From assembly GCF_005484805.1 (NCBI RefSeq), contig NZ_CP039432.1, positions 4,774,001 through 4,838,000 of the forward strand: a stretch of 64,000 nt of DNA, read 5' to 3'. The position numbers were made by a program, and so were the translations under genes. Position 1 is the stretch's first letter. Each line of letters begins with the position of its first letter. The notes under the pieces were generated by a model, which worked only from the letters and a program-made list of their open reading frames with translations, had not been told where the DNA came from and did no database searches. This document shows positions 1 to 64,000 of the stretch, in pieces. The stretch comes from Rhodococcus sp. SGAir0479. Lineage in GTDB: Bacteria; Actinomycetota; Actinomycetes; Mycobacteriales; Mycobacteriaceae.

Positions 1-85
1 CGACGTGGTCACGCACCTCGTAGGTGACGACCTCCCCCTCGTCGGGGACATCGCCCCGAGCGGTGACATCGTGGGGGACGGTCAT
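1..85 (-). CDS. N-terminal fragment of a possible enoyl-CoA hydratase (cut by window edge)
   Basis: Only the first 28 codons are inside the window. The ATG (83-85) overlaps the fadD3 stop codon in an ATGA junction, so the gene is translationally coupled to fadD3 and lies downstream of it in the same operon. The visible end reads VVTYEVRDHV, which resembles the first beta strand of crotonase-fold proteins, and a crotonase would suit the pathway. M. tuberculosis has fadE31 at the equivalent position, so the identity is uncertain. The start and coupling are seen directly; the family is inferred from ten residues. Confidence 0.45.
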   Translation of the reverse strand, partial: MTVPHDVTARGDVPDEGEVVTYEVRDHV

Positions 86-1671
86 GCCTTGCCCTCCCGC
101 AGATCGTTCTTGAGCACCTTGCCCGAGGGATTGCGCGGCAGTCCGCCGACGATCTTCACCTCGCGCGGAATCTTGAAGTTGGCGAGCCGCTCCTTGCAGA
201 ACGCGATGACCTCCTCGGGGGTCACCGTGACTCCGGGCTTCGGCACGACGTACGCGCGCCCCACCTCGCCGGCCCGCTCGTCCGGGATGCCGATGACGGC
301 GGCCTCGGCGAGGGAATCCATTCGCGCGAGCGCGTTCTCGACCTCGGCCGGGTACACGTTGAACCCGTTGGAGATGTACATGTCCTTGAGCCGGTCGGTG
401 ATGTCGAGGTAGCCGCGCTCGTCGAGGACGCCGACGTCACCGGTGTGCAGCCAGCCGTCCTCGTCGATCGTCTTCCTCGTCGCCTCGGGGTCGTCGAGGT
501 AACCGAGCATCACATTCTCGCCGCGCACCAGGATCTCGCCGTTCTCGCCGATCCGGACCTCCATGCCCGGGATCGCGCGGCCCGACGAGGTCGCGACCGT
601 GACCGGGTCGTCGTCGGTGCGGCACATCGTCACCACGACGGCCTCGGTCTGGCCGTAGGCGGTGATGACGGCGTCGTAGCCGAGTTCGGCCTGCATGCGC
701 TCGACCAGCACCACCGGGACCGCGGCCGCACCGGTGATCGCGACCCGCAGACTCGACAGGTCGTACTCGTCGCGGGTGGGGAAGTCGAGGATCGTCTGGT
801 GGATCGTGGGCGCGCCGGGCAGCACGCTGATCTTCTCGTCGGCGATCATCGTCATGATCGTGGGAACGTCGAAGACCGCGGCGGGCACGATCGTGGCGCC
901 GCGCAGGAGGCACACCATGATCCCGGCCTTGTAGCCGAAGGTGTGGAAGAACGGGTTGATGACCAGGTAGCGGTCGTTCGCGTCGACTGCCGCGCAGTCG
1001 GCCCACGCGTCGGCGATGCCCACGGTCTGACGGTGGGCGGTCATGACGCCCTTGCTCTTACCCGTGGTGCCCGACGTGAACAGGATGTCGGCGACGTCGT
1101 CGGGGGAGACGGCGCGTGCACGGGCATCCGCCTCGTCCGTGGACACGGGCTCGGCGGCCGCTGCCAGCTGGTCCCACTCGAGGATCTCGCCGCCGGGGAA
1201 CTCCGTCGTGGGGGCGCCCGAGTCGGGATCGTCGGACGGCGTGCGGAGGACCAGTTGCAGTGTCGGGATGCCCTGCGGCCCCGCGGCCTTCAGGACGTCG
1301 GCCAGCCGGTCGGCCTTGAGGAAACGGTCCGGGACGACCAGGACCTTCGCCTGGGTGCGCTCGAGGAGATCGAGCGCCTCGTGTCCGGTGTAGCGGGTGC
1401 TGATCGGCACCAGGGTGGCGCCGGCGTACTGCGCCGCGAGGAAAGCCTCGATCCAGTGGTGGGTGTTGGGTGCCCAGACCGCAACGCGGTCTCCCGCCTC
1501 GACGCCCTTGGCCATGAGCGCGCGGGCCGCGAGCCGCACCCGCTCGAGCAGCTCGGTGTAAGTGGTCCGGTCGGATCCGTCCGCCACAGCCTCGTTCGAT
1601 CCGAATTGTTCAGCGGCGCGCCACAGCGCGGCCGGGGTCGTCCGGGGCTCGGTGGTCACATTCGTGCTCAC
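82..1671 (-). CDS. fadD3: FadD3, HIP-CoA synthetase (acyl-CoA synthetase)
   Basis: A 529-residue ANL-superfamily adenylating enzyme. It carries the phosphate-binding loop FTSGTTGKSKG (about 198-208), TAYGQTE (about 337-343), TGD (410-412) and the C-terminal catalytic lysine in NPSGKVLK (Lys518). FadD3 of actinobacteria activates HIP, the C/D-ring propionate left after sterol rings A and B are removed; its product HIP-CoA is the KstR2 effector. A GTG start at 1669-1671 is preceded by AGGAGA at good spacing. It is divergent from fadE30 across a KstR2 box. Assignment rests on this fadD3-fadE30-ipdF-kstR2-fadA6 synteny as well as on similarity. Confidence 0.9.
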   Translation of the reverse strand: MSTNVTTEPRTTPAALWRAAEQFGSNEAVADGSDRTTYTELLERVRLAARALMAKGVEAGDRVAVWAPNTHHWIEAFLAAQYAGATLVPISTRYTGHEALDLLERTQAKVLVVPDRFLKADRLADVLKAAGPQGIPTLQLVLRTPSDDPDSGAPTTEFPGGEILEWDQLAAAAEPVSTDEADARARAVSPDDVADILFTSGTTGKSKGVMTAHRQTVGIADAWADCAAVDANDRYLVINPFFHTFGYKAGIMVCLLRGATIVPAAVFDVPTIMTMIADEKISVLPGAPTIHQTILDFPTRDEYDLSSLRVAITGAAAVPVVLVERMQAELGYDAVITAYGQTEAVVVTMCRTDDDPVTVATSSGRAIPGMEVRIGENGEILVRGENVMLGYLDDPEATRKTIDEDGWLHTGDVGVLDERGYLDITDRLKDMYISNGFNVYPAEVENALARMDSLAEAAVIGIPDERAGEVGRAYVVPKPGVTVTPEEVIAFCKERLANFKIPREVKIVGGLPRNPSGKVLKNDLREGKA

Positions 1672-1706
1672 AATCTCTCCTAGGGCGAGGCTGAACCTCT
1701 ATACAA

Positions 1707-1720
1707 AGCAAGTGCTTGGT
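1707..1720. promoter_or_regulatory. KstR2 operator between fadD3 and fadE30
   Basis: AGCAAGTGCTTGGT is an exact match to the KstR2 consensus AnCAAGnnCTTGnT. It lies 36 bp upstream of the fadD3 GTG and 16 bp upstream of the fadE30 GTG, so one site can repress both divergent promoters. Confidence 0.9.
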
Positions 1721-1736
1721 AGGGTACCGTATCGCT

Positions 1737-2944
<1,208 letters not shown>

Positions 2945-2948
<4 letters not shown>

Positions 2949-3754
2949 CCGCCACCATCAAGTCCCCGCTCGCCGTCGCGCCCGAAGAGGTCGCGGGCCA
3001 CGATCTGCTCAAGGGCAAGAAGATCGTCGTGACCGCTGCGGCCGGCACCGGCATCGGCTTCTCGACCGCACGCCGTGCGCTGCTCGAGGGCGCCGACGTC
3101 CTGGTGTCGGACTTCCACGAGCGTCGGCTCGGCGAGACCGTCGAGAAGCTCTCGGCCGAGTTCGGCAACCAGCAGGTCGAGTCGTTCGTGTGTGACGTCT
3201 CGAGCACCGAGCAGGTCGACGCGCTCATCGCCGGCGCCGCCGAGAAGCTCGGCCGCATCGACGTTCTCGTCAACAACGCCGGTCTGGGCGGCGAGACGCC
3301 GATCGTCGACATGACCGACGAGCAGTGGGACCGGGTCGTCGACATCACGCTGACGAGCACGTTCCGCGCGACCCGCGCCGCGCTGCGCTACTTCAAGGAC
3401 GCGCCGCACGGTGGCGTCATCGTCAACAACGCCTCCGTCCTCGGCTGGCGTGCACAGCACTCGCAGTCGCACTACGCGGCCGCGAAGGCCGGCGTCATGG
3501 CGCTCACCCGTTGCTCCGCGATCGAGGCCGCCGAGTTCGGCGTCCGCATCAACGCGGTCTCGCCGTCCATCGCCAAGCATCCGTTCCTGGCGAAGGTCAC
3601 CAGCGACGAGCTGCTCGACAGCCTGGCATCGCGTGAGGCCTACGGTCGCGCGGCCGAGGTGTGGGAGATCGCGTCGGTCATCGCGATGCTCGCGAGCGAC
3701 TACACCACCTACATGACCGGCGAGATCGTCTCGGTCTCGAGCCAGCGCGCGTAG
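2945..3754 (+). CDS. ipdF: IpdF, short-chain dehydrogenase for the 5-hydroxyl of HIP-CoA
   Basis: A 269-residue SDR. The first strand and cofactor loop read VVTAAAGTGIGFSTA (a TGxxxGIG variant), followed by VNNAG, a catalytic serine in NNASVLGW and the active-site pair SHYAAAKAG (YxxxK). It is the orthologue by position of M. tuberculosis Rv3559c/IpdF, assigned as the oxidoreductase acting on the 5-oxo/5-hydroxy group of HIP-type CoA esters. The GTG start overlaps the fadE30 stop (GTGA). The cofactor loop is unusual in having an Ala-Ala-Ala run instead of the common Gly-rich TGGxxGIG. Confidence 0.87.
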
Positions 3755-3867
3755 GCTGCGCCCGTGTTCACGGTGACCGAATGTCACATCGGTGCAGCTG
3801 GACTGAACCGATGCGGCATTCGGTCGCCGCGGGGAAGTGCCCACTGGGCGAAATACGGCGGTGACCT

Positions 3868-3881
3868 AGCAATCGCTTGGT
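3868..3881. promoter_or_regulatory. KstR2 operator upstream of kstR2 (autoregulation)
   Basis: AGCAATCGCTTGGT differs from the consensus AnCAAGnnCTTGnT at two positions. It lies 16 bp upstream of the kstR2 ATG, the same spacing as the fadE30 site, which fits autorepression of kstR2 and control of fadA6. Confidence 0.8.
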
Positions 3882-3897
3882 TGGTAGGATATCCGGC

Positions 3898-4521
3898 ATG
3901 ACTCCCCCCCGAGACGCCGACGAGTCTTCGAACAAGTCCGGGCGTCGCGCCGAACTCCTCGAACTCGCTGCGGGCCTGTTCGCCGCACGTGGCCTCCGAG
4001 CCACCACCGTGCGCGACATCGCCGACGCGGCGGGCATCCTGTCCGGCAGCCTCTATCACCACTTCGACTCCAAGGAGTCGATGGTCGACGAGATCCTCCG
4101 CGGGTTCCAGGACGACCTGTTCGGGCGCTACCGCGAGATCGTCGGGGCGGGCATGGGCTCGCGCGAGACCTTCGAGGCGCTGGTGGTCGCGTCGTTCGAG
4201 GCCATCGACGCCTCGCACAGCGCGGTCGCGATCTACCAGGACGAGGTCAAGCATCTCGCCGCGAACGAGCGGTTCGCGTACCTGGCCGAGCGTAACCAGG
4301 AGTTCCGCGACCTGTGGGTCGGGGTGCTCGAGGCCGGGGTCGCCGACGGCAGCTTCCGGAAGGATCTCGACATCGAGATTGTTTTCCGTTTCATGCGCGA
4401 CACGGTCTGGGTGGCCGTGCGCTGGTACCGGCCGGGCGGCCCGATGACCGCCGAAGCCGTTGCCAAGCAGTACCTCTCCATCGTTCTCGACGGGCTCGCC
4501 AGCCCCGACTCCCACAAGTAA
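3898..4521 (+). CDS. kstR2: KstR2, TetR-family repressor of the HIP regulon
   Basis: A 207-residue TetR regulator. The N-terminal helix-turn-helix spans about residues 20-65 and contains TTVRDIADAAGILSGSLYHH, closely matching M. tuberculosis KstR2 (Rv3557c). The ligand domain ends with a conserved VRWYRPGGPMTAE segment. KstR2 represses late sterol-ring genes and is released by HIP-CoA. The ATG at 3898 follows a near-consensus KstR2 box; an in-frame TTG at 3877 lies inside that operator and was rejected as a start. fadA6 follows after 19 bp on the same strand. Confidence 0.92.
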   Translation: MTPPRDADESSNKSGRRAELLELAAGLFAARGLRATTVRDIADAAGILSGSLYHHFDSKESMVDEILRGFQDDLFGRYREIVGAGMGSRETFEALVVASFEAIDASHSAVAIYQDEVKHLAANERFAYLAERNQEFRDLWVGVLEAGVADGSFRKDLDIEIVFRFMRDTVWVAVRWYRPGGPMTAEAVAKQYLSIVLDGLASPDSHK

Positions 4522-4540
4522 TCCGACCCAGGAGCTGTTC

Positions 4541-5695
<1,155 letters not shown>

Positions 5696-5714
5696 TCCGA
5701 CTGGTCCTCACCAC

Positions 5715-6482
5715 TCACGAACGCCCTGCCGGTTCCCCGTGAACCGGCAGGGCGTTCGCGTTTCGGTGGAGGCGGGGATGCCGTCGGACGCCCTTGCGGG
5801 CGACGCCGGCGATCTGGGTGTTGACCTGCAGGAACGGTGAGCGCAGCCGGTAGGCGTCGATGTCGGTCTCGGCGAAGCCGGCGGCCTCGACGACGGCCTG
5901 CAGGTCCCGCTCGCAGGAGCAGCCCTCGAACGTCCACCCCCAGGGCCGGCGGGACGCGCGCTGCAGGCGGCGCAGCGCCGTGCCGTCCGGGGCGGCGACG
6001 TGTTCGAGGAACGCGTAGCGCCCGCCGGGGCGCAGGACGCGGTGGACCTCGGCGACGACGGTGGCAGGGTCGGCCACGGTGCAGAGCACCAGACTCGAGA
6101 GCACCGCGTCCACGGACGCGTCGGGTAGGTCGAGGCTCTCGGCGCCGGTGGTGTGCAGTTCGAGGTCGATGTGGGCCCGGGCGGCGCGCGCCCGCAGACG
6201 CTCGTGCATGGCCGGGTTCGGTTCCACGGCGATCAGCCGGGTGCCGGCGCGGAGGTAACGCAGGTTGGCGCCCACACCGGGCCCCAGCTCGACGACGGTC
6301 GGGGGCAGGTTGCCGAAAAGGGATTGCTTGTGCGGCCGCAACAGGTGATCGAGGTACCGATCGAGTGCGGTGAAGAACAGGGCGTTGAACGGTCCGCGGA
6401 GCGGATGCGGCCGGAAGCCTTCCGGCGTGGTCGGTGCGTGCTCCTCCGGTCGGAACGACAACACGTCGTGGCTGCTGTCCAT
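5715..6482 (-). CDS. Class I SAM-dependent methyltransferase, METTL7-like
   Basis: A 255-residue Rossmann-fold methyltransferase. Motif I is VVELGPGVGANL (about 60-72), with a motif-II acidic residue in IAVEPNPAM and a Methyltransf_11-type core VDAVLSSLVLCTV. The C-terminal part (RPGGRYAFLEHV, then a W-G-x-T-F-E-G-C segment) resembles the METTL7 group, some of which are thiol methyltransferases. AAAGGAG precedes the ATG. The last 14 or so codons are encoded within the 5718-5758 hairpin. Substrate is unknown. It is a probable accessory gene inserted within the sterol cluster. Confidence 0.8.
   Translation of the reverse strand: MDSSHDVLSFRPEEHAPTTPEGFRPHPLRGPFNALFFTALDRYLDHLLRPHKQSLFGNLPPTVVELGPGVGANLRYLRAGTRLIAVEPNPAMHERLRARAARAHIDLELHTTGAESLDLPDASVDAVLSSLVLCTVADPATVVAEVHRVLRPGGRYAFLEHVAAPDGTALRRLQRASRRPWGWTFEGCSCERDLQAVVEAAGFAETDIDAYRLRSPFLQVNTQIAGVARKGVRRHPRLHRNANALPVHGEPAGRS
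5718..5758. terminator. Strong bidirectional hairpin terminator
   Basis: A perfect 18-bp stem (5718-5735 pairing with 5741-5758) with a 5-nt loop lies between the convergent fadA6 and methyltransferase genes. It overlaps the last codons of the methyltransferase. No U-tract is seen, which is common in GC-rich actinobacteria. Confidence 0.85.
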
Positions 6483-6635
6483 CGCCGAGGCTCCTTTCGA
6501 GTGGGTGGTGGAGTGCTCGTGCCGACAAGCCTCGCGGAGCCGCGCGCCGGCGAACAGGCGGGAATCACCCCAACCGGTACCTCAATTCGGTACCTGGCTG
6601 CACTCCATCGGGAGGAGCGATCCGGTGCCCGGGTC

Positions 6636-7715
6636 TCACTCCGGTGCCTGGGCGTCGCCGCGGCGTCCCCACCAGGCGGCAACCTGCGCGCGGGAGGTGA
6701 CACCGAGTCGGAGCCGGATGCGTTCGACGTGTCCCTCCGCGGAGCGCTCTTCGATACCCAGTCGACGGCCGATCTGACGATTGGTCATGCCCTCGGCCAC
6801 CAGCGCCGCGACCTGCAGTTGCCGCGGGGTCAGCTCGGCCGGCCCGTCGGGTCGCCGCTCCCGGGAGGGGCGCGACCCGTCCTCCAAGAACTCCAGCACG
6901 GCTCGGACGATCGCGGCGGCGTCGCCCACGAACGGGACATGGCTGTCGCCGGGCAACGTCACCAGCCGCGCTCCGGAAATTCGGGCGGCCAGGTCCCGGC
7001 CCGCGCGGTAGGGAATCGCCCGGTCCCCGCGGCGGTGTACCACCAGCGTCGGGGCCGCCACCCGGTCGAGCAGCGGACGCACGTCGATCTCGTAGCACTG
7101 CGCGAGCAGGTCGGCTGCGAGCCGGGGTGATGCCGCCGCGCGTTGCAGCCGCGTGAAGAGCGCCCTCGTTCCGGCGGCGCCGTCCGGGAGGAAGACGTCG
7201 GCCAGCAGTTCCGACCCCAGGCCCCAGTGGGCCCGGACCAGGCCCAGCATGGCCGTGCGCACCTCCGGCGCGGCGACCTGCGACCCGTCGGCGTAACCGC
7301 CGTACAGGACGAGCCGGCCGAGTCGCTCGGGAAACCGCGCCGCGGCCGCGATCGACACCGGGGCGCCCAGCGAGATGCCCAAAAGGTCGAAACGCTCCAG
7401 CTCCAGATGCGCGGTGACGGCCTGCAGCACCGTCAGGTCCGAGTCCAGCCCCTGCGCCTGGGGCCAGGGATCGGACAGCCCGCAGCCCAGCCGGTCGTAC
7501 TGCACCACCGTCCGGACGGCGGAGAGCGGTGCGAAGAACGCGCGATAGGCCGGGTCCTGCCATTGCAGTTCCAGGTGGCTGACCCACGCTGCCGGCACGA
7601 CCAGCGGCGGGCCCTGTCCCATGCAGGCGTACGCGACACGGGCGCCGGCGGGCGTCGTGCAGAAGCGGACCGGGCGGCGTGGATCGGGTGCCTCGCGGCA
7701 GCGGGGTGGGCCCAT
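6636..7715 (-). CDS. Alpha/beta-hydrolase fused to LuxR-type DNA-binding domain
   Basis: A 359-residue regulator. The N-terminal hydrolase-like domain carries GQGPPLVVPA and the nucleophile elbow GISLGAP (Ser115), with a late histidine in LPGDSHVPFVGD. The C-terminal LuxR domain (about 295-350) reads LTPRQLQVAALVAEGMTNRQIG followed by GIEERSAEGHV. This architecture suggests transcription controlled by binding or hydrolysis of a small molecule. The start at 7713-7715 was chosen for GGAGG at 5-nt spacing; in-frame ATGs at 7754 and 7757 have no such site. It lies between the methyltransferase and the P450 on the same strand and may regulate them (inference). Confidence 0.82.
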   Translation of the reverse strand: MGPPRCREAPDPRRPVRFCTTPAGARVAYACMGQGPPLVVPAAWVSHLELQWQDPAYRAFFAPLSAVRTVVQYDRLGCGLSDPWPQAQGLDSDLTVLQAVTAHLELERFDLLGISLGAPVSIAAAARFPERLGRLVLYGGYADGSQVAAPEVRTAMLGLVRAHWGLGSELLADVFLPDGAAGTRALFTRLQRAAASPRLAADLLAQCYEIDVRPLLDRVAAPTLVVHRRGDRAIPYRAGRDLAARISGARLVTLPGDSHVPFVGDAAAIVRAVLEFLEDGSRPSRERRPDGPAELTPRQLQVAALVAEGMTNRQIGRRLGIEERSAEGHVERIRLRLGVTSRAQVAAWWGRRGDAQAPE

Positions 7716-7794
7716 GTGGGCCTCCAACATTGCGATGTCTACCGTCCCCACCATCATGCCCGAAGTGGTGGCCGCGGGCGTGCCGTGGGGCCGG

Positions 7795-9198
7795 TCAGCC
7801 GCGTGGGCGCGGTCGCAGCGTCAGGGTGAAGCCGACCGGCATGAGCGTCAGCCGTTCCTGGATGCGCAGTTGGTAGTCGGGGTCCGCGGCGAAGTCGTAG
7901 CGGCGCAGGATCGTACCCAACACGAGGACCGCCTCGTGGATGGCGAATTGCCTTCCGATGCAGGCTCGCTCACCGGTGCCGAACGGCTTGTAGACGTGCG
8001 GTGCCCGACCACGGACGTGCTCGGGCGCGAAACGGTCCGGGTCGAAGCGCTCGGGATCCGGCCCCCACGCCGGGTCGCGGTGCAACGACGGAATCAGCAC
8101 GAGCACCCAGTCCCCGGCCTTCATGGGATACCGGCCGGCCAGAACCGTGTCCCCGCGGGCTTCGCGGGCGTAGGCGGGCGCCGTCGGCCACAGCCGCAGC
8201 GTCTCGTCGAGGACGCGCCGGACGTACCGCAATTTCGCGACCTTCTCGAAGGGCGGCGGCCCGCCGTCCCACACCGCGTCGACCTCGGCACGCGCGGCGG
8301 CCAGGATCTCCGGGTTTCGGGCGAGATAGTACAACGCGAAGGATAGTGCGCCGGAAGTGGTTTCGTGTCCCGCGACCAGGAACGTCACCACCTGGTTGCG
8401 GATGTTCACCTCGTCGAGACGGTTCGGATCGTCCTCGCGGGCCGCGCGCAGCATGATCTCGAGAAGATCCTCGGGCCCGTCCTCCGCGTTGTCACGGCGC
8501 CGGCGAATCACCTCGTCGACCACGTCCGTCAGATAGGTGGTGTCGGCGAGATTCTGGCGGTCGGACTTGCGGTACAACAACTTCGATACTCCCGGCACGT
8601 TGCGGAACGTGCGGCGTTGCGCGTGCGTCAACGCACGGACCATCGCCTCGACGAACGGGTGCGGCCGCGCGCGGTGGAACGAATCGAACGAGTAACTGAA
8701 ACCCGCGCGCCCGATCGTCTCGAGGGTCAGCTTCGTCATGTCCGACGACACGTCCACCGGCGTGCGTCCGGCGCAGCGGTCCCACTGCTCGGTGAGTTCG
8801 CCGACCACCCGGACCATGATGTCGTGGTACGAGCGCATCGCCGACTGGGTGAAGGCCGGGCGCAGCAGGTTGTGGGCCCGGGCCCAGTTCGGTTCCTCGT
8901 TGTACGCGGTGAACAGGCCGTCGCCGCCGATGCCGCGCAACTCGGCGATCCCGGGCGCGACGTTCTTCGCGAAGCGGGTCTCGTCGGACAGTTCGGCCAC
9001 CATGTCGGCGCCCGAGACGAACACGAACCTGTTGCCGAGTGCCCGGCGCTCGAAGATCGGACCCAGTTGCCGGCCCAGCCGCATGGAGTCCTGGACCGGG
9101 GTGTGCAGCGAGACGCCGAGAACGTCACCGAGCACGGGTAGCCGCCGCGGCGGATGCGGGATGGCAGTGGCCTCGGTCGCGTTCTCTACGACATACAT
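7795..9198 (-). CDS. Cytochrome P450, CYP102-like heme domain without reductase
   Basis: A 467-residue P450 with the I-helix motif AGHETTSGALSF, ETLR (ExxR) and the heme loop YKPFGTGERACIG (Cys413). The C-terminal third closely follows the heme domain of P450 BM3 (CYP102A1), including the stretch after the cysteine (RQFAIHEAVLVLG). CYP102 enzymes hydroxylate fatty acids and are normally fused to a diflavin reductase; here the protein ends after the heme domain and no reductase or ferredoxin gene is adjacent. There is no clear Shine-Dalgarno sequence. Paired palindromes lie 23-53 bp upstream of the start. Confidence 0.88.
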   Translation of the reverse strand: MYVVENATEATAIPHPPRRLPVLGDVLGVSLHTPVQDSMRLGRQLGPIFERRALGNRFVFVSGADMVAELSDETRFAKNVAPGIAELRGIGGDGLFTAYNEEPNWARAHNLLRPAFTQSAMRSYHDIMVRVVGELTEQWDRCAGRTPVDVSSDMTKLTLETIGRAGFSYSFDSFHRARPHPFVEAMVRALTHAQRRTFRNVPGVSKLLYRKSDRQNLADTTYLTDVVDEVIRRRRDNAEDGPEDLLEIMLRAAREDDPNRLDEVNIRNQVVTFLVAGHETTSGALSFALYYLARNPEILAAARAEVDAVWDGGPPPFEKVAKLRYVRRVLDETLRLWPTAPAYAREARGDTVLAGRYPMKAGDWVLVLIPSLHRDPAWGPDPERFDPDRFAPEHVRGRAPHVYKPFGTGERACIGRQFAIHEAVLVLGTILRRYDFAADPDYQLRIQERLTLMPVGFTLTLRPRPRG

Positions 9199-9220
9199 CG
9201 TGCCCCCGCGGTCGTCGTCC

Positions 9221-9251
9221 GGTATCCGATACCGAAAGTACCTGGTACCAG
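9221..9251. repeat. Two short palindromes upstream of the P450 gene
   Basis: GGTATCCGATACC (9221-9233) and TGGTACCA (9244-9251) are adjacent palindromes in the P450 promoter region, between it and the divergent DUF2277 gene. They could be operator sites; the cognate regulator is not identified. Confidence 0.5.
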
Positions 9252-9300
9252 CCGCCGGTGGCAGCCTTTCGCGCGGGCGGACACGGGGCTACCGTTCGAG

Positions 9301-9586
9301 CATGTGCCGAAACATCACCGAGTTGCGTGGACTCGAGCCGGCCGCCACCGCCGAGGAGATCGAGGCCGCCGCGCGGCAGTACGTCCGCAAGGTCAGCGGA
9401 ATCCAGAAGATCACCGATGCCAACCGGGACGCCTTCGAGAAAGCGGTCGCGGAGGTGACGGCCACGACGACGGAGCTGCTCGCAGGGTTGCCGCCGCGCC
9501 GGCAACCACCACGGACCGTCCCGCCGCTGCGCCGGCCCGAGGTGCGGGCGCGGATGGCAGCGAAGGGTGCGGCCGCGGGTTCGTGA
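9301..9586 (+). CDS. DUF2277 family protein
   Basis: A short basic protein of about 94 residues starting MCRNITELRGLEP at the ATG in 9301-9303. The start MCRNI, the helical segment ATAEEIEAAARQYVRKVSGI and the later KITDANRDAFEKAV are typical of DUF2277 proteins, which are widespread in actinobacteria and have no established function. The C-terminus is rich in Pro and Arg. It is divergent from the P450 gene, and no operon partner is evident. Confidence 0.8.
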
Positions 9587-9857
9587 CTCCAGGGGCGCGC
9601 TGACGTCGGGGCGTCCGGTCTGTATATTCGCTGTGCACGAAACCGGCCGGGGGGACATCGGCCGGCGGGGGATGTTTCACGTGATGGGGGCAGCACGTGT
9701 GCCGAGGGGGATCGCCGGGCGCACACGTGCTCTCGGGGTGGGTGCGCCGAGCGCAGCCGATCGCGCCTCGCATCAAGGGCTGTCGCATCTTCCGCCGCGC
9801 CGACCCTGTCGACCGATTCGCGTGACTTCGTCGAGGACACCGAGGGGGATTCGAGAG

Positions 9858-11006
9858 ATGGGTAGGCACCACAGGAAGCGGACGGCAGGGGCCGTGGCGA
9901 AGGTGGCGATCGTGCCGTCCGCGGCGGCGGCGGTGATCGTCGCCGCGTCGGGCGCGGCATCGGCCGCACCGAACCAGCTGCCGCCGCAGGGCGGTGTCAC
10001 GTCCGGTCCGTCGACGCAGGGCGGTGTGACGTCGGCGCCGACGACTCAGGGCGGGGTCACCTCGGCGCCCGCGCAGCCGGAGCCGGTGTACTGGATCGAA
10101 CCGCCGGCGCAGTACCAGAACATCGAGTACCAGCCGCTCGAGAACTACGACTACGACACCGACACCTACGACGCGCCCGACGACTACTACGTCGCGCCGG
10201 TCCAGGTCTCCGACCTCCACCTGCCGACCTACGTCGAGCCCACCGCGCCCATCATCGCGCCGCGCGAGACGCTACGACTGGGCACTTTCCATGCGCCGCA
10301 ACCCAACTGGATCACCGACGGCGACCTGGCCCGGACCAACAACACCACCGCGGTCGTGGAGGCCCAGGTGTCGACCTTCTGGCGGTCACTCGGCATCGAG
10401 ACCACTCGCGCGAATCGACTGGCGGCGGCGCAGATCGGAATGGGTGCCGCGGGTGCGGTCACCGGTGCTGCGGTCGCCGGTGGACTCGCGGCGTTGGCCG
10501 GCGGCGCTGTGGGAACGTACGTGGGTGTCACCTTGGGAGTCGGTGCGGAAGGGCTGTTCGTCCCAGGCATCGGCTTCGTGACGACCGTCGGTACTGCCGT
10601 CGGGGCTGCTTCGGCGGGCGTTCCCGCGGCCGTGCTCGGTGGGGCGGTAGGTGCTGGGCTCGGTGTGGTCGCCGGCACCGCCATCGGCGCCGGAGATCTC
10701 GGCGAACCGCGTGATCTGCCGATCCCGGACGTCGACAAGCCGGCGATCACGGCGCAGACGCAGGAGACGCTGACGCAGTGGGGGTCGACGCCGGCCGGTG
10801 CGGCTGCGGCGTCGACGGTCCGCGACACGGTGACCGCGGCGCCCGGAATCGATCGACAGGCGCGGGAGTTCGTGTCCGCGCAGCCCGGCGGTGACCGGGT
10901 CCTCGAGCAGGTCGACGCCGGACTGTCGACCTTCTTCGCCGATTCGTCGCTCGGTGTCGCGTCGAACATGATCAGCGACGCCGTCGGGACCGGCATCCAG
11001 GCGTGA
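9858..11006 (+). CDS. Secreted or surface Gly/Ala-rich protein of unknown function
   Basis: About 382 residues. It has an N-terminal signal peptide: basic start MGRHHRKR, a hydrophobic core and an ASAAPN cleavage-type site near residue 37. Three copies of a GGVTSxPxxQ repeat follow, then an acidic Tyr/Asp-rich stretch, then two long Gly/Ala hydrophobic segments (about residues 193-280) that could insert into a membrane. The GTG or ATG starts further upstream (for example 9672) were rejected because they would bury the signal peptide. It is followed 46 bp downstream by a membrane protein and then a ParA-like gene, apparently one operon. No family is recognised with confidence. Confidence 0.7.
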   Translation: MGRHHRKRTAGAVAKVAIVPSAAAAVIVAASGAASAAPNQLPPQGGVTSGPSTQGGVTSAPTTQGGVTSAPAQPEPVYWIEPPAQYQNIEYQPLENYDYDTDTYDAPDDYYVAPVQVSDLHLPTYVEPTAPIIAPRETLRLGTFHAPQPNWITDGDLARTNNTTAVVEAQVSTFWRSLGIETTRANRLAAAQIGMGAAGAVTGAAVAGGLAALAGGAVGTYVGVTLGVGAEGLFVPGIGFVTTVGTAVGAASAGVPAAVLGGAVGAGLGVVAGTAIGAGDLGEPRDLPIPDVDKPAITAQTQETLTQWGSTPAGAAAASTVRDTVTAAPGIDRQAREFVSAQPGGDRVLEQVDAGLSTFFADSSLGVASNMISDAVGTGIQA

Positions 11007-11052
11007 GACCGGGGTGGGCCCGTCCGGGCCCACCCCACCTGCAGGAGGGCAC

Positions 11053-11868
11053 ATGGCGACGGACAATTCTCTCTTCCCGGACGTCACCGAACGCTACGAA
11101 CGGGACCCGTCTGCGGAAGACGCTGCCGCGCAGGCCATCGAGGCCGATCCGCCGGCCGCGGCGCCCCGACCGGTCGCAGCCGCCGAACCGGCCGCGGCCG
11201 GTGCCGGCGCGCTGTTGCCGGACGATTTCGACCATGCCCCGGCCTGGCTGGCCGCCCCCGAGTCGGCGCCCGACTCCGGCAAGCAGGCACCGTCCGGCCC
11301 CCGCGAACGCAAGCCGCTCGTGCTCGCCACGGTCGGCGCCGCGCTGGTCGCGATCGCCGGGTGCGCGACGGCCGTCGTCCTCCGCGGCGGCACGATCGAG
11401 TCGACGGAGGGCACACCGAGGGCGGCTGCCGCGGTGGCGACCCCGTCGTCGTCCCCGTCGTCGGTCCTCGCCCCGCCGGCCCCACAGCCGGCGCCCGCGG
11501 AACCCACATGGTGCGCGGAGTCGACCGTCGCCGGTCGCAGCGTCGGCAGCGGGCCGGGCAGTACGTCCGACGGGCCCGGCGTCATCCGCGCGTTCGATCA
11601 CGCGTACTACGCGGCCCGGGACGGAGGCCGCGTCGCGTCCCTCATGGTTGCCCCCGGTCCGGTGCCCGAGATCCAGCGATGGATCGACGACGTCCCCGCG
11701 GGGAGCCGACACTGCGTCACGGTCACCGAGACCCCCGACCCGAACGTGTACGCGGTGGAGCTGGGTCTGCGGATGCCGGGGAGACCGGACGGGGTCATCC
11801 GTCAACGAGTCACGGTGACGCCGTCACCGACCGGGTTCAAGGTCGCCAAGGTGGAGGACTCGCAGTGA
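11053..11868 (+). CDS. Single-pass membrane protein with extracytoplasmic domain, unknown
   Basis: 271 residues: an acidic Ala/Pro-rich cytoplasmic N-terminus, one transmembrane helix at about residues 83-105 (PLVLATVGAALVAIAGCATA), a Ser/Pro linker and a C-terminal globular domain beginning WCAESTVAGRSVGSGPG with paired cysteines (WCA and HCVT). This resembles single-pass proteins found near conjugation or secretion genes in Rhodococcus, but no transfer genes are present here. GGAGG precedes the ATG. The stop overlaps the GTG of the next gene, so the two are coupled. Confidence 0.68.
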   Translation: MATDNSLFPDVTERYERDPSAEDAAAQAIEADPPAAAPRPVAAAEPAAAGAGALLPDDFDHAPAWLAAPESAPDSGKQAPSGPRERKPLVLATVGAALVAIAGCATAVVLRGGTIESTEGTPRAAAAVATPSSSPSSVLAPPAPQPAPAEPTWCAESTVAGRSVGSGPGSTSDGPGVIRAFDHAYYAARDGGRVASLMVAPGPVPEIQRWIDDVPAGSRHCVTVTETPDPNVYAVELGLRMPGRPDGVIRQRVTVTPSPTGFKVAKVEDSQ

Positions 11869-12638
11869 GCAACGTCGTCCCGCTGCGACGGCCGCCGCGG
11901 GTAGCGGAGCCCGCGCGGGTGTCGGCCGTCGTCGTGGCCGGCTCGGGCGGGGCCGCGACCACGACGACGGCGTACGGCCTGGCCACCGCGCTGCGGCTCG
12001 GCACCGGTCACGAGGTCTCGGCGATCGACGCGACCAGCGACGGCGGAAACCTGCTGGCTCGGACGGGCTTCGGGGCAGTCGATCCGGCGCGGACGATCCG
12101 GCAGTTCGAGACCCGCATGGCGTTGACGAGTGCCGGTGTCGTGGTGGTCGGCGGCGGTGACGGCCGAACCACGGACCCGGCGATCGTCGACGAACTCCTC
12201 GCCGCGCGGCACAGCGCCCGCATCCACGACGTCGGGACGGCGCTGCGCTCGCCGAGACTGTCTCCGCTGATCCGGTCCGGCGCGGCACTGGTGATGGTGG
12301 CCCCCGCTCGATCGGAGCCGCTCAGTCGGCTGCGCGAGGCTCTCACCTGGGTGATGTCGACGTACGGCCCGCAGGTGCTGGGGGAGTCGATCGTCGTCGT
12401 GTCGCACCAGATGCCCCAGGCGCCCGTGGATCTGCGCCCGATCCGAGACGCCCTCGGGCCCCGCGTCGCGGGCTTCGTCGAGGTGCCGTTCGACTCCGCC
12501 CTGGCCCAGCCCGGAGTCCTCGATCACCGCCGCATCTCCACGCCGACCCTCGACGCGTGGACGGACGCTCTCGACGTCGTCGGTGGCCTGCCGGCCCGGT
12601 CGGCACCCTCCCGTGAGGCCGGCAGCGAACTGGCCTGA
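11865..12638 (+). CDS. ParA/MinD-like protein with degenerate P-loop
   Basis: 257 residues resembling ParA/MinD deviant Walker ATPases: the first strand and loop VVVAGSGGAATTTTAYGLA is followed by a helix and a strand ending in IDATSDGGN, as in MinD. The signature KGGxGKTT loop is replaced by GSGGAATTTT, losing both lysines, so ATP hydrolysis is doubtful. A later segment VMVAPARSEPLSRLREAL fits the ParA fold. The GTG start overlaps the preceding stop. It may act as a scaffold for the membrane protein and secreted protein encoded upstream (inference). Confidence 0.66.
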   Translation: MSNVVPLRRPPRVAEPARVSAVVVAGSGGAATTTTAYGLATALRLGTGHEVSAIDATSDGGNLLARTGFGAVDPARTIRQFETRMALTSAGVVVVGGGDGRTTDPAIVDELLAARHSARIHDVGTALRSPRLSPLIRSGAALVMVAPARSEPLSRLREALTWVMSTYGPQVLGESIVVVSHQMPQAPVDLRPIRDALGPRVAGFVEVPFDSALAQPGVLDHRRISTPTLDAWTDALDVVGGLPARSAPSREAGSELA

Positions 12639-12725
12639 GCGCATCGCTCTCGGCGGGACACCGTGCGCGCGTAGACTTTGCGGGGTACGGGCACACCTGC
12701 ACAGGACGATTCGGCGCGGTGCCAC

Positions 12726-15041
12726 ATGGCGGTCAAGCAGGGAAACCTCCCCAGTGAACTGACCAGTTTCGTCGGTCGACGGTTCGAATCCGCCGAGGCG
12801 CGCCGCCTGCTGTCGGAGTCGCGGGTGCTGACGCTGACCGGGCTCGGCGGTGTGGGCAAGACCCGGCTGGCGCTGCACGTCGCCGACGAGGCTCGACGCG
12901 CATATCCCGGGGGCACGTGGTTCGTCGATCTCAGTGAGCTGCAGGAACCGGCACTCCTCGACCAGACGGTGCTCACCGCCCTGGGCATCCAGGACCGTTC
13001 GGTGCGCTCGCCTCGTACGGTCCTGATCGAGCATCTGGGGGACGACCGCGCGCTGCTGATCCTGGACAACTGCGAGCACCTCCTCGGTCCGGTCGCGGTA
13101 CTGGTGACCGAACTGCTTCGGAACTGCGCCGGTCTGACCGTGCTGGCGACCAGTCGCGCCCCGTTGGGCGTCCCCGGGGAGCGGGTGATGCGGGTCCCGC
13201 CGCTGGCGGTGTCGACCGAACCCTCGTCTGCCGCGCAGCCCGAGACCACGGACGGTGACGCGGTGGCGCTCTTCGAGCAGCGGGCGCGGGCCGCGATGCC
13301 CGACTTCCGGGTCACCGACGCGAACCGTGCGGTCGTCGGGGAGATCGTGCGCCGGCTCGAGGGGCTGCCGCTACCGATCGAGCTGGCGGCCGCGCGCCTG
13401 CGGGCGATGCCGGTCGATCAGATCCTGCGGCGGCTCAACGACCGCTTCGAGTTCCTGACCCGTGGCAGCCGCACCGCACCCAACCGGCAGCAGGCGCTCA
13501 AGTGGAGCATCGACTGGGGGTACGACCTGTGCACGCCGTCGGAACAATGGCTGTGGGCACGCCTGGCGATCTTCGCGGGCAGCTTCGATTTGGACGCGGT
13601 CGAGGGGATCCTGGGCGGTGAAGCGACGGACGAGGATCTGGTGGACCTCGTGACGTCGCTCGTGGACAAGTCCGTCCTCATCCGCGAGGCGGCCGGCGCC
13701 TCCGTCCGGTTCCGGATGCTCGAGACGCTTCGCGACTACGGACGCGGCCTGCTGCTGGACGAGGAGTGCGCGGCGCTGCAGCGTCGGCACCGGGACTGGT
13801 ACCGGCAACTCGTGCTGCGGGGTCGGGCGGACTGGATCAGCTCCCGGCAGGTGGACTGGGCCAATCGGTTCGACCTCGACCGAGCCGACGTGAGAGAGGC
13901 GATGGACTCGGCGTTGCGCGACGCCGATACGGCCGATCCCGCACTGCAGATGACCAGCGCGCTGCTCGACTTCTGGATCGCCCGCGGCCGTCTCAGCGAG
14001 GGTCGGTACTGGCTCGATCGGGCGCTGGCGCGGCACGACGGGTCGGTCGCGGATCGTCTCGACGCGGCGGTCGCCGACAGCCTGCTCGCGGCCCTGCAGC
14101 AGGACACGGGCGCCGGCTCGGCGCTGGCCGCGGAGGCGCGCGGACTGGCGGCGCAGCTGTGCGACGACACCGCCGGGGCCTTCGCGGACTTCGCCACCGG
14201 CATGGTCCTGATCGCCGAGGGTGAGCTCCGGGCCGGGATCGAGCATCTCGAGCGGACGACGGAACCGTTGCGCAGCAGACACGACTTCCACCGGCTCGTG
14301 CCGGCGATGTACTGGCTCGGGTGCGCGTTGTTCGCCGTCGGCGATCTCGACCGTGCCGCCGCGGTGTACCGGGAGCAGCTCGACCTCACCGAACCGCGGG
14401 GCGAGATCATGTGGCGCGCGATGGCGATGTCGGACTACGGCTCCGTGCTGTGGCGGCAGGGCAGCCGCGCGCGTGGGGAGGAGTTGCTCGAGGAGTCCTT
14501 GGCGCTGCTGCGGGAGCTCGGCAACAAGTTCGGGTGTGCCTGGTGTTTCGAAGAACTCGCGTGGGCCTCGGCGAGACGCAGTCCCGAACTCGCGGCGGAG
14601 TTGATGGGCGCCGCGGATGCACAGTTCACCGCCACGGGAAGCCCCATGGCCATCTTCGAGAACATGGTCGCGTACCACGACGAATGTGTCGACCAGTCGC
14701 GACGACAGTTGGGCCAGAAAGGGTTCCGAGCCGCGTTCGATCGCGGGCGGGCGCTGGGTGTCGAGGAGGCGATCGTGCGTGCGCTCGCGGAGCAGCCACC
14801 GGAGTCGGCGGAACCGGCCGCCGCGGAGGACGCGTTGACGCCCCGCGAACTACAGGTGGCCGAGTTGGTGGCGCGGGGCCTGACGAACAAGGCGATCGCC
14901 GAGAAGTTGGTGATCTCGCAGCGCACGGTCGAGGGCCACGTCGAGCACATTCGGGACAAGCTCGGCTTCGGTTCGCGCACCCAGATCGCCACCTGGCTGC
15001 TCCGGCGGGCCGAGGGCGGGGACGGAACCTCAGCCCCCTGA
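12726..15041 (+). CDS. Large LuxR-family regulator with NB-ARC ATPase and TPR-like middle
   Basis: 771 residues. The N-terminal segment GNLPSELTSFVGRR leads into a P-loop GLGGVGKT (39-46) and a Walker B-like strand ALLILDNCEHLL, the NB-ARC type found in actinobacterial regulators. A helical repeat region follows (about 380-690), and the C-terminus is a LuxR helix-turn-helix: LTPRELQVAELVARGLTNKA followed by VISQRTVEGHVEHI. Such proteins behave as ATP-dependent transcriptional activators. The ATG at 12726 opens the conserved domain immediately. Ligand and targets are unknown. The stop codon lies inside a short tandem repeat. Confidence 0.85.
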   Translation: MAVKQGNLPSELTSFVGRRFESAEARRLLSESRVLTLTGLGGVGKTRLALHVADEARRAYPGGTWFVDLSELQEPALLDQTVLTALGIQDRSVRSPRTVLIEHLGDDRALLILDNCEHLLGPVAVLVTELLRNCAGLTVLATSRAPLGVPGERVMRVPPLAVSTEPSSAAQPETTDGDAVALFEQRARAAMPDFRVTDANRAVVGEIVRRLEGLPLPIELAAARLRAMPVDQILRRLNDRFEFLTRGSRTAPNRQQALKWSIDWGYDLCTPSEQWLWARLAIFAGSFDLDAVEGILGGEATDEDLVDLVTSLVDKSVLIREAAGASVRFRMLETLRDYGRGLLLDEECAALQRRHRDWYRQLVLRGRADWISSRQVDWANRFDLDRADVREAMDSALRDADTADPALQMTSALLDFWIARGRLSEGRYWLDRALARHDGSVADRLDAAVADSLLAALQQDTGAGSALAAEARGLAAQLCDDTAGAFADFATGMVLIAEGELRAGIEHLERTTEPLRSRHDFHRLVPAMYWLGCALFAVGDLDRAAAVYREQLDLTEPRGEIMWRAMAMSDYGSVLWRQGSRARGEELLEESLALLRELGNKFGCAWCFEELAWASARRSPELAAELMGAADAQFTATGSPMAIFENMVAYHDECVDQSRRQLGQKGFRAAFDRGRALGVEEAIVRALAEQPPESAEPAAAEDALTPRELQVAELVARGLTNKAIAEKLVISQRTVEGHVEHIRDKLGFGSRTQIATWLLRRAEGGDGTSAP

Positions 15042-15078
15042 CGAGCCACCGCCCCCTGACGAGCCACCGCCCCCTGAT
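15033..15078. repeat. 18-bp tandem repeat overlapping a stop codon
   Basis: The unit GCCCCCTGACGAGCCACC occurs twice in full (15033-15050, 15051-15068) and a third time in part (to 15078). The TGA of the large LuxR gene (15039-15041) lies in the first copy. Expansion by replication slippage is likely. Confidence 0.85.
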
Positions 15079-15086
15079 AGAACGAA

Positions 15087-15123
15087 GGAACCCTGCCGGC
15101 GCGGGTGGCGCGGGCAGGGTTCC
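15087..15123. terminator. Hairpin between convergent LuxR and ipdC genes
   Basis: GGAACCCTGCC (15087-15097) pairs with GGCAGGGTTCC (15113-15123) around a GC-rich 15-nt loop. Its position 21 bp from the ipdC stop supports a bidirectional terminator. Confidence 0.8.
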
Positions 15124-15144
15124 TCGAGCGGAGAGATCGGCCGG

Positions 15145-16209
15145 TCAGGCCCGAAGGTCTCCGAGTGCATCGATCCGCTTCACGGCGTCGGCCATGATCC
15201 GGTCGATCAGTTCCTGGCAGCTGGGCAAGTCGTCGATCATGCCGACCACCTGACCGGACGCGAGCACGCCGGCCTCCGTGTTGCCCTCGACCAGACCGGC
15301 CTTGAGCAGCATGGGGGTGTTGGCGGCCATGATGATCTGCTGCCACGTGCGGTCGCCGGACTTCTTCATGGCGAGGCCGTCCTTGGCGAGGGTGGACCAC
15401 TTCATGCCCGTCATCGCCTTGAACTTCATGGCGTTCTTGGTCGCTGCCACGAGGCCCTTTGCGTAGCTGGACTTCTCGAGCGCGTTCACGAGGTCGGTGT
15501 TGAGCACGCGGTGCGGCATGCCGTCGACCTTCACCGACACCGTGGTGTCGGTGAGGCTGCGCTTGAGGTACTCCTGCTTGACCGAGTCCGGCACGGCCGA
15601 ATCGCTCGTGAGCAGGAACCGGGTGCCCATCGCGACACCGGCCGCGCCGTACGACAGCGCCGCGGCCAGGCCGCGACCGTCGAAGAAGCCGCCACCGGCG
15701 ACGACCGGGATGTCGACCGCGTCGAGCACGGACGGCAGCAGCAGCGTGGTTGCGACACCGCCGGTGTGACCACCGCCCTCACCGCCCTGCACGATCACCG
15801 CGTCGGCGCCCCACGAGGCCACCTTCACGGCGTGCTTGGCCGCACCGATCGACGGGATGACGACGATGCCGTTGTCCTTGAGCTTGGCGATCAGGTCCTT
15901 CTTGGGCGCCAACGCGAACGAGGCAACCTTGACGCCCTCACGGATGAGCAGGTCGCAGCGCTTGGCGGCGTCCGACGCGTCGGCGCGCATGTTGACGCCG
16001 AACGGCTTGTCCGTCAGCTGCTTGGTCTTGAGGACCGCAGCCTCGAGCTCCTCGTACGTCATCGTCGCCGAGGCGAGGATGCCGAGGCCGCCCGCGTTGG
16101 CGGTGGCCGCGGTCAGGCGCGGACCGGACACCCAGCCCATGCCCGTCTGCACGATCGGGTGCTCGACGCCCACCAGTTCGGTGAACGGCGTCTTCAGCAC
16201 CTGGCTCAC
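15145..16209 (-). CDS. ipdC: IpdC, flavin-dependent reductase of the nitronate monooxygenase family
   Basis: 354 residues of the NMO/2-nitropropane dioxygenase TIM-barrel family, with VQTGMGWVSG at the start, the phosphate-binding QGGEGGGHTG and VVAGGGFFDGRGLAAALSYGA. It is the orthologue by sequence and position of M. tuberculosis Rv3553/IpdC, assigned to the flavin-dependent redox step that prepares the HIP-derived CoA ester for ring-D opening. The ATG overlaps the ipdB stop (ATGA), and it is the last gene of the echA20-ipdA-ipdB-ipdC operon under KstR2. Confidence 0.9.
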   Translation of the reverse strand: MSQVLKTPFTELVGVEHPIVQTGMGWVSGPRLTAATANAGGLGILASATMTYEELEAAVLKTKQLTDKPFGVNMRADASDAAKRCDLLIREGVKVASFALAPKKDLIAKLKDNGIVVIPSIGAAKHAVKVASWGADAVIVQGGEGGGHTGGVATTLLLPSVLDAVDIPVVAGGGFFDGRGLAAALSYGAAGVAMGTRFLLTSDSAVPDSVKQEYLKRSLTDTTVSVKVDGMPHRVLNTDLVNALEKSSYAKGLVAATKNAMKFKAMTGMKWSTLAKDGLAMKKSGDRTWQQIIMAANTPMLLKAGLVEGNTEAGVLASGQVVGMIDDLPSCQELIDRIMADAVKRIDALGDLRA

Positions 16210-16979
16210 AGCGAAACCTCGCGGTCGCGCAGGCTCTTCGGATCCAGGACCTCGCGGATGATGCGCAGTTCCTCGGCGGTGGGCTCACGGGTGACGCCCA
16301 CCGAATCCAGGCCCTCGACCTCGAACGAGGTGTTGGACGCGACGTCGTCCGCCGTGACACCGGGGTGCAGCGACAGCGCGCGGAACGCGTGGTTCTCGCC
16401 ACCGAAGTCGAAGACACCGAGGTTGGTGACGACGCGGTGCAGGTGCAGGAAGCGGAACGCCGGGTCGCCCTCGTCGAAGCGGTCGTAGCCGACACCCGAG
16501 ACGACGTCGACCTTGTCGACGAAGACGCGCGCGGAGTGCTTGCCCACCCAGTAGCTGGTGGCGTGGTTGATCGTGTTGCCCGGGGCGCCGCGAACACCGA
16601 ACATCTGGCGGGTCGGCTGCTGCAGCGGGCCGAAGGCCGACAGGTTCTGGTTGCCGTAGCGATCGATCTGGTTGGCGCCCATGACGACGTGGCGGCGGCC
16701 GCCGGCGACGACGTCGAACACCTTGCGGAACGGCATCCAGCCCTCGATGGCGCCCTTCTTGCCGACCGCGGGGGTGTCCGCGAAGATCAGCGCCTCACCG
16801 TCGGTGATGAGCAGATCGGGCTCGGAGGTCAGGCGGGCCAGGCGGGCGCCGATGAGCGGCAGCGTCGCCATCGGGCTGGCCATGATCTCGCCCGCGCCGG
16901 CGAAGATCTCGGCGCATGCGATCGCGCAGTATTCCGCACGAGTCACAGTGCGAGTGTCGGGGTTTTCCGTGGAGGTCAT
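16206..16979 (-). CDS. ipdB: IpdB, beta subunit of COCHEA-CoA hydrolase (ring C opening)
   Basis: 257 residues of the class I CoA-transferase fold. IpdA and IpdB form a heterotetramer that does not transfer CoA but hydrolytically opens the last steroid ring (COCHEA-CoA hydrolase). Conserved segments are CAEIFAGAGEIMASPMA, LLITDGEALIFADTP and RRHVVMGANQIDRYGNQNLS. The ATG at 16977-16979 overlaps the ipdA stop (ATGA); a longer frame to 17066 would overlap ipdA heavily and was rejected. Confidence 0.92.
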   Translation of the reverse strand: MTSTENPDTRTVTRAEYCAIACAEIFAGAGEIMASPMATLPLIGARLARLTSEPDLLITDGEALIFADTPAVGKKGAIEGWMPFRKVFDVVAGGRRHVVMGANQIDRYGNQNLSAFGPLQQPTRQMFGVRGAPGNTINHATSYWVGKHSARVFVDKVDVVSGVGYDRFDEGDPAFRFLHLHRVVTNLGVFDFGGENHAFRALSLHPGVTADDVASNTSFEVEGLDSVGVTREPTAEELRIIREVLDPKSLRDREVSL

Positions 16980-17869
16980 GCCTGCTGCTCCTCTGCGAAC
17001 TTCTTGACGGCGGCCTGGTAGTCGTCCTCGGATCCGGACAGGAACCGGTCGACGAACGCCTGCCACGACTCGGGGGTCTTGGCGGCCTCGGCGTAGTGGC
17101 GCTGGAACTTCTCGTCGCGGCCGTAGCTCTCGCCGGCGAGGGTGAAGTGCGCGCCGCCCGGTGCCTCGACGACACCGTCGACCATCATGCGGTTGAGGAT
17201 CAGCTGCTGAAGCGGAACCTCCTTGACGAGCTGCTCGGTCTCGACGACCTTCTCGACGGAGACGTAGCGCTTCTCGGCGGCCATGCAGTACAGGTCGTCG
17301 AAGTACGGGTCGACACCCTGGTAGCCGGCATTGCCGTGCGCGTCACCGATGTTCAGGTGCACGAACGAAGCGTCCAGGTTCAGAGCCGGCATCGCGATGA
17401 GCGTCTCGGCCTTGCCGGACGCGTCGGTGTACGGCGAGGTGACGGTCTTCAGTTCGTCGCCCCAGAAGGTGCGGACGTCCGAGCCCAGGCCCGCACGGAT
17501 CGGCAGGAACGGCAGGCGCGCGGCGGCGGCCTCGAGGCCGCACTTGACCATGCCCTCGTCCATCTCGCGAACCTCGATCTCGCCGCCCGTGCGCGCCTTG
17601 GCGAACCACGGATCGTAGAACGGGGCCGAGTCCAGGGACACGAAGCCGTAGTAGGCCTTCCTGACCTTGCCGGCCGAGCAAAGCAGGCCCAGATCCGGTC
17701 CGCCGTAGGTGACGACGGTCAAGTCCTTGATGTCCGAACGCAGGATCGCGCGGACGAAAGCCATCGGCTTACGACGCGAACCCCAACCGCCCAGGCCGAT
17801 GGTCATACCACTGCGCAGTTCGCCGACGACCTCGTCGAGCGACATCCTCTTGTCACGCATGTTGTTCAC
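16976..17869 (-). CDS. ipdA: IpdA, alpha subunit of COCHEA-CoA hydrolase
   Basis: 297 residues, close to the 292 of M. tuberculosis IpdA, with IGLGGWGSRRKPMAFVRAIL, VTYGGPDLGLLCSAGK and FVHLNIGDAHGNAGYQGVD. The start may be MNNMRDKR or the internal MRDKR four codons later. It sits 3 bp after echA20 and overlaps ipdB, in keeping with stoichiometric subunit synthesis. Loss of IpdAB causes accumulation of CoA intermediates in other actinobacteria (established for the family). Confidence 0.93.
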   Translation of the reverse strand: MNNMRDKRMSLDEVVGELRSGMTIGLGGWGSRRKPMAFVRAILRSDIKDLTVVTYGGPDLGLLCSAGKVRKAYYGFVSLDSAPFYDPWFAKARTGGEIEVREMDEGMVKCGLEAAAARLPFLPIRAGLGSDVRTFWGDELKTVTSPYTDASGKAETLIAMPALNLDASFVHLNIGDAHGNAGYQGVDPYFDDLYCMAAEKRYVSVEKVVETEQLVKEVPLQQLILNRMMVDGVVEAPGGAHFTLAGESYGRDEKFQRHYAEAAKTPESWQAFVDRFLSGSEDDYQAAVKKFAEEQQA

Positions 17870-17872
17870 TCC

Positions 17873-18634
17873 CTACTTGTTCGCACGCGGCTTGCCGGTG
17901 GCGACGAACTCGTCGCGGTGCTCGTCGGCGACGCCGGCGAGGTTGAGCTCGAACGTGAAGCCCTGCTCGATCCGGTAGCTCGTGTGCACGTCCATCACGT
18001 CGATGCGGTTGATGGCTTCCTTGGCGCGGCGGATGACGCGGGTGTCCTTGGCGGCGATCTCGCCGGCGACCTTGCGGGCGCACTCGTCGAGCTCGGCGCG
18101 CGGCACCACGTCGTACACGGAGCCGAAGTGCTTCAGCGTCTGGGCATCGACGTTCTTGGCCGTGTAGTACAGCGTGCGCATCATGTGCTGCGGGACCAGG
18201 CGGGCGAGGTGCGTGGCCGCCCCGAGAGCGCCGCGGTCGACCTCGGGCAGACCGAACACGGCGTCGTCGGACGCGACGATGACGTCCGCGTTGCCGACCA
18301 GGCCGATGCCGCCGCCGACGCAGAAGCCGTTGACGGCGACCACGACGGGAACCTCGCAGTCGTAGACCGCGGAGAAGGCCGCAGCGCAGCCGCGGTTGGC
18401 GTCGATCAGCGCACCGTGGCCCTCGGTGGCCTGCATTTCCTTGATATCGACGCCGGCGTTGAAGCCGCGTCCCTCGGCGCGCAGGATCACCACGTGGGTG
18501 CTGGGATCCTTGCCCGCTTCGAGGATGGCGTCGGCCAACTCGAACCAGCCCTTGGAGGGGATGGCGTTCACGGGCGGGTAGTCGACGGTCACCGTGGTGA
18601 TTCCGGCACCGTCCGAAGTCGAGGTGATGCCCAT
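17873..18634 (-). CDS. echA20: EchA20, ring-D-opening hydrolase of the crotonase fold
   Basis: 253 residues with the crotonase fold: VVILRAEGRGFNAGVDIKEM forms the first oxyanion region and FCVGGGIGLVGNADVIVA the second. EchA20 is a hydrolase, not a hydratase, that opens ring D of HIEC-CoA. It is the first gene of the operon running to ipdC. A KstR2-type operator lies 28 bp upstream in the gap shared with the divergent SDR gene. Confidence 0.92.
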   Translation of the reverse strand: MGITSTSDGAGITTVTVDYPPVNAIPSKGWFELADAILEAGKDPSTHVVILRAEGRGFNAGVDIKEMQATEGHGALIDANRGCAAAFSAVYDCEVPVVVAVNGFCVGGGIGLVGNADVIVASDDAVFGLPEVDRGALGAATHLARLVPQHMMRTLYYTAKNVDAQTLKHFGSVYDVVPRAELDECARKVAGEIAAKDTRVIRRAKEAINRIDVMDVHTSYRIEQGFTFELNLAGVADEHRDEFVATGKPRANK

Positions 18635-18661
18635 GGCATGTTCCTTACGTCTGTTGACCGA

Positions 18662-18679
18662 ACCAAGCGATTGCTTGGT
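18662..18679. promoter_or_regulatory. KstR2-type operator between echA20 and SDR genes
   Basis: ACCAAGCGATTGCTTGGT is an 18-bp inverted repeat with the correct CAAG and CTTG half sites but 6 nt between arms rather than the 2-nt spacing of the consensus. The 14-mer ending at 18679 matches the consensus partly. Position between two regulon operons supports function. Confidence 0.75.
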
Positions 18680-18731
18680 AAGTTATCACAGACAGGCGCG
18701 AATGACGCGTGCCGCTGCAGGGAGGAATAAG

Positions 18732-19517
18732 GTGGATCTCGGTCTCGAAGGCAAGGTCGTGCTGGTGACCGGTGGAGTGCGCGGAATCGGCGCCGGAATC
18801 AGCCGGTCGTTCCTGCGTGCGGGGGCGACGGTGGTGACGTGCGCGCGGCGTCCGAGGGAGGACACCGCCGAGCCCATCGAGGTCGACGGCCGTGGTGTCG
18901 ACTTCATCGCGTGCGATGTCCGCGACCCCGAACAGGTGCAGTCGATGATCGACCGGATCGTCGAGAAGTACGGGCGCCTGGATTCCGTCGTCAACAACGC
19001 CGGCGGTGCCCCGTTCGCGATGGCGGCCGACGCCGGCCCCAAGTTCCACTCCAAGATCGTCGAGCTGAACCTGCTCGCACCGCTGCTGATCTCGCAGATC
19101 GCCAATGCGGTCATGCAGAAGCAGGAGGACGGCGGATCGATCGTGATGATCTCCTCCGTCAGCGGGAGCCGACCCTCGCCGGGCACCGCGGCCTACGGCG
19201 CGGCCAAGGCCGGCATCGACTCCCTCGCGGCGAGCCTGTCCGTCGAGTGGGCCCCCAAGGTGCGGGTCAACTCGATCGTCGTCGGCCTGGTCCGGACCGA
19301 GCTGAGTCACCTGCACTACGGCGACGAAGCCGGTATCGAGGCCGTCGGCGCCACCGTCCCGCTGGGTCGGATGGCGCGTCCCGAGGACATCGGCAACTGT
19401 GCGACATTCCTGGCATCACCGTTGGCGGCCTACGTCAGCGGTTCGACCCTTACCGTCCACGGCGGCGGCGAGCGCCCGGCCTTCCTGGCCGCGGCTACTA
19501 CAGAGGAGAAGAAGTGA
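18732..19517 (+). CDS. Short-chain dehydrogenase, Rv3549c-like, KstR2 regulon
   Basis: A 261-residue classical SDR: VLVTGGVRGIGAGIS cofactor loop, VNNAGGAP, catalytic Ser in MISSVSGSR and YGAAKAGIDSLAA (YxxxK). A GTG start is preceded by GGAGGAATAA. The orthologous position in M. tuberculosis is Rv3549c, a KstR2-regulated SDR without a firmly assigned reaction; oxidation of a hydroxyacyl-CoA intermediate of C/D-ring catabolism is the natural guess. Its stop overlaps the GTG of the next SDR gene. Confidence 0.85.
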   Translation: MDLGLEGKVVLVTGGVRGIGAGISRSFLRAGATVVTCARRPREDTAEPIEVDGRGVDFIACDVRDPEQVQSMIDRIVEKYGRLDSVVNNAGGAPFAMAADAGPKFHSKIVELNLLAPLLISQIANAVMQKQEDGGSIVMISSVSGSRPSPGTAAYGAAKAGIDSLAASLSVEWAPKVRVNSIVVGLVRTELSHLHYGDEAGIEAVGATVPLGRMARPEDIGNCATFLASPLAAYVSGSTLTVHGGGERPAFLAAATTEEKK

Positions 19518-20428
19518 GCGGTTTGCTTGACGGCCGAGTCGTCATCATCACCGGCGCCGGCCGTGGAATCGGTCGCGCCCACGCGCTGGCCTTCGCGGCC
19601 GAGGGCGCCAAGGTCGTCGTCAACGACATCGGTGTCGGCGGCGACGGCTCCACCACCGGCGAGACCCCTGCCGAGCAGGTTGTGTCCGAGATCAAGGCCG
19701 CCGGCGGCGAGGCCGTCACCAACGGAGACGACGTCGCGTCGTGGGAGGGTGCCCAGAACCTGATCCAGACGGCGCTGGACAACTTCGGCCGCCTGGACGT
19801 CCTGGTCAACAACGCCGGCTTCCTGCGTGACCGCATGCTCGTCGGCATGAGCGAGGAAGAGTGGGACGCGGTCATCCGCGTGCACCTCAAGGGCCATTTC
19901 GCCCCGCTGCGCCACGCCGCCGCGTACTGGCGTGCCGAGTCCAAGGCCGGACGTCCGGTGGATGCCCGCATCATCAACACCAGCTCGGGCGCGGGCCTGC
20001 AGGGCTCCATCGGCCAGGGCAACTACGCTGCGGCCAAGGCCGGTATCGCCGAGATGACCATCCAGGCCGCCGCGGAGCTGAAGAACTACGGCGTCTCCGT
20101 CAATGCGATCGCCCCCGCCGCCCGCACGCGCATGACCGTCGGCGCCGGCGGCGCCATGGCCGAGGCGATGGCCGCCCCGGAGGAGGGCTTCGACGCGATG
20201 GCGCCGGAGAACATCTCCCCGCTGGTCGTGTGGCTGGGCTCCGCGGAGTCGAAGGACGTCACCGGACGCGTCTTCGAGGTCGAGGGCGGCAAGATCACCG
20301 TCGCCGAGGGCTGGCGCCACGGCCCCACCCAGGACAAGGGCGACCGCTGGGATCCCAAGGAACTGGGCCCGGTCGTCGCCGACCTGCTGTCCAAGGCCGA
20401 GACCCCGACCCCGGTCTACGGCGCGTAG
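19514..20428 (+). CDS. Short-chain dehydrogenase, Rv3548c-like
   Basis: A 304-residue SDR related to the HSD17B4-type hydroxyacyl-CoA dehydrogenase branch: VVIITGAGRGIGRAHALAFA, VNNAGFLRDRMLVGMSEEEW, INTSSGAGLQG and NYAAAKAGIAEMT. The N-D-x-G-V-G-G-D-G insertion after the second strand is typical of this branch, as in Hsd4A at 44329. It is coupled to the preceding SDR by a GTGA overlap. A beta-hydroxyacyl-CoA dehydrogenase role before FadA6 thiolysis is plausible but inferred. Confidence 0.85.
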   Translation: MSGLLDGRVVIITGAGRGIGRAHALAFAAEGAKVVVNDIGVGGDGSTTGETPAEQVVSEIKAAGGEAVTNGDDVASWEGAQNLIQTALDNFGRLDVLVNNAGFLRDRMLVGMSEEEWDAVIRVHLKGHFAPLRHAAAYWRAESKAGRPVDARIINTSSGAGLQGSIGQGNYAAAKAGIAEMTIQAAAELKNYGVSVNAIAPAARTRMTVGAGGAMAEAMAAPEEGFDAMAPENISPLVVWLGSAESKDVTGRVFEVEGGKITVAEGWRHGPTQDKGDRWDPKELGPVVADLLSKAETPTPVYGA

Positions 20429-20438
20429 GCGGCCCCCA

Positions 20439-20486
20439 GCCCGTGCGCCTTTCCGGTAGCTGGAGCTACCGAAAAGGCGCACGGGC
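20439..20486. terminator. Long palindrome, copy 1 (terminator-like dispersed repeat)
   Basis: A 22-bp stem with one mismatch (20439-20460 with 20465-20486) and a TGGA loop, starting 10 bp after the SDR stop. Its arms share CCCGTGCG...TTCCGGTAG with a second palindrome at 24515-24562, so this is a repeated element and not just a local terminator. Confidence 0.85.
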
Positions 20487-20584
20487 AGCTTGCTGCTCTG
20501 GCCGAGATCGCCGCGGGACGCTACGCTTGCGACGATGACTACCTACTCTGATCAAAGATTGGGGGCCCAGTTCACACACGGTGA

Positions 20585-21961
20585 GTGCTGATGCACCCTC
20601 CGACCGTGAGCGGGATAGAACCCCGACTGTCCTTCTGGCTGCGCGCGCGAGAGTTCGCTGTGCCGCCCTCCATGATCGAGACCGCCACCGCCCGCCGTCG
20701 TGTCGGCGACTGGTTCGGCGCTTGTGCCGCAGCAGGTTTCGATGCCGAAATCGATCTGCACGCCCTCGCCCGTGAACACGGCCGCGCCGTCGCGACGCGG
20801 GTCCTGGCCGACCTGCGACATCTGGCGCCCGACCTGCTGCGATGGCACCTACCGCGGGTGGCACCCGACGGGCTCCTGCGCCCCGGGCTGACCGTCGCAC
20901 TGGCTCGGTACGGACCGATTCGGCACCGAAGACGTTGTGCCGAGAACGATTCGGTGTACCTCGTGGCCCGCACCGCCCCGGCCTGGGCCGACGCCGGGCA
21001 GCGGATCGTGCTGACTCTGTGGGACGGCTCCGGCGCCTCCCGGCAATCCCACCCGCATTTCCGGCCCAACCGGCGTTACCGGTTGGACCTCCATCGACAC
21101 CTGTGGGATGCGCGCCGATGCGGTGATCTGCGAAGGCGTTGCGGCGCATCGCAATCGGCAGGAGATGCCGGGTTCGACCCGGCTCTCACGGAAGTCGTGC
21201 CGGACGGCTGCGCCGTCGACCGGTGGGCGGCCGAAATCGGTATCCTGCTGCGCGCGGACGGGCTTCGCGACGGACCGGTGCGGGTGCGGTGCGGGAGTTC
21301 CGCCGACCTGGTGGTGGAACCGGCCGCGGGCATCGACATGGCCGGATTGCGGCTCGTGGACGACTACCCGCGGGGACGACTCGCTGCCCTCCCGGTGCTT
21401 CCCGATGCAGCGATCCGCGTGCCGCCCGATCTCGAGTTGCTCAGATCGGGAGCGATCACCGCCGACCGGTTGCACCCGCTGGTCGCCGCGGCCCTGGAGC
21501 CGGGGTGGGAGCCGCCGCTCGGAACCCGAACACCGCGCCCGGAGAAGCGCATTCATCTGGTGGACTGCCGCGGGGAGCGACACCGGATCGGACTGTCCGA
21601 CGGTGCCCTGACCGCTCTCGATCACGACCCCGCCGAGATCCGGCGCGAGGAACTGCTCGTCGCGCTGGGCGGAACACCGCTCCCGTGCCTGCAGGCCATC
21701 GACCGGGCCCACCGCCGTCCCGACTGTCTACCCGGCGTCCGCGAACGCCTGGACCACGGAGACACCGCGGGCGCGCTCGCAGTCGTCGAAGAACTTCTCG
21801 GCCCGGACGCCGTCCTCCGTGACGGACCGTTGCTGGACGAACTCCGGGCGTGCGCCGATCGTCACGACACGTACGACCGATTCCGTTCCACGCCACCGGA
21901 GGCACCGCCCGCATCGCGTCCCCGACGCGGCCGACGGTCGCGCGGCGCCCTGTCCAGCTGA
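20585..21961 (+). CDS. Uncharacterised protein, first gene of a MoxR-VWA trio
   Basis: 458 residues, Arg-rich, with no recognised domain, no signal peptide and no transmembrane segment. Visible blocks are PRLSFWLRAREFAVPPSMIE, a beta-rich middle with VRVRCGSSADLVVEPAAGID, and a C-terminal part KRIHLVDCRGERHRIGLSDG followed by helices and a basic tail. A GTG at 20585 or an ATG two codons later may be the start; no strong ribosome-binding site is seen. The same-strand arrangement with the ATPase and VWA genes suggests it is the third partner or substrate adaptor of that system. Confidence 0.7.
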   Translation: MLMHPPTVSGIEPRLSFWLRAREFAVPPSMIETATARRRVGDWFGACAAAGFDAEIDLHALAREHGRAVATRVLADLRHLAPDLLRWHLPRVAPDGLLRPGLTVALARYGPIRHRRRCAENDSVYLVARTAPAWADAGQRIVLTLWDGSGASRQSHPHFRPNRRYRLDLHRHLWDARRCGDLRRRCGASQSAGDAGFDPALTEVVPDGCAVDRWAAEIGILLRADGLRDGPVRVRCGSSADLVVEPAAGIDMAGLRLVDDYPRGRLAALPVLPDAAIRVPPDLELLRSGAITADRLHPLVAAALEPGWEPPLGTRTPRPEKRIHLVDCRGERHRIGLSDGALTALDHDPAEIRREELLVALGGTPLPCLQAIDRAHRRPDCLPGVRERLDHGDTAGALAVVEELLGPDAVLRDGPLLDELRACADRHDTYDRFRSTPPEAPPASRPRRGRRSRGALSS

Positions 21962-22044
21962 TCTCGCTATCTCCGAACAATCTGTCGCGCAGCGTGATCG
22001 AACGCCCGCGCGCTGTGACTCCTTCGACACCACAGGTGATGCAC

Positions 22045-23280
22045 ATGTCTTCCGCACTTCTTCCGCCCCCGTCCGCGACCGTCGAGCTCGACAGCGCCGC
22101 CGCGCTCTCGGCGTTGCTGGACACGGTCGACTCCGAACCCCGCCCCGACGACCAGTTGGACGCGCTCACCCTCGCCGTGGCCGCGGACCTGCCGGTACTG
22201 CTGTGGGGTGAACCGGGCATCGGCAAGACCGCCGCCCTGACCCAGCTCGCCGAGGCTCTGGACCTGCCGCTGACCACCGTCATCGCAAGCGTGCACGAGC
22301 CGTCGGACTTCTCGGGTCTGCCCGTCCTCGGGGACGACCCGGCAACCCACGGGGTCCCGATGGCCCCGCCCGACTGGGCCGTCCGGCTCGTGCAGGCCGG
22401 TCGGGGACTGCTGTTCCTGGACGAACTGTCGACCGCGCCGCCCGCCGTGCAGGCGGCGCTGCTGCGGCTCGTCCTCGAGCGGAGAATCGGGTCCCTGAAA
22501 CTTCCGCCCGGGGTACGCATCGTCGCCGCCGCCAACCCGCCGTCGTCGGCAGCGGACGGTTGGGAACTGAGCGCACCGCTGGCCAACCGATTCGTGCACC
22601 TGCACTGGACGCACGATCACGAGGTGGTCGTCCGGGGTCTCGGTGGCACCTGGCCCCGCGCGACACTGCCTCGCCTCGACCCGGAGAAGTTCTCCTCCGC
22701 AGTGACATTCGCCCGCCGCGCGGTCTGCGAGCTGCTGACCGTTCGCCCCGCGCTGGTACACCGACTTCCCGGCAGCCAGACTCGCCGCGGCGGCGCCTGG
22801 CCGTCGCCGCGCAGCTGGGACATGACTGTCCGGCTGATCGCGTTCGCCACCGCCGCCTCGGCGTCGACCGACGTCCTGTCCCTGCTGGTGCGGGGCAGCG
22901 TCGGCGACGGCGCCGGTTTCGAGTTGCTGGCCGCCATCGACCGGATGGACCTCCCGGACCCGGAGACGCTGCTCGCCGACCCGGCGGCGGCAGACCTGCC
23001 CGAACGCGGCGACCTGCGTCAGGCCGTGCTCGACGCCGTCGTGGCCGCCGTCCGGCGGCAGCCGGAGAGGCGTCGCTGGGATGCCGCGTGGACGCTGCTG
23101 GTGGCCGCGGTGCGGACCGGACCGCCGGATCTCGTGGTCGTGCCGGCCACCACCCTGGCCACCTTGCGCCGGGACGACTGGGAGGTGCCGGCGGCCGTCG
23201 ATCGACTGACCGGTGTCGTGTCCGTGTCACAGGCGGCGGACCGGGCCGCCGACCGCGCCGGCGTGCAGGTGAAAAGATGA
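22045..23280 (+). CDS. MoxR-like AAA+ ATPase
   Basis: A 411-residue AAA+ protein: Walker A GEPGIGKTA (55-63), Walker B GLLFLDELS (121-129) and sensor 1 IVAAANPP. The VHEPSDFSGLPVLGDD segment between them is typical of MoxR proteins, chaperone-like ATPases that work with VWA-domain partners. An ATG at 22039 is an alternative start. Its stop overlaps the ATG of the VWA gene (ATGA), so ATPase and VWA protein are translationally coupled. Confidence 0.87.
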   Translation: MSSALLPPPSATVELDSAAALSALLDTVDSEPRPDDQLDALTLAVAADLPVLLWGEPGIGKTAALTQLAEALDLPLTTVIASVHEPSDFSGLPVLGDDPATHGVPMAPPDWAVRLVQAGRGLLFLDELSTAPPAVQAALLRLVLERRIGSLKLPPGVRIVAAANPPSSAADGWELSAPLANRFVHLHWTHDHEVVVRGLGGTWPRATLPRLDPEKFSSAVTFARRAVCELLTVRPALVHRLPGSQTRRGGAWPSPRSWDMTVRLIAFATAASASTDVLSLLVRGSVGDGAGFELLAAIDRMDLPDPETLLADPAAADLPERGDLRQAVLDAVVAAVRRQPERRRWDAAWTLLVAAVRTGPPDLVVVPATTLATLRRDDWEVPAAVDRLTGVVSVSQAADRAADRAGVQVKR

Positions 23281-24503
23281 CCGCGGCGACCCCGCTCGAC
23301 CCGGAGAAGATCTATGCTGCGCGGTTGCACGCCGTCCGCGCCCGGCCCTATCTGGCGACTGCCCTGTACGCGCTGCACATCGTCGCGTCGCCGCGGGTAC
23401 CGACGATGAGTGTGGACCGGCACTGGCGTTGCTACGCCTCGCCGGCGTTCGTCGCCCAGCGGCCGGTGGAGGTCCTGGCCTCGCACCTGGTCCACGGGGT
23501 CTCGCACCTGCTGCGCGACCACCACGGCCGCAGCGATCGCTACGCCCGCGCCCACAAGCTGACCGGACCCGCGGAGCGGCTACGGATGAACCTCGCTGCC
23601 GACGCGGAGATCAACGACGACGCGTTCGGCGACGGATTGCCGTTACCCGACGACGCCGTGCTGCCCGCGACCCTCGGCTTGCCCGGCGACCAGCTCATGG
23701 AGGACTACCTGCGCCAGTTCCGTCTCGGCCCCCGCACCGACGGGCTGACGTGGCTCGACTGCGGCAGTGGCGCCGACGGTCTGTGTCGCGAGTGGGAACT
23801 CGGCCCCGCCGGCGCGAACGCGCTCACCGACCAGCAACGCGACGCAGTCCGGTTCCGGGTGGCGCAGAGCATCACCGGACGGCCCGGGCAGGCATCCCGC
23901 GGATGGCGGCGCTGGGCGCAGGAGACGCTGCACCCGGCGCAGCCGTGGCGAGCGCTGCTGGGCGCGGCGATCCGCTCCGCCACCTCCTCCTCCGGCACCG
24001 GCGAGAACTACACCTACCAGCGCCCGGCGCGGCGTTCGGCGGCCGTGCCCGGTGCGATCCTGCCGAGCCTGAGGCGCACGCCACCTCGGGTCAGCGTCGT
24101 CGTCGACACGTCGGGATCGGTCAGCGACACGGATCTGGGCAGCGCGCTGCTCGAGGTGGCGGCCATAACGCGCGCCGTGGGCGGGCGGCGTGACCTGGTG
24201 ACGGTGCTCTCGTGCGATGCGGCGGCCCGGGTCGTGCACCCGCTGTGTCGGGCCGAGGACATTCCGCTGTTCGGAGGCGGGGGCACCGACCTGCGTGCCG
24301 GGTTCGCCGCGGCAGTGCGCGGCCGACCCCGCCCCGACGTGGTGGTCGTCCTCACCGACGGGCAGACCCCGTGGCCGGTCGATCGACCCGGATGTCGAAC
24401 GGTGGTGGGCCTGTTCCCCCGGGTGGGTCCGCACCCTCGGCGGGACGACGAGTACGTCCCCGATCGGCCACCGGAGTGGGCTCGTGTGGTGCAGATCGGC
24501 TGA
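23277..24503 (+). CDS. VWA-like protein with degenerate metallopeptidase-like N-domain (DUF2201 type)
   Basis: 408 residues. The N-terminal domain has HLVHGVSHLLRDHH (about 70-83), a zinc-peptidase-like HxxxH in which the catalytic Glu of HExxH is Gly. The C-terminal VWA-like domain has the MIDAS sequence DTSGS (277-281), a downstream GGGGTDLRAGF and VVVLTDGQTPWP. This is the DUF2201 architecture found beside MoxR ATPases. With Glu absent, proteolysis is doubtful and metal-dependent binding more likely. The gene overlaps the ATPase gene by 4 bp, and a palindromic terminator follows. Confidence 0.85.
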   Translation: MTAATPLDPEKIYAARLHAVRARPYLATALYALHIVASPRVPTMSVDRHWRCYASPAFVAQRPVEVLASHLVHGVSHLLRDHHGRSDRYARAHKLTGPAERLRMNLAADAEINDDAFGDGLPLPDDAVLPATLGLPGDQLMEDYLRQFRLGPRTDGLTWLDCGSGADGLCREWELGPAGANALTDQQRDAVRFRVAQSITGRPGQASRGWRRWAQETLHPAQPWRALLGAAIRSATSSSGTGENYTYQRPARRSAAVPGAILPSLRRTPPRVSVVVDTSGSVSDTDLGSALLEVAAITRAVGGRRDLVTVLSCDAAARVVHPLCRAEDIPLFGGGGTDLRAGFAAAVRGRPRPDVVVVLTDGQTPWPVDRPGCRTVVGLFPRVGPHPRRDDEYVPDRPPEWARVVQIG

Positions 24504-24514
24504 GCGGCTCTGCC

Positions 24515-24562
24515 GCCCGTGCGTCGTTCCGGTAGTGGCGGCTACCGAAAGGGCGCACGGGC
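24515..24562. terminator. Long palindrome, copy 2 of the dispersed repeat
   Basis: A 21-bp stem with three mismatches (24515-24535 with 24542-24562) lies between the VWA gene and the convergent GNAT gene. It shares its outer CCCGTGCG/CGCACGGG and inner CCGGTAG/CTACCGAAA blocks with copy 1 at 20439-20486. Confidence 0.85.
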
Positions 24563-24571
24563 GCGAAGTGC

Positions 24572-25243
24572 CTAGGCCGGGGTGCGGACGATCAGCACAC
24601 TGCCGGGGAAGTAGGCGGCCAGCTCGCTGCGCGCCTGCTTCAGCGACGCGGTGCCGTAACCCTGCTTGCGGGCGTCCGGGGCCACCCAGATCGCGACGTC
24701 CACCTCGTTGCCGGTCTGCTCGCCGAAGACCAGGCCCACACTGTCCGGGGCGTCGCCGGTGGTGCACTCCGCGACGAACCACGCCGCCGACTCGTCGTCC
24801 ATGCGCTTCAGGCCGCCCTGACGCTCGCTCTCGACCCGGTCCGGGTCCCACGGCTCACCGTTGTCGTCGAACCGCTCGGTGCACCGCGCGCGGAACAGCT
24901 CGGAGTCGGCGTCCGAATCGGTGAAGGGGCGCAGGCGAACTCCCGCGCCCGTGCTGTACGGTCGCTGGTCGGGCAGCCACTGCAGCGTCGCGTCGAGGTC
25001 CTCCAGTTCGGTGCGAATGCGGTCGCGCTCGCGGGCCGTCAGCCGATCGAAACGCAGATTGAGCACGGCGTCCGCGCAGAACTCGGTGGTGTCGAGAAGC
25101 TCGCGTACCGCGGCGACAGCCGCCTCACGATCCTTGCTCTCGACGATGGCGTCCAACACCTCGTGGCGCCGGTCGAGCGCCTTCAACAGCGCCGAAGCGA
25201 TCTCACGCCGGTCGATCACCTGGTCGTGGTTCTTCACTGTCAT
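24572..25243 (-). CDS. Fusion of a GyrA C-gate-like helical segment to a GNAT acetyltransferase
   Basis: 223 residues. Residues about 10-90 align with the coiled C-gate region of DNA gyrase A: ALLKALDRRHEVLDAIVES and AVLNLRFDRLTARERDRI correspond to gyrase KALDALDEVIALI and AILDMQLRRLAALERQRI. Residues about 101-223 form a GNAT domain with the acetyl-CoA loop RKQGYGTASL. The DNA-breakage tyrosine domain of GyrA is absent, so no topoisomerase activity is expected. AGGAGG precedes the ATG at 25241-25243; a longer frame to 25306 lacks a comparable site. Substrate is unknown. Confidence 0.8.
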   Translation of the reverse strand: MTVKNHDQVIDRREIASALLKALDRRHEVLDAIVESKDREAAVAAVRELLDTTEFCADAVLNLRFDRLTARERDRIRTELEDLDATLQWLPDQRPYSTGAGVRLRPFTDSDADSELFRARCTERFDDNGEPWDPDRVESERQGGLKRMDDESAAWFVAECTTGDAPDSVGLVFGEQTGNEVDVAIWVAPDARKQGYGTASLKQARSELAAYFPGSVLIVRTPA

Positions 25244-25343
25244 GTCGCGACATTCCTCCTCGAGAACCGGGTACCCGGCGCCGATGTGCCGGGCCTGGAC
25301 GTCCATTATTCCCGCCCGAGCCCGGCTGGGGGAGTGCCGCGCG

Positions 25344-27105
<1,762 letters not shown>

Positions 27106-27115
27106 TCAATGCATA

Positions 27116-27129
27116 TAGAACGTGTTCCA
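27116..27129. promoter_or_regulatory. KstR operator for cyp125
   Basis: TAGAACGTGTTCCA matches the KstR consensus. It lies 38 bp upstream of the cyp125 start and is separate from the fadA5 box, so each divergent promoter has its own site. Confidence 0.9.
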
Positions 27130-27167
27130 CATCACTTCGCGCCTGGTCGCGAGGGCAGGAGACAGCA

Positions 27168-28421
27168 GTGGCGCAGCCCAACATTCCCGCAGGGTTCGAC
27201 TTTACGGATCCCGACATCTACGCGCACCGACTCCCGGTCGAAGAGCTTGCCGAGGTTCGCAAGACGCAGCCGGTGTACTGGGTCGATCAGCCCGACGGAG
27301 TCGGCGGTTTCAACGACGGTGGCTACTGGTTGGTGACCCGCCACGAGGACATCCGCGACGTCTCGATGCGCAGCGACGTGTTCTCGACGTGGGAGAACAC
27401 CGCCATCCCGCGTTTCGCCGACGACATGGAGCGCCAGCAGATCGAACTGCAGCGTTTCGTGCTGCTGAACAAGGATGCGCCGGAGCACACCAAGCTTCGC
27501 AAGCTCGTCGCGCGCGGCTTCACGCCCCGCGCCATCAACGGGCTCAAGGCCGAACTGCGCGACCGCGCCGAGGCCATCGCCAAGGCCGCCGCTGCGGAGG
27601 GTAGCGGCGACTTCGTCACCCAGGTGGCCGCAGAGCTGCCGTTGCAGGCCATCGCCGAGCTCATCGGTGTGCCGCAGGAGGACCGGCGCAAGGTCTTCGA
27701 GTGGTCCAACCAGATGACGTCGTACGACGATCCCGAGTTCGCCGACATCGATCCGGCTGCCGCATCCATGGAGATCCTCGGGTACGCGTACCAGATGGCC
27801 GAGGATCGCAAGAAGAACCCGACGAGCGACATCGTCACGACGCTCATCGAGGCCGACGTCGACGGTGACGTGCTCAGCCCGGAGGAGTTCGGCTTCTTCG
27901 TCATCGTGCTCGCCGTGGCCGGCAACGAGACCACGCGCAACGCGACCACGCACGGCATGAAGGCCTTCATGGACAACCCCGAGCAGTGGGAGCTGTTCAA
28001 GAAGGAGCGTCCGAAGACGGCGGCGGACGAGATCATCCGCTGGGCCACCCCGGTCGCATCGTTCCAGCGGACCGCGCTCGCGGACACCGAGATCGGTGGT
28101 GTGCAGATCAAGAAGGGCCAGCGCGTGGTGATGAGCTACGTGTCGGCGAACTTCGACGAAGAGGTGTTCGAGGAGCCGCACAAGTTCGACATCACGCGGA
28201 ATCCCAACCCGCACCTGTCGTTCGGCGGTACCGGCGCCCACTACTGCCTCGGCGCCAACCTGGCGCGCATGGAGATCGACCTGATCTTCAACGCGATCGC
28301 CGATTTCCTGCCGGACATCACCGAGGCCGGCGACACCCGCCGTCTGCGCTCCGGTTGGCTCAACGGCATCAAGGAGTACCAGGTCGATTACAAGACCTCC
28401 GGCTGCCCGGTCGAACACTAG
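27168..28421 (+). CDS. cyp125: CYP125, steroid C26/C27 monooxygenase
   Basis: A 417-residue P450 with near-collinear identity to M. tuberculosis CYP125A1: PAGFDFTDPDIYAHRLPVEE, I-helix LAVAGNETTRN and heme loop FGGTGAHYCLGANLAR (Cys360). It oxidises the terminal methyl of cholest-4-en-3-one to the acid, starting side-chain breakdown. AGGAG lies 13 bp upstream of the start. A clear hairpin terminator follows. Electron partners are not encoded next to it; the ferredoxin at 44023 is a candidate. Confidence 0.95.
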   Translation: MAQPNIPAGFDFTDPDIYAHRLPVEELAEVRKTQPVYWVDQPDGVGGFNDGGYWLVTRHEDIRDVSMRSDVFSTWENTAIPRFADDMERQQIELQRFVLLNKDAPEHTKLRKLVARGFTPRAINGLKAELRDRAEAIAKAAAAEGSGDFVTQVAAELPLQAIAELIGVPQEDRRKVFEWSNQMTSYDDPEFADIDPAAASMEILGYAYQMAEDRKKNPTSDIVTTLIEADVDGDVLSPEEFGFFVIVLAVAGNETTRNATTHGMKAFMDNPEQWELFKKERPKTAADEIIRWATPVASFQRTALADTEIGGVQIKKGQRVVMSYVSANFDEEVFEEPHKFDITRNPNPHLSFGGTGAHYCLGANLARMEIDLIFNAIADFLPDITEAGDTRRLRSGWLNGIKEYQVDYKTSGCPVEH

Positions 28422-28440
28422 GCGTCCATCCGACACAGAC

Positions 28441-28485
28441 GCGGTAGCGTCGGCGAGTTCCCTCATCCCTCGCCGGCGCTACCGC
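28441..28485 (+). terminator. Terminator after cyp125
   Basis: A 16-bp stem (28441-28456 with 28470-28485), with a single T-G pair inside, is followed by TTTGT on the plus strand, 20 bp after the cyp125 stop. Confidence 0.85.
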
Positions 28486-28543
28486 TTTGTCGTCTCCGCA
28501 CAAGGCTTCATCGGCGCCGGAAGATGCCCGCCCACAACGACAG

Positions 28544-28574
28544 CGGGGCGGTCACCGACTCGGTGACCGCCCCG
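28544..28574 (-). terminator. Terminator of the minus-strand ltp operon
   Basis: A perfect inverted repeat, CGGGGCGGTCACC with its complement around a 5-nt loop, lies 19 bp past the stop of the SnoaL-like gene. Confidence 0.8.
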
Positions 28575-28592
28575 CGGACGTGTTCGAGAAAC

Positions 28593-29012
28593 TCAGACCT
28601 TCTTCAACGTCTTCATCGCCCGCTCGACCTCCCAGAACGCGCGCAGCGACTTCAGCTTGCCGGCCGCATCGACGCGGTAGACGAACACGCCTTCGGCGTC
28701 GATCTGGTTGCCGGCGACGACCGTTCGGATCGTGCCGATGTTGACGTTCTCGTCGCCGCACACCAGCGAATCGTTCACGATGAACTCGAGCGAGTCGGTG
28801 TTCGCGATCGTCATGTCGTAGAACTTCGAGATGGCCTCGCGGCCGTGGTGGCCCTTGCCCTCGGGATCGAAGCCCGAGGGGCCGACCGGGTCCTCGACCC
28901 AGCCGTCTTCGGCGAACAGATCGAGCCACTCCTCCTTGCGCTTTCCACTCGCGGCGGACTGCGACGCCTTCGCGGCGATGCGCGCAGGATGCTCGGTGTC
29001 GGTTGTCGTCAT
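28593..29012 (-). CDS. SnoaL/ketosteroid-isomerase-like NTF2-fold protein
   Basis: A 139-residue NTF2-fold protein: WLDLFAEDGWVEDPVGPSGF near the N-terminus (the acidic pocket region), an H-H-G-R-E-A-I-S-K-F-Y helix, and the sheet ending in LRAFWEVERA. The fold is shared by ketosteroid isomerases, SnoaL cyclases and many small-ligand proteins. It lies 9 bp downstream of the F420-type gene, last in the KstR-controlled ltp operon, so a role in isomerising or hydrating a sterol CoA intermediate is plausible but not shown. Confidence 0.8.
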   Translation of the reverse strand: MTTTDTEHPARIAAKASQSAASGKRKEEWLDLFAEDGWVEDPVGPSGFDPEGKGHHGREAISKFYDMTIANTDSLEFIVNDSLVCGDENVNIGTIRTVVAGNQIDAEGVFVYRVDAAGKLKSLRAFWEVERAMKTLKKV

Positions 29013-29021
29013 ACCGTACTC

Positions 29022-29885
29022 CTAGTGGATGTACTGATCGGCGAACTTGCGCAGCGAATCCTGCTTGGCCTCGAGAGGCGCGTCGAATCCGAGGCCGTCG
29101 AAGATCCACGGGACGACGATGCTGTCCGTGATTCCGGCCTCGGCCATCTCGGCGTAGCCATCCTTGCCGAACCGGTCGATGCACACCGCCTGGATCTCGA
29201 AAGGCAGTTCCGCGCGGCCGTATTCGGCACGGAGCTCGTCGAGGCGGGCCATCGTGGCGACCAGGTCGTCGAACTTCATCATCGCCGACGTCCAACCGTC
29301 GCCGATCCGGGCCGCGCGCTTGAGCGCGACCTCGGTATGGCCGCCGACGTAGAACGGCACCGGCTTGCTCGGTGCCGGACTCATCTGCAGGCGGTCGAAG
29401 TCGAAGAACTCACCGTGGAACTCGACCATGCCGCCGTCCAGCACGAGCTTGATGATCTCGATCATCTCGTCGACGCGGGCCCCGCGCTTCTTGTACGGCG
29501 CGCCACACCACTCGAATTCCTCCGGAGCCCAGCCGATTCCGACCCCGAAGCCGAACCGGTTCCCGGTCAGGTTGGCGACCGAACCGACCTGCCGAGCGAG
29601 CAGCAGGGGATTTCGTGAACCGAGCTTGAGTACGTTGGTGTAGAAGCCGATGGTGCTGGTGACAGCGCCCATCGCGGCCGCCGCGATCAGCGGGTCCACC
29701 CACGGGGTCTCGGCATTCCACATGCGCGAGCCGTCTGGGGTGTACGGGTAGTCCGCGGCGGCCGTCTCCATGAAGAACAGGGAGTCGGGCAGCGCGATGT
29801 TCGCGAAGCCAACCTCCTCTGCGGTCTGTGCCAGGGCGGTCAGCTGGTCCAGCGGGCTCATCGCGATGCCGACGGTGAACTTCAT
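29022..29885 (-). CDS. LLM-class F420-dependent oxidoreductase
   Basis: A 287-residue luciferase-like TIM-barrel protein: MKFTVGIAMSPLDQLTALAQ, ANIALPDSLFF, GNRFGFGVGIGWAPEEFEWC and PVPFYVGGHTEVALKRAARI. These proteins commonly bind F420 rather than FMN in actinobacteria. The ATG was chosen for an AGGAGAG just upstream and the conserved barrel start. It is 14 bp after ltp3 in the same operon. It is a second LLM enzyme beside the Rv3520c-like one at 33218, to which it is only distantly similar. Confidence 0.83.
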   Translation of the reverse strand: MKFTVGIAMSPLDQLTALAQTAEEVGFANIALPDSLFFMETAAADYPYTPDGSRMWNAETPWVDPLIAAAAMGAVTSTIGFYTNVLKLGSRNPLLLARQVGSVANLTGNRFGFGVGIGWAPEEFEWCGAPYKKRGARVDEMIEIIKLVLDGGMVEFHGEFFDFDRLQMSPAPSKPVPFYVGGHTEVALKRAARIGDGWTSAMMKFDDLVATMARLDELRAEYGRAELPFEIQAVCIDRFGKDGYAEMAEAGITDSIVVPWIFDGLGFDAPLEAKQDSLRKFADQYIH

Positions 29886-29899
29886 GGTGGGACCCTCTC

Positions 29900-31075
29900 C
29901 TAGTTGGTCGGACGGTCGGCGCCGACCACCCACATCGCGAAGTACTGCGAGCCGCCACCGTATGCATGCCCGAACGCCTTACGGACACTGTCGACCTGGT
30001 GATCGCCCGCGCGTTCCATGACCTGCATCGCCGACTCGGCGTAGCGGATCATGCCGGACGCGCCGATCGGGTTGGACGAGAGCACACCGCCGGAGGCGTT
30101 GACCGGCAGACGTCCGCCGAGCGCGGTCTCGCCGGCCTCGGTGAACTTCCAGCCCTCGCCTTCGGGCACGAACCCGAGGTTCTCGAGCCACATCGGCTCG
30201 AACCACGAGAACGGCACGTAGATCTCCGCCTCGTCGATCTCGGTGAGCGGGTCGGTGATGCCCGCAGCCTTCCACAGCGCGGCCGACGCGTCCCGACCGG
30301 CCTGCGGATTGGCGACGTTGCGACCGGCGTACGACAGCGGCTCCGTGCGCATCGACGTGGCGTGGATCCACGCCACCTTGCGGCCACCCGAGACGACCTC
30401 CTCCGCGGCGGCTTCGTTGCCGATGATGATTGCACACGCGCCGTCCGACGACGGGCAGGTCTCGTCGTAACGGATGGGGTCCCAGAGCATCTGGGACGCC
30501 TGCACCGACTCGACCGTGATGTCGGGCTGCTTGAGATGTGCGTACGGGTTCAGGGCGCCGTTGCGACGGTCCTTGACGGCCACCATGGCGCCGATGTGGT
30601 CGGGGGCTCCGGACCGGCGGATGTACGAGCGCACGTGCGGGGCGAAGAACCCGCCGGCGCCGGCGCCGACCGGCATCGTGAACGGCACCGGGGTGGACAG
30701 CGCCCACATCGCGTTGGACTCGGACTGCTTCTCCCACGACACGGCGAGAACGCGCTTGTGAATTCCGGCCTGCACCAGGCTGGTCGCGACGTTGCCGGTC
30801 GACGCGCCGACCGAGCCGGCGGTGTGCACACGCAGCAGCGGCTTGCCCTGCGCGCCCAACGCATCCGACATCGCGAGCTCCGGCATCATCGAGCCCTCGA
30901 ACAGGTCGGGGGCCTTGCCGATGACGATGGCGTCGATGTCGTCCCAGCCCACCTGGGCGTCGGCCATCGCGCGGTCGATCGCCTCGCGGACCAGTCCGGC
31001 CATCGTGACGTCGTGACGCTTGGCGACGTAGTACGTCTGGCCGGTGCCGAGGACGGCGGCGAGTTGCTTGGCCAT
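29900..31075 (-). CDS. ltp3: Ltp3, thiolase-fold lipid-transfer protein lacking the catalytic triad
   Basis: 391 residues, thiolase superfamily (SCP2 type), matching M. tuberculosis Rv3523/Ltp3 in length and gene order. The usual catalytic positions are altered: the nucleophile loop reads VHTAGSVGAST without Cys, GHP is replaced by SSNPIGASG, and the terminal CxG loop reads HAYGGGS. Conventional thiolysis is therefore unlikely; a retro-aldolase role, as shown for related Ltp2 with ChsH2, is more plausible. It is separated by 1 bp from the ltp4 stop region. Confidence 0.87.
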   Translation of the reverse strand: MAKQLAAVLGTGQTYYVAKRHDVTMAGLVREAIDRAMADAQVGWDDIDAIVIGKAPDLFEGSMMPELAMSDALGAQGKPLLRVHTAGSVGASTGNVATSLVQAGIHKRVLAVSWEKQSESNAMWALSTPVPFTMPVGAGAGGFFAPHVRSYIRRSGAPDHIGAMVAVKDRRNGALNPYAHLKQPDITVESVQASQMLWDPIRYDETCPSSDGACAIIIGNEAAAEEVVSGGRKVAWIHATSMRTEPLSYAGRNVANPQAGRDASAALWKAAGITDPLTEIDEAEIYVPFSWFEPMWLENLGFVPEGEGWKFTEAGETALGGRLPVNASGGVLSSNPIGASGMIRYAESAMQVMERAGDHQVDSVRKAFGHAYGGGSQYFAMWVVGADRPTN

Positions 31076-31076
31076 A

Positions 31077-32141
31077 TCAGTTGCGTCCTTCCATGACGGC
31101 GACCAGGTTCTGCTGCAGTACAGGGCCACTGGTGGCGTGGGCGAGGACGCGCTGCGCGTCGCCGCTCATGATCGAGCGGGCCGCGTAGCCGATCCGCTCG
31201 AGCCCGCCGGAGAACATCGGGTTACCGGTGAGGGGTCCACCCGACGGATTGATCGTGGTGGCGTCGGTCAGGCCGATCGCCTCGCGCAGGATGATTTCTT
31301 GATGCGTGAACGGCGCGTGCAACTCGGCAACGTCGATGTTCGATACCTCGCCGCCCGTCGCGGCACGAGCAGCCGACGCCGTCGACGGTGACGTCGTCAG
31401 ATCGCGCGACCCGATACTGGGCGAGTCGATACGGTGCTCGATGCCGGTGATCCACGCCGGACGCTCGCACAGCTCGCGCGCACGGTCGCCGCGGGCGAGG
31501 ATGATCGCGGCCGCACCGTCGGTGATCGGCGCGCAGTCGTGGGCTCGCAAGGGATCCGCGACGTACTCGGAGGCCAGCAGCGTCTGGATGTCGACGTCAC
31601 CGGAGATCTGGGCGTCGGGGTTGGACTTCGCGGCAGCGCGGCTGCGCTGGGCGATCGCCGCCATCTCCTCGGCGGTCCACTTTCCGGACTCGAGGCCGAG
31701 TCGGGCCTGCAGGCCGGCAACCGAGACCGAATCCGGCCACAGCGGTGAGACCAGGTACGGATCCATCTGCATCGCCAGGATCTGGCGCAGATTGCCGGCG
31801 GACGACTTGCCGAAGCCGTACACCAGCGCGGTGTCCACCTCGCCGGTCATGAGCTTGACCCAGGCCTCGTACAGCGCCCAGGCGGCGTCCATCTCGACGT
31901 GTGACTCGTTGATCGGCGGCACGGCACCGATCGAGTCGATCGCGGAGATGAACGAGAACGAACGGCCGGCCAGGTAGTCGGACGATCCTGAGCACCAGAA
32001 ACCGATGTCGGACTTGGTGATTCCGAGTTCGGAATACAGCTGCTGGAAGCAGGGGACCAGCATCTCGACACCGTTGGTGGTGCCGGTGGTCTCGCGCACA
32101 TGGGGGGCCTGTGCGAAGCCGACGACTGCAATGTCTGTCAT
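31077..32141 (-). CDS. ltp4: Ltp4, second thiolase-fold protein lacking the catalytic triad
   Basis: 354 residues, the same length as M. tuberculosis Rv3522/Ltp4. Thiolase fold segments include CAPITDGAAAIILARGDRA and GGPLTGNPMFSGGLERIGYA. As in Ltp3, Cys is absent at the nucleophile site (ESHVEMDAAWAL), the His of GHP is Asn (TGNPMFSGG), and the C-terminal Cys is replaced in HATSGPV. It is encoded between the double-DUF35 protein and ltp3, suggesting the three form a complex. Confidence 0.88.
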   Translation of the reverse strand: MTDIAVVGFAQAPHVRETTGTTNGVEMLVPCFQQLYSELGITKSDIGFWCSGSSDYLAGRSFSFISAIDSIGAVPPINESHVEMDAAWALYEAWVKLMTGEVDTALVYGFGKSSAGNLRQILAMQMDPYLVSPLWPDSVSVAGLQARLGLESGKWTAEEMAAIAQRSRAAAKSNPDAQISGDVDIQTLLASEYVADPLRAHDCAPITDGAAAIILARGDRARELCERPAWITGIEHRIDSPSIGSRDLTTSPSTASAARAATGGEVSNIDVAELHAPFTHQEIILREAIGLTDATTINPSGGPLTGNPMFSGGLERIGYAARSIMSGDAQRVLAHATSGPVLQQNLVAVMEGRN

Positions 32142-32154
32142 GTTCTCGAGGCTC

Positions 32155-33144
32155 CTAGAGATGGTGTTTGTAGCTGTCGTAGTCCGCGTCGGGCTCACCG
32201 CTCGGGCGGAAGTGGGAGACGTTGCGGAGCGAGTACTCCCACTCCTCCTCGGGCCGCCACACGGCTTCCACGCGCATGCCCATCCGGACCTCGGACGCGT
32301 CGACGTCGAGGATCAGGTGCAGGAACGGGATGTCCGCGCCGTCGAGCAGCACGTAGGCCGCGACGTAGGGCGGCTTGATCTGCTGGCCGAGGAACGGGAC
32401 GTTGACGATGCAGAAGGTCGTGATGGTGCCCTTGTCCGACACCTCGACCTGCTCCTTGGTGGGCATGCCGTCGGTGGGGTTGGCTCCGCGCGGCGGCACG
32501 TAGACCTTGCCGTTCGCGTCGGTGCGGCCACCGATGATCTTGCCCTCCATCAGGCCGCGCAGGTAGTAGGTCTCCTCGAACGACGCGGTGTGCGTGTAGT
32601 GCAGGTCGATCGGCGTGACGATGTCGGTCACCGGATCTCCGACGGAAACGGTTGTGGTGGACTCGGTATCGCTCTCCCCGGGCTCGAAGCACGCGATGTC
32701 CTTGATCCGGCCGGTACGCTCGTCCGCCCAGCGAACCCGCACTCGCATGCCCGTGCTCATCGCGTCGGGCGATCCGGCGTCGACGGCGTGCAGGATCGAG
32801 GTGTCCGCGCCGTCGAGCTGCACCAGCGCCCACGCGAACGGGTGGGTGAGGGGCTGGCCCTCGATGGGGTCGGGCATCCACGACCAACTGACGACCGTAC
32901 CGGTGTCCGCGACGTCGACGAACTCGGTCATGGGCTCGTGGGTCACCGGATCGAACTCCGGCGGCGGCACGTGGACCCGGCCGTCGGAACTGCGGGCCCC
33001 GACGATCTTTCGGTCGCGGAGGCCCGTCACGAAGGCTCCGATGGTCGGCCCCACCGAGCGGGTGTAGTCGAATTTCAGATTAAGTGGTGCCCTCAGTGGC
33101 TGCTCGGCCACTCGGCTCTGGCTCGCTGTCTTTCCTTGGGTCAC
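32155..33144 (-). CDS. Duplicated DUF35 (OB-fold) protein, Rv3521-like
   Basis: 329 residues consisting of two homologous halves (about 20-165 and 180-320). GLRDRKIVGARSSDGRVHVP in half one matches GLMEGKIIGGRTDANGKVYV in half two, followed in each by a VxDxGT(V/I) strand and an OB-barrel ending. DUF35 proteins partner thiolase-fold enzymes, as ChsH2 does with Ltp2. The CxxC zinc knuckle of typical DUF35 proteins is missing in both halves. First gene of the minus-strand ltp operon, with a KstR box directly upstream. Confidence 0.86.
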   Translation of the reverse strand: MTQGKTASQSRVAEQPLRAPLNLKFDYTRSVGPTIGAFVTGLRDRKIVGARSSDGRVHVPPPEFDPVTHEPMTEFVDVADTGTVVSWSWMPDPIEGQPLTHPFAWALVQLDGADTSILHAVDAGSPDAMSTGMRVRVRWADERTGRIKDIACFEPGESDTESTTTVSVGDPVTDIVTPIDLHYTHTASFEETYYLRGLMEGKIIGGRTDANGKVYVPPRGANPTDGMPTKEQVEVSDKGTITTFCIVNVPFLGQQIKPPYVAAYVLLDGADIPFLHLILDVDASEVRMGMRVEAVWRPEEEWEYSLRNVSHFRPSGEPDADYDSYKHHL

Positions 33145-33153
33145 GGATTCGAG

Positions 33154-33167
33154 TAGAACAGGTTCTT
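33154..33167. promoter_or_regulatory. KstR operator between Rv3521-like and Rv3520c-like genes
   Basis: TAGAACAGGTTCTT carries the AACnnGTT core. It lies 10 bp upstream of the DUF35 gene start and 51 bp upstream of the divergent LLM gene, so it can control both directions. Confidence 0.88.
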
Positions 33168-33217
33168 ATTACTGTGGCAAGAGTCACTGCCGATATGGGA
33201 AAACGCGGAGGCACGCA

Positions 33218-34258
33218 ATGAAGCTGGGGTTACAACTCGGGTACTGGGGTGCGCAGCCGCCGTTCAATGCGCAGGAACTGGTGACCGAGGCCGACGCCTC
33301 CGGGTTCGACGCCGTCTTCTCGGCCGAGTCCTGGGGCAACGACGCTTTCACGCCGCTCGCGTGGTGGGGTGCGAGTACCGAGCGCATCCGGCTGGGTACG
33401 TCGGTGGCGCAGATGTCCGCTCGCACGCCCACCAACTGTGCGATGAACGCGTTGACCCTCGATCATCTGTCGGCCGGCCGTGCGATCCTCGGCCTGGGGG
33501 TGTCGGGACCGCAGGTGGTGGAGGGGTGGTACGGACAGCCCTTCCAGAAGCCGCTCGCGCGGACCCGTGAGTACGTCTCGATCGTTCGTCAGGTCCTCGC
33601 CAGGGAGGCTGCCGTCCGCAACGACGGACCGCACTATCCGTTGCCCTACACCGGTTCCGGCTCCATGGGGTTGGGTAAGCCGCTCAAGCCGATCACCCAT
33701 CCGCTGCGGGCGGACCTACCGATCTGGCTGGGGGCCGAAGGCCCCAAGAACGTCGCCCTCACCGCCGAGATCGCCGACGGGTGGCTCGCGATCTACTACA
33801 CGCCGCGGCTGGCGCCGATGTACAACGAGTGGCTCGACGAGGGATTCGCTCGGCCGGGCGCCCGCCGCAGCCGCGAGGACTTCGAGATCGCCGCCACCTG
33901 TCAGGTGATCGTCACCGACGACCGCCGCGCCGAGATCGACAAACTGCGCCCGATGACCGCGCTGTACGTCGGCGGGATGGGCGCCGCCGAACTGAACTTC
34001 CATGCCCAGGTGTACACCCGGATGGGATACGGAGACGAGGTCCAGGAGATCCAGCGGCTGTTCCTGTCGGGACGCAAGGACGAGGCGGCCGCGGTCGTCC
34101 CCGACCGCATGGTCACGGACACGATGATCATCGGCAACGTCGACGAGGTGCGCACCCAGGTGAAGGAATGGGAGGACGCCGGCGTCACGATGCTGCTGGT
34201 CACGTGCCGCAGCGTCGAACACATGCGGCAGCTCGCGGCCGCGGTCGGCACCGCCTGA
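33218..34258 (+). CDS. LLM-class F420-dependent oxidoreductase, Rv3520c-like
   Basis: 346 residues, one fewer than M. tuberculosis Rv3520c and in the same position. Barrel motifs: MKLGLQLGYWGAQPPFNAQE, ERIRLGTSVAQMSARTP, LGVSGPQVVEGWYG and IWLGAEGPKNVALTAEIADG. The family uses F420 to reduce or oxidise hydride-accepting substrates; the sterol-related substrate is not established. It is divergent from the ltp operon across a KstR box. GGAGG (about 33211) supports the ATG. Confidence 0.87.
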   Translation: MKLGLQLGYWGAQPPFNAQELVTEADASGFDAVFSAESWGNDAFTPLAWWGASTERIRLGTSVAQMSARTPTNCAMNALTLDHLSAGRAILGLGVSGPQVVEGWYGQPFQKPLARTREYVSIVRQVLAREAAVRNDGPHYPLPYTGSGSMGLGKPLKPITHPLRADLPIWLGAEGPKNVALTAEIADGWLAIYYTPRLAPMYNEWLDEGFARPGARRSREDFEIAATCQVIVTDDRRAEIDKLRPMTALYVGGMGAAELNFHAQVYTRMGYGDEVQEIQRLFLSGRKDEAAAVVPDRMVTDTMIIGNVDEVRTQVKEWEDAGVTMLLVTCRSVEHMRQLAAAVGTA

Positions 34259-34275
34259 CCCCGCGAACACGAAAA

Positions 34276-34309
34276 GGCGCGGGACCTGGTCGATTCCGGG
34301 CCCCACGCC
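34276..34309. terminator. Imperfect hairpin between convergent genes
   Basis: GGCGCGGGACC (34276-34286) and GGCCCCACGCC (34299-34309) pair at 9 of 11 positions. It lies between the convergent LLM and SDR genes. This is weaker than the other hairpins in the window. Confidence 0.45.
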
Positions 34310-34329
34310 CTCGCGCGAATCGGGTTCGG

Positions 34330-35091
34330 TCAGCGGGGTGCCATGCGAATGGCACCGTCGAGGCGGATCACCTCACCGTTGAGCATCGGGTTGGACACGA
34401 TGTGGGCGGCGAGCGCGCCGTACTCGGCGGGATCGCCCAGGCGCGACGGGTGGGGAACCTGCTTGCCGAGGGACTCCTGCGCGGGCTCCGGCAGTCCGGC
34501 GAGCAGGGGAGTCTTGAACAGGCCCGGTGCGATGGTGACGACGCGGATCAGCATCGACGCGAGGTCGCGTGCGATCGGGAGCGTCATGCCGACGACGCCG
34601 CCCTTGGACGCGGAGTAGGCGGCCTGGCCGATCTGCCCGTCGAAGGCCGCGACGGACGCGGTGTTGACGATGACGCCGCGCTCACCCTCGACGGGTTCCG
34701 TCCGGGCGATACGCTCGGCGGCGAGGCGAAGGACGTTGAACGTGCCGACGAGGTTGATGTTGACGACGCGCTGGAACTCCGCGAGCGGGAAAGCTCCCTG
34801 CTTGCCGACGGTCTTGATCGCGTTGCCGATGCCGGCACAGTTGACGGTGACCCGCAGCGGGCCGAGCGACTCGGCGAGATCGAGGGCGGCGACGACGGAC
34901 GCCTCGTCGGTGACGTCGCCGGCGGCAAAGCGCACCCGGTCGCCGAGTTCCTTCGCGACCACCTCGCCGTTCGACGACGGCAGGTCGAGGATGACGACAC
35001 TGGCACCCTGCTCGTGCAGGGCCTTGACGGTGGCCAGGCCGAGGCCGGAGGCGCCGCCCGTGACGAGTGCGACGCTGTCCTTGACGATCAT
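34330..35091 (-). CDS. HSD10-type 3-hydroxyacyl-CoA dehydrogenase (SDR)
   Basis: A 253-residue [56 protein letters not shown] (Ser and YxxxK split here by position) and [11 protein letters not shown]. The length and the V-N-C-A-G and P-G-L-F-x-T-P signatures are those of HSD17B10/type II hydroxyacyl-CoA dehydrogenases. AAAGGAA lies just upstream of the ATG at 35089-35091. No KstR box was found; an imperfect palindrome at 35230-35247 may be bound by the adjacent TetR regulator. Confidence 0.85.
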
Positions 35092-35229
35092 GCGTGTTCC
35101 TTTCGGATGTGCTTGTCTATCAGAATCGTTCGATGTCGATCGCGCCACCCGGTACGCCCTCACCGCACGCGAGGCGAACCGCGCCGACGACAGCCTCGGT
35201 CATGGGTTCTTCCTCTCGACACCGCACTT

Positions 35230-35247
35230 ACTTATCGCTCGCTAAGT
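35230..35247. promoter_or_regulatory. Imperfect palindrome, candidate TetR operator
   Basis: ACTTATCGCTCGCTAAGT pairs ACTTA with TAAGT around a CG/CG inner pair. It lies 138 bp upstream of the HSD10-type gene and 40 bp downstream of the TetR gene. Candidate site only. Confidence 0.45.
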
Positions 35248-35287
35248 TGGTACCACGGGGGCAGGCCAGGGTCAACGGGCGGGGCGG

Positions 35288-35908
35288 TCAGCCGGCGGGG
35301 GCGACCATCTTCGCGGCGATCGCCGCATACTTGGCCGCCACCGCCTCCGGGCCCAGTTCCCCCTCGGCGTGGTACCAGCGGGGGATGGCCTGGCACATGC
35401 CCAGGATGGCGCGGGTGGTCTCGGCCGGATCCTCGATGTCGAAGGTGCCCGCATCGACACCGTCCCGCACGATGTCGAGCACGATCGTCTCGATGTCCTT
35501 GCGCACGGCGCGGTACCGTTCGAAATTGTCCGAGGTCAGGTATCTCGCCTCGCCCTCGATCGCTGCCAGCCGGGCGCGGTCGGTCATCCGCAACACGATC
35601 GCCGACACCACGTTCGTCAAGCGCACCGCCGGGTCGTCGCCGCCCGCTTCGTTCGCGGACCTGGCTCGGGCGAGGACGTCGCCGGTGCCGAGCTCGATCA
35701 GCGCGACCAGCAACCCTTCCTTGTTCTCGTAGTGGTAGTACAGCGCAGGGACCGTGACGCCCACCCGGCGGGCGATGTCGCGTACCGACGATCCGTGGAA
35801 GCCCTTGTCGTAGAACGCGTCCAGGGCGGCGTCGAGGATGGGGGTGAGCTCCAGCGGCTCGAGGCGCCGCCACTCCGGCGGGGGACCCCCGTCTGCGCGT
35901 GTGCCCAT
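35288..35908 (-). CDS. TetR-family regulator
   Basis: 206 residues with the helix-turn-helix SVRDIARRVGVTVPALYYHY at about 41-60 and a C-terminal domain ending CQAIPRWYHAEGELGPEAVA, the layout shared by FadR/KstR2-like regulators of acyl-CoA metabolism. It is not KstR itself, whose sequence differs. The ATG at 35906-35908 was chosen; the open frame continues far upstream only as antisense of other genes. It may control the HSD10-type gene or neighbouring echA19 (inference). Confidence 0.83.
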   Translation of the reverse strand: MGTRADGGPPPEWRRLEPLELTPILDAALDAFYDKGFHGSSVRDIARRVGVTVPALYYHYENKEGLLVALIELGTGDVLARARSANEAGGDDPAVRLTNVVSAIVLRMTDRARLAAIEGEARYLTSDNFERYRAVRKDIETIVLDIVRDGVDAGTFDIEDPAETTRAILGMCQAIPRWYHAEGELGPEAVAAKYAAIAAKMVAPAG

Positions 35909-35994
35909 CGGTGCTCTCACCTGTCCATCGTCGGTCAATGCCCGTCGAGGATACGTGGGTGAACCGATGCCCTTCGGTCCGACGGTGTGCGGTA

Positions 35995-36816
35995 CTACCG
36001 GCCCGAGAACTTGGGGGCGCGCTTCTCTGCGAACGAGCGCGGGCCCTCCTTGGCGTCGTCGCTCTTGAAGACGGCCATGCCGATCTCGGCCTCGAGCGCG
36101 AACGCCTCCTCCTCGTGCAGGCCCTCGGTGACGCGGATCGTCTTCAGGATCGCCTGCACCGCGAGGGGGCCGTTGGCGGCGATCTGTTCGGCGATCTCGA
36201 GAGCTTTGGCGAGGGCCTGGCCGTCGGGGACGACGTGACCGACGAGGCCGAGCTCCTTGGCCTCGGGTGCAGGCACCGTGCGGCCCGTGAGCAGGATTTC
36301 CGCCGCCAGGGTGTACGGGATCTGTCGCACCAGTCGCACGGCGGAACCGCCGAGCGGGAACAGACCCAGTCGTGCCTCGGAGACGCCGAACCGGGCGCTC
36401 TCCCCGGCGACCCGGATGTCGGTGCCCTGGAGGATCTCGGTACCGCCCGCGATGGCCGGACCCTCGACCGCAGCGATGAGCGGCTTGGTCAGACGCCGCC
36501 CCTTCAGCAGTGCGGGGAGCCGGGTCACGTCCATGCCGGCACCGAACTTGTCGCCCGGAGCGTTGCGGTTCATCTCCTTGAGATCCATTCCGGCGCAGAA
36601 CGTGCCCCCGGCACCGGTGAGAATTGCGACGCGAATGTCGGGATCCGAGTCGATCCGGTCCCACGCGTCGGTCATGATCGCCATCATCTCGGCGGAGAGC
36701 GCATTGCGCGCCTCGGGCCGATTCATGGTCACGATGAGGACATGGCCACGCTTCTCGACCAGGCAGTGGGGCGAATTGGCCGAAACATCCGCTTTTTCGC
36801 TGGTTCCGGTGGACAC
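35995..36816 (-). CDS. echA19: EchA19, enoyl-CoA hydratase for sterol side chain
   Basis: A 273-residue crotonase. [20 protein letters not shown] and [20 protein letters not shown] supply the two oxyanion loops, and the body closely follows M. tuberculosis EchA19, including [19 protein letters not shown]. EchA19 hydrates unsaturated sterol side-chain CoA esters. The GTG at 36814-36816 follows GGGAG at suitable spacing and is preferred over a longer frame that runs into the operator. It shares a KstR box with divergent fadD19. Confidence 0.9.
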
Positions 36817-36871
36817 TGGCGACTCCCGGTAGGTGTGTGAGCTGGGTCTCGATTTGGGTCTTGTCACTGAC

Positions 36872-36885
36872 AGTAACACGTTCTA
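36872..36885. promoter_or_regulatory. KstR operator between echA19 and fadD19
   Basis: AGTAACACGTTCTA contains AACnnGTTnnA. It lies 10 bp upstream of the fadD19 GTG and 55 bp from the echA19 start. Confidence 0.85.
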
Positions 36886-36895
36886 CTTTGTTGAC

Positions 36896-38545
36896 GTGGC
36901 CATTAATATCGCAGACCTCGTCGAGCATTCGATAGACCTCAACCCGGACCGAGTCGCGCTGGTGGACGCCGACCGCGAGATCACCTTCGCGCAGTTGGAG
37001 GAGCGGGCCAACAGACTGGCCGACTACCTGCGTGATCACGGTGTCCGGCCGGGTGACAAGGTGGGCATCTACAGCCGCAACACCATCGAGGCCATCGAGT
37101 CGATGGTCGCGGTGTTCAAGGCGCGCGCCATCATGGTCAACGTCAACTTCCGGTACGTCGAGAACGAGTTGCAGTACATCTTCGAGAACTCGGACATGGT
37201 CGCGCTCATCCACGAACGCCGCTACAGCGATCGGGTCGCCGGCGTCCTGCCCGCCACCCCGCACGTTCGGACGACGATCGTGATCGAGGACGGTTCGGAT
37301 CTCGACTACTCGTCGTACGGCGGCGTCGAATACGAGAAGGCGCTCTCGCAGGGGTCTCCGGAGCGGAACTTCGGTGAGCGCAGCCCGGACGACATCTTCA
37401 TCCTCTACACCGGCGGCACCACCGGCATGCCCAAGGGCGTCATGTGGCGGCACGAGGACTGGTGGCGGGTGCTCGGCGGCGGGGTCAACTTCGTCACGGG
37501 TGAGTACCTCGAGGACGAGTGGGACCTCGCGAAGCTCGGGGCCGCCAACCCTCCCATGGTGCGCTTCCCGATTCCGCCGATGATCCACGGCGGTTCGCAG
37601 TCCGCGGTCTTCCACAGCCTCTTCGGCGGCGGGACCTTGGTGATGGTGCCCGAGTTCGACGGGCACGCGGTGTGGCAGGCGATCGACCGTCACGCGGTCA
37701 ATCTGATCTTCATCACCGGTGACGCCATGGCCCGGCCGATGATCGACGCGTTGATCGCCGGGAACCCCGAGACCGGTGAGCCGTACGATCTTTCGTCGCT
37801 GTACGTGATCGCCAGCAGTGCCGCGCTGTTCTCGCCCGCGCTCAAGGAGCAGTTCCTGGACCTGCTGCCGAACCGTTTGCTCACCGACTCGATCGGCTCG
37901 TCCGAGACCGGTTTCGGCGGTATCGCAACCATCACCAAGGGCTTCGAGCACTCCGGGGGGCCACGCGTGAAGATCGATGCCCAGACCAGCGTCCTCGACG
38001 AGGAGGGCAACCCGATCGAACCCGGGTCCGGCAAGGTCGGGATGCTCGCCCGCAGTGGCCACATCCCGATCGGCTACTACAAGGACGAGGAGAAGACCAA
38101 GGCGACCTTCAAGGTCTACAACGGGATTCGCTACTCGATCCCGGGGGACTACGCCTCGGTCGAGGAGGACGGCACCGTGACGATGCTCGGCCGCGGCTCG
38201 GTCTCGATCAACAGCGGTGGCGAGAAGATCTACCCCGAGGAGGTCGAGGGCGCGGTGAAGACGCACCCGGACGTGTTCGACGTTCTCGTCGTCGGAGTCC
38301 CCGACGAGCGCTGGGGCAACCGGGTCGCGGCTGTCGTCGCGCCGCGTCCCGGCGCCCGGCCCAAGCTCGACGACATCGTCGAGGCGGCGCGGAAGGAAAT
38401 TGCCGGGTACAAGGTGCCGCGCAGTCTGTGGCTCGTCGACGAGATCAAGCGTTCCCCGGCCGGTAAGCCGGACTACAAGTGGGCCACCGCGCAGACCCGC
38501 GCCCGCGAGGCGGACGACCATCTCACCAACGGCAAGGACTCCTGA
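36896..38545 (+). CDS. fadD19: FadD19, steroid C26-acyl-CoA ligase
   Basis: A 549-residue ANL enzyme, one longer than M. tuberculosis FadD19. Motifs: YTGGTTGMPKGVMW, DSIGSSETGFGG, the steroid-ligase-type PGDYASVEEDG and the C-terminal SPAGKPDYKWA with the catalytic lysine. FadD19 makes the CoA thioester of the C8 sterol side chain formed by CYP125 and is needed for C24-branched sterols. The GTG at 36896 lies 10 bp after a KstR box with no clear Shine-Dalgarno sequence. The stop overlaps the next ATG (TGATG). Confidence 0.92.
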   Translation: MAINIADLVEHSIDLNPDRVALVDADREITFAQLEERANRLADYLRDHGVRPGDKVGIYSRNTIEAIESMVAVFKARAIMVNVNFRYVENELQYIFENSDMVALIHERRYSDRVAGVLPATPHVRTTIVIEDGSDLDYSSYGGVEYEKALSQGSPERNFGERSPDDIFILYTGGTTGMPKGVMWRHEDWWRVLGGGVNFVTGEYLEDEWDLAKLGAANPPMVRFPIPPMIHGGSQSAVFHSLFGGGTLVMVPEFDGHAVWQAIDRHAVNLIFITGDAMARPMIDALIAGNPETGEPYDLSSLYVIASSAALFSPALKEQFLDLLPNRLLTDSIGSSETGFGGIATITKGFEHSGGPRVKIDAQTSVLDEEGNPIEPGSGKVGMLARSGHIPIGYYKDEEKTKATFKVYNGIRYSIPGDYASVEEDGTVTMLGRGSVSINSGGEKIYPEEVEGAVKTHPDVFDVLVVGVPDERWGNRVAAVVAPRPGARPKLDDIVEAARKEIAGYKVPRSLWLVDEIKRSPAGKPDYKWATAQTRAREADDHLTNGKDS

Positions 38546-39660
38546 TGCACACCGATCTCGCCGCGAAGTTCGGCATCCGATACCCGATCTTCGGGTTCAC
38601 TCCGTCGGAACACGTCGCCGCCGCGATCTCGCGGGCCGGGGGGCTCGGCGTCCTCGGATGTGTCCGGTTCAACGATCCGGACGAGCTGGACGCGGTGCTG
38701 ACGTGGATGGACGAGAACACCGACGGCAATCCGTACGGCGTCGACATCGTCATGCCGGCCAAGGTGCCCACCGAGGGCGCCGCGGTGGATCTCGACAAGC
38801 TGATCCCGGCCGAGCACCGTGCCTTCGTCGACCGGACGCTCGACGAGCTCGGCGTACCCCCGCTGTCGGACGACGTCGAACACGCAACCGGCGTGCTGGG
38901 CTGGCTGCACTCGGTGGCCCGCTCGCACGTGGACGTCGCGCTGGGCCACCGGATCGCGCTGATCGCCAACGCTCTCGGTTCACCGCCGAAGGACGTCATC
39001 GACCTCGCACACGAGAAGGGGGTGCCGGTCGCGGCTCTCGCGGGTGCCGTCGACCATGCCCGCAGTCACGTCGAGAACGGCGTGGACATCGTGATCGCGC
39101 AGGGCTACGAGGCCGGCGGCCACACCGGCGAGATCGCTTCGATGGTGCTGGTACCCGAAATCGTCGACACGGTAGGCGATTCCGCGGGCGTCCTCGCGGC
39201 GGGCGGCATCGGGAGCGGCCGCCAGATCGCCGCTGCTCTCGCACTCGGTGCGTCCGGCGTCTGGATGGGCTCGTACTGGCTCACCACGAGCGAGTACAAG
39301 CTCGGGAGTGCGGCCGGCGGGCCGTCGTCGATCCAGCGGGCGCTGCTGGGCGCGACCTCGGCGGACACCGTGCGCTCGCGCATCTACTCCGGCAAGCCGG
39401 CGCGCCTGCTCAAGACGAAGTGGACCGAGGCCTGGGCCCGGCCCGACGCCCCCGACCCACTGCCGATGCCGCTGCAGAACATCCTCGTCAGCGAGGCGCA
39501 CCAGCGCATCTCGGCGGGCGACGACCCGGAGGTGGTGGCCATGCCGGTGGGGCAGATCGTCGGCCGGATGAACGAGATCCGCCCGGTCGCCGACATCATG
39601 GCCGAACTGGTCGAGGGATTCGAGTCGTCCGTATCCCGCCTCGAGCGTCTCAAAGACTGA
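38545..39660 (+). CDS. Nitronate monooxygenase-family flavoprotein
   Basis: A 371-residue NMO-type TIM barrel: RYPIFGFTPSEHVAAAISRA, IVIAQGYEAGGHTGEIASMV and VLAAGGIGSGRQIAAALALG. It is coupled to fadD19 by a TGATG overlap, so it belongs to the side-chain regulon. It is distantly related to IpdC (15145-16209), which acts on ring intermediates. Denitration is unlikely in this context; a flavin-dependent redox step on a sterol acyl-CoA is inferred. Confidence 0.83.
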   Translation: MHTDLAAKFGIRYPIFGFTPSEHVAAAISRAGGLGVLGCVRFNDPDELDAVLTWMDENTDGNPYGVDIVMPAKVPTEGAAVDLDKLIPAEHRAFVDRTLDELGVPPLSDDVEHATGVLGWLHSVARSHVDVALGHRIALIANALGSPPKDVIDLAHEKGVPVAALAGAVDHARSHVENGVDIVIAQGYEAGGHTGEIASMVLVPEIVDTVGDSAGVLAAGGIGSGRQIAAALALGASGVWMGSYWLTTSEYKLGSAAGGPSSIQRALLGATSADTVRSRIYSGKPARLLKTKWTEAWARPDAPDPLPMPLQNILVSEAHQRISAGDDPEVVAMPVGQIVGRMNEIRPVADIMAELVEGFESSVSRLERLKD

Positions 39661-39674
39661 CCGGAGCGGTCGGC

Positions 39675-39712
39675 GACAGTGCCCCGGAACGAGATCGTTC
39701 CGGGGCACTGTC
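39675..39712. terminator. Bidirectional terminator between NMO and fadD17
   Basis: A perfect 18-bp inverted repeat (39675-39692 with 39695-39712) lies between two convergent stop codons, 14 bp from one and 5 bp from the other. Confidence 0.88.
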
Positions 39713-39717
39713 GGTGG

Positions 39718-41349
39718 TCAGGCGTCGGCCCTCTGCCGTTCCAAGGTGGCCGCGAGTTCCGGTGTGAGGGGACGGAACTCGTCGTCGCCGCGCTCGCGCA
39801 GCCACACCGGGTCGTCACAGTGCCAGCGTTCGGCGCTGAGGGTGCGCGTCACGACCTTGAACGTGGCGGTCCGCGGGAACTCGGAACACACGCGCACCAA
39901 CGTCGGCCGTTGCTTCGGCCCGAGATCGGGTTGGGCGTCGAGGAACCGCGCGAACTCGGACGGGTCGAAGTCCTCGACGTCGCCGGTCGGGATGACGGCC
40001 GCCATCACTCGGTCACCGACCTCGCGGTCCGGGACCCCGTACACCGACACCTGGGCGAATCCGGGGTAGCGCAGCAGAATGCGTTCGATCGGTGCGGCTC
40101 CGAGGTTCTCCCCGTCCACCCGCAGCCACCCGGAACTGCGGCCCGCGAAGTACACGAATCCGTCGGTGTCGCGATACGCCTGGTCGCCGCTCCAGTACAT
40201 GCCGTCCCGGAGCCGCTCCGCGTCGGCCGTCGGATTCTTGTAGTAGCCGGCGAACGCACCGGCCCCCGCGACGTTGACCATCTCGCCGGTGGCCGCCTCG
40301 GCGTTGACGATTCGGCCCTGGGCGTCGAACTCGGCGGGCGGACAGACCTTCCCGGTGTCCGGATCACGGATCTCGATGTTCGCGGGAAGTAGACCCAGAG
40401 CGCCGGCCGGTGCGTCGGGGTGCGCGGAGATGGACACGCCGCCCTCCGTCGAACCGAAACCGTCGACCACGCGGGTGCCGAAGCGGCGGGCGAACTCACG
40501 GGCGACCGGCGCCGACCCCTCGTTGCCGTACATGACGCGCAACGTGTTGTCGGCGTCGTCGGGCTGCTCCGGGGTGGCGAGGATGAACGACAGGGGCTTG
40601 CCCACGTAGTTGGCGTAGGTGACGCCGTAGCGGCGCACGTCGGGAAGGAAGCCCGACGCGGAGAACTTGCGCCGCAGCGCGATCCCGCACCGGCCGTGCA
40701 GCGCCACCGCCCACGCCGCGATCATGGCGTTGGAGTGGAACATCGGCATCGCCATGTACACGACGTCGTCGGTGCCGAGGCCGAAGCGGTCGGCCAACAT
40801 GATGCCGGGCTCGGTGAACTTGCGGTGGGTGCACCGCACGGCCTTCGGGTCGCCGCTGGTGCCGGAGGTGAAGATGAGCATCAGCAGGTCGTCGGGAGTG
40901 GCGGCCGGGACGAGCGCGGGGCTTCCCCGATGGGGCGCCAGGAGCTCAGCCCACTCGGGGGAGTCGACGTTGACCACGCGCACGCCGTCGAGCTCGAGTC
41001 CGTCGAGCAGGTGCGCCTGGGTGTTCTCGGTGAAGACGATCTGGCAGTCGGACAGCGCGATGTCCCGTGCAAGCGCGTCGCCGCGACGGGTGGTGTTCAG
41101 TCCGGCGAGCACGGTGCCGGAGAAGGCGGCCGCTCCCAGCAGTGACGAGAACTCCGGAATGTTGTCGAACAGTACGCCGAAGTGCCGGGGACGTCCGGCA
41201 TCGAGAAGCTCGTCGAGCAGCGCCGCACGGTCGTACATTCCGTGGACGTGATCCGTCCACGGAATGTACGACTCCTCGAACCGGATGCCGTGCGTGTCGA
41301 CGTCGCGTAACCGGTCGAGCTGGTCCGCGACCGTGGGGGTCACTGTCAT
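39718..41349 (-). CDS. fadD17: FadD17, steroid side-chain acyl-CoA ligase
   Basis: A 543-residue ANL enzyme: IFTSGTSGDPKAVRCTH, FGSTEGGVSISAHPD, SGDQAYRDTDGFVYFAGR and the C-terminal RTATFKVVTRTLS. FadD17 prefers shorter (C5) sterol side chains than FadD19. It is last in the fadE26-fadE27-fadD17 operon. It is separated from fadE27 by 75 bp containing a small hairpin. GATGGGGGT precedes the ATG. Confidence 0.9.
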   Translation of the reverse strand: MTVTPTVADQLDRLRDVDTHGIRFEESYIPWTDHVHGMYDRAALLDELLDAGRPRHFGVLFDNIPEFSSLLGAAAFSGTVLAGLNTTRRGDALARDIALSDCQIVFTENTQAHLLDGLELDGVRVVNVDSPEWAELLAPHRGSPALVPAATPDDLLMLIFTSGTSGDPKAVRCTHRKFTEPGIMLADRFGLGTDDVVYMAMPMFHSNAMIAAWAVALHGRCGIALRRKFSASGFLPDVRRYGVTYANYVGKPLSFILATPEQPDDADNTLRVMYGNEGSAPVAREFARRFGTRVVDGFGSTEGGVSISAHPDAPAGALGLLPANIEIRDPDTGKVCPPAEFDAQGRIVNAEAATGEMVNVAGAGAFAGYYKNPTADAERLRDGMYWSGDQAYRDTDGFVYFAGRSSGWLRVDGENLGAAPIERILLRYPGFAQVSVYGVPDREVGDRVMAAVIPTGDVEDFDPSEFARFLDAQPDLGPKQRPTLVRVCSEFPRTATFKVVTRTLSAERWHCDDPVWLRERGDDEFRPLTPELAATLERQRADA

Positions 41350-41357
41350 ACCCCCAT

Positions 41358-41382
41358 CATGACGGGTGTGACGCCCGTCATG
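41358..41382. other. Stem-loop in the fadE27-fadD17 intergenic region
   Basis: CATGACGGG (41358-41366) pairs perfectly with CCCGTCATG (41374-41382) around a 7-nt loop, 8 bp upstream of the fadD17 start on the minus strand. It could attenuate transcription or adjust fadD17 translation; function unknown. Confidence 0.55.
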
Positions 41383-41424
41383 CGTGCGTGTTTCAGTCTG
41401 TGGGACCGACTGTCCGCGTGCCGT

Positions 41425-42546
41425 TTACGCCGGCGTCGCGGCCAGCTGCGCTCCGAGCCGCCGCAGCTGGTCGGTGCCGGACCCCAGCAGGAACTCCTGA
41501 CGCTTGGCGGCCAGGAAGTACCGGTGGGTCGGGTGGTCCTCGTCGAGCCCGACGCCGCCGTGCACGTGGACCACGGTGTGTGCGACGCGGTGGCCGGCAT
41601 CCGCGGCCCAGAACTTCGCGGTCTCCACCGCGCCGTCGACCGGGAGTCCTGCCGCGAGACGGAAGGCTGCCTGCCACAACGTGAGTCGGACGCCCTTGAC
41701 GTCGATGTATCCGTCGGCGAGGCGCTGGGCCACGGCCTGGAAGCTGCCGATCGGCCGATCGAACTGGATGCGTTCACGGGCGTACTCGGCGGTCATCTTC
41801 AGTGCCTGGTCCAGCACGCCGAACTGGAAGGCGCTCGAGCCGACGGCGCCCCGGGCGAGTATCCAGTTCACGATGTCGGCGCCCTGCGCGACCGATCCCA
41901 GGAGGCGGTCGTCGGCGATCCGGACGTCGGAGAGCTCGACCAGGCCGGTGCACCCGAAGTCCGTGGTCTGCTGTCGGGTCACGATCACCCCGGCGTCGCC
42001 GGGCCGGACCAGGAAGACCGCGGTACCGGCGTCGGTCGCGGCCGGGACCAGGAACAGATCTGCGACGGGCGCGCCGTCGACCACGATCTTGGTGCCGTTC
42101 AGTGTCCACCCGTCCGCCGTGTGCTCGGCGCGGGTCACCGGCGCGGCGGGATCGTCGGCCAGCTCCTCCGCCAGCGCCGCGGCGAGAATCTTCGAGCCGG
42201 CCGCGGCCGGCGCCGCCCACTCCGAACGTTGCGTGTCCGAACCGAACTCGGCGATCGCTCCCGCGGCCATCACGATCGACGACAGGTAGGGGACGGCGGC
42301 GACGCCGCGGCCCAACTCGATCAGGATGCTGCACTGTTCCAGGATGCCGAAACCGTCACCGCCCACCGACTCGGGCAGGGCGGCGCCGAGCACCCCGGCG
42401 GTGGCGAGCGCGTCCCACAGCTTGCGGTCGAAACGATCCTCGGCGGAGTCGAGTTCGCGGAGACGGTCGTTGGTGACGATGTCGGCGACGATGCCGCCGG
42501 TCAGGCCGGCCAGATCCTGCTGGGCCTCGGTGAGAGTGAAGTCCAT
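41425..42546 (-). CDS. fadE27: FadE27 (ChsE5), acyl-CoA dehydrogenase subunit
   Basis: A 373-residue acyl-CoA dehydrogenase with the conserved HVHGGVGLDEDHPTHRYF segment near the C-terminus and LPESVGGDGFGILEQCSIL near the start. FadE26 and FadE27 form the alpha2beta2 ChsE4-ChsE5 enzyme that desaturates the sterol side-chain CoA ester. The FadE27-type subunit is divergent and needs its partner. It starts 15 bp after fadE26. Confidence 0.9.
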   Translation of the reverse strand: MDFTLTEAQQDLAGLTGGIVADIVTNDRLRELDSAEDRFDRKLWDALATAGVLGAALPESVGGDGFGILEQCSILIELGRGVAAVPYLSSIVMAAGAIAEFGSDTQRSEWAAPAAAGSKILAAALAEELADDPAAPVTRAEHTADGWTLNGTKIVVDGAPVADLFLVPAATDAGTAVFLVRPGDAGVIVTRQQTTDFGCTGLVELSDVRIADDRLLGSVAQGADIVNWILARGAVGSSAFQFGVLDQALKMTAEYARERIQFDRPIGSFQAVAQRLADGYIDVKGVRLTLWQAAFRLAAGLPVDGAVETAKFWAADAGHRVAHTVVHVHGGVGLDEDHPTHRYFLAAKRQEFLLGSGTDQLRRLGAQLAATPA

Positions 42547-42561
42547 GGTGGTCGTCCTTCC

Positions 42562-43743
42562 TTATCGCTTGGCTGCCGGCTGGCCGAGGGCGGTCATCGC
42601 GATGATGTCGCGCTGTACCTCGTTGGTGCCGCCGCCGAAGGTGAGGATCAGCGCGGAGCGGTGCATCCGCTCGAGTCGGCCGCGGAGGAGGACACCGGGG
42701 GAGTTCTGCCGGACGGTGGCCGAAGGGCCCAGGATCTCCATGAGCAGCCGGTAGGCCTCGGTGGCGAACTCGGTGCCGAACACCTTGTTGGCGGAAGCGG
42801 CCGCGGGACCGGGAGCGTGGTCCTCTGCGGAGGCGATCTCCCAGTTCATGAGCTTGAGGTACTCGGTCTTGGCGTGCACGCGGGCGAGGTTGACCTGTAC
42901 CCATTCCTGGTCGATCACCCGGCGTCCGTCCGCGAGCTTGGTGTTCTGCGCCCACTCCCGAACCTCCCGGAGCGCGGTCATGATCGGCCCGGCCGACGTC
43001 AGCGCGACCCGTTCGTGGTTGAGCTGATTGGTCACCAGCCGCCACCCGCCGTGCTCCTCGCCGACCAGTGAGCTCTGCGGCACCCGGACGTCCTGGTAGT
43101 AGGTCGCACTGGTGTCCGGGCCGGCCATCGTGTGCACCGGGGTGTACGAGAACCCCTCGGCGGAGGTCGGCACGATGAGCATGCTGATGCCGCGATGCTT
43201 CTTGGCGTTCGGATCCGTACGGCAGGCCAGCCACACGTAGTCCGCGTACTGGATGAGGCTGGTCCACATCTTCTGGCCGTTGATGACGTAGTCGTCACCG
43301 TCCTTGACCGCGGACGTACGCAGCGACGCCAGGTCGGTGCCCGCCCCGGGCTCGGAGTAGCCGATCGAGAAGTGCAGCTCGCCCGCGGAGATCCGTGGCA
43401 GGAAGAAGGCCTTCTGCTCGGGGGTGCCGAAGTGCATGATGGTCGGCGCGACGGAGTTGATCGTCAGGAACGGCACGGGCGCACCGGCGATCGCGGCCTC
43501 GTCGGTGAAGATCAGCTGATCCATGGCCGATCGCGCCTGCCCACCGAACTCCTCCGGCCAGCCGAGCGTGAGCCAGCCGTCCTTGCCCATCTGCTGGACG
43601 ACCTCGCGGTAGACGTTGCCCTCGCCGTACTCGCCCGTCGTCGCCGCAAGGGCCTCGCGACGCTCGGGCGTCATCAATTTCGCAAAGTAGCTTCGCAACT
43701 CCTCCCGCAACTGCTGCTGCTGCGGGGTGTAGGTGATGTCCAC
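42562..43743 (-). CDS. fadE26: FadE26 (ChsE4), catalytic acyl-CoA dehydrogenase subunit
   Basis: A 393-residue acyl-CoA dehydrogenase, highly similar to M. tuberculosis FadE26: SMDQLIFTDEAAIAGAPVP (positions vary), IGYSEPGAGTDLA, NGQKMWTSLIQYADYVWLA and FGGGTNEVQRDIIAMTALG. It is the subunit carrying the active-site base in the ChsE4-ChsE5 heterotetramer. The GTG at 43741-43743 opens the conserved YTPQQ start and follows GGAG. A KstR box lies about 180 bp upstream, in the gap shared with divergent fdxD. Confidence 0.92.
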   Translation of the reverse strand: MDITYTPQQQQLREELRSYFAKLMTPERREALAATTGEYGEGNVYREVVQQMGKDGWLTLGWPEEFGGQARSAMDQLIFTDEAAIAGAPVPFLTINSVAPTIMHFGTPEQKAFFLPRISAGELHFSIGYSEPGAGTDLASLRTSAVKDGDDYVINGQKMWTSLIQYADYVWLACRTDPNAKKHRGISMLIVPTSAEGFSYTPVHTMAGPDTSATYYQDVRVPQSSLVGEEHGGWRLVTNQLNHERVALTSAGPIMTALREVREWAQNTKLADGRRVIDQEWVQVNLARVHAKTEYLKLMNWEIASAEDHAPGPAAASANKVFGTEFATEAYRLLMEILGPSATVRQNSPGVLLRGRLERMHRSALILTFGGGTNEVQRDIIAMTALGQPAAKR

Positions 43744-43921
43744 GCCAATTCTCCGTTCCAGAACGATCGTCAGCGCTGATTCGACCGACTCGGCACAGAT
43801 TTCTGGAATGATCGCGGAGACTGCCGATCGGAACGCGGCTGTGACAGCGACCTTTCCGTGACCGGTGCCGACCGAGCGGTCGGCGCCTACAGGAGGGGTT
43901 GTCCGAATCATTGCACAGCAG

Positions 43922-43935
43922 TGAAACGGGTTCTA
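43922..43935. promoter_or_regulatory. KstR operator between fadE26 and fdxD
   Basis: TGAAACGGGTTCTA matches the AACnnGTTnnA core with the upstream T. It is 179 bp from fadE26 and 87 bp from fdxD, near the middle of the divergent promoter region. Confidence 0.83.
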
Positions 43936-44022
43936 GTCTTATGGCGGAGTTTCGTCGCGCCACAGCCCGGTGCCACGAACCTGCGCCCAGTCTTTCAAGC
44001 GAACGCGAAAAGGGGAACGGTC

Positions 44023-44211
44023 ATGGAGGTAAGGGTCGACAAGGACCGCTGCGAGGCCAACGGTGTCTGCGTCGGAATCGCGCCCGACATCTTCGATCTG
44101 GACGACAACGAAGAGTTGATCATCTCGGCGCCGGTCCCTCCTGCGGATCGGGAAGCGGATGTGCGCTCGGCGATCGCGCAGTGCCCGCGAGCGGCGCTCA
44201 CCGAGCACTGA
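44023..44211 (+). CDS. fdxD: FdxD, small [3Fe-4S]-type ferredoxin
   Basis: A 62-residue ferredoxin with three clustered cysteines: Cys10 and Cys16 in CEANGVC, and Cys54 in QCPRAAL. The central position of the usual CxxCxxC motif is not Cys, typical of [3Fe-4S] ferredoxins that serve P450s. It matches M. tuberculosis Rv3503c/FdxD in length and position. It may pass electrons to CYP125 or other sterol oxygenases (inference). AGGGGA precedes the ATG. Confidence 0.9.
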   Translation: MEVRVDKDRCEANGVCVGIAPDIFDLDDNEELIISAPVPPADREADVRSAIAQCPRAALTEH

Positions 44212-44221
44212 CCTCACCCTT

Positions 44222-44255
44222 GCGGCCAATGTAGAACACGTTCTACATTGGCCGC
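44222..44255. promoter_or_regulatory. KstR operator embedded in a 34-bp palindrome
   Basis: The core TAGAACACGTTCTA (44232-44245) is a perfect KstR match. The two-fold symmetry extends well beyond it: 16-bp arms (44222-44237 and 44240-44255) are fully complementary around a 2-nt AC centre. It is 73 bp upstream of hsd4A and 10 bp after fdxD. Confidence 0.92.
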
Positions 44256-44328
44256 GTCGTCGGCAGCCGCGGCGATGAGGCAACGATCGATGCGAGTTCG
44301 GTCGCCGTCACGGTTACGGAGTGCGTAG

Positions 44329-45240
44329 ATGAGTGCAGACAACAATCGCGGGGTCAGCTTGGAGGGCAAGGTCGCGATCGTGACCGGCTCGGGGTCCGGT
44401 CTCGGCCGGGCCGAGGCGATCGGTTTGGCGCAGGCGGGCGCCGCCGTGGTGGTGAACGACCTCGCGATGAACGAGACGGTCGAGTCGACTCTCGACGAGA
44501 TCCGCACTCTCGGGGGCAAACTCGAATTCGTCGCCGGCGACGTGGGCGAGCGGTCGACGACCGACGCGCTCATGGCCGCTGCGCAGGGGCTCGGTGGCGT
44601 GGACGTCGTCGTCAACAACGCGGGCATCGTCCGCGATCGGATGCTGTTCAGCATGTCCGACGAGGAATGGGACCTGGTCCTCAGGGTCCACCTGCGCGGG
44701 CACTTCCTGCTCTCCCGGAACGCCGCCACGTTCTGGCGCGAGAAGTCGAAGAGCGAGGGCGCGCCGGTCTACGGGCGGTTGATCAACACGTCCTCGGAGG
44801 CAGGCCTGCTCGGGCCCGCCGGGCAGCCGAACTACGGTGCCGCCAAGGCCGGCATCACCGCGCTGACCCTATCGGCGGCGCGCGGACTCTCCCGCTACGG
44901 CGTGCGCGCCAACGCGATCTGCCCGCGGGCCCGGACGTCGATGACGGAGTCGGTCTTCGGGGACGCGCCCGAGGGGCAGATCGACCCGCTGTCGCCCGAG
45001 CACGTCGCCGCCCTGGTGTCGTATCTGGCGTCGCCCGCGGCCGACAAGGTCAACGGGCAGGTCTTCGTCGTGTACGGGCCGATGGTCGCGCTGATGGCTG
45101 CTCCGGTCGTCGAACGGCGGTTCGACGCCGAAGGGCAGTGGACGCCCGGTGGCCTCGCCGACGAACTGGGCGCCTACTTCGACGACCGTGACCCGGAGCG
45201 CACGTTCTCCGCCTCCGAGGCGCTCGGCGGTCTCGGCTGA
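44329..45240 (+). CDS. hsd4A: Hsd4A, steroid dehydrogenase / hydroxyacyl-CoA dehydrogenase
   Basis: A 303-residue SDR of the HSD17B4 branch: VAIVTGSGSGLGRAEAIGLA, VNNAGIVRDRMLFSMSDEEW, INTSSEAGLLGPAGQPNYGA and GAAKAGITALT. Hsd4A homologues have 17-beta-hydroxysteroid dehydrogenase activity and act as beta-hydroxyacyl-CoA dehydrogenases in side-chain removal. It follows the strongest KstR site of the window and precedes the mce4 operon, as Rv3502c does in M. tuberculosis. Confidence 0.92.
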   Translation: MSADNNRGVSLEGKVAIVTGSGSGLGRAEAIGLAQAGAAVVVNDLAMNETVESTLDEIRTLGGKLEFVAGDVGERSTTDALMAAAQGLGGVDVVVNNAGIVRDRMLFSMSDEEWDLVLRVHLRGHFLLSRNAATFWREKSKSEGAPVYGRLINTSSEAGLLGPAGQPNYGAAKAGITALTLSAARGLSRYGVRANAICPRARTSMTESVFGDAPEGQIDPLSPEHVAALVSYLASPAADKVNGQVFVVYGPMVALMAAPVVERRFDAEGQWTPGGLADELGAYFDDRDPERTFSASEALGGLG

Positions 45241-45429
45241 GGCGTGCTTCGTCTCGAACCGGGGTGCAACCCGCGATCCGGCCGTGTCCCGGGTAACGCA
45301 GGATTGCGGGATTCTCGATACATGCAGGACGAATCCCGACCAAGATGAGTCGACGAGCGGCGTGCCGCCCGGGGGTGGACGGCCGGCTGTCTCGCCCGGA
45401 CGCGGCGGCGCGCCTGCTGTACTGGTGTC

Positions 45430-45443
45430 TAGAACGCGTTCCA
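45430..45443. promoter_or_regulatory. KstR operator, distal site upstream of mce4
   Basis: TAGAACGCGTTCCA matches TnnAACnnGTTnnA fully. It lies 433 bp upstream of yrbE4A, with no gene start near it. Confidence 0.82.
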
Positions 45444-45745
45444 GTTGATGACGTTCGGCGGGGGTGTCGAGTCGCCGTCCCGGGGGTGGCGGGGGCCCTC
45501 CGAAGTTCCGGGCCGACCACGGCGCCACGTAGGTGGCGAGCCGCTCGTACATTCTGGACGATAGTCCGGATGCTCGCTCGGTAGGCGCCCGAAACGCCTG
45601 CTCGAGTCGATTTGAGCGAGGCGGGCACGCGTTCGGCGGAAGCGGTGTGGACGGGATTCCCCGCCCTCGCCGGGGGCCGCGGGGGCAATCGCACGAGAAG
45701 CGGGCCGGGTGGGGTCGCGACTCGCACGCGACAAGTCTTTGACAG

Positions 45746-45759
45746 GTGAACATGTTCTA
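45746..45759. promoter_or_regulatory. KstR operator, proximal site upstream of mce4
   Basis: GTGAACATGTTCTA contains AACnnGTTnnA. It lies 117 bp upstream of yrbE4A and probably overlaps the mce4 promoter. Confidence 0.87.
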
Positions 45760-45875
45760 GTTAATATGACCTGGGTCACAGAACGTTTGCGCAGTTCCTG
45801 ACGTTCTGGGGGGTGTGCTGTGCCAGGTCGGCACGCACCGCAATCGAACCGTGACGAGAGTGTGGAGGAGGAAAC

Positions 45876-46640
45876 GTGGTCGACCTCCTCGAGGTGCCGA
45901 TGCGGGCCGTCGGCGGGTTCTTCGCGATGTCCGCGGACACGCTCCGGGCGGTCTTCTCGCGCCCCTTCCAGCGGCGCGAGTTCGTCGACCAGGCGTGGTT
46001 CGTCGCGCGGGTCTCGATGGTTCCGACCGTGCTGGTGGCGATCCCGTTCACCGTCCTGGTGAGTTTCACGATCAACATTCTTCTGCGCGAGATCGGCGCT
46101 GCCGACCTCAGCGGAGCGGGCGCCGCGCTGGGTGCCGTCACGCAGGTGGGTCCCATCGTCACGGTGCTCATCGTCGCCGGCGCCGGTGCCACCGCGATCT
46201 GTGCGGACCTCGCGGCCCGGACGATCCGCGAGGAAATCGATGCGATGCGAGTGCTCGGCATCAACCCGATCCATCGGCTCGTGGTGCCCCGCGTGCTCGC
46301 GTCCACGGCGGTCGCCCTGCTGCTCAACGGCCTGGTTTGCACCATCGGCATTCTCGGCGGCTTCCTGTTCTCGGTGTACGTGCAGGACGTCAACCCGGGG
46401 TCGTTCGTCAACGGCATCACGTTGCTGACCGGATTCGGTGAGCTGATGATCTCCATGCTCAAGGCCGGGCTGTTCGGGATGATCGCGGGTCTGATGGCGG
46501 CCTACCTGGGACTCAACGTGCGGGGCGGAGCCAAGAGCGTCGGCGACGCCGTCAACCAGACCGTCGTCTTCTCGTTCATGGCGCTCTTCGTGGTCAACGT
46601 GCTCGTCACCGCCATCGGCATCAAGCTGACGTCCGGGTGA
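45876..46640 (+). CDS. yrbE4A: YrbE4A, permease subunit of the Mce4 sterol transporter
   Basis: A 254-residue MlaE/YrbE-family permease with about six hydrophobic helices and the conserved E-I-D-A-M-R loop in RTIREEIDAMRVLGINPIHR that contacts the ATPase. It pairs with YrbE4B to form the inner-membrane channel. A GTG start follows GGAGGAGGAA. First gene of the mce4 operon. Confidence 0.93.
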   Translation: MVDLLEVPMRAVGGFFAMSADTLRAVFSRPFQRREFVDQAWFVARVSMVPTVLVAIPFTVLVSFTINILLREIGAADLSGAGAALGAVTQVGPIVTVLIVAGAGATAICADLAARTIREEIDAMRVLGINPIHRLVVPRVLASTAVALLLNGLVCTIGILGGFLFSVYVQDVNPGSFVNGITLLTGFGELMISMLKAGLFGMIAGLMAAYLGLNVRGGAKSVGDAVNQTVVFSFMALFVVNVLVTAIGIKLTSG

Positions 46641-46659
46641 GTGGCAGGGGGTTGGAATA

Positions 46660-47511
46660 GTGGCTCTGGTGGCATCAGGGCGATTCGTCCGTACACGCAG
46701 GCGTATCGCGCGCGCCTCCCGCTCGGTGGACCGGGTCGGTGAGCAGGCGCTCTTCTTCTGGCGTGCTCTGGCGTGGTCGCCGCGCGCGCTGGTGCACTAC
46801 CGGAGGGAAGTACTCCGGCTGATCGCCGAGATCAGCATGGGCACAGGCGCGCTGGCCGTCATCGGCGGCACCGTGGTGATCGTCGGATTCCTGACACTGT
46901 TCACCGGCGGCACCATCGCCGTCCAGGGCTTCAGTTCGCTCGGCAACATCGGCGTCGAGGCGCTCACGGGCTTCTTCGCGGCGTTCATCAACGTGCGGAT
47001 CGCGGCTCCGGTGATCGCCGGCATCGGTCTGGCCGCCACCATCGGAGCCGGATCGACCGCGCAACTCGGCGCGATGCGGGTGTCCGAGGAGGTCGACGCC
47101 CTCGAATCCATGGCCATCCCGTCCATTCCGTACCTGGTCTCGACACGGGTCATGGCCGGCATCATCGCGATCGTTCCGCTGTACTCGCTCGCGGTCATCG
47201 CGTCGTTCGTCGCCAGCCGCTTCGCGACGGTCGTGCTCAACGGTCAGTCGGGCGGCGTCTACGACCACTACTTCTCGACGTTCCTGATACCGACGGACAT
47301 CCTCTGGTCGTTCGTGCAAGCGATCGTGATGGGCGTGGCAGTGATGCTCATCCACACCTACTACGGCTACAACGCGAGCGGCGGCCCGGTCGGGGTGGGC
47401 GTGGCGGTCGGTAACGCGGTCCGGGCATCACTCATCGCGGTGGTGACGGTGACGCTGCTGATCTCGCTGGCCATCTACGGCCAGTCCGGCAACTTCAACC
47501 TCTCGGGATAG
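46660..47511 (+). CDS. yrbE4B: YrbE4B, second permease subunit of Mce4
   Basis: A 283-residue MlaE-family permease with a basic N-terminal tail and the EVDALESM loop in RVSEEVDALESMAIPSIPYL equivalent to that of YrbE4A. The Mce ATPase (MceG) is not in this window, as is usual. It lies 19 bp after yrbE4A and 12 bp before mce4A. Confidence 0.93.
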   Translation: MALVASGRFVRTRRRIARASRSVDRVGEQALFFWRALAWSPRALVHYRREVLRLIAEISMGTGALAVIGGTVVIVGFLTLFTGGTIAVQGFSSLGNIGVEALTGFFAAFINVRIAAPVIAGIGLAATIGAGSTAQLGAMRVSEEVDALESMAIPSIPYLVSTRVMAGIIAIVPLYSLAVIASFVASRFATVVLNGQSGGVYDHYFSTFLIPTDILWSFVQAIVMGVAVMLIHTYYGYNASGGPVGVGVAVGNAVRASLIAVVTVTLLISLAIYGQSGNFNLSG

Positions 47512-47523
47512 GCGGAGGAGCGA

Positions 47524-48705
47524 ATGCCCGAAGCAAGGTGGAAGACGAAACTCGCCGCGACCCTCATGGTGTTCGGTCTCGTGGCGATCGTCGTGTTGGC
47601 GTTGACGATGTTCGTCGGCGGCTTCACCCGGAGCGAACCCGTGACCGTCACGGCTGCGCGTTCCGGTCTGGTCATGGATCCGGACGCCAAGGTCAAGCTG
47701 CGCGGTGTGGAGGTGGGCCGGGTCGCCTCGATCGACGAGGAGAACGGCCAGGCCCGGTTGAAGCTCGACATGGATCCGTCGCAGCTGCATTTCATCCCGT
47801 CGAATTCGACCGTCGAGATCAAGTCGACCACCGTCTTCGGCGCCAAGTACGTCAACTTCGTTCCGCCCGCGGACCCGTCACCGAAATCGTTGCAACCGGG
47901 CTCGGTGATCGGCGCCGAAAGCGTCACCGTCGAGTTCAACACGCTGTTCCAGAACCTGTCGACGCTGCTGCAGCAGATCGAGCCCGAGAAGCTCAACGCC
48001 ACCCTCGGCGCGATCGCGTCGGCGCTCAACGGTCGCGGCAACGAACTCGGTGAACTGCTGGGCGAGACCGACGCCTACCTGAACAAGATCAACCCCGTCC
48101 TTCCGCAGTTGAAGAACGACCTGTCGGCGGCGGACACCGTCACCAACACCTACGCCGACGTCACCCCGGATCTCATGACCCTGCTCGGCAACCTGACCGC
48201 CACCAGCGGCAGTGTCGTCGAGGAGCGAGAGAACCTGCGCATGACGCTGGAGAACGCTGTGGCTCTGTCCGACACCGGCAATCAGCTCCTGACCGACAAC
48301 GAGGCGGACCTGACGAGGGCGCTGTCGCTGCTCGAGCCGACCACGGCACTCCTCTCGGGATACTCACCTGCGATCTCGTGCCTGGTCGTCGGCCTCAACA
48401 AGGCGCGCCCCATGGCCGAACAGATCGAAGGCGGCGGCCAGGCCGGCTTCGCGATGAGCACGAACTTCCTGGCCGGCCTGGAACCGTACACGTATCCGAG
48501 GGACTTGCCGAAGGTGAACGCCACGGGAGGCCCGAACTGCTGGGGCCTGCCCGACTTCGACCCCGAGCGGGACGGCAACGCTCCGTTCGTGGTGACCGAC
48601 AGTGCGAACACTCCGTACATGCCGGCGACCGAGACGACTCTGAGCGTGCCCACCCTGTTCCAGATGCTCTACGGCGTGACACCGCCGGCGGGGGGACAGA
48701 AGTGA
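47524..48705 (+). CDS. mce4A: Mce4A, MCE-domain substrate-binding protein
   Basis: A 393-residue Mce protein: N-terminal transmembrane anchor (about 9-31), MCE/MlaD domain containing VKLRGVEVGRVASIDEENGQ, a long helical region with repeated small polar residues, and a C-terminal domain with a cysteine pair (SCLV, NCWG). Mce subunits assemble into a hexameric tube spanning the cell envelope for sterol import. The stop overlaps the mce4B ATG. Confidence 0.93.
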   Translation: MPEARWKTKLAATLMVFGLVAIVVLALTMFVGGFTRSEPVTVTAARSGLVMDPDAKVKLRGVEVGRVASIDEENGQARLKLDMDPSQLHFIPSNSTVEIKSTTVFGAKYVNFVPPADPSPKSLQPGSVIGAESVTVEFNTLFQNLSTLLQQIEPEKLNATLGAIASALNGRGNELGELLGETDAYLNKINPVLPQLKNDLSAADTVTNTYADVTPDLMTLLGNLTATSGSVVEERENLRMTLENAVALSDTGNQLLTDNEADLTRALSLLEPTTALLSGYSPAISCLVVGLNKARPMAEQIEGGGQAGFAMSTNFLAGLEPYTYPRDLPKVNATGGPNCWGLPDFDPERDGNAPFVVTDSANTPYMPATETTLSVPTLFQMLYGVTPPAGGQK

Positions 48706-49739
48706 TGCGCGCAACCACGGTCAAGTTCCTCGCGTTCACCACGGTCATGGTGCTGATCTTCGCCGGCCTGGCGATCGTGTTCAGCCAGGCTCGGTTCAGC
48801 AGCACCGACGGTTACCGGGCGGTGTTCACCAATGCCTCCGGACTGAAGTCGGGGGAGAAGGTGCGTATCGCCGGCGTCCCGGTGGGCACCGTCAACGGGG
48901 TCGAGGTCGGGTCCGACAACCTCGCCCACGTCAGCTTCGACGTGGACCGGAAGTACCCGCTGCTCCAGAGCACCCGGGCGACGATCCGTTACGAGAACCT
49001 CGTCGGGGACCGCTACCTCGAACTGCTCGAGGGCGAGGGATCGGCCGAGCGACTCGAGCCGAAATCGACGATTCCCGATTCGCGGACCGCTCCGGCACTG
49101 GACCTGGACCTGCTGCTGGGCGGCTTCAAGCCCCTGCTCCGCGGCCTCAGCGCGGAGCAGGTCAACGACCTGAGCGGCGCGCTACTGCATGTTCTCCAAG
49201 GACAGGGTGGCACCCTCGTGTCGCTTCTCGGGAGCACCAGCTCGTTCACGTCCACGCTCGCCGACCGGGACAAGCTGATCGGCGACGTCATCACGAACCT
49301 CAACACGACACTGAAGACGATCGACGACAAGGGCGATCAGTTCTCCACCACGGTCGACCAGTTGCAGCAGCTGGTCAGCGGGCTCGCTCAGGACCGGGAT
49401 CCGATCGGGGAGGCGATTCCCAGGATCGCCACCGCCACGGACGATCTCGCGCAGCTGCTCCAGGGTGCTCGCCCCGACCTGCAGTCGACGATCGCCCATG
49501 CGAGCGACCTCGCGACGAACCTCCAGAACGGTGAGGGCGACATCAACTGGGTGCTCGAGCGTTTGCCGGAGGCGTACCGGAAACTGATCCGCACCGGTTC
49601 GTACGGAGCGTTCTTCCAGTTCTATACGTGCTCCGTGAAGTTCAAGTTCTCGGGACCGGACGGGCAGGAGTTGCACGTGGCCCTGCCGACCACACCGGTT
49701 CAGACGACGGGGAGGTGTGCCTTCGATGGCGGAGCGTGA
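48705..49739 (+). CDS. mce4B: Mce4B, MCE-domain protein
   Basis: 344 residues: anchor helix (about 7-27), MCE domain with GEKVRIAGVPVGTVNGVEVG, a heptad-rich helical region, and a short C-terminal domain with Cys in YTCSVKF and GRCAFDG that could be disulfide-linked. It starts in a TGATG overlap with mce4A and overlaps mce4C by 14 bp. Confidence 0.92.
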   Translation: MRATTVKFLAFTTVMVLIFAGLAIVFSQARFSSTDGYRAVFTNASGLKSGEKVRIAGVPVGTVNGVEVGSDNLAHVSFDVDRKYPLLQSTRATIRYENLVGDRYLELLEGEGSAERLEPKSTIPDSRTAPALDLDLLLGGFKPLLRGLSAEQVNDLSGALLHVLQGQGGTLVSLLGSTSSFTSTLADRDKLIGDVITNLNTTLKTIDDKGDQFSTTVDQLQQLVSGLAQDRDPIGEAIPRIATATDDLAQLLQGARPDLQSTIAHASDLATNLQNGEGDINWVLERLPEAYRKLIRTGSYGAFFQFYTCSVKFKFSGPDGQELHVALPTTPVQTTGRCAFDGGA

Positions 49740-50778
49740 ACGGAATCTCACCCGGGTCGGAATCATCGGCGTCGCGGTGTCGGCATGTCTGGTGCTCGCC
49801 GGTCTGCAGTACGACCGGCTGCCCTTCCTGTTCGGAAACGTCAGGTACGCAGCGTTGTTCGAGGACGCCGGCGGTCTGATGCCCGGCGACTACGTCACCG
49901 TCGCGGGTGTCAACGTCGGCAAGGTCGACGACATCGACCTCGACGGCACCGACGTTCGCGTGACGTTCTCGATGGACGAGGGCGTTCGCCTGGGGGACAG
50001 TTCGGGTGCCGACATCAAGACCAACACCATTCTCGGCCGGAAGTCGTTGCAGGTGACGCCCGAGGGCTCCGAGACCCTGCGCGTCGGCAGCACGATCCCG
50101 TTGGAGCGCACCAACTCCCCGTACTCGCTCAACGACGCGCTCGGTGACCTCACCTCCACCGTCGCCGACCTCGACACGAACCAGCTCAACGACTCGCTCA
50201 ACGCGGTGTCCGAGACGCTGTCGGACACCCCGCCGGAACTGCGTGCGGCACTCGACGGTGTCACGCGGTTGTCGCAGAGCATCAACTCCCGGGACGAGTC
50301 CCTGAAGGATCTGCTGGGCCGGGCCGAGGACGTCACGAAGATCCTCGCGGACCGCAGCGACCAGATCAACGCGCTCATCCTCGACGGCAACCAGCTGCTG
50401 GGCGAACTCGATCGTCGCCGCAACGCGATCAGCGCGCTGATCACGAATGTCTCGGCGGTCTCGCAGCAGCTCACCGGTCTGGTCCGGGACAACGAACAGC
50501 AGATGAAGCCGACACTGGACAAGCTCAATTCGGTCGTGGGCAACCTGCAGCGGAACAAGGACAACATCGGTCAGGCCCTCGACGGGCTCGCGCCGTACGC
50601 GCGTTCGCTCGGTGAGGCCGTCGGCAGCGGTCCGTTCTTCATGGCCTACGTCGCGAACTTCAGTGTCAGTCCGCTCGCTCAGACGGCGATCGATCAGCTG
50701 CTGTGGCCCGAGCACGTGCCGCAGGACCTTTCCCAGTTCCCGCCGTTGACCACCGAGCTCAAGGATCCGAACCGATGA
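49726..50778 (+). CDS. mce4C: Mce4C, MCE-domain protein
   Basis: 350 residues: anchor (about 12-26), MCE domain with GDYVTVAGVNVGKVDDIDLD, and a long coiled region with LDGNQLLGELDRRRNAISAL. It lacks the extended C-terminal tail of Mce4A. The ATG at 49726 is preferred to a GTG at 49717 because GGAGG at 49711-49715 is correctly spaced for it. It overlaps mce4D in an ATGA junction. Confidence 0.91.
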   Translation: MAERERNLTRVGIIGVAVSACLVLAGLQYDRLPFLFGNVRYAALFEDAGGLMPGDYVTVAGVNVGKVDDIDLDGTDVRVTFSMDEGVRLGDSSGADIKTNTILGRKSLQVTPEGSETLRVGSTIPLERTNSPYSLNDALGDLTSTVADLDTNQLNDSLNAVSETLSDTPPELRAALDGVTRLSQSINSRDESLKDLLGRAEDVTKILADRSDQINALILDGNQLLGELDRRRNAISALITNVSAVSQQLTGLVRDNEQQMKPTLDKLNSVVGNLQRNKDNIGQALDGLAPYARSLGEAVGSGPFFMAYVANFSVSPLAQTAIDQLLWPEHVPQDLSQFPPLTTELKDPNR

Positions 50779-52070
50779 GCGACGAACAGCCGAAGACCGG
50801 TACCCGTAAGAAGTGGCTGACGATCGGCGCGGTCGCCGTCGTGGTGATCGCCGTCCTGGCCGCCGGTGTGGTCTACCTGTTCCCGGGACTCGGGAAGACC
50901 ACCATCACGGCGCAGTTCCCGTCGACGACGGGCCTGTACGCCGGCGACGACGTCCGGGTACTCGGGGTGAAGGTCGGCTCCATTCAGAGCATCGATCCCA
51001 ACGGGACCGGGGCCTCGGTCGTCATGAACGTCGACCGGTCGGTGGACATCCCCGCCGATGCCAAGGCCGTCATCATCGCTCCCAGCCTCGTCGCGGCCCG
51101 TTTCGTGCAGCTGACGCCGGTGTACACGGGTGGTGACGCCATGGCCGACGGCGCCGAGATTCCGCTCGAGCGCACGGCAGTTCCGGTCGAGTGGGACGAG
51201 ATCAAGACCGAGCTCACCAAGCTGTCCGACGCACTCGGTCCGCAGGGTGGGGCGGACCGGGGCTCCCTCGGCAACTTCATCGACACCCTGGGTGACAACC
51301 TCGACGGCAACGGAGAATCGTTGCGCGACACGTTGCGCGAGTTGTCCGACACCATGAAGACACTGTCGGACGGACGGACCGACCTCTTCGGGACGATCCG
51401 GAACCTGCAGGTGTTCGTGTCGGCGCTGTCGTCGAGCAACCAGCAGATCGTGCAGTTCGGTGGCCGGCTGCAATCGGTGTCCTCACTGCTCGCGGACACC
51501 AGCGACGAACTCGGCACGGCGTTGCAGGATCTCGACGTCGCGATCGGTGACGTGAATCGCTTCGTCACCGAGAACCGCGCCTCGCTCACCGAGCAGGTGG
51601 GCCGGCTGGCGGACGCGACCGCGGTATTGGTCGAGAAGCGTCCCCAGCTCGAGCAGGTGTTGCACGTCGCGCCGAACGCGTTGGCGAACTTCAAGGACAT
51701 CTACACCCCGAAGCAGGGCTCCGTGAACGGTGTGCTGGCCGCGAGCAATGCGAGGAATCCGATCAACATGGTCTGTGGCCTGATCGCGGGTCTCGAGACC
51801 AACGATTCGGATCGATCGGCGGATCTCTGCGCACAGTTCCTCGGGCCGGTGCTGAACTCGATCACCACGAACTACCCGGGCATCCTCTCCCGTCCGGCGG
51901 ACGCCCAGGGCGCTCGTCCCGACCAGCTCGCCTTCTCGCCACCGAGCCTGGCAGGGCAGGTGCCTTCCCGCACGGCCCCGGCGACCGTCGCGGCACCGCT
52001 CGTCACAATGCCGTCGGTCCAGGTGCCCAGAGATCTGGGTGACCTGCTCAACCCGGGAGGTGGACGATGA
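50775..52070 (+). CDS. mce4D: Mce4D, MCE-domain protein
   Basis: 431 residues: basic start RKKWLTIGA, anchor helix (about 14-36), MCE domain with GDDVRVLGVKVGSIQSIDPN, a helical region and a Pro/Ala-rich C-terminus ending in GGGR. A cysteine pair in NMVCGL and ADLCAQF is typical of Mce D subunits. It is coupled on both sides by ATGA overlaps. Confidence 0.92.
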   Translation: MSDEQPKTGTRKKWLTIGAVAVVVIAVLAAGVVYLFPGLGKTTITAQFPSTTGLYAGDDVRVLGVKVGSIQSIDPNGTGASVVMNVDRSVDIPADAKAVIIAPSLVAARFVQLTPVYTGGDAMADGAEIPLERTAVPVEWDEIKTELTKLSDALGPQGGADRGSLGNFIDTLGDNLDGNGESLRDTLRELSDTMKTLSDGRTDLFGTIRNLQVFVSALSSSNQQIVQFGGRLQSVSSLLADTSDELGTALQDLDVAIGDVNRFVTENRASLTEQVGRLADATAVLVEKRPQLEQVLHVAPNALANFKDIYTPKQGSVNGVLAASNARNPINMVCGLIAGLETNDSDRSADLCAQFLGPVLNSITTNYPGILSRPADAQGARPDQLAFSPPSLAGQVPSRTAPATVAAPLVTMPSVQVPRDLGDLLNPGGGR

Positions 52071-53284
52071 GCCGCAGGAGCACTCGCGTGGTGGCGACAT
52101 CCGTCGTCGCGGTGTCGCTCACCCTGGCGGTGTCCGGTTGCGAGTTCAACGGACTCAACTCGCTTCCGCTGCCCGGCACCGAGGGCCGGGGCGACGGGGC
52201 GTACACCGTACAGATCCAGATGCCGAACGTGACCACGATGTCGCAGAACTCGCCGGTCCGGGTCAACGACGTGACCGTGGGCGCGGTCACCGGCATCGAG
52301 GTCCAGGACTGGCATGCGCTCGTGACGGTGTCGCTCAACGAGGACGTGCAGTTGCCCGCCAACGCGACGGCGAAGATCGGCCAGACCAGCCTGCTCGGTT
52401 CGCAGCATCTCGAGCTCGCGCCGCCGACCGGGGTGGCCCCGCAGGGAACGCTGAAGGACGGGGACGTGATCCCGCTCGATCGGGCGGGCGCGTATCCCAC
52501 GACCGAACAGACACTGTCGTCGCTGTCGGTGGTCCTGAACGGCGGCGGCCTGGCGCAGATCAACGACGTCACCCGTGAGCTCAACGCGGCACTCGACGGG
52601 CGCGAGGATTCGATCCGGGATCTGCTGCCCCAACTGGACCAGCTCGTGGGCAGCCTCGACGACCAGCGCACCCAGATCGTTTCCGCGATGGAGGGAATCG
52701 ATCGGCTCGCCGGCACCGTCAACCAGCAGACCGAGACCCTGAACCGGGCGCTCGACGGCATCCCGCCGGCGCTCGAGGTGCTGGTGGCGCAGCGACAGAA
52801 CCTGACGAATGCACTTGTCGCCCTGGGCAATTTCAGTGACACCGCCACGCGCGTGATCGACGAGAGCGGTGACGATCTCAAGGCGAACCTGGCGTCGCTG
52901 TCACCGTTGCTCGAACAATTGGCAGGGACCGGCAACAACCTCACCGAGGTGCTGTCGCTGATGCTCACCTTCCCGTTCACGATGAAGCACATGGACCAGG
53001 TGTTCCAGGGTGACTACGCGAACCTGAACATGATGATCGACATGACCAACGAGCGCCTGACGACCAACTTCATGGACCAGACGGGACTGGGCCCGACGCT
53101 GGCCGGCGTCGAGGGCGCGCTGGGGACTCTGGCGGGCACCGCGGGCCAGGCCAACGATCCGCTTCGGATCCCCGAGCCGACGAAGCCCGACCTCATCCAG
53201 CGGGAGCCCAAGCCGCCGACGCCGGGTGACGTGCCCTCGCTCCAGATTCCTGGCCTTCCGCAACTAGGAGTGCCGACGCCATGA
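52067..53284 (+). CDS. mce4E: Mce4E (LprN), MCE-domain lipoprotein
   Basis: 405 residues with a lipoprotein signal peptide: hydrophobic VAVSLTLAVSGC with lipobox Cys at about residue 25. The MCE domain follows (NSPVRVNDVTVGAVTGIEVQ), then a helical region and a Pro-rich C-terminus. The E subunit of actinobacterial Mce systems is normally the lipid-anchored one, matching LprN. Start coupled to mce4D. Confidence 0.93.
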   Translation: MSRRSTRVVATSVVAVSLTLAVSGCEFNGLNSLPLPGTEGRGDGAYTVQIQMPNVTTMSQNSPVRVNDVTVGAVTGIEVQDWHALVTVSLNEDVQLPANATAKIGQTSLLGSQHLELAPPTGVAPQGTLKDGDVIPLDRAGAYPTTEQTLSSLSVVLNGGGLAQINDVTRELNAALDGREDSIRDLLPQLDQLVGSLDDQRTQIVSAMEGIDRLAGTVNQQTETLNRALDGIPPALEVLVAQRQNLTNALVALGNFSDTATRVIDESGDDLKANLASLSPLLEQLAGTGNNLTEVLSLMLTFPFTMKHMDQVFQGDYANLNMMIDMTNERLTTNFMDQTGLGPTLAGVEGALGTLAGTAGQANDPLRIPEPTKPDLIQREPKPPTPGDVPSLQIPGLPQLGVPTP

Positions 53285-54696
53285 TGCTTTCCAGGTTCGT
53301 CCGAATCCAGTTGGTGATCTTCTCGGTCCTGACCGTGATCGGGCTGGTGGTGATGGCCACCCAGTACGTCCGGCTGCCCGCGCTGTTCGGGCTGGGTCAA
53401 TACCGGGTGACCGTGCAGCTTCCGTCGACAGGTGGTCTGTACACGAATGCGAACGTCGCGTTCCGCGGAACCAACATCGGCAAGGTCGAGGACGTCGTGC
53501 TCACCGAGGACGGTGTGGATGCGAAGGTGTCGATCAGCAGCAGCTACGACATCCCGGCAGACCTGGACGCGGCGGTCAAGAGTGTCTCGGCGATCGGCGA
53601 GCAGTATGTCGATCTGATTCCGCGCACCGATTCCGAGCCGTACCTCGCGAACGGTGACGTGATCCCGCTGGACCGCACCAGTGTCCCGCAGGACGTGGGC
53701 GCGATGCTCGATCAGGCGAACTCCTTGGTGCAGAGCATCTCGAACACCCAGTTGCGCACCGTCGTCGACGAATCGTTCAAGGCGTTCAACGGTGCCGGTC
53801 CGGACCTGCAGCGGCTCATCGATTCGGCCCGCCTGTTCGTTCAGGAGGCCAACGCCAACTCGGATGCGACCAAGACGCTCATCGAGCAGGCCGAGGGTCT
53901 ACTCGACACCCAGGTGGTCACGAGCGACGCGATCCGCTCCTGGACGAAGGATCTGGTGACGTTCTCGAACCAGTTGCGCAACAGCGATCCTCAGATCCGA
54001 AGCGTGCTCGAGCAGACACCCGACGCGGCAACCGAGGCCAACGCTCTGTTCCAGGAGTTGAAGCCGACGCTGCCGCTCCTGCTCGCCAACCTCGTCAGTG
54101 TCGGTGAGGTTTCCGCGATCTATCACAAGAGCATCGAGCAGGTGCTGGTGATCTACCCGCCGCTGGTGTCGTCGCTGTTGACGATCGCGATGAAGGGGCC
54201 GCTCGACGACGGCGCGATCGTGAACTTCGCACTGCAGTTGAACGATCCACCGCCGTGTACCACCGGCTTCCTCCCGGCCGACCAGTGGCGAGCGCCCGAT
54301 GAGAAGTCGGTTCCGCCGACACCGTCGGACCTGTTCTGCAAGGTGGCCCAGGACGATCCGACGACGGTACGCGGTGCGCGCAACTACCCGTGCATGGAGA
54401 TCCCGGGCAAACGCGCGGCGTCGCCCGAGGAGTGCCGCAGCGCAGCGGGATACGTTCCCGAGGGCAACAACCCGCCCAGTGGGCCGCCGCAGGATCCGTC
54501 TGTACCCTCGTACACGACGACGCCGGCCAGCGCGGAGGGGACTACGAACGTGCCTGCGACAGCACGTCCTTACGACCCCACCACGGGTAAGTACGTCGGA
54601 CCGGACGGCGCGCTGTATTCGCAGCCGGGCTTGGCGGCAGGAACACCGAGGGAGGACACGACGTGGCAGACGATGATGACACGTCAGCAGGGCTGA
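53281..54696 (+). CDS. mce4F: Mce4F, MCE-domain protein
   Basis: 471 residues: anchor helix (about 9-27), MCE domain with NANVAFRGTNIGKVEDVVLT, helical region, and a long C-terminal domain with several cysteines (PPCTTGF, LFCKVAQ, YPCMEIP, EECRSA) followed by a Pro/Ser/Thr-rich tail. Two adjacent ATGs (53281, 53284) could start it. Its 3' end overlaps mam4A by 34 bp, more than the other junctions. Confidence 0.92.
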   Translation: MMLSRFVRIQLVIFSVLTVIGLVVMATQYVRLPALFGLGQYRVTVQLPSTGGLYTNANVAFRGTNIGKVEDVVLTEDGVDAKVSISSSYDIPADLDAAVKSVSAIGEQYVDLIPRTDSEPYLANGDVIPLDRTSVPQDVGAMLDQANSLVQSISNTQLRTVVDESFKAFNGAGPDLQRLIDSARLFVQEANANSDATKTLIEQAEGLLDTQVVTSDAIRSWTKDLVTFSNQLRNSDPQIRSVLEQTPDAATEANALFQELKPTLPLLLANLVSVGEVSAIYHKSIEQVLVIYPPLVSSLLTIAMKGPLDDGAIVNFALQLNDPPPCTTGFLPADQWRAPDEKSVPPTPSDLFCKVAQDDPTTVRGARNYPCMEIPGKRAASPEECRSAAGYVPEGNNPPSGPPQDPSVPSYTTTPASAEGTTNVPATARPYDPTTGKYVGPDGALYSQPGLAAGTPREDTTWQTMMTRQQG

Positions 54697-55490
54697 CACC
54701 CGCCGAGCGCACGCGGCCGACGCGCCGGCGCGCCAGCCGCAGTGCGGGCCCCGCGAGCAGCAACGGTGCGCAAGCGGTGCAGTCGGTACCGGTGGCGGAC
54801 GCCAGTACCGGTGCCGGCGGCGCGATCACGTTGGAGGCGGACCGGCCGCGGTCCGTCCGTGCGTCCGACGGCGCCTCGACCACCAGGACGACACAGTCCT
54901 CTGCAGCAGGCACGGATACAGCAGGCACGGATACAGCAGGCACGGATGCGGCGGACAGGGAGGCGGCGGGGGAAGAGTGGCATCCCGTCGTCCCCACGAA
55001 GAAGCGTCGTCGCGGGCCGATGATCGGGGCGATCGCGGCCGGTCTGGTGATCGTGGTGCTGGTGGCGCTCGGGGGGTGGTTGCTGTTCGAGCGGGCGGCG
55101 GCCGGGGATCGTGACGCCCGCCGGATCGCCTTCGAGGACACCGCTCGGCAGACCATCCTCAACCTGACGACCATCAAGCCGGACACGGCCAAGGAGGACG
55201 TGGAGCGGATCCTGGCCGGCGCGAGTGGTGAGTTCCGAGCGGAGTTCGACGGCCGGGAGGACCCGTTCGTCGGCATCGTGAAGGAAGCCAACGTGACGAC
55301 GGTCGGCAAGATCGTCGAATCGGGAATCGAGAACGACAACGGTGACAGTGCAACGGTTCTGGTTGCCGCTCGTGCCGACGTGAGCACGCCCGACGGCAGC
55401 CAGAACGGTACGCGCGACTTCCGGATGCGGGTCACGGTCACCGACCAAGACGGAACACTGACCGCATCGAAGGTGGAGTTCGTACCGTGA
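54663..55490 (+). CDS. mam4A: Mce-associated membrane protein (Mam4A, Rv3493c-like)
   Basis: 275 residues: acidic start MADDDDTSAG, a low-complexity linker, one transmembrane helix at about 119-141 (MIGAIAAGLVIVVLVALGGW) and an extracytoplasmic NTF2-like domain with TARQTILNLTTIKPDTAKED. Such proteins stabilise Mce complexes. The linker contains three copies of AGTD(T/A), encoded by a 15-bp tandem repeat. The GTG start lies inside the mce4F coding region. Confidence 0.88.
   Translation: MADDDDTSAGLTPAERTRPTRRRASRSAGPASSNGAQAVQSVPVADASTGAGGAITLEADRPRSVRASDGASTTRTTQSSAAGTDTAGTDTAGTDAADREAAGEEWHPVVPTKKRRRGPMIGAIAAGLVIVVLVALGGWLLFERAAAGDRDARRIAFEDTARQTILNLTTIKPDTAKEDVERILAGASGEFRAEFDGREDPFVGIVKEANVTTVGKIVESGIENDNGDSATVLVAARADVSTPDGSQNGTRDFRMRVTVTDQDGTLTASKVEFVP
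54906..54950. repeat. 15-bp tandem repeat, three copies, inside mam4A
   Basis: GCAGGCACGGATACA occurs twice exactly (54906-54920, 54921-54935) and once with two changes (54936-54950). It encodes AGTDT units in the linker before the membrane helix. The unit is in frame, so copy-number change would preserve the protein. Confidence 0.9.
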
Positions 55491-56089
55491 CGGGGAATGG
55501 TGTCGAGAGTGGAGTCCGCGACGTGAGTGCCGCGCCGGAAGCGCCGAACGCCCTTGCGCCGGACAGCGGTTCGGCGGAGAGTTCTGCGGTGTCGCAGCCG
55601 TCGCGCTCCTCGCGAACGACGGTCCTCGCCGGCGTCGCGGGGGTGCTGATCGCCGCGTTGGTCGTGGGCGTCGGATGGCTGGGATGGGGACACCTGCAGG
55701 ACCGCGCCGCCGAACAGGCCCGGGCCGACGCGGTGCAGGCCGCGACCGCCCAGGCGACGGCAATGCTGTCGTACAACTTCAACGAGGTGGACCAGCAGCT
55801 CGCCGCGGCCGGGGACGGGCTGACCGGGGACTTCAAGGGCGATTACGACAAGCTGGTGCGGGAGACGATCGCTCCCGGGGCCAAGGAGAAGAAGATCACC
55901 GTCGAGGCCACCGTGCAGGCGGGCTCCGTCGTCTCGGCCACGAAGGACGACGTGGTGGTGCTGCTGTACGTCAATCAGGTCACCACCAGCGCCGAGATGC
56001 CCGACGCCGCGACCACCGGCAGCCGGGTGCGGATGGAGATGCACAAGGAGGGCGACCGCTGGCTCACCGGGCGGCTCACCCCGGTGTAG
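55487..56089 (+). CDS. mam4B: Mce-associated membrane protein (Mam4B, Rv3492c-like)
   Basis: 200 residues: polar N-terminus, transmembrane helix at about 45-66 (VLAGVAGVLIAALVVGVGWL) and an NTF2-like domain with TAQATAMLSYNFNEVDQQLA, the same pattern as Mam4A. The GTG overlaps the mam4A stop (GTGA). Last gene of the mce4 operon, facing otsA. Confidence 0.88.
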   Translation: MTGNGVESGVRDVSAAPEAPNALAPDSGSAESSAVSQPSRSSRTTVLAGVAGVLIAALVVGVGWLGWGHLQDRAAEQARADAVQAATAQATAMLSYNFNEVDQQLAAAGDGLTGDFKGDYDKLVRETIAPGAKEKKITVEATVQAGSVVSATKDDVVVLLYVNQVTTSAEMPDAATTGSRVRMEMHKEGDRWLTGRLTPV

Positions 56090-56114
56090 CGGGCGGGCCG
56101 AACCGGGGGGAGGC

Positions 56115-57659
56115 CTACTCGTCCTCGGTGAGGTCGTCCTCCGCGGACAGCAGGGCCGAGCCGGCGACGCCCTGCTGCTGGAGCGCGTCCAGGAAGGAAT
56201 GGGCCCAGCGGTCGACGTCGTGTGAGAGGACCTGACGGCGCAGGGCACGCATGTGGCGTCGGCCGTCCTCCCGGTCCTGGTTCAGCGCCGCCTCCATCTT
56301 GTCCTTGACGTCGTCGAGGTCGTGCGGGTTGCACAGGAACGCCTGACGGAGTTCGGCTGCCGCACCGGTGAATTCGCTGAGCAACAGTGCGCCGCCCAGA
56401 TCGCTGCGGCACGCCACGTACTCCTTGGCGACCAGGTTCATGCCGTCGCGCAGCGGAGTCACCAACATGACATCCGCGGCGACGAAGAATGCGATCAGCT
56501 CGTCGCGACCGATGGGGCGGTGGATGTAGTGCACCACCGGGCGCCCCACCTCGGCGTACTCGCCGTTGATGCGGCTGACCGTCTGCTCGATCGCGCCGCG
56601 CATCTGCACGTAGCTCTCGACGCGTTCCCGGCTCGGGGTCGCCAACTGCACCATGACGGTGTCGGCCGGATCGACCCGGCCCTCCTGGAGAAGCTCGTAC
56701 AGGGCGTCGAGTCGGACGTCGATGCCCTTGGTGTAATCCAGGCGGTCGACGCCGAGCATGATGTGTTCGGGGTTGCCCAGCTCCTCGCGAATCTGCTTGG
56801 CGCGCTCGCGGATCGACCTGCGGCGCGACAACTCGTCGAGCTGACCGGAGTCGATGGAGATGGGAAAGGCGCCCACCCGCACGGTGCGGAAGCCGACCTG
56901 CACGATGCCGAGCTTGGACCGCACCCCGACCGTGCCACGGGAGGTCTGCTGGCCGGCCAGGCGGCGGGCCAGGAACATGAAGTTCTGCGCGCCGCCGGGT
57001 AGGTGGAAGCCGATGAGATCGGCGCCGAGGAGACCCTCGACGATCTCGCGCCGCCACGGCATCTGCATGAACAGTTCGACCGGCGGGAACGGGATGTGCA
57101 GGAAGAACCCGATGGTGAGGTCGGGGCGCAGCATCCGCAGCATCTTCGGCACCAGCTGCAGCTGGTAGTCCTGGATCCAGACGACGGCGCCCTCGGCCGC
57201 GGCCTTCGAGGTGGCCTCGGCGAACCGGCGGTTGACCTCGACGTAGGCGTTCCACCACTCGCGGCGGTACTCGGGCTTGACGATGACGTCGTGGTACAGC
57301 GGCCACAGGGTGGCGTTGGAGAAGCCCTCGTAGTAGTCGGCGACCTCCTGCGAGCTCAGTGGCACGGGGTAGAGGTCGAGGCCGTCCTCGACGATGGGGT
57401 CGAGCTCCACGTCGGGCACCCCGGGCCATCCCACCCACGCGCCCTTGTTGTTGCGCAGGATCGGTTCGAGCGCGGTGACGAGCCCGCCGGGGCTGCGCTT
57501 CCAGCGGGTGGAGCCGTCGGGCAACTTCTCCAGATCCACCGGGAGACGGTTGGCGACGACGACGAACTGGGAGCCGGTGCCCTCCGGTTCGCCGCGGTCG
57601 CCGGACCCCGCGAGTGCGGCCCCCTCGGAATTCGTCGATGGTTCCGAGGGCGCAGTCAC
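56115..57659 (-). CDS. otsA: OtsA, trehalose-6-phosphate synthase
   Basis: A 514-residue GT20 glycosyltransferase: [12 protein letters not shown] start, [44 protein letters not shown] and the nucleotide-binding [14 protein letters not shown]. It makes trehalose-6-phosphate from a nucleoside-diphosphate glucose and glucose-6-phosphate. The N-terminal 30 residues are a polar extension. otsA follows mce4 in M. tuberculosis too (Rv3490), so this is conserved synteny rather than functional coupling. Confidence 0.95.
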
Positions 57660-57714
57660 GGAGTCGTACTCCTTCTCGTCGTTGTGCTCTCTGTCGTGCC
57701 GGGTGGGGCGAGGA

Positions 57715-57888
57715 TCAGTCGAGCTTGGGATTCGGGCCGATGCCGAGCATCGAGAGCAGCATCCGGCATTCGTCGGCGTCGGCGGCGTAAGCAGCGACGA
57801 CGCGCTGGGCCTGCCGGGCGGTCTCGTCGGCTACGGGCTCGAGGTCCTCGTCCGCGATGTCGTTCTCGGTGGTCGTCTTCGCGGCCAT
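57715..57888 (-). CDS. Small conserved protein, Rv3489-like
   Basis: 57 residues, acidic, with a helical C-terminus [17 protein letters not shown]. It lies 55 bp upstream of otsA on the same strand, where M. tuberculosis has the similarly small Rv3489. The ATG at 57886-57888 is preceded by GGAA. No domain or function is known; a regulatory or partner role for OtsA is only suggested by position. Confidence 0.75.
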
Positions 57889-58026
57889 CTTGTTCCTTCC
57901 GGGCTTGCTGCGATTTCTCCGCAGGTAGTTCCTGAGTGCGACTCTATGAGAACCGCCCCGGCCCGCGCCAGTCACCGCCCAGTTAGGGTGTGCTCACTCT
58001 ACTGGGACCGAGGGCTGGAGGGATCG

Positions 58027-59724
58027 ATGACCGGTGGTGTCGCGGTGCTGCGGAGGACGCTTGCCCGCAACCGCGCCCGTCTGATCGCGGGCACCGTTCT
58101 GGTGAGCGTGCACCAGGTCGCCGAGACGGCGGTGCCGATCGCGATCGGGGTGATCGTCGACCGGGCCATCGAGACCGGCGACGTCACCGCACTGGTCGTG
58201 TGGCTCGCGGCGCTCGCGCTGCTGTTCGTGGTGCTGACCTCGGCGTGGCGGATGGGTGCCCGGTTCATCGTGGCCGCACTCCAGCAGGAGGCGCACCGGC
58301 TGCGCGTGGAGGTCGCCGGACGCATCCTCGACCCCCGCGGCGTCCGCACGGACCTGCGCGCCGGCGAACTGCTCACGATCTCCACCTCGGACGCGGACAA
58401 GGAGGCGTGGATCCTCGACGTGGTGCCGCGGGTCGCGGCCGCGCTGACGGCGATGATCGCCTCCGCGGTCGCCCTGTTGTGGGTGGACGTTCCGCTCGGA
58501 CTCGCGGTCCTGCTCGGGACACCGGTCATGCTCGGCCTGCTCCAGCTCGCGGCGCCGCTCATCACCCGCCGGGCGACGGCGCAGCAGGAGACCACCGCGC
58601 GCGCCACCGGCACGGCCACGGACCTGGTGAGCGGGTTGCGGCCGCTACGAGGCATCGGCGCGGAGGCGACCGCGGCGGACCGCTACCGCCGGGTCAGCCG
58701 TGACGCGCTGGCCGCAACACTGCGGGCAGCGAAGGCGACCGGCGTGTTCGTCGGGGTGTCGATGACCGTGAGCGCTCTGCTCGCGGTGTCCGTCGCCGGG
58801 GTCGCGGGATGGTTCGCGCTCGACGGCCGCATCTCGGTGGGCGAGCTCATCACAGTCGTCGGCCTGTCGCAGTTCATCGTGGAACCGCTCGGCATGCTGG
58901 CGCGGATGCCCGGCTTCTACGCGACCGCGCGAGCCTCGGCCGACCGGCTCGCACTGGTGCTGGACGCGGAGCCGCTGTTGCCGGAGGGGACGGTGGCGCC
59001 GTCCGGCCGCGGCGACGTCGAGGTGCGCGCGGTGACCTATCGGTCCCTCGCCGGCGTCACGCTCGCGGTGGCGCCCGGCGAACTGGTCGGCGTCGTCGCC
59101 TACCGGCCGGAGGACGCCGAGGCGCTCGCCGAGGTGCTGTCCGGGCAGGTGCCACCCGACCGGTACGAGGGCGAGGTTCGGGTCGGTGGTGTCGCGCTGG
59201 CCGAGCTCGGCCTCGTCCACGCGCGGCGCACGCTGCTGGCCGAGCCGCACCACACCGACCTGTTCGCCGGCACCGTCCACTCCAACGTCACCGCCGGTGC
59301 GCCCGGCGCCGATCAGGGCGCCGTGCAACGCGTGCTGGAGGCTTCGGCGGCGGCGGACGTCGTCGCCGTCCATCCGGCGGGCCTCGCGCACGAGGTCACC
59401 GACCGGGGCGCCAGCCTGTCGGGCGGGCAACGTCAGCGCGTCGCGCTGGCGCGGGCGTTGGCCGCGGCGCCGCCGGTGCTGGTCCTGCACGATCCGACCA
59501 CCGCGGTGGACGCCGTCACCGAACACGCGATCGCCGAGGGCATCGCGGCGGCGCGGCACCGCGACACCCGTGCGCAGTCGACCGTCCTCGTCACCGGAAG
59601 TCCCGCACTGTTGTCGGTCACCGACCGCGTGCTGGTTCTCGACGGCGGCCGGGTGGTGGCCGAGGGCACACACGCGGAACTGGCCACGCGTGACGAGCAC
59701 TACCGGAAGGCGGTCCTGCGATGA
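58027..59724 (+). CDS. ABC exporter subunit 1 (TMD-NBD) with degenerate nucleotide site
   Basis: 565 residues: six-helix exporter domain (about 1-310) and a nucleotide-binding domain. The signature LSGGQRQRVALARAL is canonical, but Walker A is replaced by GVVAYRPEDAEAL (no GK-S/T), the Walker B end reads LVLHDPTTAVD (Pro in place of the catalytic Glu), and the H-loop His is missing (VTGSPALL). This is the non-catalytic half of a heterodimer with the next gene, to which it is coupled by an ATGA overlap. GGAGG precedes the ATG. Substrate unknown. Confidence 0.88.
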   Translation: MTGGVAVLRRTLARNRARLIAGTVLVSVHQVAETAVPIAIGVIVDRAIETGDVTALVVWLAALALLFVVLTSAWRMGARFIVAALQQEAHRLRVEVAGRILDPRGVRTDLRAGELLTISTSDADKEAWILDVVPRVAAALTAMIASAVALLWVDVPLGLAVLLGTPVMLGLLQLAAPLITRRATAQQETTARATGTATDLVSGLRPLRGIGAEATAADRYRRVSRDALAATLRAAKATGVFVGVSMTVSALLAVSVAGVAGWFALDGRISVGELITVVGLSQFIVEPLGMLARMPGFYATARASADRLALVLDAEPLLPEGTVAPSGRGDVEVRAVTYRSLAGVTLAVAPGELVGVVAYRPEDAEALAEVLSGQVPPDRYEGEVRVGGVALAELGLVHARRTLLAEPHHTDLFAGTVHSNVTAGAPGADQGAVQRVLEASAAADVVAVHPAGLAHEVTDRGASLSGGQRQRVALARALAAAPPVLVLHDPTTAVDAVTEHAIAEGIAAARHRDTRAQSTVLVTGSPALLSVTDRVLVLDGGRVVAEGTHAELATRDEHYRKAVLR

Positions 59725-61502
59725 GCGCCCAGGAGCAGGAGCTGCTTCCGGTCGCGCCGGCGTCCGAGAGCTGGCGTTGGCTCGGCGGCGAACTGGCCCG
59801 GTACCGGGGGCTCACCGTCCTGACGCTGGTCGTCGGTCTGGTCGCGGCCGCGGCCACGGTGGTTCCCGTGTACGTGTTCGGGGTGCTGGTCGACCGAGTA
59901 CGCGACGGTGCCCCGGTCTCCACGATCGTCGGTGTCGTCGCGGTCATCACCGTCGCCGCGATCGTCGCGGGAACGCTCACCGGCGTCGGCTCCTACCTGG
60001 TCGCGCGGCTGGGCGAGGGCACCCTCGCGGACCTGCGCGAGCGGGTCGTCGCGCGGGCACTCCGCCTGCCCGACACCACGCTCGAACGCGTGGGCAAGGG
60101 CGATCTGCTGTCCCGCGTCGGTGACGACGTCTCGGTGATCGGCAAGGCGGTCTCCGACGTCGTTCCCAGTCTGATCTCGGCGCTCCTGCTCGTGGTGCTG
60201 TCGATGGCCGCGATGGTGGGGATCGACTGGCGTCTCGGGCTGGCCGGGATGGTCGCACTGCCGATGTACGCGCTCGCGCTGAAGTGGTACCTGCCGCGGT
60301 CCGGTCCGCTGTACGCCGACGAGCGCGTCGCGATGGGGCGGCGCTCGCAGGCGCTGATCGGCAGCATGCAGGGGGCGCGCACCGTCCGCGCCTACGGGCT
60401 CGAGGAGCGGCACCTCGCCGACATCGATCGTGCATCGGCGGACGCGCGCGATCTCTCGGTCGGGGTCTTCGGTCTGTTCACCCGGTTCGCCGGTCGCGGC
60501 AACCGGGCCGAATTCGTCGGTCTGGCAGTGATACTCGCCGTGGGGTTCGCGCTCGTGAAGGCGGACGCCGTCACGGTCGGTGAGACGACCGCGGCCGCCC
60601 TGCTGTTCCACCGTTTGTTCAACCCGATCGGTGCGCTGCTCTACACCTTCGACGAGGTGCAGTCGGCGGGAGCCAGTCTCGCGCGGCTCCTCGGTGTCGT
60701 CGGGATCCCCGAGACCGGCGGCGCCGGGGCGGGTCCCGAACCCGCCGACGCCTCCCTCGAACTCGTCGACGTGCGGCACAGTTACGACGGCGGGCACGAG
60801 GTACTGCACGGAGTGAGCCTGCGGATCGAGCCGGGTGAACGGGTGGCGTTGGTCGGCTCCACCGGGGCCGGCAAGTCGACGCTCGCGGCGCTCGCGGCCG
60901 GCTCGCTGCCGCCGACGTCGGGGACCGTCCGCCTCGGCGGTGTCCCGCTCGACGACCTCGGGCGGGAGCGGGTGCGCCGCCACGTCGCCATCGTCAGCCA
61001 GGAGGTCCACGTGTTCGCCGCACCGCTGATCGAGGATCTGCGGCTGGCCCGGCCGGATGCGACGGCCGACGACGTCACCGCGGCGCTCACCGCCGTGGGC
61101 GCACTGTCGTGGGTGACAGCGCTCGAGGACGGGTTGGCCACCGTCGTCGGCGAGGGCGGACACCCGCTGACGGCGGCGCAGGCGCAGGAACTCGCCCTCG
61201 CCCGGCTCGTCCTGGCCGACCCGCCGGTCGCGATTCTCGACGAGGCGACCGCGGAGGCCGGAAGTGCCGGTGCCCGCGAACTCGAGCGGGCCGCCGAGGC
61301 CGCGACGCGTGGGCGGACGACCCTCGTCGTCGCGCACCGGCTCACGCAGGCCGCGTCGGCGGATCGGGTCGTGGTGCTCGAGCACGGCCGGATCGTCGAG
61401 CAGGGAGCTCCCGCGGATCTGGTCGCCGCCGGGGGCCGGTATGCCCAGTTGTGGGCGGCATGGGAAGGCGCAGGCGACCGGAGCGGTTCGCTACGAGCAT
61501 GA
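59721..61502 (+). CDS. ABC exporter subunit 2 (TMD-NBD) with intact Walker motifs
   Basis: 593 residues: six-helix exporter domain and an NBD with canonical Walker A GSTGAGKSTLAAL, Q-loop IVSQEVHVF, Walker B VAILDEATAEAG with catalytic Glu, and H-loop VVAHRLTQ. The signature motif is degenerate (PLTAAQAQELALARL instead of LSGGQ). It complements subunit 1: together they build one complete ATP site and one dead site, as in asymmetric heterodimeric exporters. It may export lipids or drugs. Confidence 0.89.
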   Translation: MSAQEQELLPVAPASESWRWLGGELARYRGLTVLTLVVGLVAAAATVVPVYVFGVLVDRVRDGAPVSTIVGVVAVITVAAIVAGTLTGVGSYLVARLGEGTLADLRERVVARALRLPDTTLERVGKGDLLSRVGDDVSVIGKAVSDVVPSLISALLLVVLSMAAMVGIDWRLGLAGMVALPMYALALKWYLPRSGPLYADERVAMGRRSQALIGSMQGARTVRAYGLEERHLADIDRASADARDLSVGVFGLFTRFAGRGNRAEFVGLAVILAVGFALVKADAVTVGETTAAALLFHRLFNPIGALLYTFDEVQSAGASLARLLGVVGIPETGGAGAGPEPADASLELVDVRHSYDGGHEVLHGVSLRIEPGERVALVGSTGAGKSTLAALAAGSLPPTSGTVRLGGVPLDDLGRERVRRHVAIVSQEVHVFAAPLIEDLRLARPDATADDVTAALTAVGALSWVTALEDGLATVVGEGGHPLTAAQAQELALARLVLADPPVAILDEATAEAGSAGARELERAAEAATRGRTTLVVAHRLTQAASADRVVVLEHGRIVEQGAPADLVAAGGRYAQLWAAWEGAGDRSGSLRA

Positions 61503-61507
61503 TTCGT

Positions 61508-62158
61508 CTAACCGGCCCGGCGGCCGAACCGGCGATCGAGCGCGACTGCAGCCCAGGCCGAGACGACCGCCGGAACCACGTAGACGGTCCAGCCGAGGGA
61601 GTTCAGGACCCTGCTCCAGCCGAGCGAGGCAGCCAGTGAATCGGAATCGACGAGCAGGTACGTCACCAGGGAGAGGAGCGCGGCGACCGGGAGCGCCCAC
61701 AGGCATTCCAGGTGTCGGCGCCGCGCGACCAGCCACCCGGCAGTCGCGAGGGTGACGCCGGTGGCGATCAACGCCAGGATGATTGCTCTGACTCGGTAGT
61801 AGCCGAGCGTTCCGGCGGTGGCCTCCAATGCGTACATGACCAGCGTTCTGACCGCCGGGACCGCCAACACCAACGCGGCGCCGACCAAGGCCCTCGCGCC
61901 GCTGCGAGCTGCCACGAGAACTGCGACGGCCAGTCCCACCGACATCACCGCGATCTGCGTGGACAGCGCGACCTTTCCGAGTGCCAGCGCCGAGTGGGTC
62001 GGCAACCGAACTGCGATCAGGACAGAGGTCCACAGGACCAGGTGCCCGGCGAGTAGTCGCACAGGTTCGGTCCGCTCATTCGACCGGTCGGTGGGGCGGA
62101 CTTTGGGATCGGGCGGTCGAGTCCCGAACTGCGCGGGCGATTCGTCTGGGCCGGTCAC
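61508..62158 (-). CDS. Integral membrane protein of unknown function
   Basis: 216 residues: a polar N-terminal tail of about 33 residues, then six or so hydrophobic helices (for example LAGHLVLWTSVLIAV, IAVMSVGLAVAVLVA, AIILALIATGVTLATAG) and a short basic end. No family is recognised. It is convergent with the ABC exporter (5 bp between stops) and divergent from the GT87-like gene, 62 bp from its start. Confidence 0.72.
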   Translation of the reverse strand: MTGPDESPAQFGTRPPDPKVRPTDRSNERTEPVRLLAGHLVLWTSVLIAVRLPTHSALALGKVALSTQIAVMSVGLAVAVLVAARSGARALVGAALVLAVPAVRTLVMYALEATAGTLGYYRVRAIILALIATGVTLATAGWLVARRRHLECLWALPVAALLSLVTYLLVDSDSLAASLGWSRVLNSLGWTVYVVPAVVSAWAAVALDRRFGRRAG

Positions 62159-62220
62159 GTCGACGATTGTCGACCATCGCGGTGGTCGCCGCAGTACATA
62201 CCGGCTGTTAGGTTTGACCA

Positions 62221-63513
62221 GTGGGACAAACAGGACAGAGTCGGACCGGCTGGGCGTCGTGGGAACTCTTCTTCCGCGGCCGTGGGGGTGCCGCCGTCGC
62301 GGTGGCGGCGATGGCGGTCTCGATCGCGCTGAGTGCCGGCTTCCTTGCGGGGCACGACTTCATCGACCTGCTCGTCTACCGGATGGGCGCGCGGGTGCTG
62401 CTCGACGGCGACGACATCTACGGCACGCTGCCACCGGTGGTCGGCGACTTCGGATTGCCCTTCACCTACCCGCCGCTCGCAGCGATCCTCTTCGTCCCGC
62501 TGGCGCTGATCCCACTCGGACTCGGCAAGCTCGTCTTCACACTCGTCTCGGTGGCCGCCTTGGCATCGACCCTCCGATTGGTGCTCGCCCGGCTGCGCCC
62601 GGAGCTGGGGGCGCGGGCCGCATGGACCGTGACCGCCGTGGCGGTCGCCGTCGCCCTGCAACTCGAGCCGGTCCGGGAAACCGTCAGCTTCGGGCAGATC
62701 AACATGGTGTTGATGGCGCTGGTCGCGGTGGACGTGCTGACCGAGAAGCCGAAATGGCCGCGCGGCGTGCTGATCGGGCTCGCGGCCGCCATCAAGCTGA
62801 CGCCCGGCGCCTTCCTGCTCCTGTTCCTGCTCCGACGCGATTGGCGAACCAGCGGTCGCATCGTGGCCGCCACCCTCGGCTTCACCGCGCTGGCTTTCGT
62901 GGCGATGCCCGAGGCGTCGGTCAAGTACTGGTCGGAGACGCTCCCGGACACCGGCCGCATCGGCCCGGCCTACTTCGCGAACAACGAGTCGCTGAAGGCC
63001 GTCATCTCGCGATTCGGTCCGTCCGAGCACATCGGATCGGTGCTGTGGCTGGGCGCGGTCGCGGTCATGCTGGTGGTCGCGGTGATCGCGATCCGGCGCG
63101 CCCTCGCGCACGGCGATCTCGTCGTCGCGCTGCTGGCGAATGCGACGGCGGTTCTGCTGGCCTCACCGGTGTCGTGGTCGCACCACTGGGTGTGGGCGGC
63201 GCCGGCGCTGCTGGTCCTGACGATCCGGATGTTGCGTACCCCTCGACCCTGGAATGTCGCCGGTGCCACGGCCATCGGGGTGCTGTTCCTCGTCGGCCCG
63301 CAGCATCTGCTGCCGACTGCCGAGGATCGCGAGCTCGACTGGGCGCTGTGGCAGCACCTGCTGGGCACGCTGTACGTGACCGTCGGGTTCGCGTTCCTGC
63401 TGTGGCTCGCGTTCGGGGCCTACCGGGAGCGGCCGGTGGCAGGTGGCGGTCCAACGGCGCCGCTCACGAGTCCGGGGTCTCCAGCTGCAGGCGGTAGGTC
63501 GCGCCGCTCCTGA
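62221..63513 (+). CDS. GT87 polyprenol-phosphate mannosyltransferase-like protein
   Basis: A 430-residue multispanning protein of the DUF2029/GT87 family. After the first helix it has the acidic loop GHDFIDLLVYRMGARVLLDG, matching the catalytic Asp region of PimE and arabinomannan mannosyltransferases, then about ten helices with FTYPPLAAILFVPLALIPL and SHHWVWAAPALLVL. Such enzymes transfer mannose from polyprenol phosphate to cell-envelope glycolipids outside the membrane. Which one it is cannot be told. Its 3' end overlaps the convergent lipoprotein gene by 50 bp. Confidence 0.85.
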   Translation: MGQTGQSRTGWASWELFFRGRGGAAVAVAAMAVSIALSAGFLAGHDFIDLLVYRMGARVLLDGDDIYGTLPPVVGDFGLPFTYPPLAAILFVPLALIPLGLGKLVFTLVSVAALASTLRLVLARLRPELGARAAWTVTAVAVAVALQLEPVRETVSFGQINMVLMALVAVDVLTEKPKWPRGVLIGLAAAIKLTPGAFLLLFLLRRDWRTSGRIVAATLGFTALAFVAMPEASVKYWSETLPDTGRIGPAYFANNESLKAVISRFGPSEHIGSVLWLGAVAVMLVVAVIAIRRALAHGDLVVALLANATAVLLASPVSWSHHWVWAAPALLVLTIRMLRTPRPWNVAGATAIGVLFLVGPQHLLPTAEDRELDWALWQHLLGTLYVTVGFAFLLWLAFGAYRERPVAGGGPTAPLTSPGSPAAGGRSRRS

Positions 63514-63895
63514 GGTCGTCCGCTGTGAACGTCTGTCCCGCAAACTGGTTGAGGTTGACCTCGTAGCGCGGTTGGTTCGCCGGGACGTCCGTGAAGTGCG
63601 CGGAGTAGGTGCACACGACAGTGCCGTCGGGCCGGTGGGTGACGGCGTCGAGTCGCAGCGGTGCCGTGGTCGTGGTGGCACCTGTGCCGCCGGAGACGAC
63701 TGCGATGTCGTTCGCCGCCACGCGGGCTCGGCCGACGGTGCACGTGCCGGTGTCGGGGGACGCCTGGTCCGCCTCTCCGGTGAACACGATCGTGGCCTTG
63801 AAGGTGTCGGGCGTATCGACATTGGTGACGCAGCCGGCGAGCGCGGCGGCGCCCAGAGCCACGACGGTTGCGACGCCCACGCGTTCCCGGGTCAT
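63464..63895 (-). CDS. Small lipoprotein, unknown function
   Basis: 143 residues with a lipoprotein signal: MTRERVGVATVVALGAAALA then GC, lipobox Cys at residue 22. The mature part is Thr-rich, with two further cysteines (GTCTVG, VVCTYS) that could form a disulfide and a short conserved-looking FADQTF-like end (NQFAGQTFTADDL). No family recognised. The stop lies inside the end of the convergent GT87 gene. Confidence 0.75.
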   Translation of the reverse strand: MTRERVGVATVVALGAAALAGCVTNVDTPDTFKATIVFTGEADQASPDTGTCTVGRARVAANDIAVVSGGTGATTTTAPLRLDAVTHRPDGTVVCTYSAHFTDVPANQPRYEVNLNQFAGQTFTADDLRSGATYRLQLETPDS

Positions 63896-64000
63896 GGCGT
63901 CACGATATGCTCTGCGCCACGATCACGTGTGATTGAGAGTTGAACCACACTCGCCACGAAAACGGGGGCTGGTGGATATCGTCTGCTGTGCGGTGCCCGA
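63896..64000. other. Right edge, no gene supported
   Basis: The last 105 bp, upstream of the lipoprotein gene, show no coding frame that can be supported within the window. They probably contain the lipoprotein promoter. Confidence 0.4.

Follow-up and report, generated by a model that had tools for sequence, protein, structure and literature searches.

A MoxR-VWA cassette of Rhodococcus with a regular, fast-evolving third protein and a conserved leader reading frame

MoxR-vWA pairs are common, and their purpose is mostly unknown. The window, a stretch of 64,000 nucleotides from Rhodococcus sp. SGAir0479, contains such a pair behind a third gene, which raises the question of what the product of that gene, termed P1 here, contributes and whether the three genes belong together. 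Three ORFs for P1, MoxR, and VWA lie on the same strand (Table 1). The MoxR ATPase, the DUF2201 VWA protein, and the ATGA by which the end of the former overlaps the start of the latter (positions 23277-23280) are all confirmed in the sequence and by Pfam, as described in an earlier note made from the letters and ORFs. That note gave P1 a length of 458 residues; the ORF is present, but the ATG, which shares the TGATG with the end of a conserved leader ORF, is for that reason a more likely start than the GTG.

Table 1. Features of the cassette and its borders, in window coordinates
Feature	Positions	Strand	Remarks
Dispersed palindrome, left copy	20440..20485	.	terminator-like stem
-10 box TACGCT	20522..20527	+	7 nt upstream of leader start
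Leader ORF MTTYSDQRLGAQFTHGEC	20535..20591	+	18 codons; TGA overlaps P1 ATG as TGATG
Block GGTGAGTGCTGATG	20580..20593	+	Shine-Dalgarno-like GGTGAG, leader stop, P1 start
P1	20591..21961	+	456 aa from ATG; GTG 20585 (458 aa) also possible
MoxR-type AAA+ ATPase	22039 (or 22045)..23280	+	AAA_5, E 2.5e-9; in 78/80 loci
VWA protein	23277..24503	+	DUF2201_N (zincin-like) 1.7e-22, DUF2201 1.5e-15, over cut-off; MIDAS present
Dispersed palindrome, right copy	24516..24561	.	between VWA and convergent GNAT gene

Comparison of P1 homologues in 80 named loci shows MoxR as the next gene in 78 and a DUF2201 VWA gene in 77, and the misses in this order are contig ends. The association of the three genes is far beyond chance. 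In a single genus, which is presumably Streptomyces, 77 of 150 genomes contain both P1 and VWA and 63 contain neither, leaving 10 split genomes, 3 with P1 only and 7 with VWA only (94 P1 and 97 VWA places, with one row kept per gene where a match was fragmented). The co-occurrence survey proposed in the earlier note thus finds the genes together, and P1 is not a protein found mostly without the ATPase and VWA genes. Gene order marks out P1, MoxR, and VWA as what is evidently a conserved unit, with P1 as its regular third member.

The three proteins diverge at different rates, with mean distances between loci of 0.33 for P1 (the largest), 0.25 for VWA, and 0.17 for MoxR; the distances of P1 correlate with those of MoxR (r 0.85) and VWA (r 0.71). 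On a tree of the 78 of 81 rows that contain all three genes, genus labels are mostly grouped, with 7 changes compared to a mean of 29.5 after shuffling. Such grouping would suit a chaperone, housekeeping or stress-related, that serves a single enzyme or membrane complex, similar to NorQ/NorD, CbbQ/CbbO, or RavA/ViaA, with P1 as an adaptor; the part of PMC3893208 drawn on here also ties characterised MoxR proteins mostly to the maturation of particular complexes. This explanation is nevertheless rather unlikely: in two genera, roughly half of the sampled species are without the cassette, and no client gene is common to the neighbourhoods, where no gene beyond the trio is shared by at least 8 of the 80 loci (ORFs of at least 80 aa, 60% coverage, E 1e-15, identity <97%). 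A chaperone for a nearby enzyme, as the earlier note suggested, is not supported, because neighbours beyond the trio are not shared and the same cassette occupies different sites.

The proposal that the trio was inserted into a continuous segment is borne out by congeners. All seven congener sites matching the window locus are uninterrupted and contain no cassette, the SDR gene directly adjoining the GNAT, F420-dependent reductase, thiolase, and P450 genes, and six other copies of the cassette in the genus are found at sites other than that of the window. These comparisons indicate that the window trio is an insertion and that its gene order is not ancestral. The two palindrome copies stand on either side of it, compared to one palindrome at each empty congener site. 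With the window included, 7 of 14 members of the genus carry the cassette, and nine records show plasmid-borne copies. The cassette has evidently moved around actinobacterial genomes.

P1 itself shows no Pfam, NCBIfam, or PADLOC family, its best Pfam match (E 0.034) falling short of the cut-off, and a search against PDB sequences gives no match at E values up to 1. The predicted structure is of moderate quality (pLDDT 73.7, pTM 0.63) and matches no fold among solved structures. Alignment of relatives, however, reveals features where no domain had been visible. The first is the CHHC signature C326-x4-H331-x13-H345-x20-C366 (window numbering), which is present in 81 of 81 close members and in 19 of 19 P1-like ORFs of 18 divergent loci. 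Three distant genomes have it as well, in short proteins whose genes follow MoxR-VWA; it was the CHHC region itself that led to these proteins. The second is an ankyrin-like, shortened C-terminus, which can be aligned to the initial ankyrin repeat in longer homologues; a Pfam ankyrin match is missing from P1 and present in the divergent homologues. P1 is a member of an undescribed protein family, and CHHC is perhaps a small structural zinc site.

The divergent homologues carry added ankyrin repeats, and an LRR gene lies directly upstream in 15 of 18 loci of these ankyrin-bearing forms, a test that left out stretches L156, L159, and L174. The divergent places number 16, plus a 50-aa fragment in genome G721, of which 15 were taken for the locus comparison together with three further stretches and one VWA-only stretch. 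P1-like proteins without MoxR or VWA are found in stretches L156, L213, and L214.

The window MoxR shows an AAA_5/MoxR-type domain with Walker A and adjoins the VWA gene. It lacks any Trp ahead of Walker A, and the same holds for 72 of the 77 MoxR rows with the GEPGIGKT motif (77 of 79 rows). In the VWA protein, the domain match extends to residue 379 of 408, with no domain beyond it. The zincin motif HExxH is present in 75 of 78 rows; the window protein reads HGVSH compared to HEVSH, and the glutamate is lost in the window and in 5 of 6 congeners. The window protein therefore lacks the catalytic Glu expected of an active zincin metallopeptidase.

The constancy of CHHC in close and divergent members would also accord with P1 being the client of the pair, a metal-dependent protein whose metal is inserted or arranged at CHHC by MoxR-VWA. 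The MIDAS of the VWA protein is kept, and metal insertion into protoporphyrin is a named VWA function in the portion of PMC3893208 consulted. However, no enzyme fold is found for P1, the signature looks like a structural site, and the ankyrin-bearing relatives point to binding rather than catalysis, which makes P1 an improbable client of this type.

A conflict system, anti-phage or self-limiting, is a tentative possibility. Here, P1 or the LRR/ankyrin proteins would sense an invader and MoxR-VWA would license the response, comparable to VMAP, iSTAND, and TERNS3. The patchy presence in two genera, the movement from site to site and onto plasmids, the fast divergence of P1, the LRR and ankyrin modules, and the VMAP-like gene order are consistent with this, and VMAP systems are also common in actinobacteria according to the part of PMC7159879 at hand. 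On the other hand, no effector domain is recognised, and PADLOC returns weak AAA matches of MoxR only and none for VWA. In the window, the surrounding genes encode a CoA-transferase, enoyl-CoA hydratase, SDR, thiolase, and P450. The products around five plasmid copies include no named defence system, though an IS256 transposase, an SOS peptidase, and a DUF1524 protein are encoded near one of these copies.

The leader ORF is present in 76 of the 80 loci, the four without it being Nocardia loci. In 75 of these 76, a TANNNT motif precedes the leader start by 7 to 11 nt, and the leader ORF is probably translated without a 5' leader. The block that joins leader stop and P1 start is exact in 70 of 80 loci and has one change in 6. 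ATGs located 48 to 66 nt before the leader stop are in frame in 94 of 94 cases, and this count is the unbiased frame test; a set of 97 leader sequences, by contrast, was selected for in-frame lengths and does not serve as one. A stem of at least 5 bp that pairs with the Shine-Dalgarno sequence is found in 79% of cases compared to 35% after shuffling, in a test that ignores relatedness. The RNAalifold consensus structure of the leader is weak, at -3.7 to -3.9 kcal/mol (alignments A2, 71 of 80 loci, and A3, 64 of 80 loci, each plus the window). As a mini-ORF conserved across genera with in-frame length changes, the leader can show translation coupling on leaderless actinobacterial messages.

There is about an even chance that MoxR-VWA remodels P1 as its dedicated adaptor or sensor in a self-contained, transferable cassette in which the leader gates P1. 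MoxR, as the AAA+ motor, and the DUF2201 protein, as a VWA cochaperone whose N-terminal domain is zincin-like, would form an ATP-driven remodelling pair, which would enter a complex with P1 as its target. P1 would be a fast-evolving adaptor or sensor that combines a conserved CHHC module with an ankyrin-derived C-terminus; in a sister subtype, longer ankyrin proteins beside an LRR protein would take its place. Remodelling would toggle P1 from a resting state to an active one or back. Ribosomes terminating at the leader TGA on a leaderless mRNA may open a hairpin in which the Shine-Dalgarno sequence of P1 is hidden and then reinitiate at the ATG that overlaps the stop, so that the leader gates P1 synthesis. 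A cassette with one regular, fast-evolving partner offers a testable motor substrate, and since Streptomyces carry it, among them S. violaceoruber NRRL S-981 at locus L080, study is possible in laboratory strains.

MoxR-VWA pairs elsewhere are described as chaperone-like in the parts of PMC3893208 and PMC7824862 used here, and the former includes PA2707 among the MoxR subfamilies. RavA-ViaA and NorQ share with the cassette an AAA+ ATPase and a VWA partner, usually adjacent, but have a known client, and the same part of PMC3893208 mentions no DUF2201, CHHC, or leader. In group 2.2 jumbo phages, MoxR adjoins a vWA protein whose N-terminal part is a metallopeptidase domain; the portion of PMC7824862 concerned gives no third partner and proposes a role in virion assembly. 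The iSTAND2/TERNS3 ternary systems likewise place another, distinct third component 5' of MoxR-vWA; in the cassette, neither a separate vWA-L/effector gene nor any fusion to EAD, TIR, or protease was seen; in the part of PMC8195603 drawn on, ankyrin mentions concern other proteins and DUF2201 is absent.

The closest comparison is with the VMAP systems, a link raised in the earlier note. As far as the part of PMC7159879 considered goes, the likeness lies in the order third component, MoxR, vWA, in the actinobacterial occurrence, and in the fast-evolving third component. The link does not extend to the MoxR N-terminal motifs WxhapG and PsWRxa, since the cassette MoxR has no such Trp/Arg motifs before the domain, nor to the effector domains after vWA, since the cassette VWA has no effector region. 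No VMAP-C Pfam match is found in P1 or any of 16 aligned members, in a library presumed to include that model. The cassette further differs in its DUF2201 zincin-type vWA, DUF2201 being absent from the main text of PMC7159879, and in its conserved leader ORF. The cassette thus fails two of the VMAP features tested and is a variant of the MoxR-vWA ternary systems, perhaps one that represents a novel type of sensor or conflict system. We put forward, with considerable reserve, an undescribed class of immune-like MoxR-vWA systems with a CHHC third component and at least three layouts (leader-P1-MoxR-VWA; LRR-ankyrin CHHC-MoxR-VWA; MoxR-VWA-CHHC, with one to three copies), in which the motor would remodel recognition modules and the commonest form seen would be gated by a leaderless ORF of 17 to 19 codons coupling sensor translation. 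The CHHC domain provides a profile for finding the whole class.

The cassette, in which the gene for a third partner (P1) precedes a MoxR AAA+ ATPase gene and a gene for a DUF2201 VWA protein, is a conserved, mobile, ternary MoxR-VWA system whose third component is new and which carries a leader ORF that is likewise conserved. Pfam, NCBIfam, and PADLOC contain no family match for P1. Named genomes scanned with a P1 alignment yielded at least 431 relatives among at least 596 pattern matches listed, and the best 80 were kept. The co-occurrence of the three genes raised in the earlier note is borne out in these best 80 of at least 431, with MoxR downstream of P1 in 78 loci and VWA in 77; the missing neighbors are contig ends (both genes at L086 and L109, VWA at L054). 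Beyond the trio, no ORF cluster (ORFs of ≥80 aa) is common to 8 or more of the same loci. A sample of 150 genomes from one genus, whose sampled loci are nearest to Streptomyces loci and one locus of an unclassified actinobacterium, contains P1 matches in 80 genomes and VWA matches in 84: 77 carry both, 3 only P1, 7 only VWA, and 63 neither. Of the 94 P1 places in this sample, 84 have a same-strand VWA within 6 kb, and several of the co-occurrence exceptions are small contigs or fragments. One chromosome (G608 C1) carries P1 and VWA on opposite strands ∼38 kb apart (8211478 and 8250667), as after an inversion. P1-like matches occur in 24 of 298 genomes of an order-level sample, counting that of the window.

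The window's genus is represented by 14 genomes, including its own, and in the tree, the window trio groups with Rhodococcus/Prescottella. The view of the trio as an insertion is upheld: in all seven congener regions examined (three genomes without the trio and four with it at another place), the SDR gene adjoins the GNAT, F420-dependent reductase, thiolase, and P450 genes, and all six other trio-bearing congeners carry the trio elsewhere. Two of these six copies (L182 and L184) share a site by inspection. Each of the seven empty sites contains one palindrome between SDR and GNAT, variable in sequence and closest to the window's at L176; the window has two, one on either side of the trio. Half-site relatives number 40 in the genome at ≤3 mismatches, versus 2 for the reversed control. 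Together, these single, paired, and dispersed copies suggest a dispersed palindrome as the point where the cassette entered or was bounded. The flanking palindrome could be a recombination landing site. P1 is also found on nine plasmid records of Streptomyces or Embleya, with MoxR/AAA and VWA genes downstream in all five opened.

Coordinates of the cassette, its flanking palindromes, and two further loci
Feature	Stretch	Positions	Strand
Leader ORF, P1, MoxR ATPase, and DUF2201 VWA protein	Window	20535-24503	All same strand
VWA protein	Window	23277-24503	
Palindrome	Window	20440-20485	
Palindrome	Window	24516-24561	
Two P1-like ankyrin genes, LRR gene, and SDR-like ORF	L155	5599-11492	
MoxR gene overlapping a "hypothetical protein" gene	L193	3926-6066	

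The leader stop overlaps the P1 start as TGATG. GGTGAGTGCTGATG stands at the P1 start in 70 of the best 80 of at least 431 loci and, with the single change TGC to CGC, in 6 more; four Nocardia loci lack it there. All 94 ATGs located 48 to 66 nt 5' of the leader-stop end are in frame. A TANNNT box occurs 7 to 11 nt 5' of the leader start in 75 of 76 loci (the exception is L092), with a background of ∼0.07 hits per position, summed over loci, in the next 200 nt upstream. From this spacing and by analogy with known promoters, the leader transcript would begin at the ATG itself. Amino acids vary within the leader and third codon positions are largely kept, so reading frame and RNA count for more than the encoded peptide. 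Of 58 distinct sequences, 79% allow the SD-like GGTGAG to pair downstream over ≥5 bp; shuffling lowers this share to 35%. At L047 and L034, both Prescottella defluvii, P1 can be read from the GTG in GGTGAG instead of the ATG used elsewhere, in a phase that differs from that of its relatives. In the distant relatives L021 and L030, a different short ORF ends, by eye, as ATGA at the P1 start.

C45, C326, H331, H345, and C366 are invariant in a 16-row alignment of P1 and divergent homologues. The CHHC signature (C-x4-H-x12-14-H-x18-22-C) is present in 81 of 81 close members, and a looser pattern in 13 of 13 further ORFs, two of which (L164 and L165) are close members, as well as in all 19 P1-like ORFs at the divergent loci, five of them already among the previous counts. 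Three distant genomes of the phylum encode ∼300-aa proteins with a CHHC module after MoxR-VWA, in one case three in tandem, an agreement that is partly circular because these were found by profile match to the CHHC region itself. The AlphaFold model of P1 (pLDDT 73.7, pTM 0.63) surrounds the CHHC residues with predicted strands 322-326, 329-336, and 339-342, followed by a helix, and matches none of the solved folds compared. Divergent P1 proteins contain Pfam ankyrin repeats, some below the curated cutoff, and the P1 C terminus aligns with their first repeat and thus looks like a shortened ankyrin end. An LRR gene adjoins P1 in 15 of 18 P1-like loci examined, with Pfam LRR_6 in all six scanned (L155, L202, L204, L207, L210, and L216). 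At L155, where the LRR stop codon overlaps the GTG start of a P1-like gene, the LRR gene, two P1-like ankyrin genes, and an SDR-like ORF lie together beside MoxR-VWA. L156, L213, and L214 contain a P1-like gene, with MoxR and VWA absent within these stretches. ORF clusters at L207, L208, L209, L213, and L217 suggest common flanks around the LRR subtype; L213 retains P1 but not MoxR-VWA, and L217 lacks P1 but retains VWA with a fragment of MoxR, a pattern like the stepwise decay of a single site.

The VWA protein shows the MIDAS-type DxSxS in 78 of 78 rows and the zincin HExxH in 75; HGVSH takes its place in three, namely the window, L046, and L047. The glutamate is likewise gone (HEVSH to HGVSH), with the operon retained, in five of six congeners (L183-L187), two of which are the genomes that contain L046 and L047. 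In this clade, therefore, peptidase chemistry is dispensable, if it takes place at all.

Known MoxR-vWA ternary conflict systems (VMAP; PMC7159879) share the gene order of the cassette, but their MoxR motifs and vWA effector region are absent from it. A remodelling model is the best reading of the cassette, with an even chance of being correct; a conflict role and a housekeeping role are each less probable. The cyanophage S-TIM66 gene overlapped by MoxR (L193) may encode a VWA partner. The pairing of MoxR with a metallopeptidase-vWA protein is already known from jumbo phages (PMC7824862). As far as the open-licence literature searched reaches, the third partner, its signature, the layouts, and the leader are what is new in the cassette.
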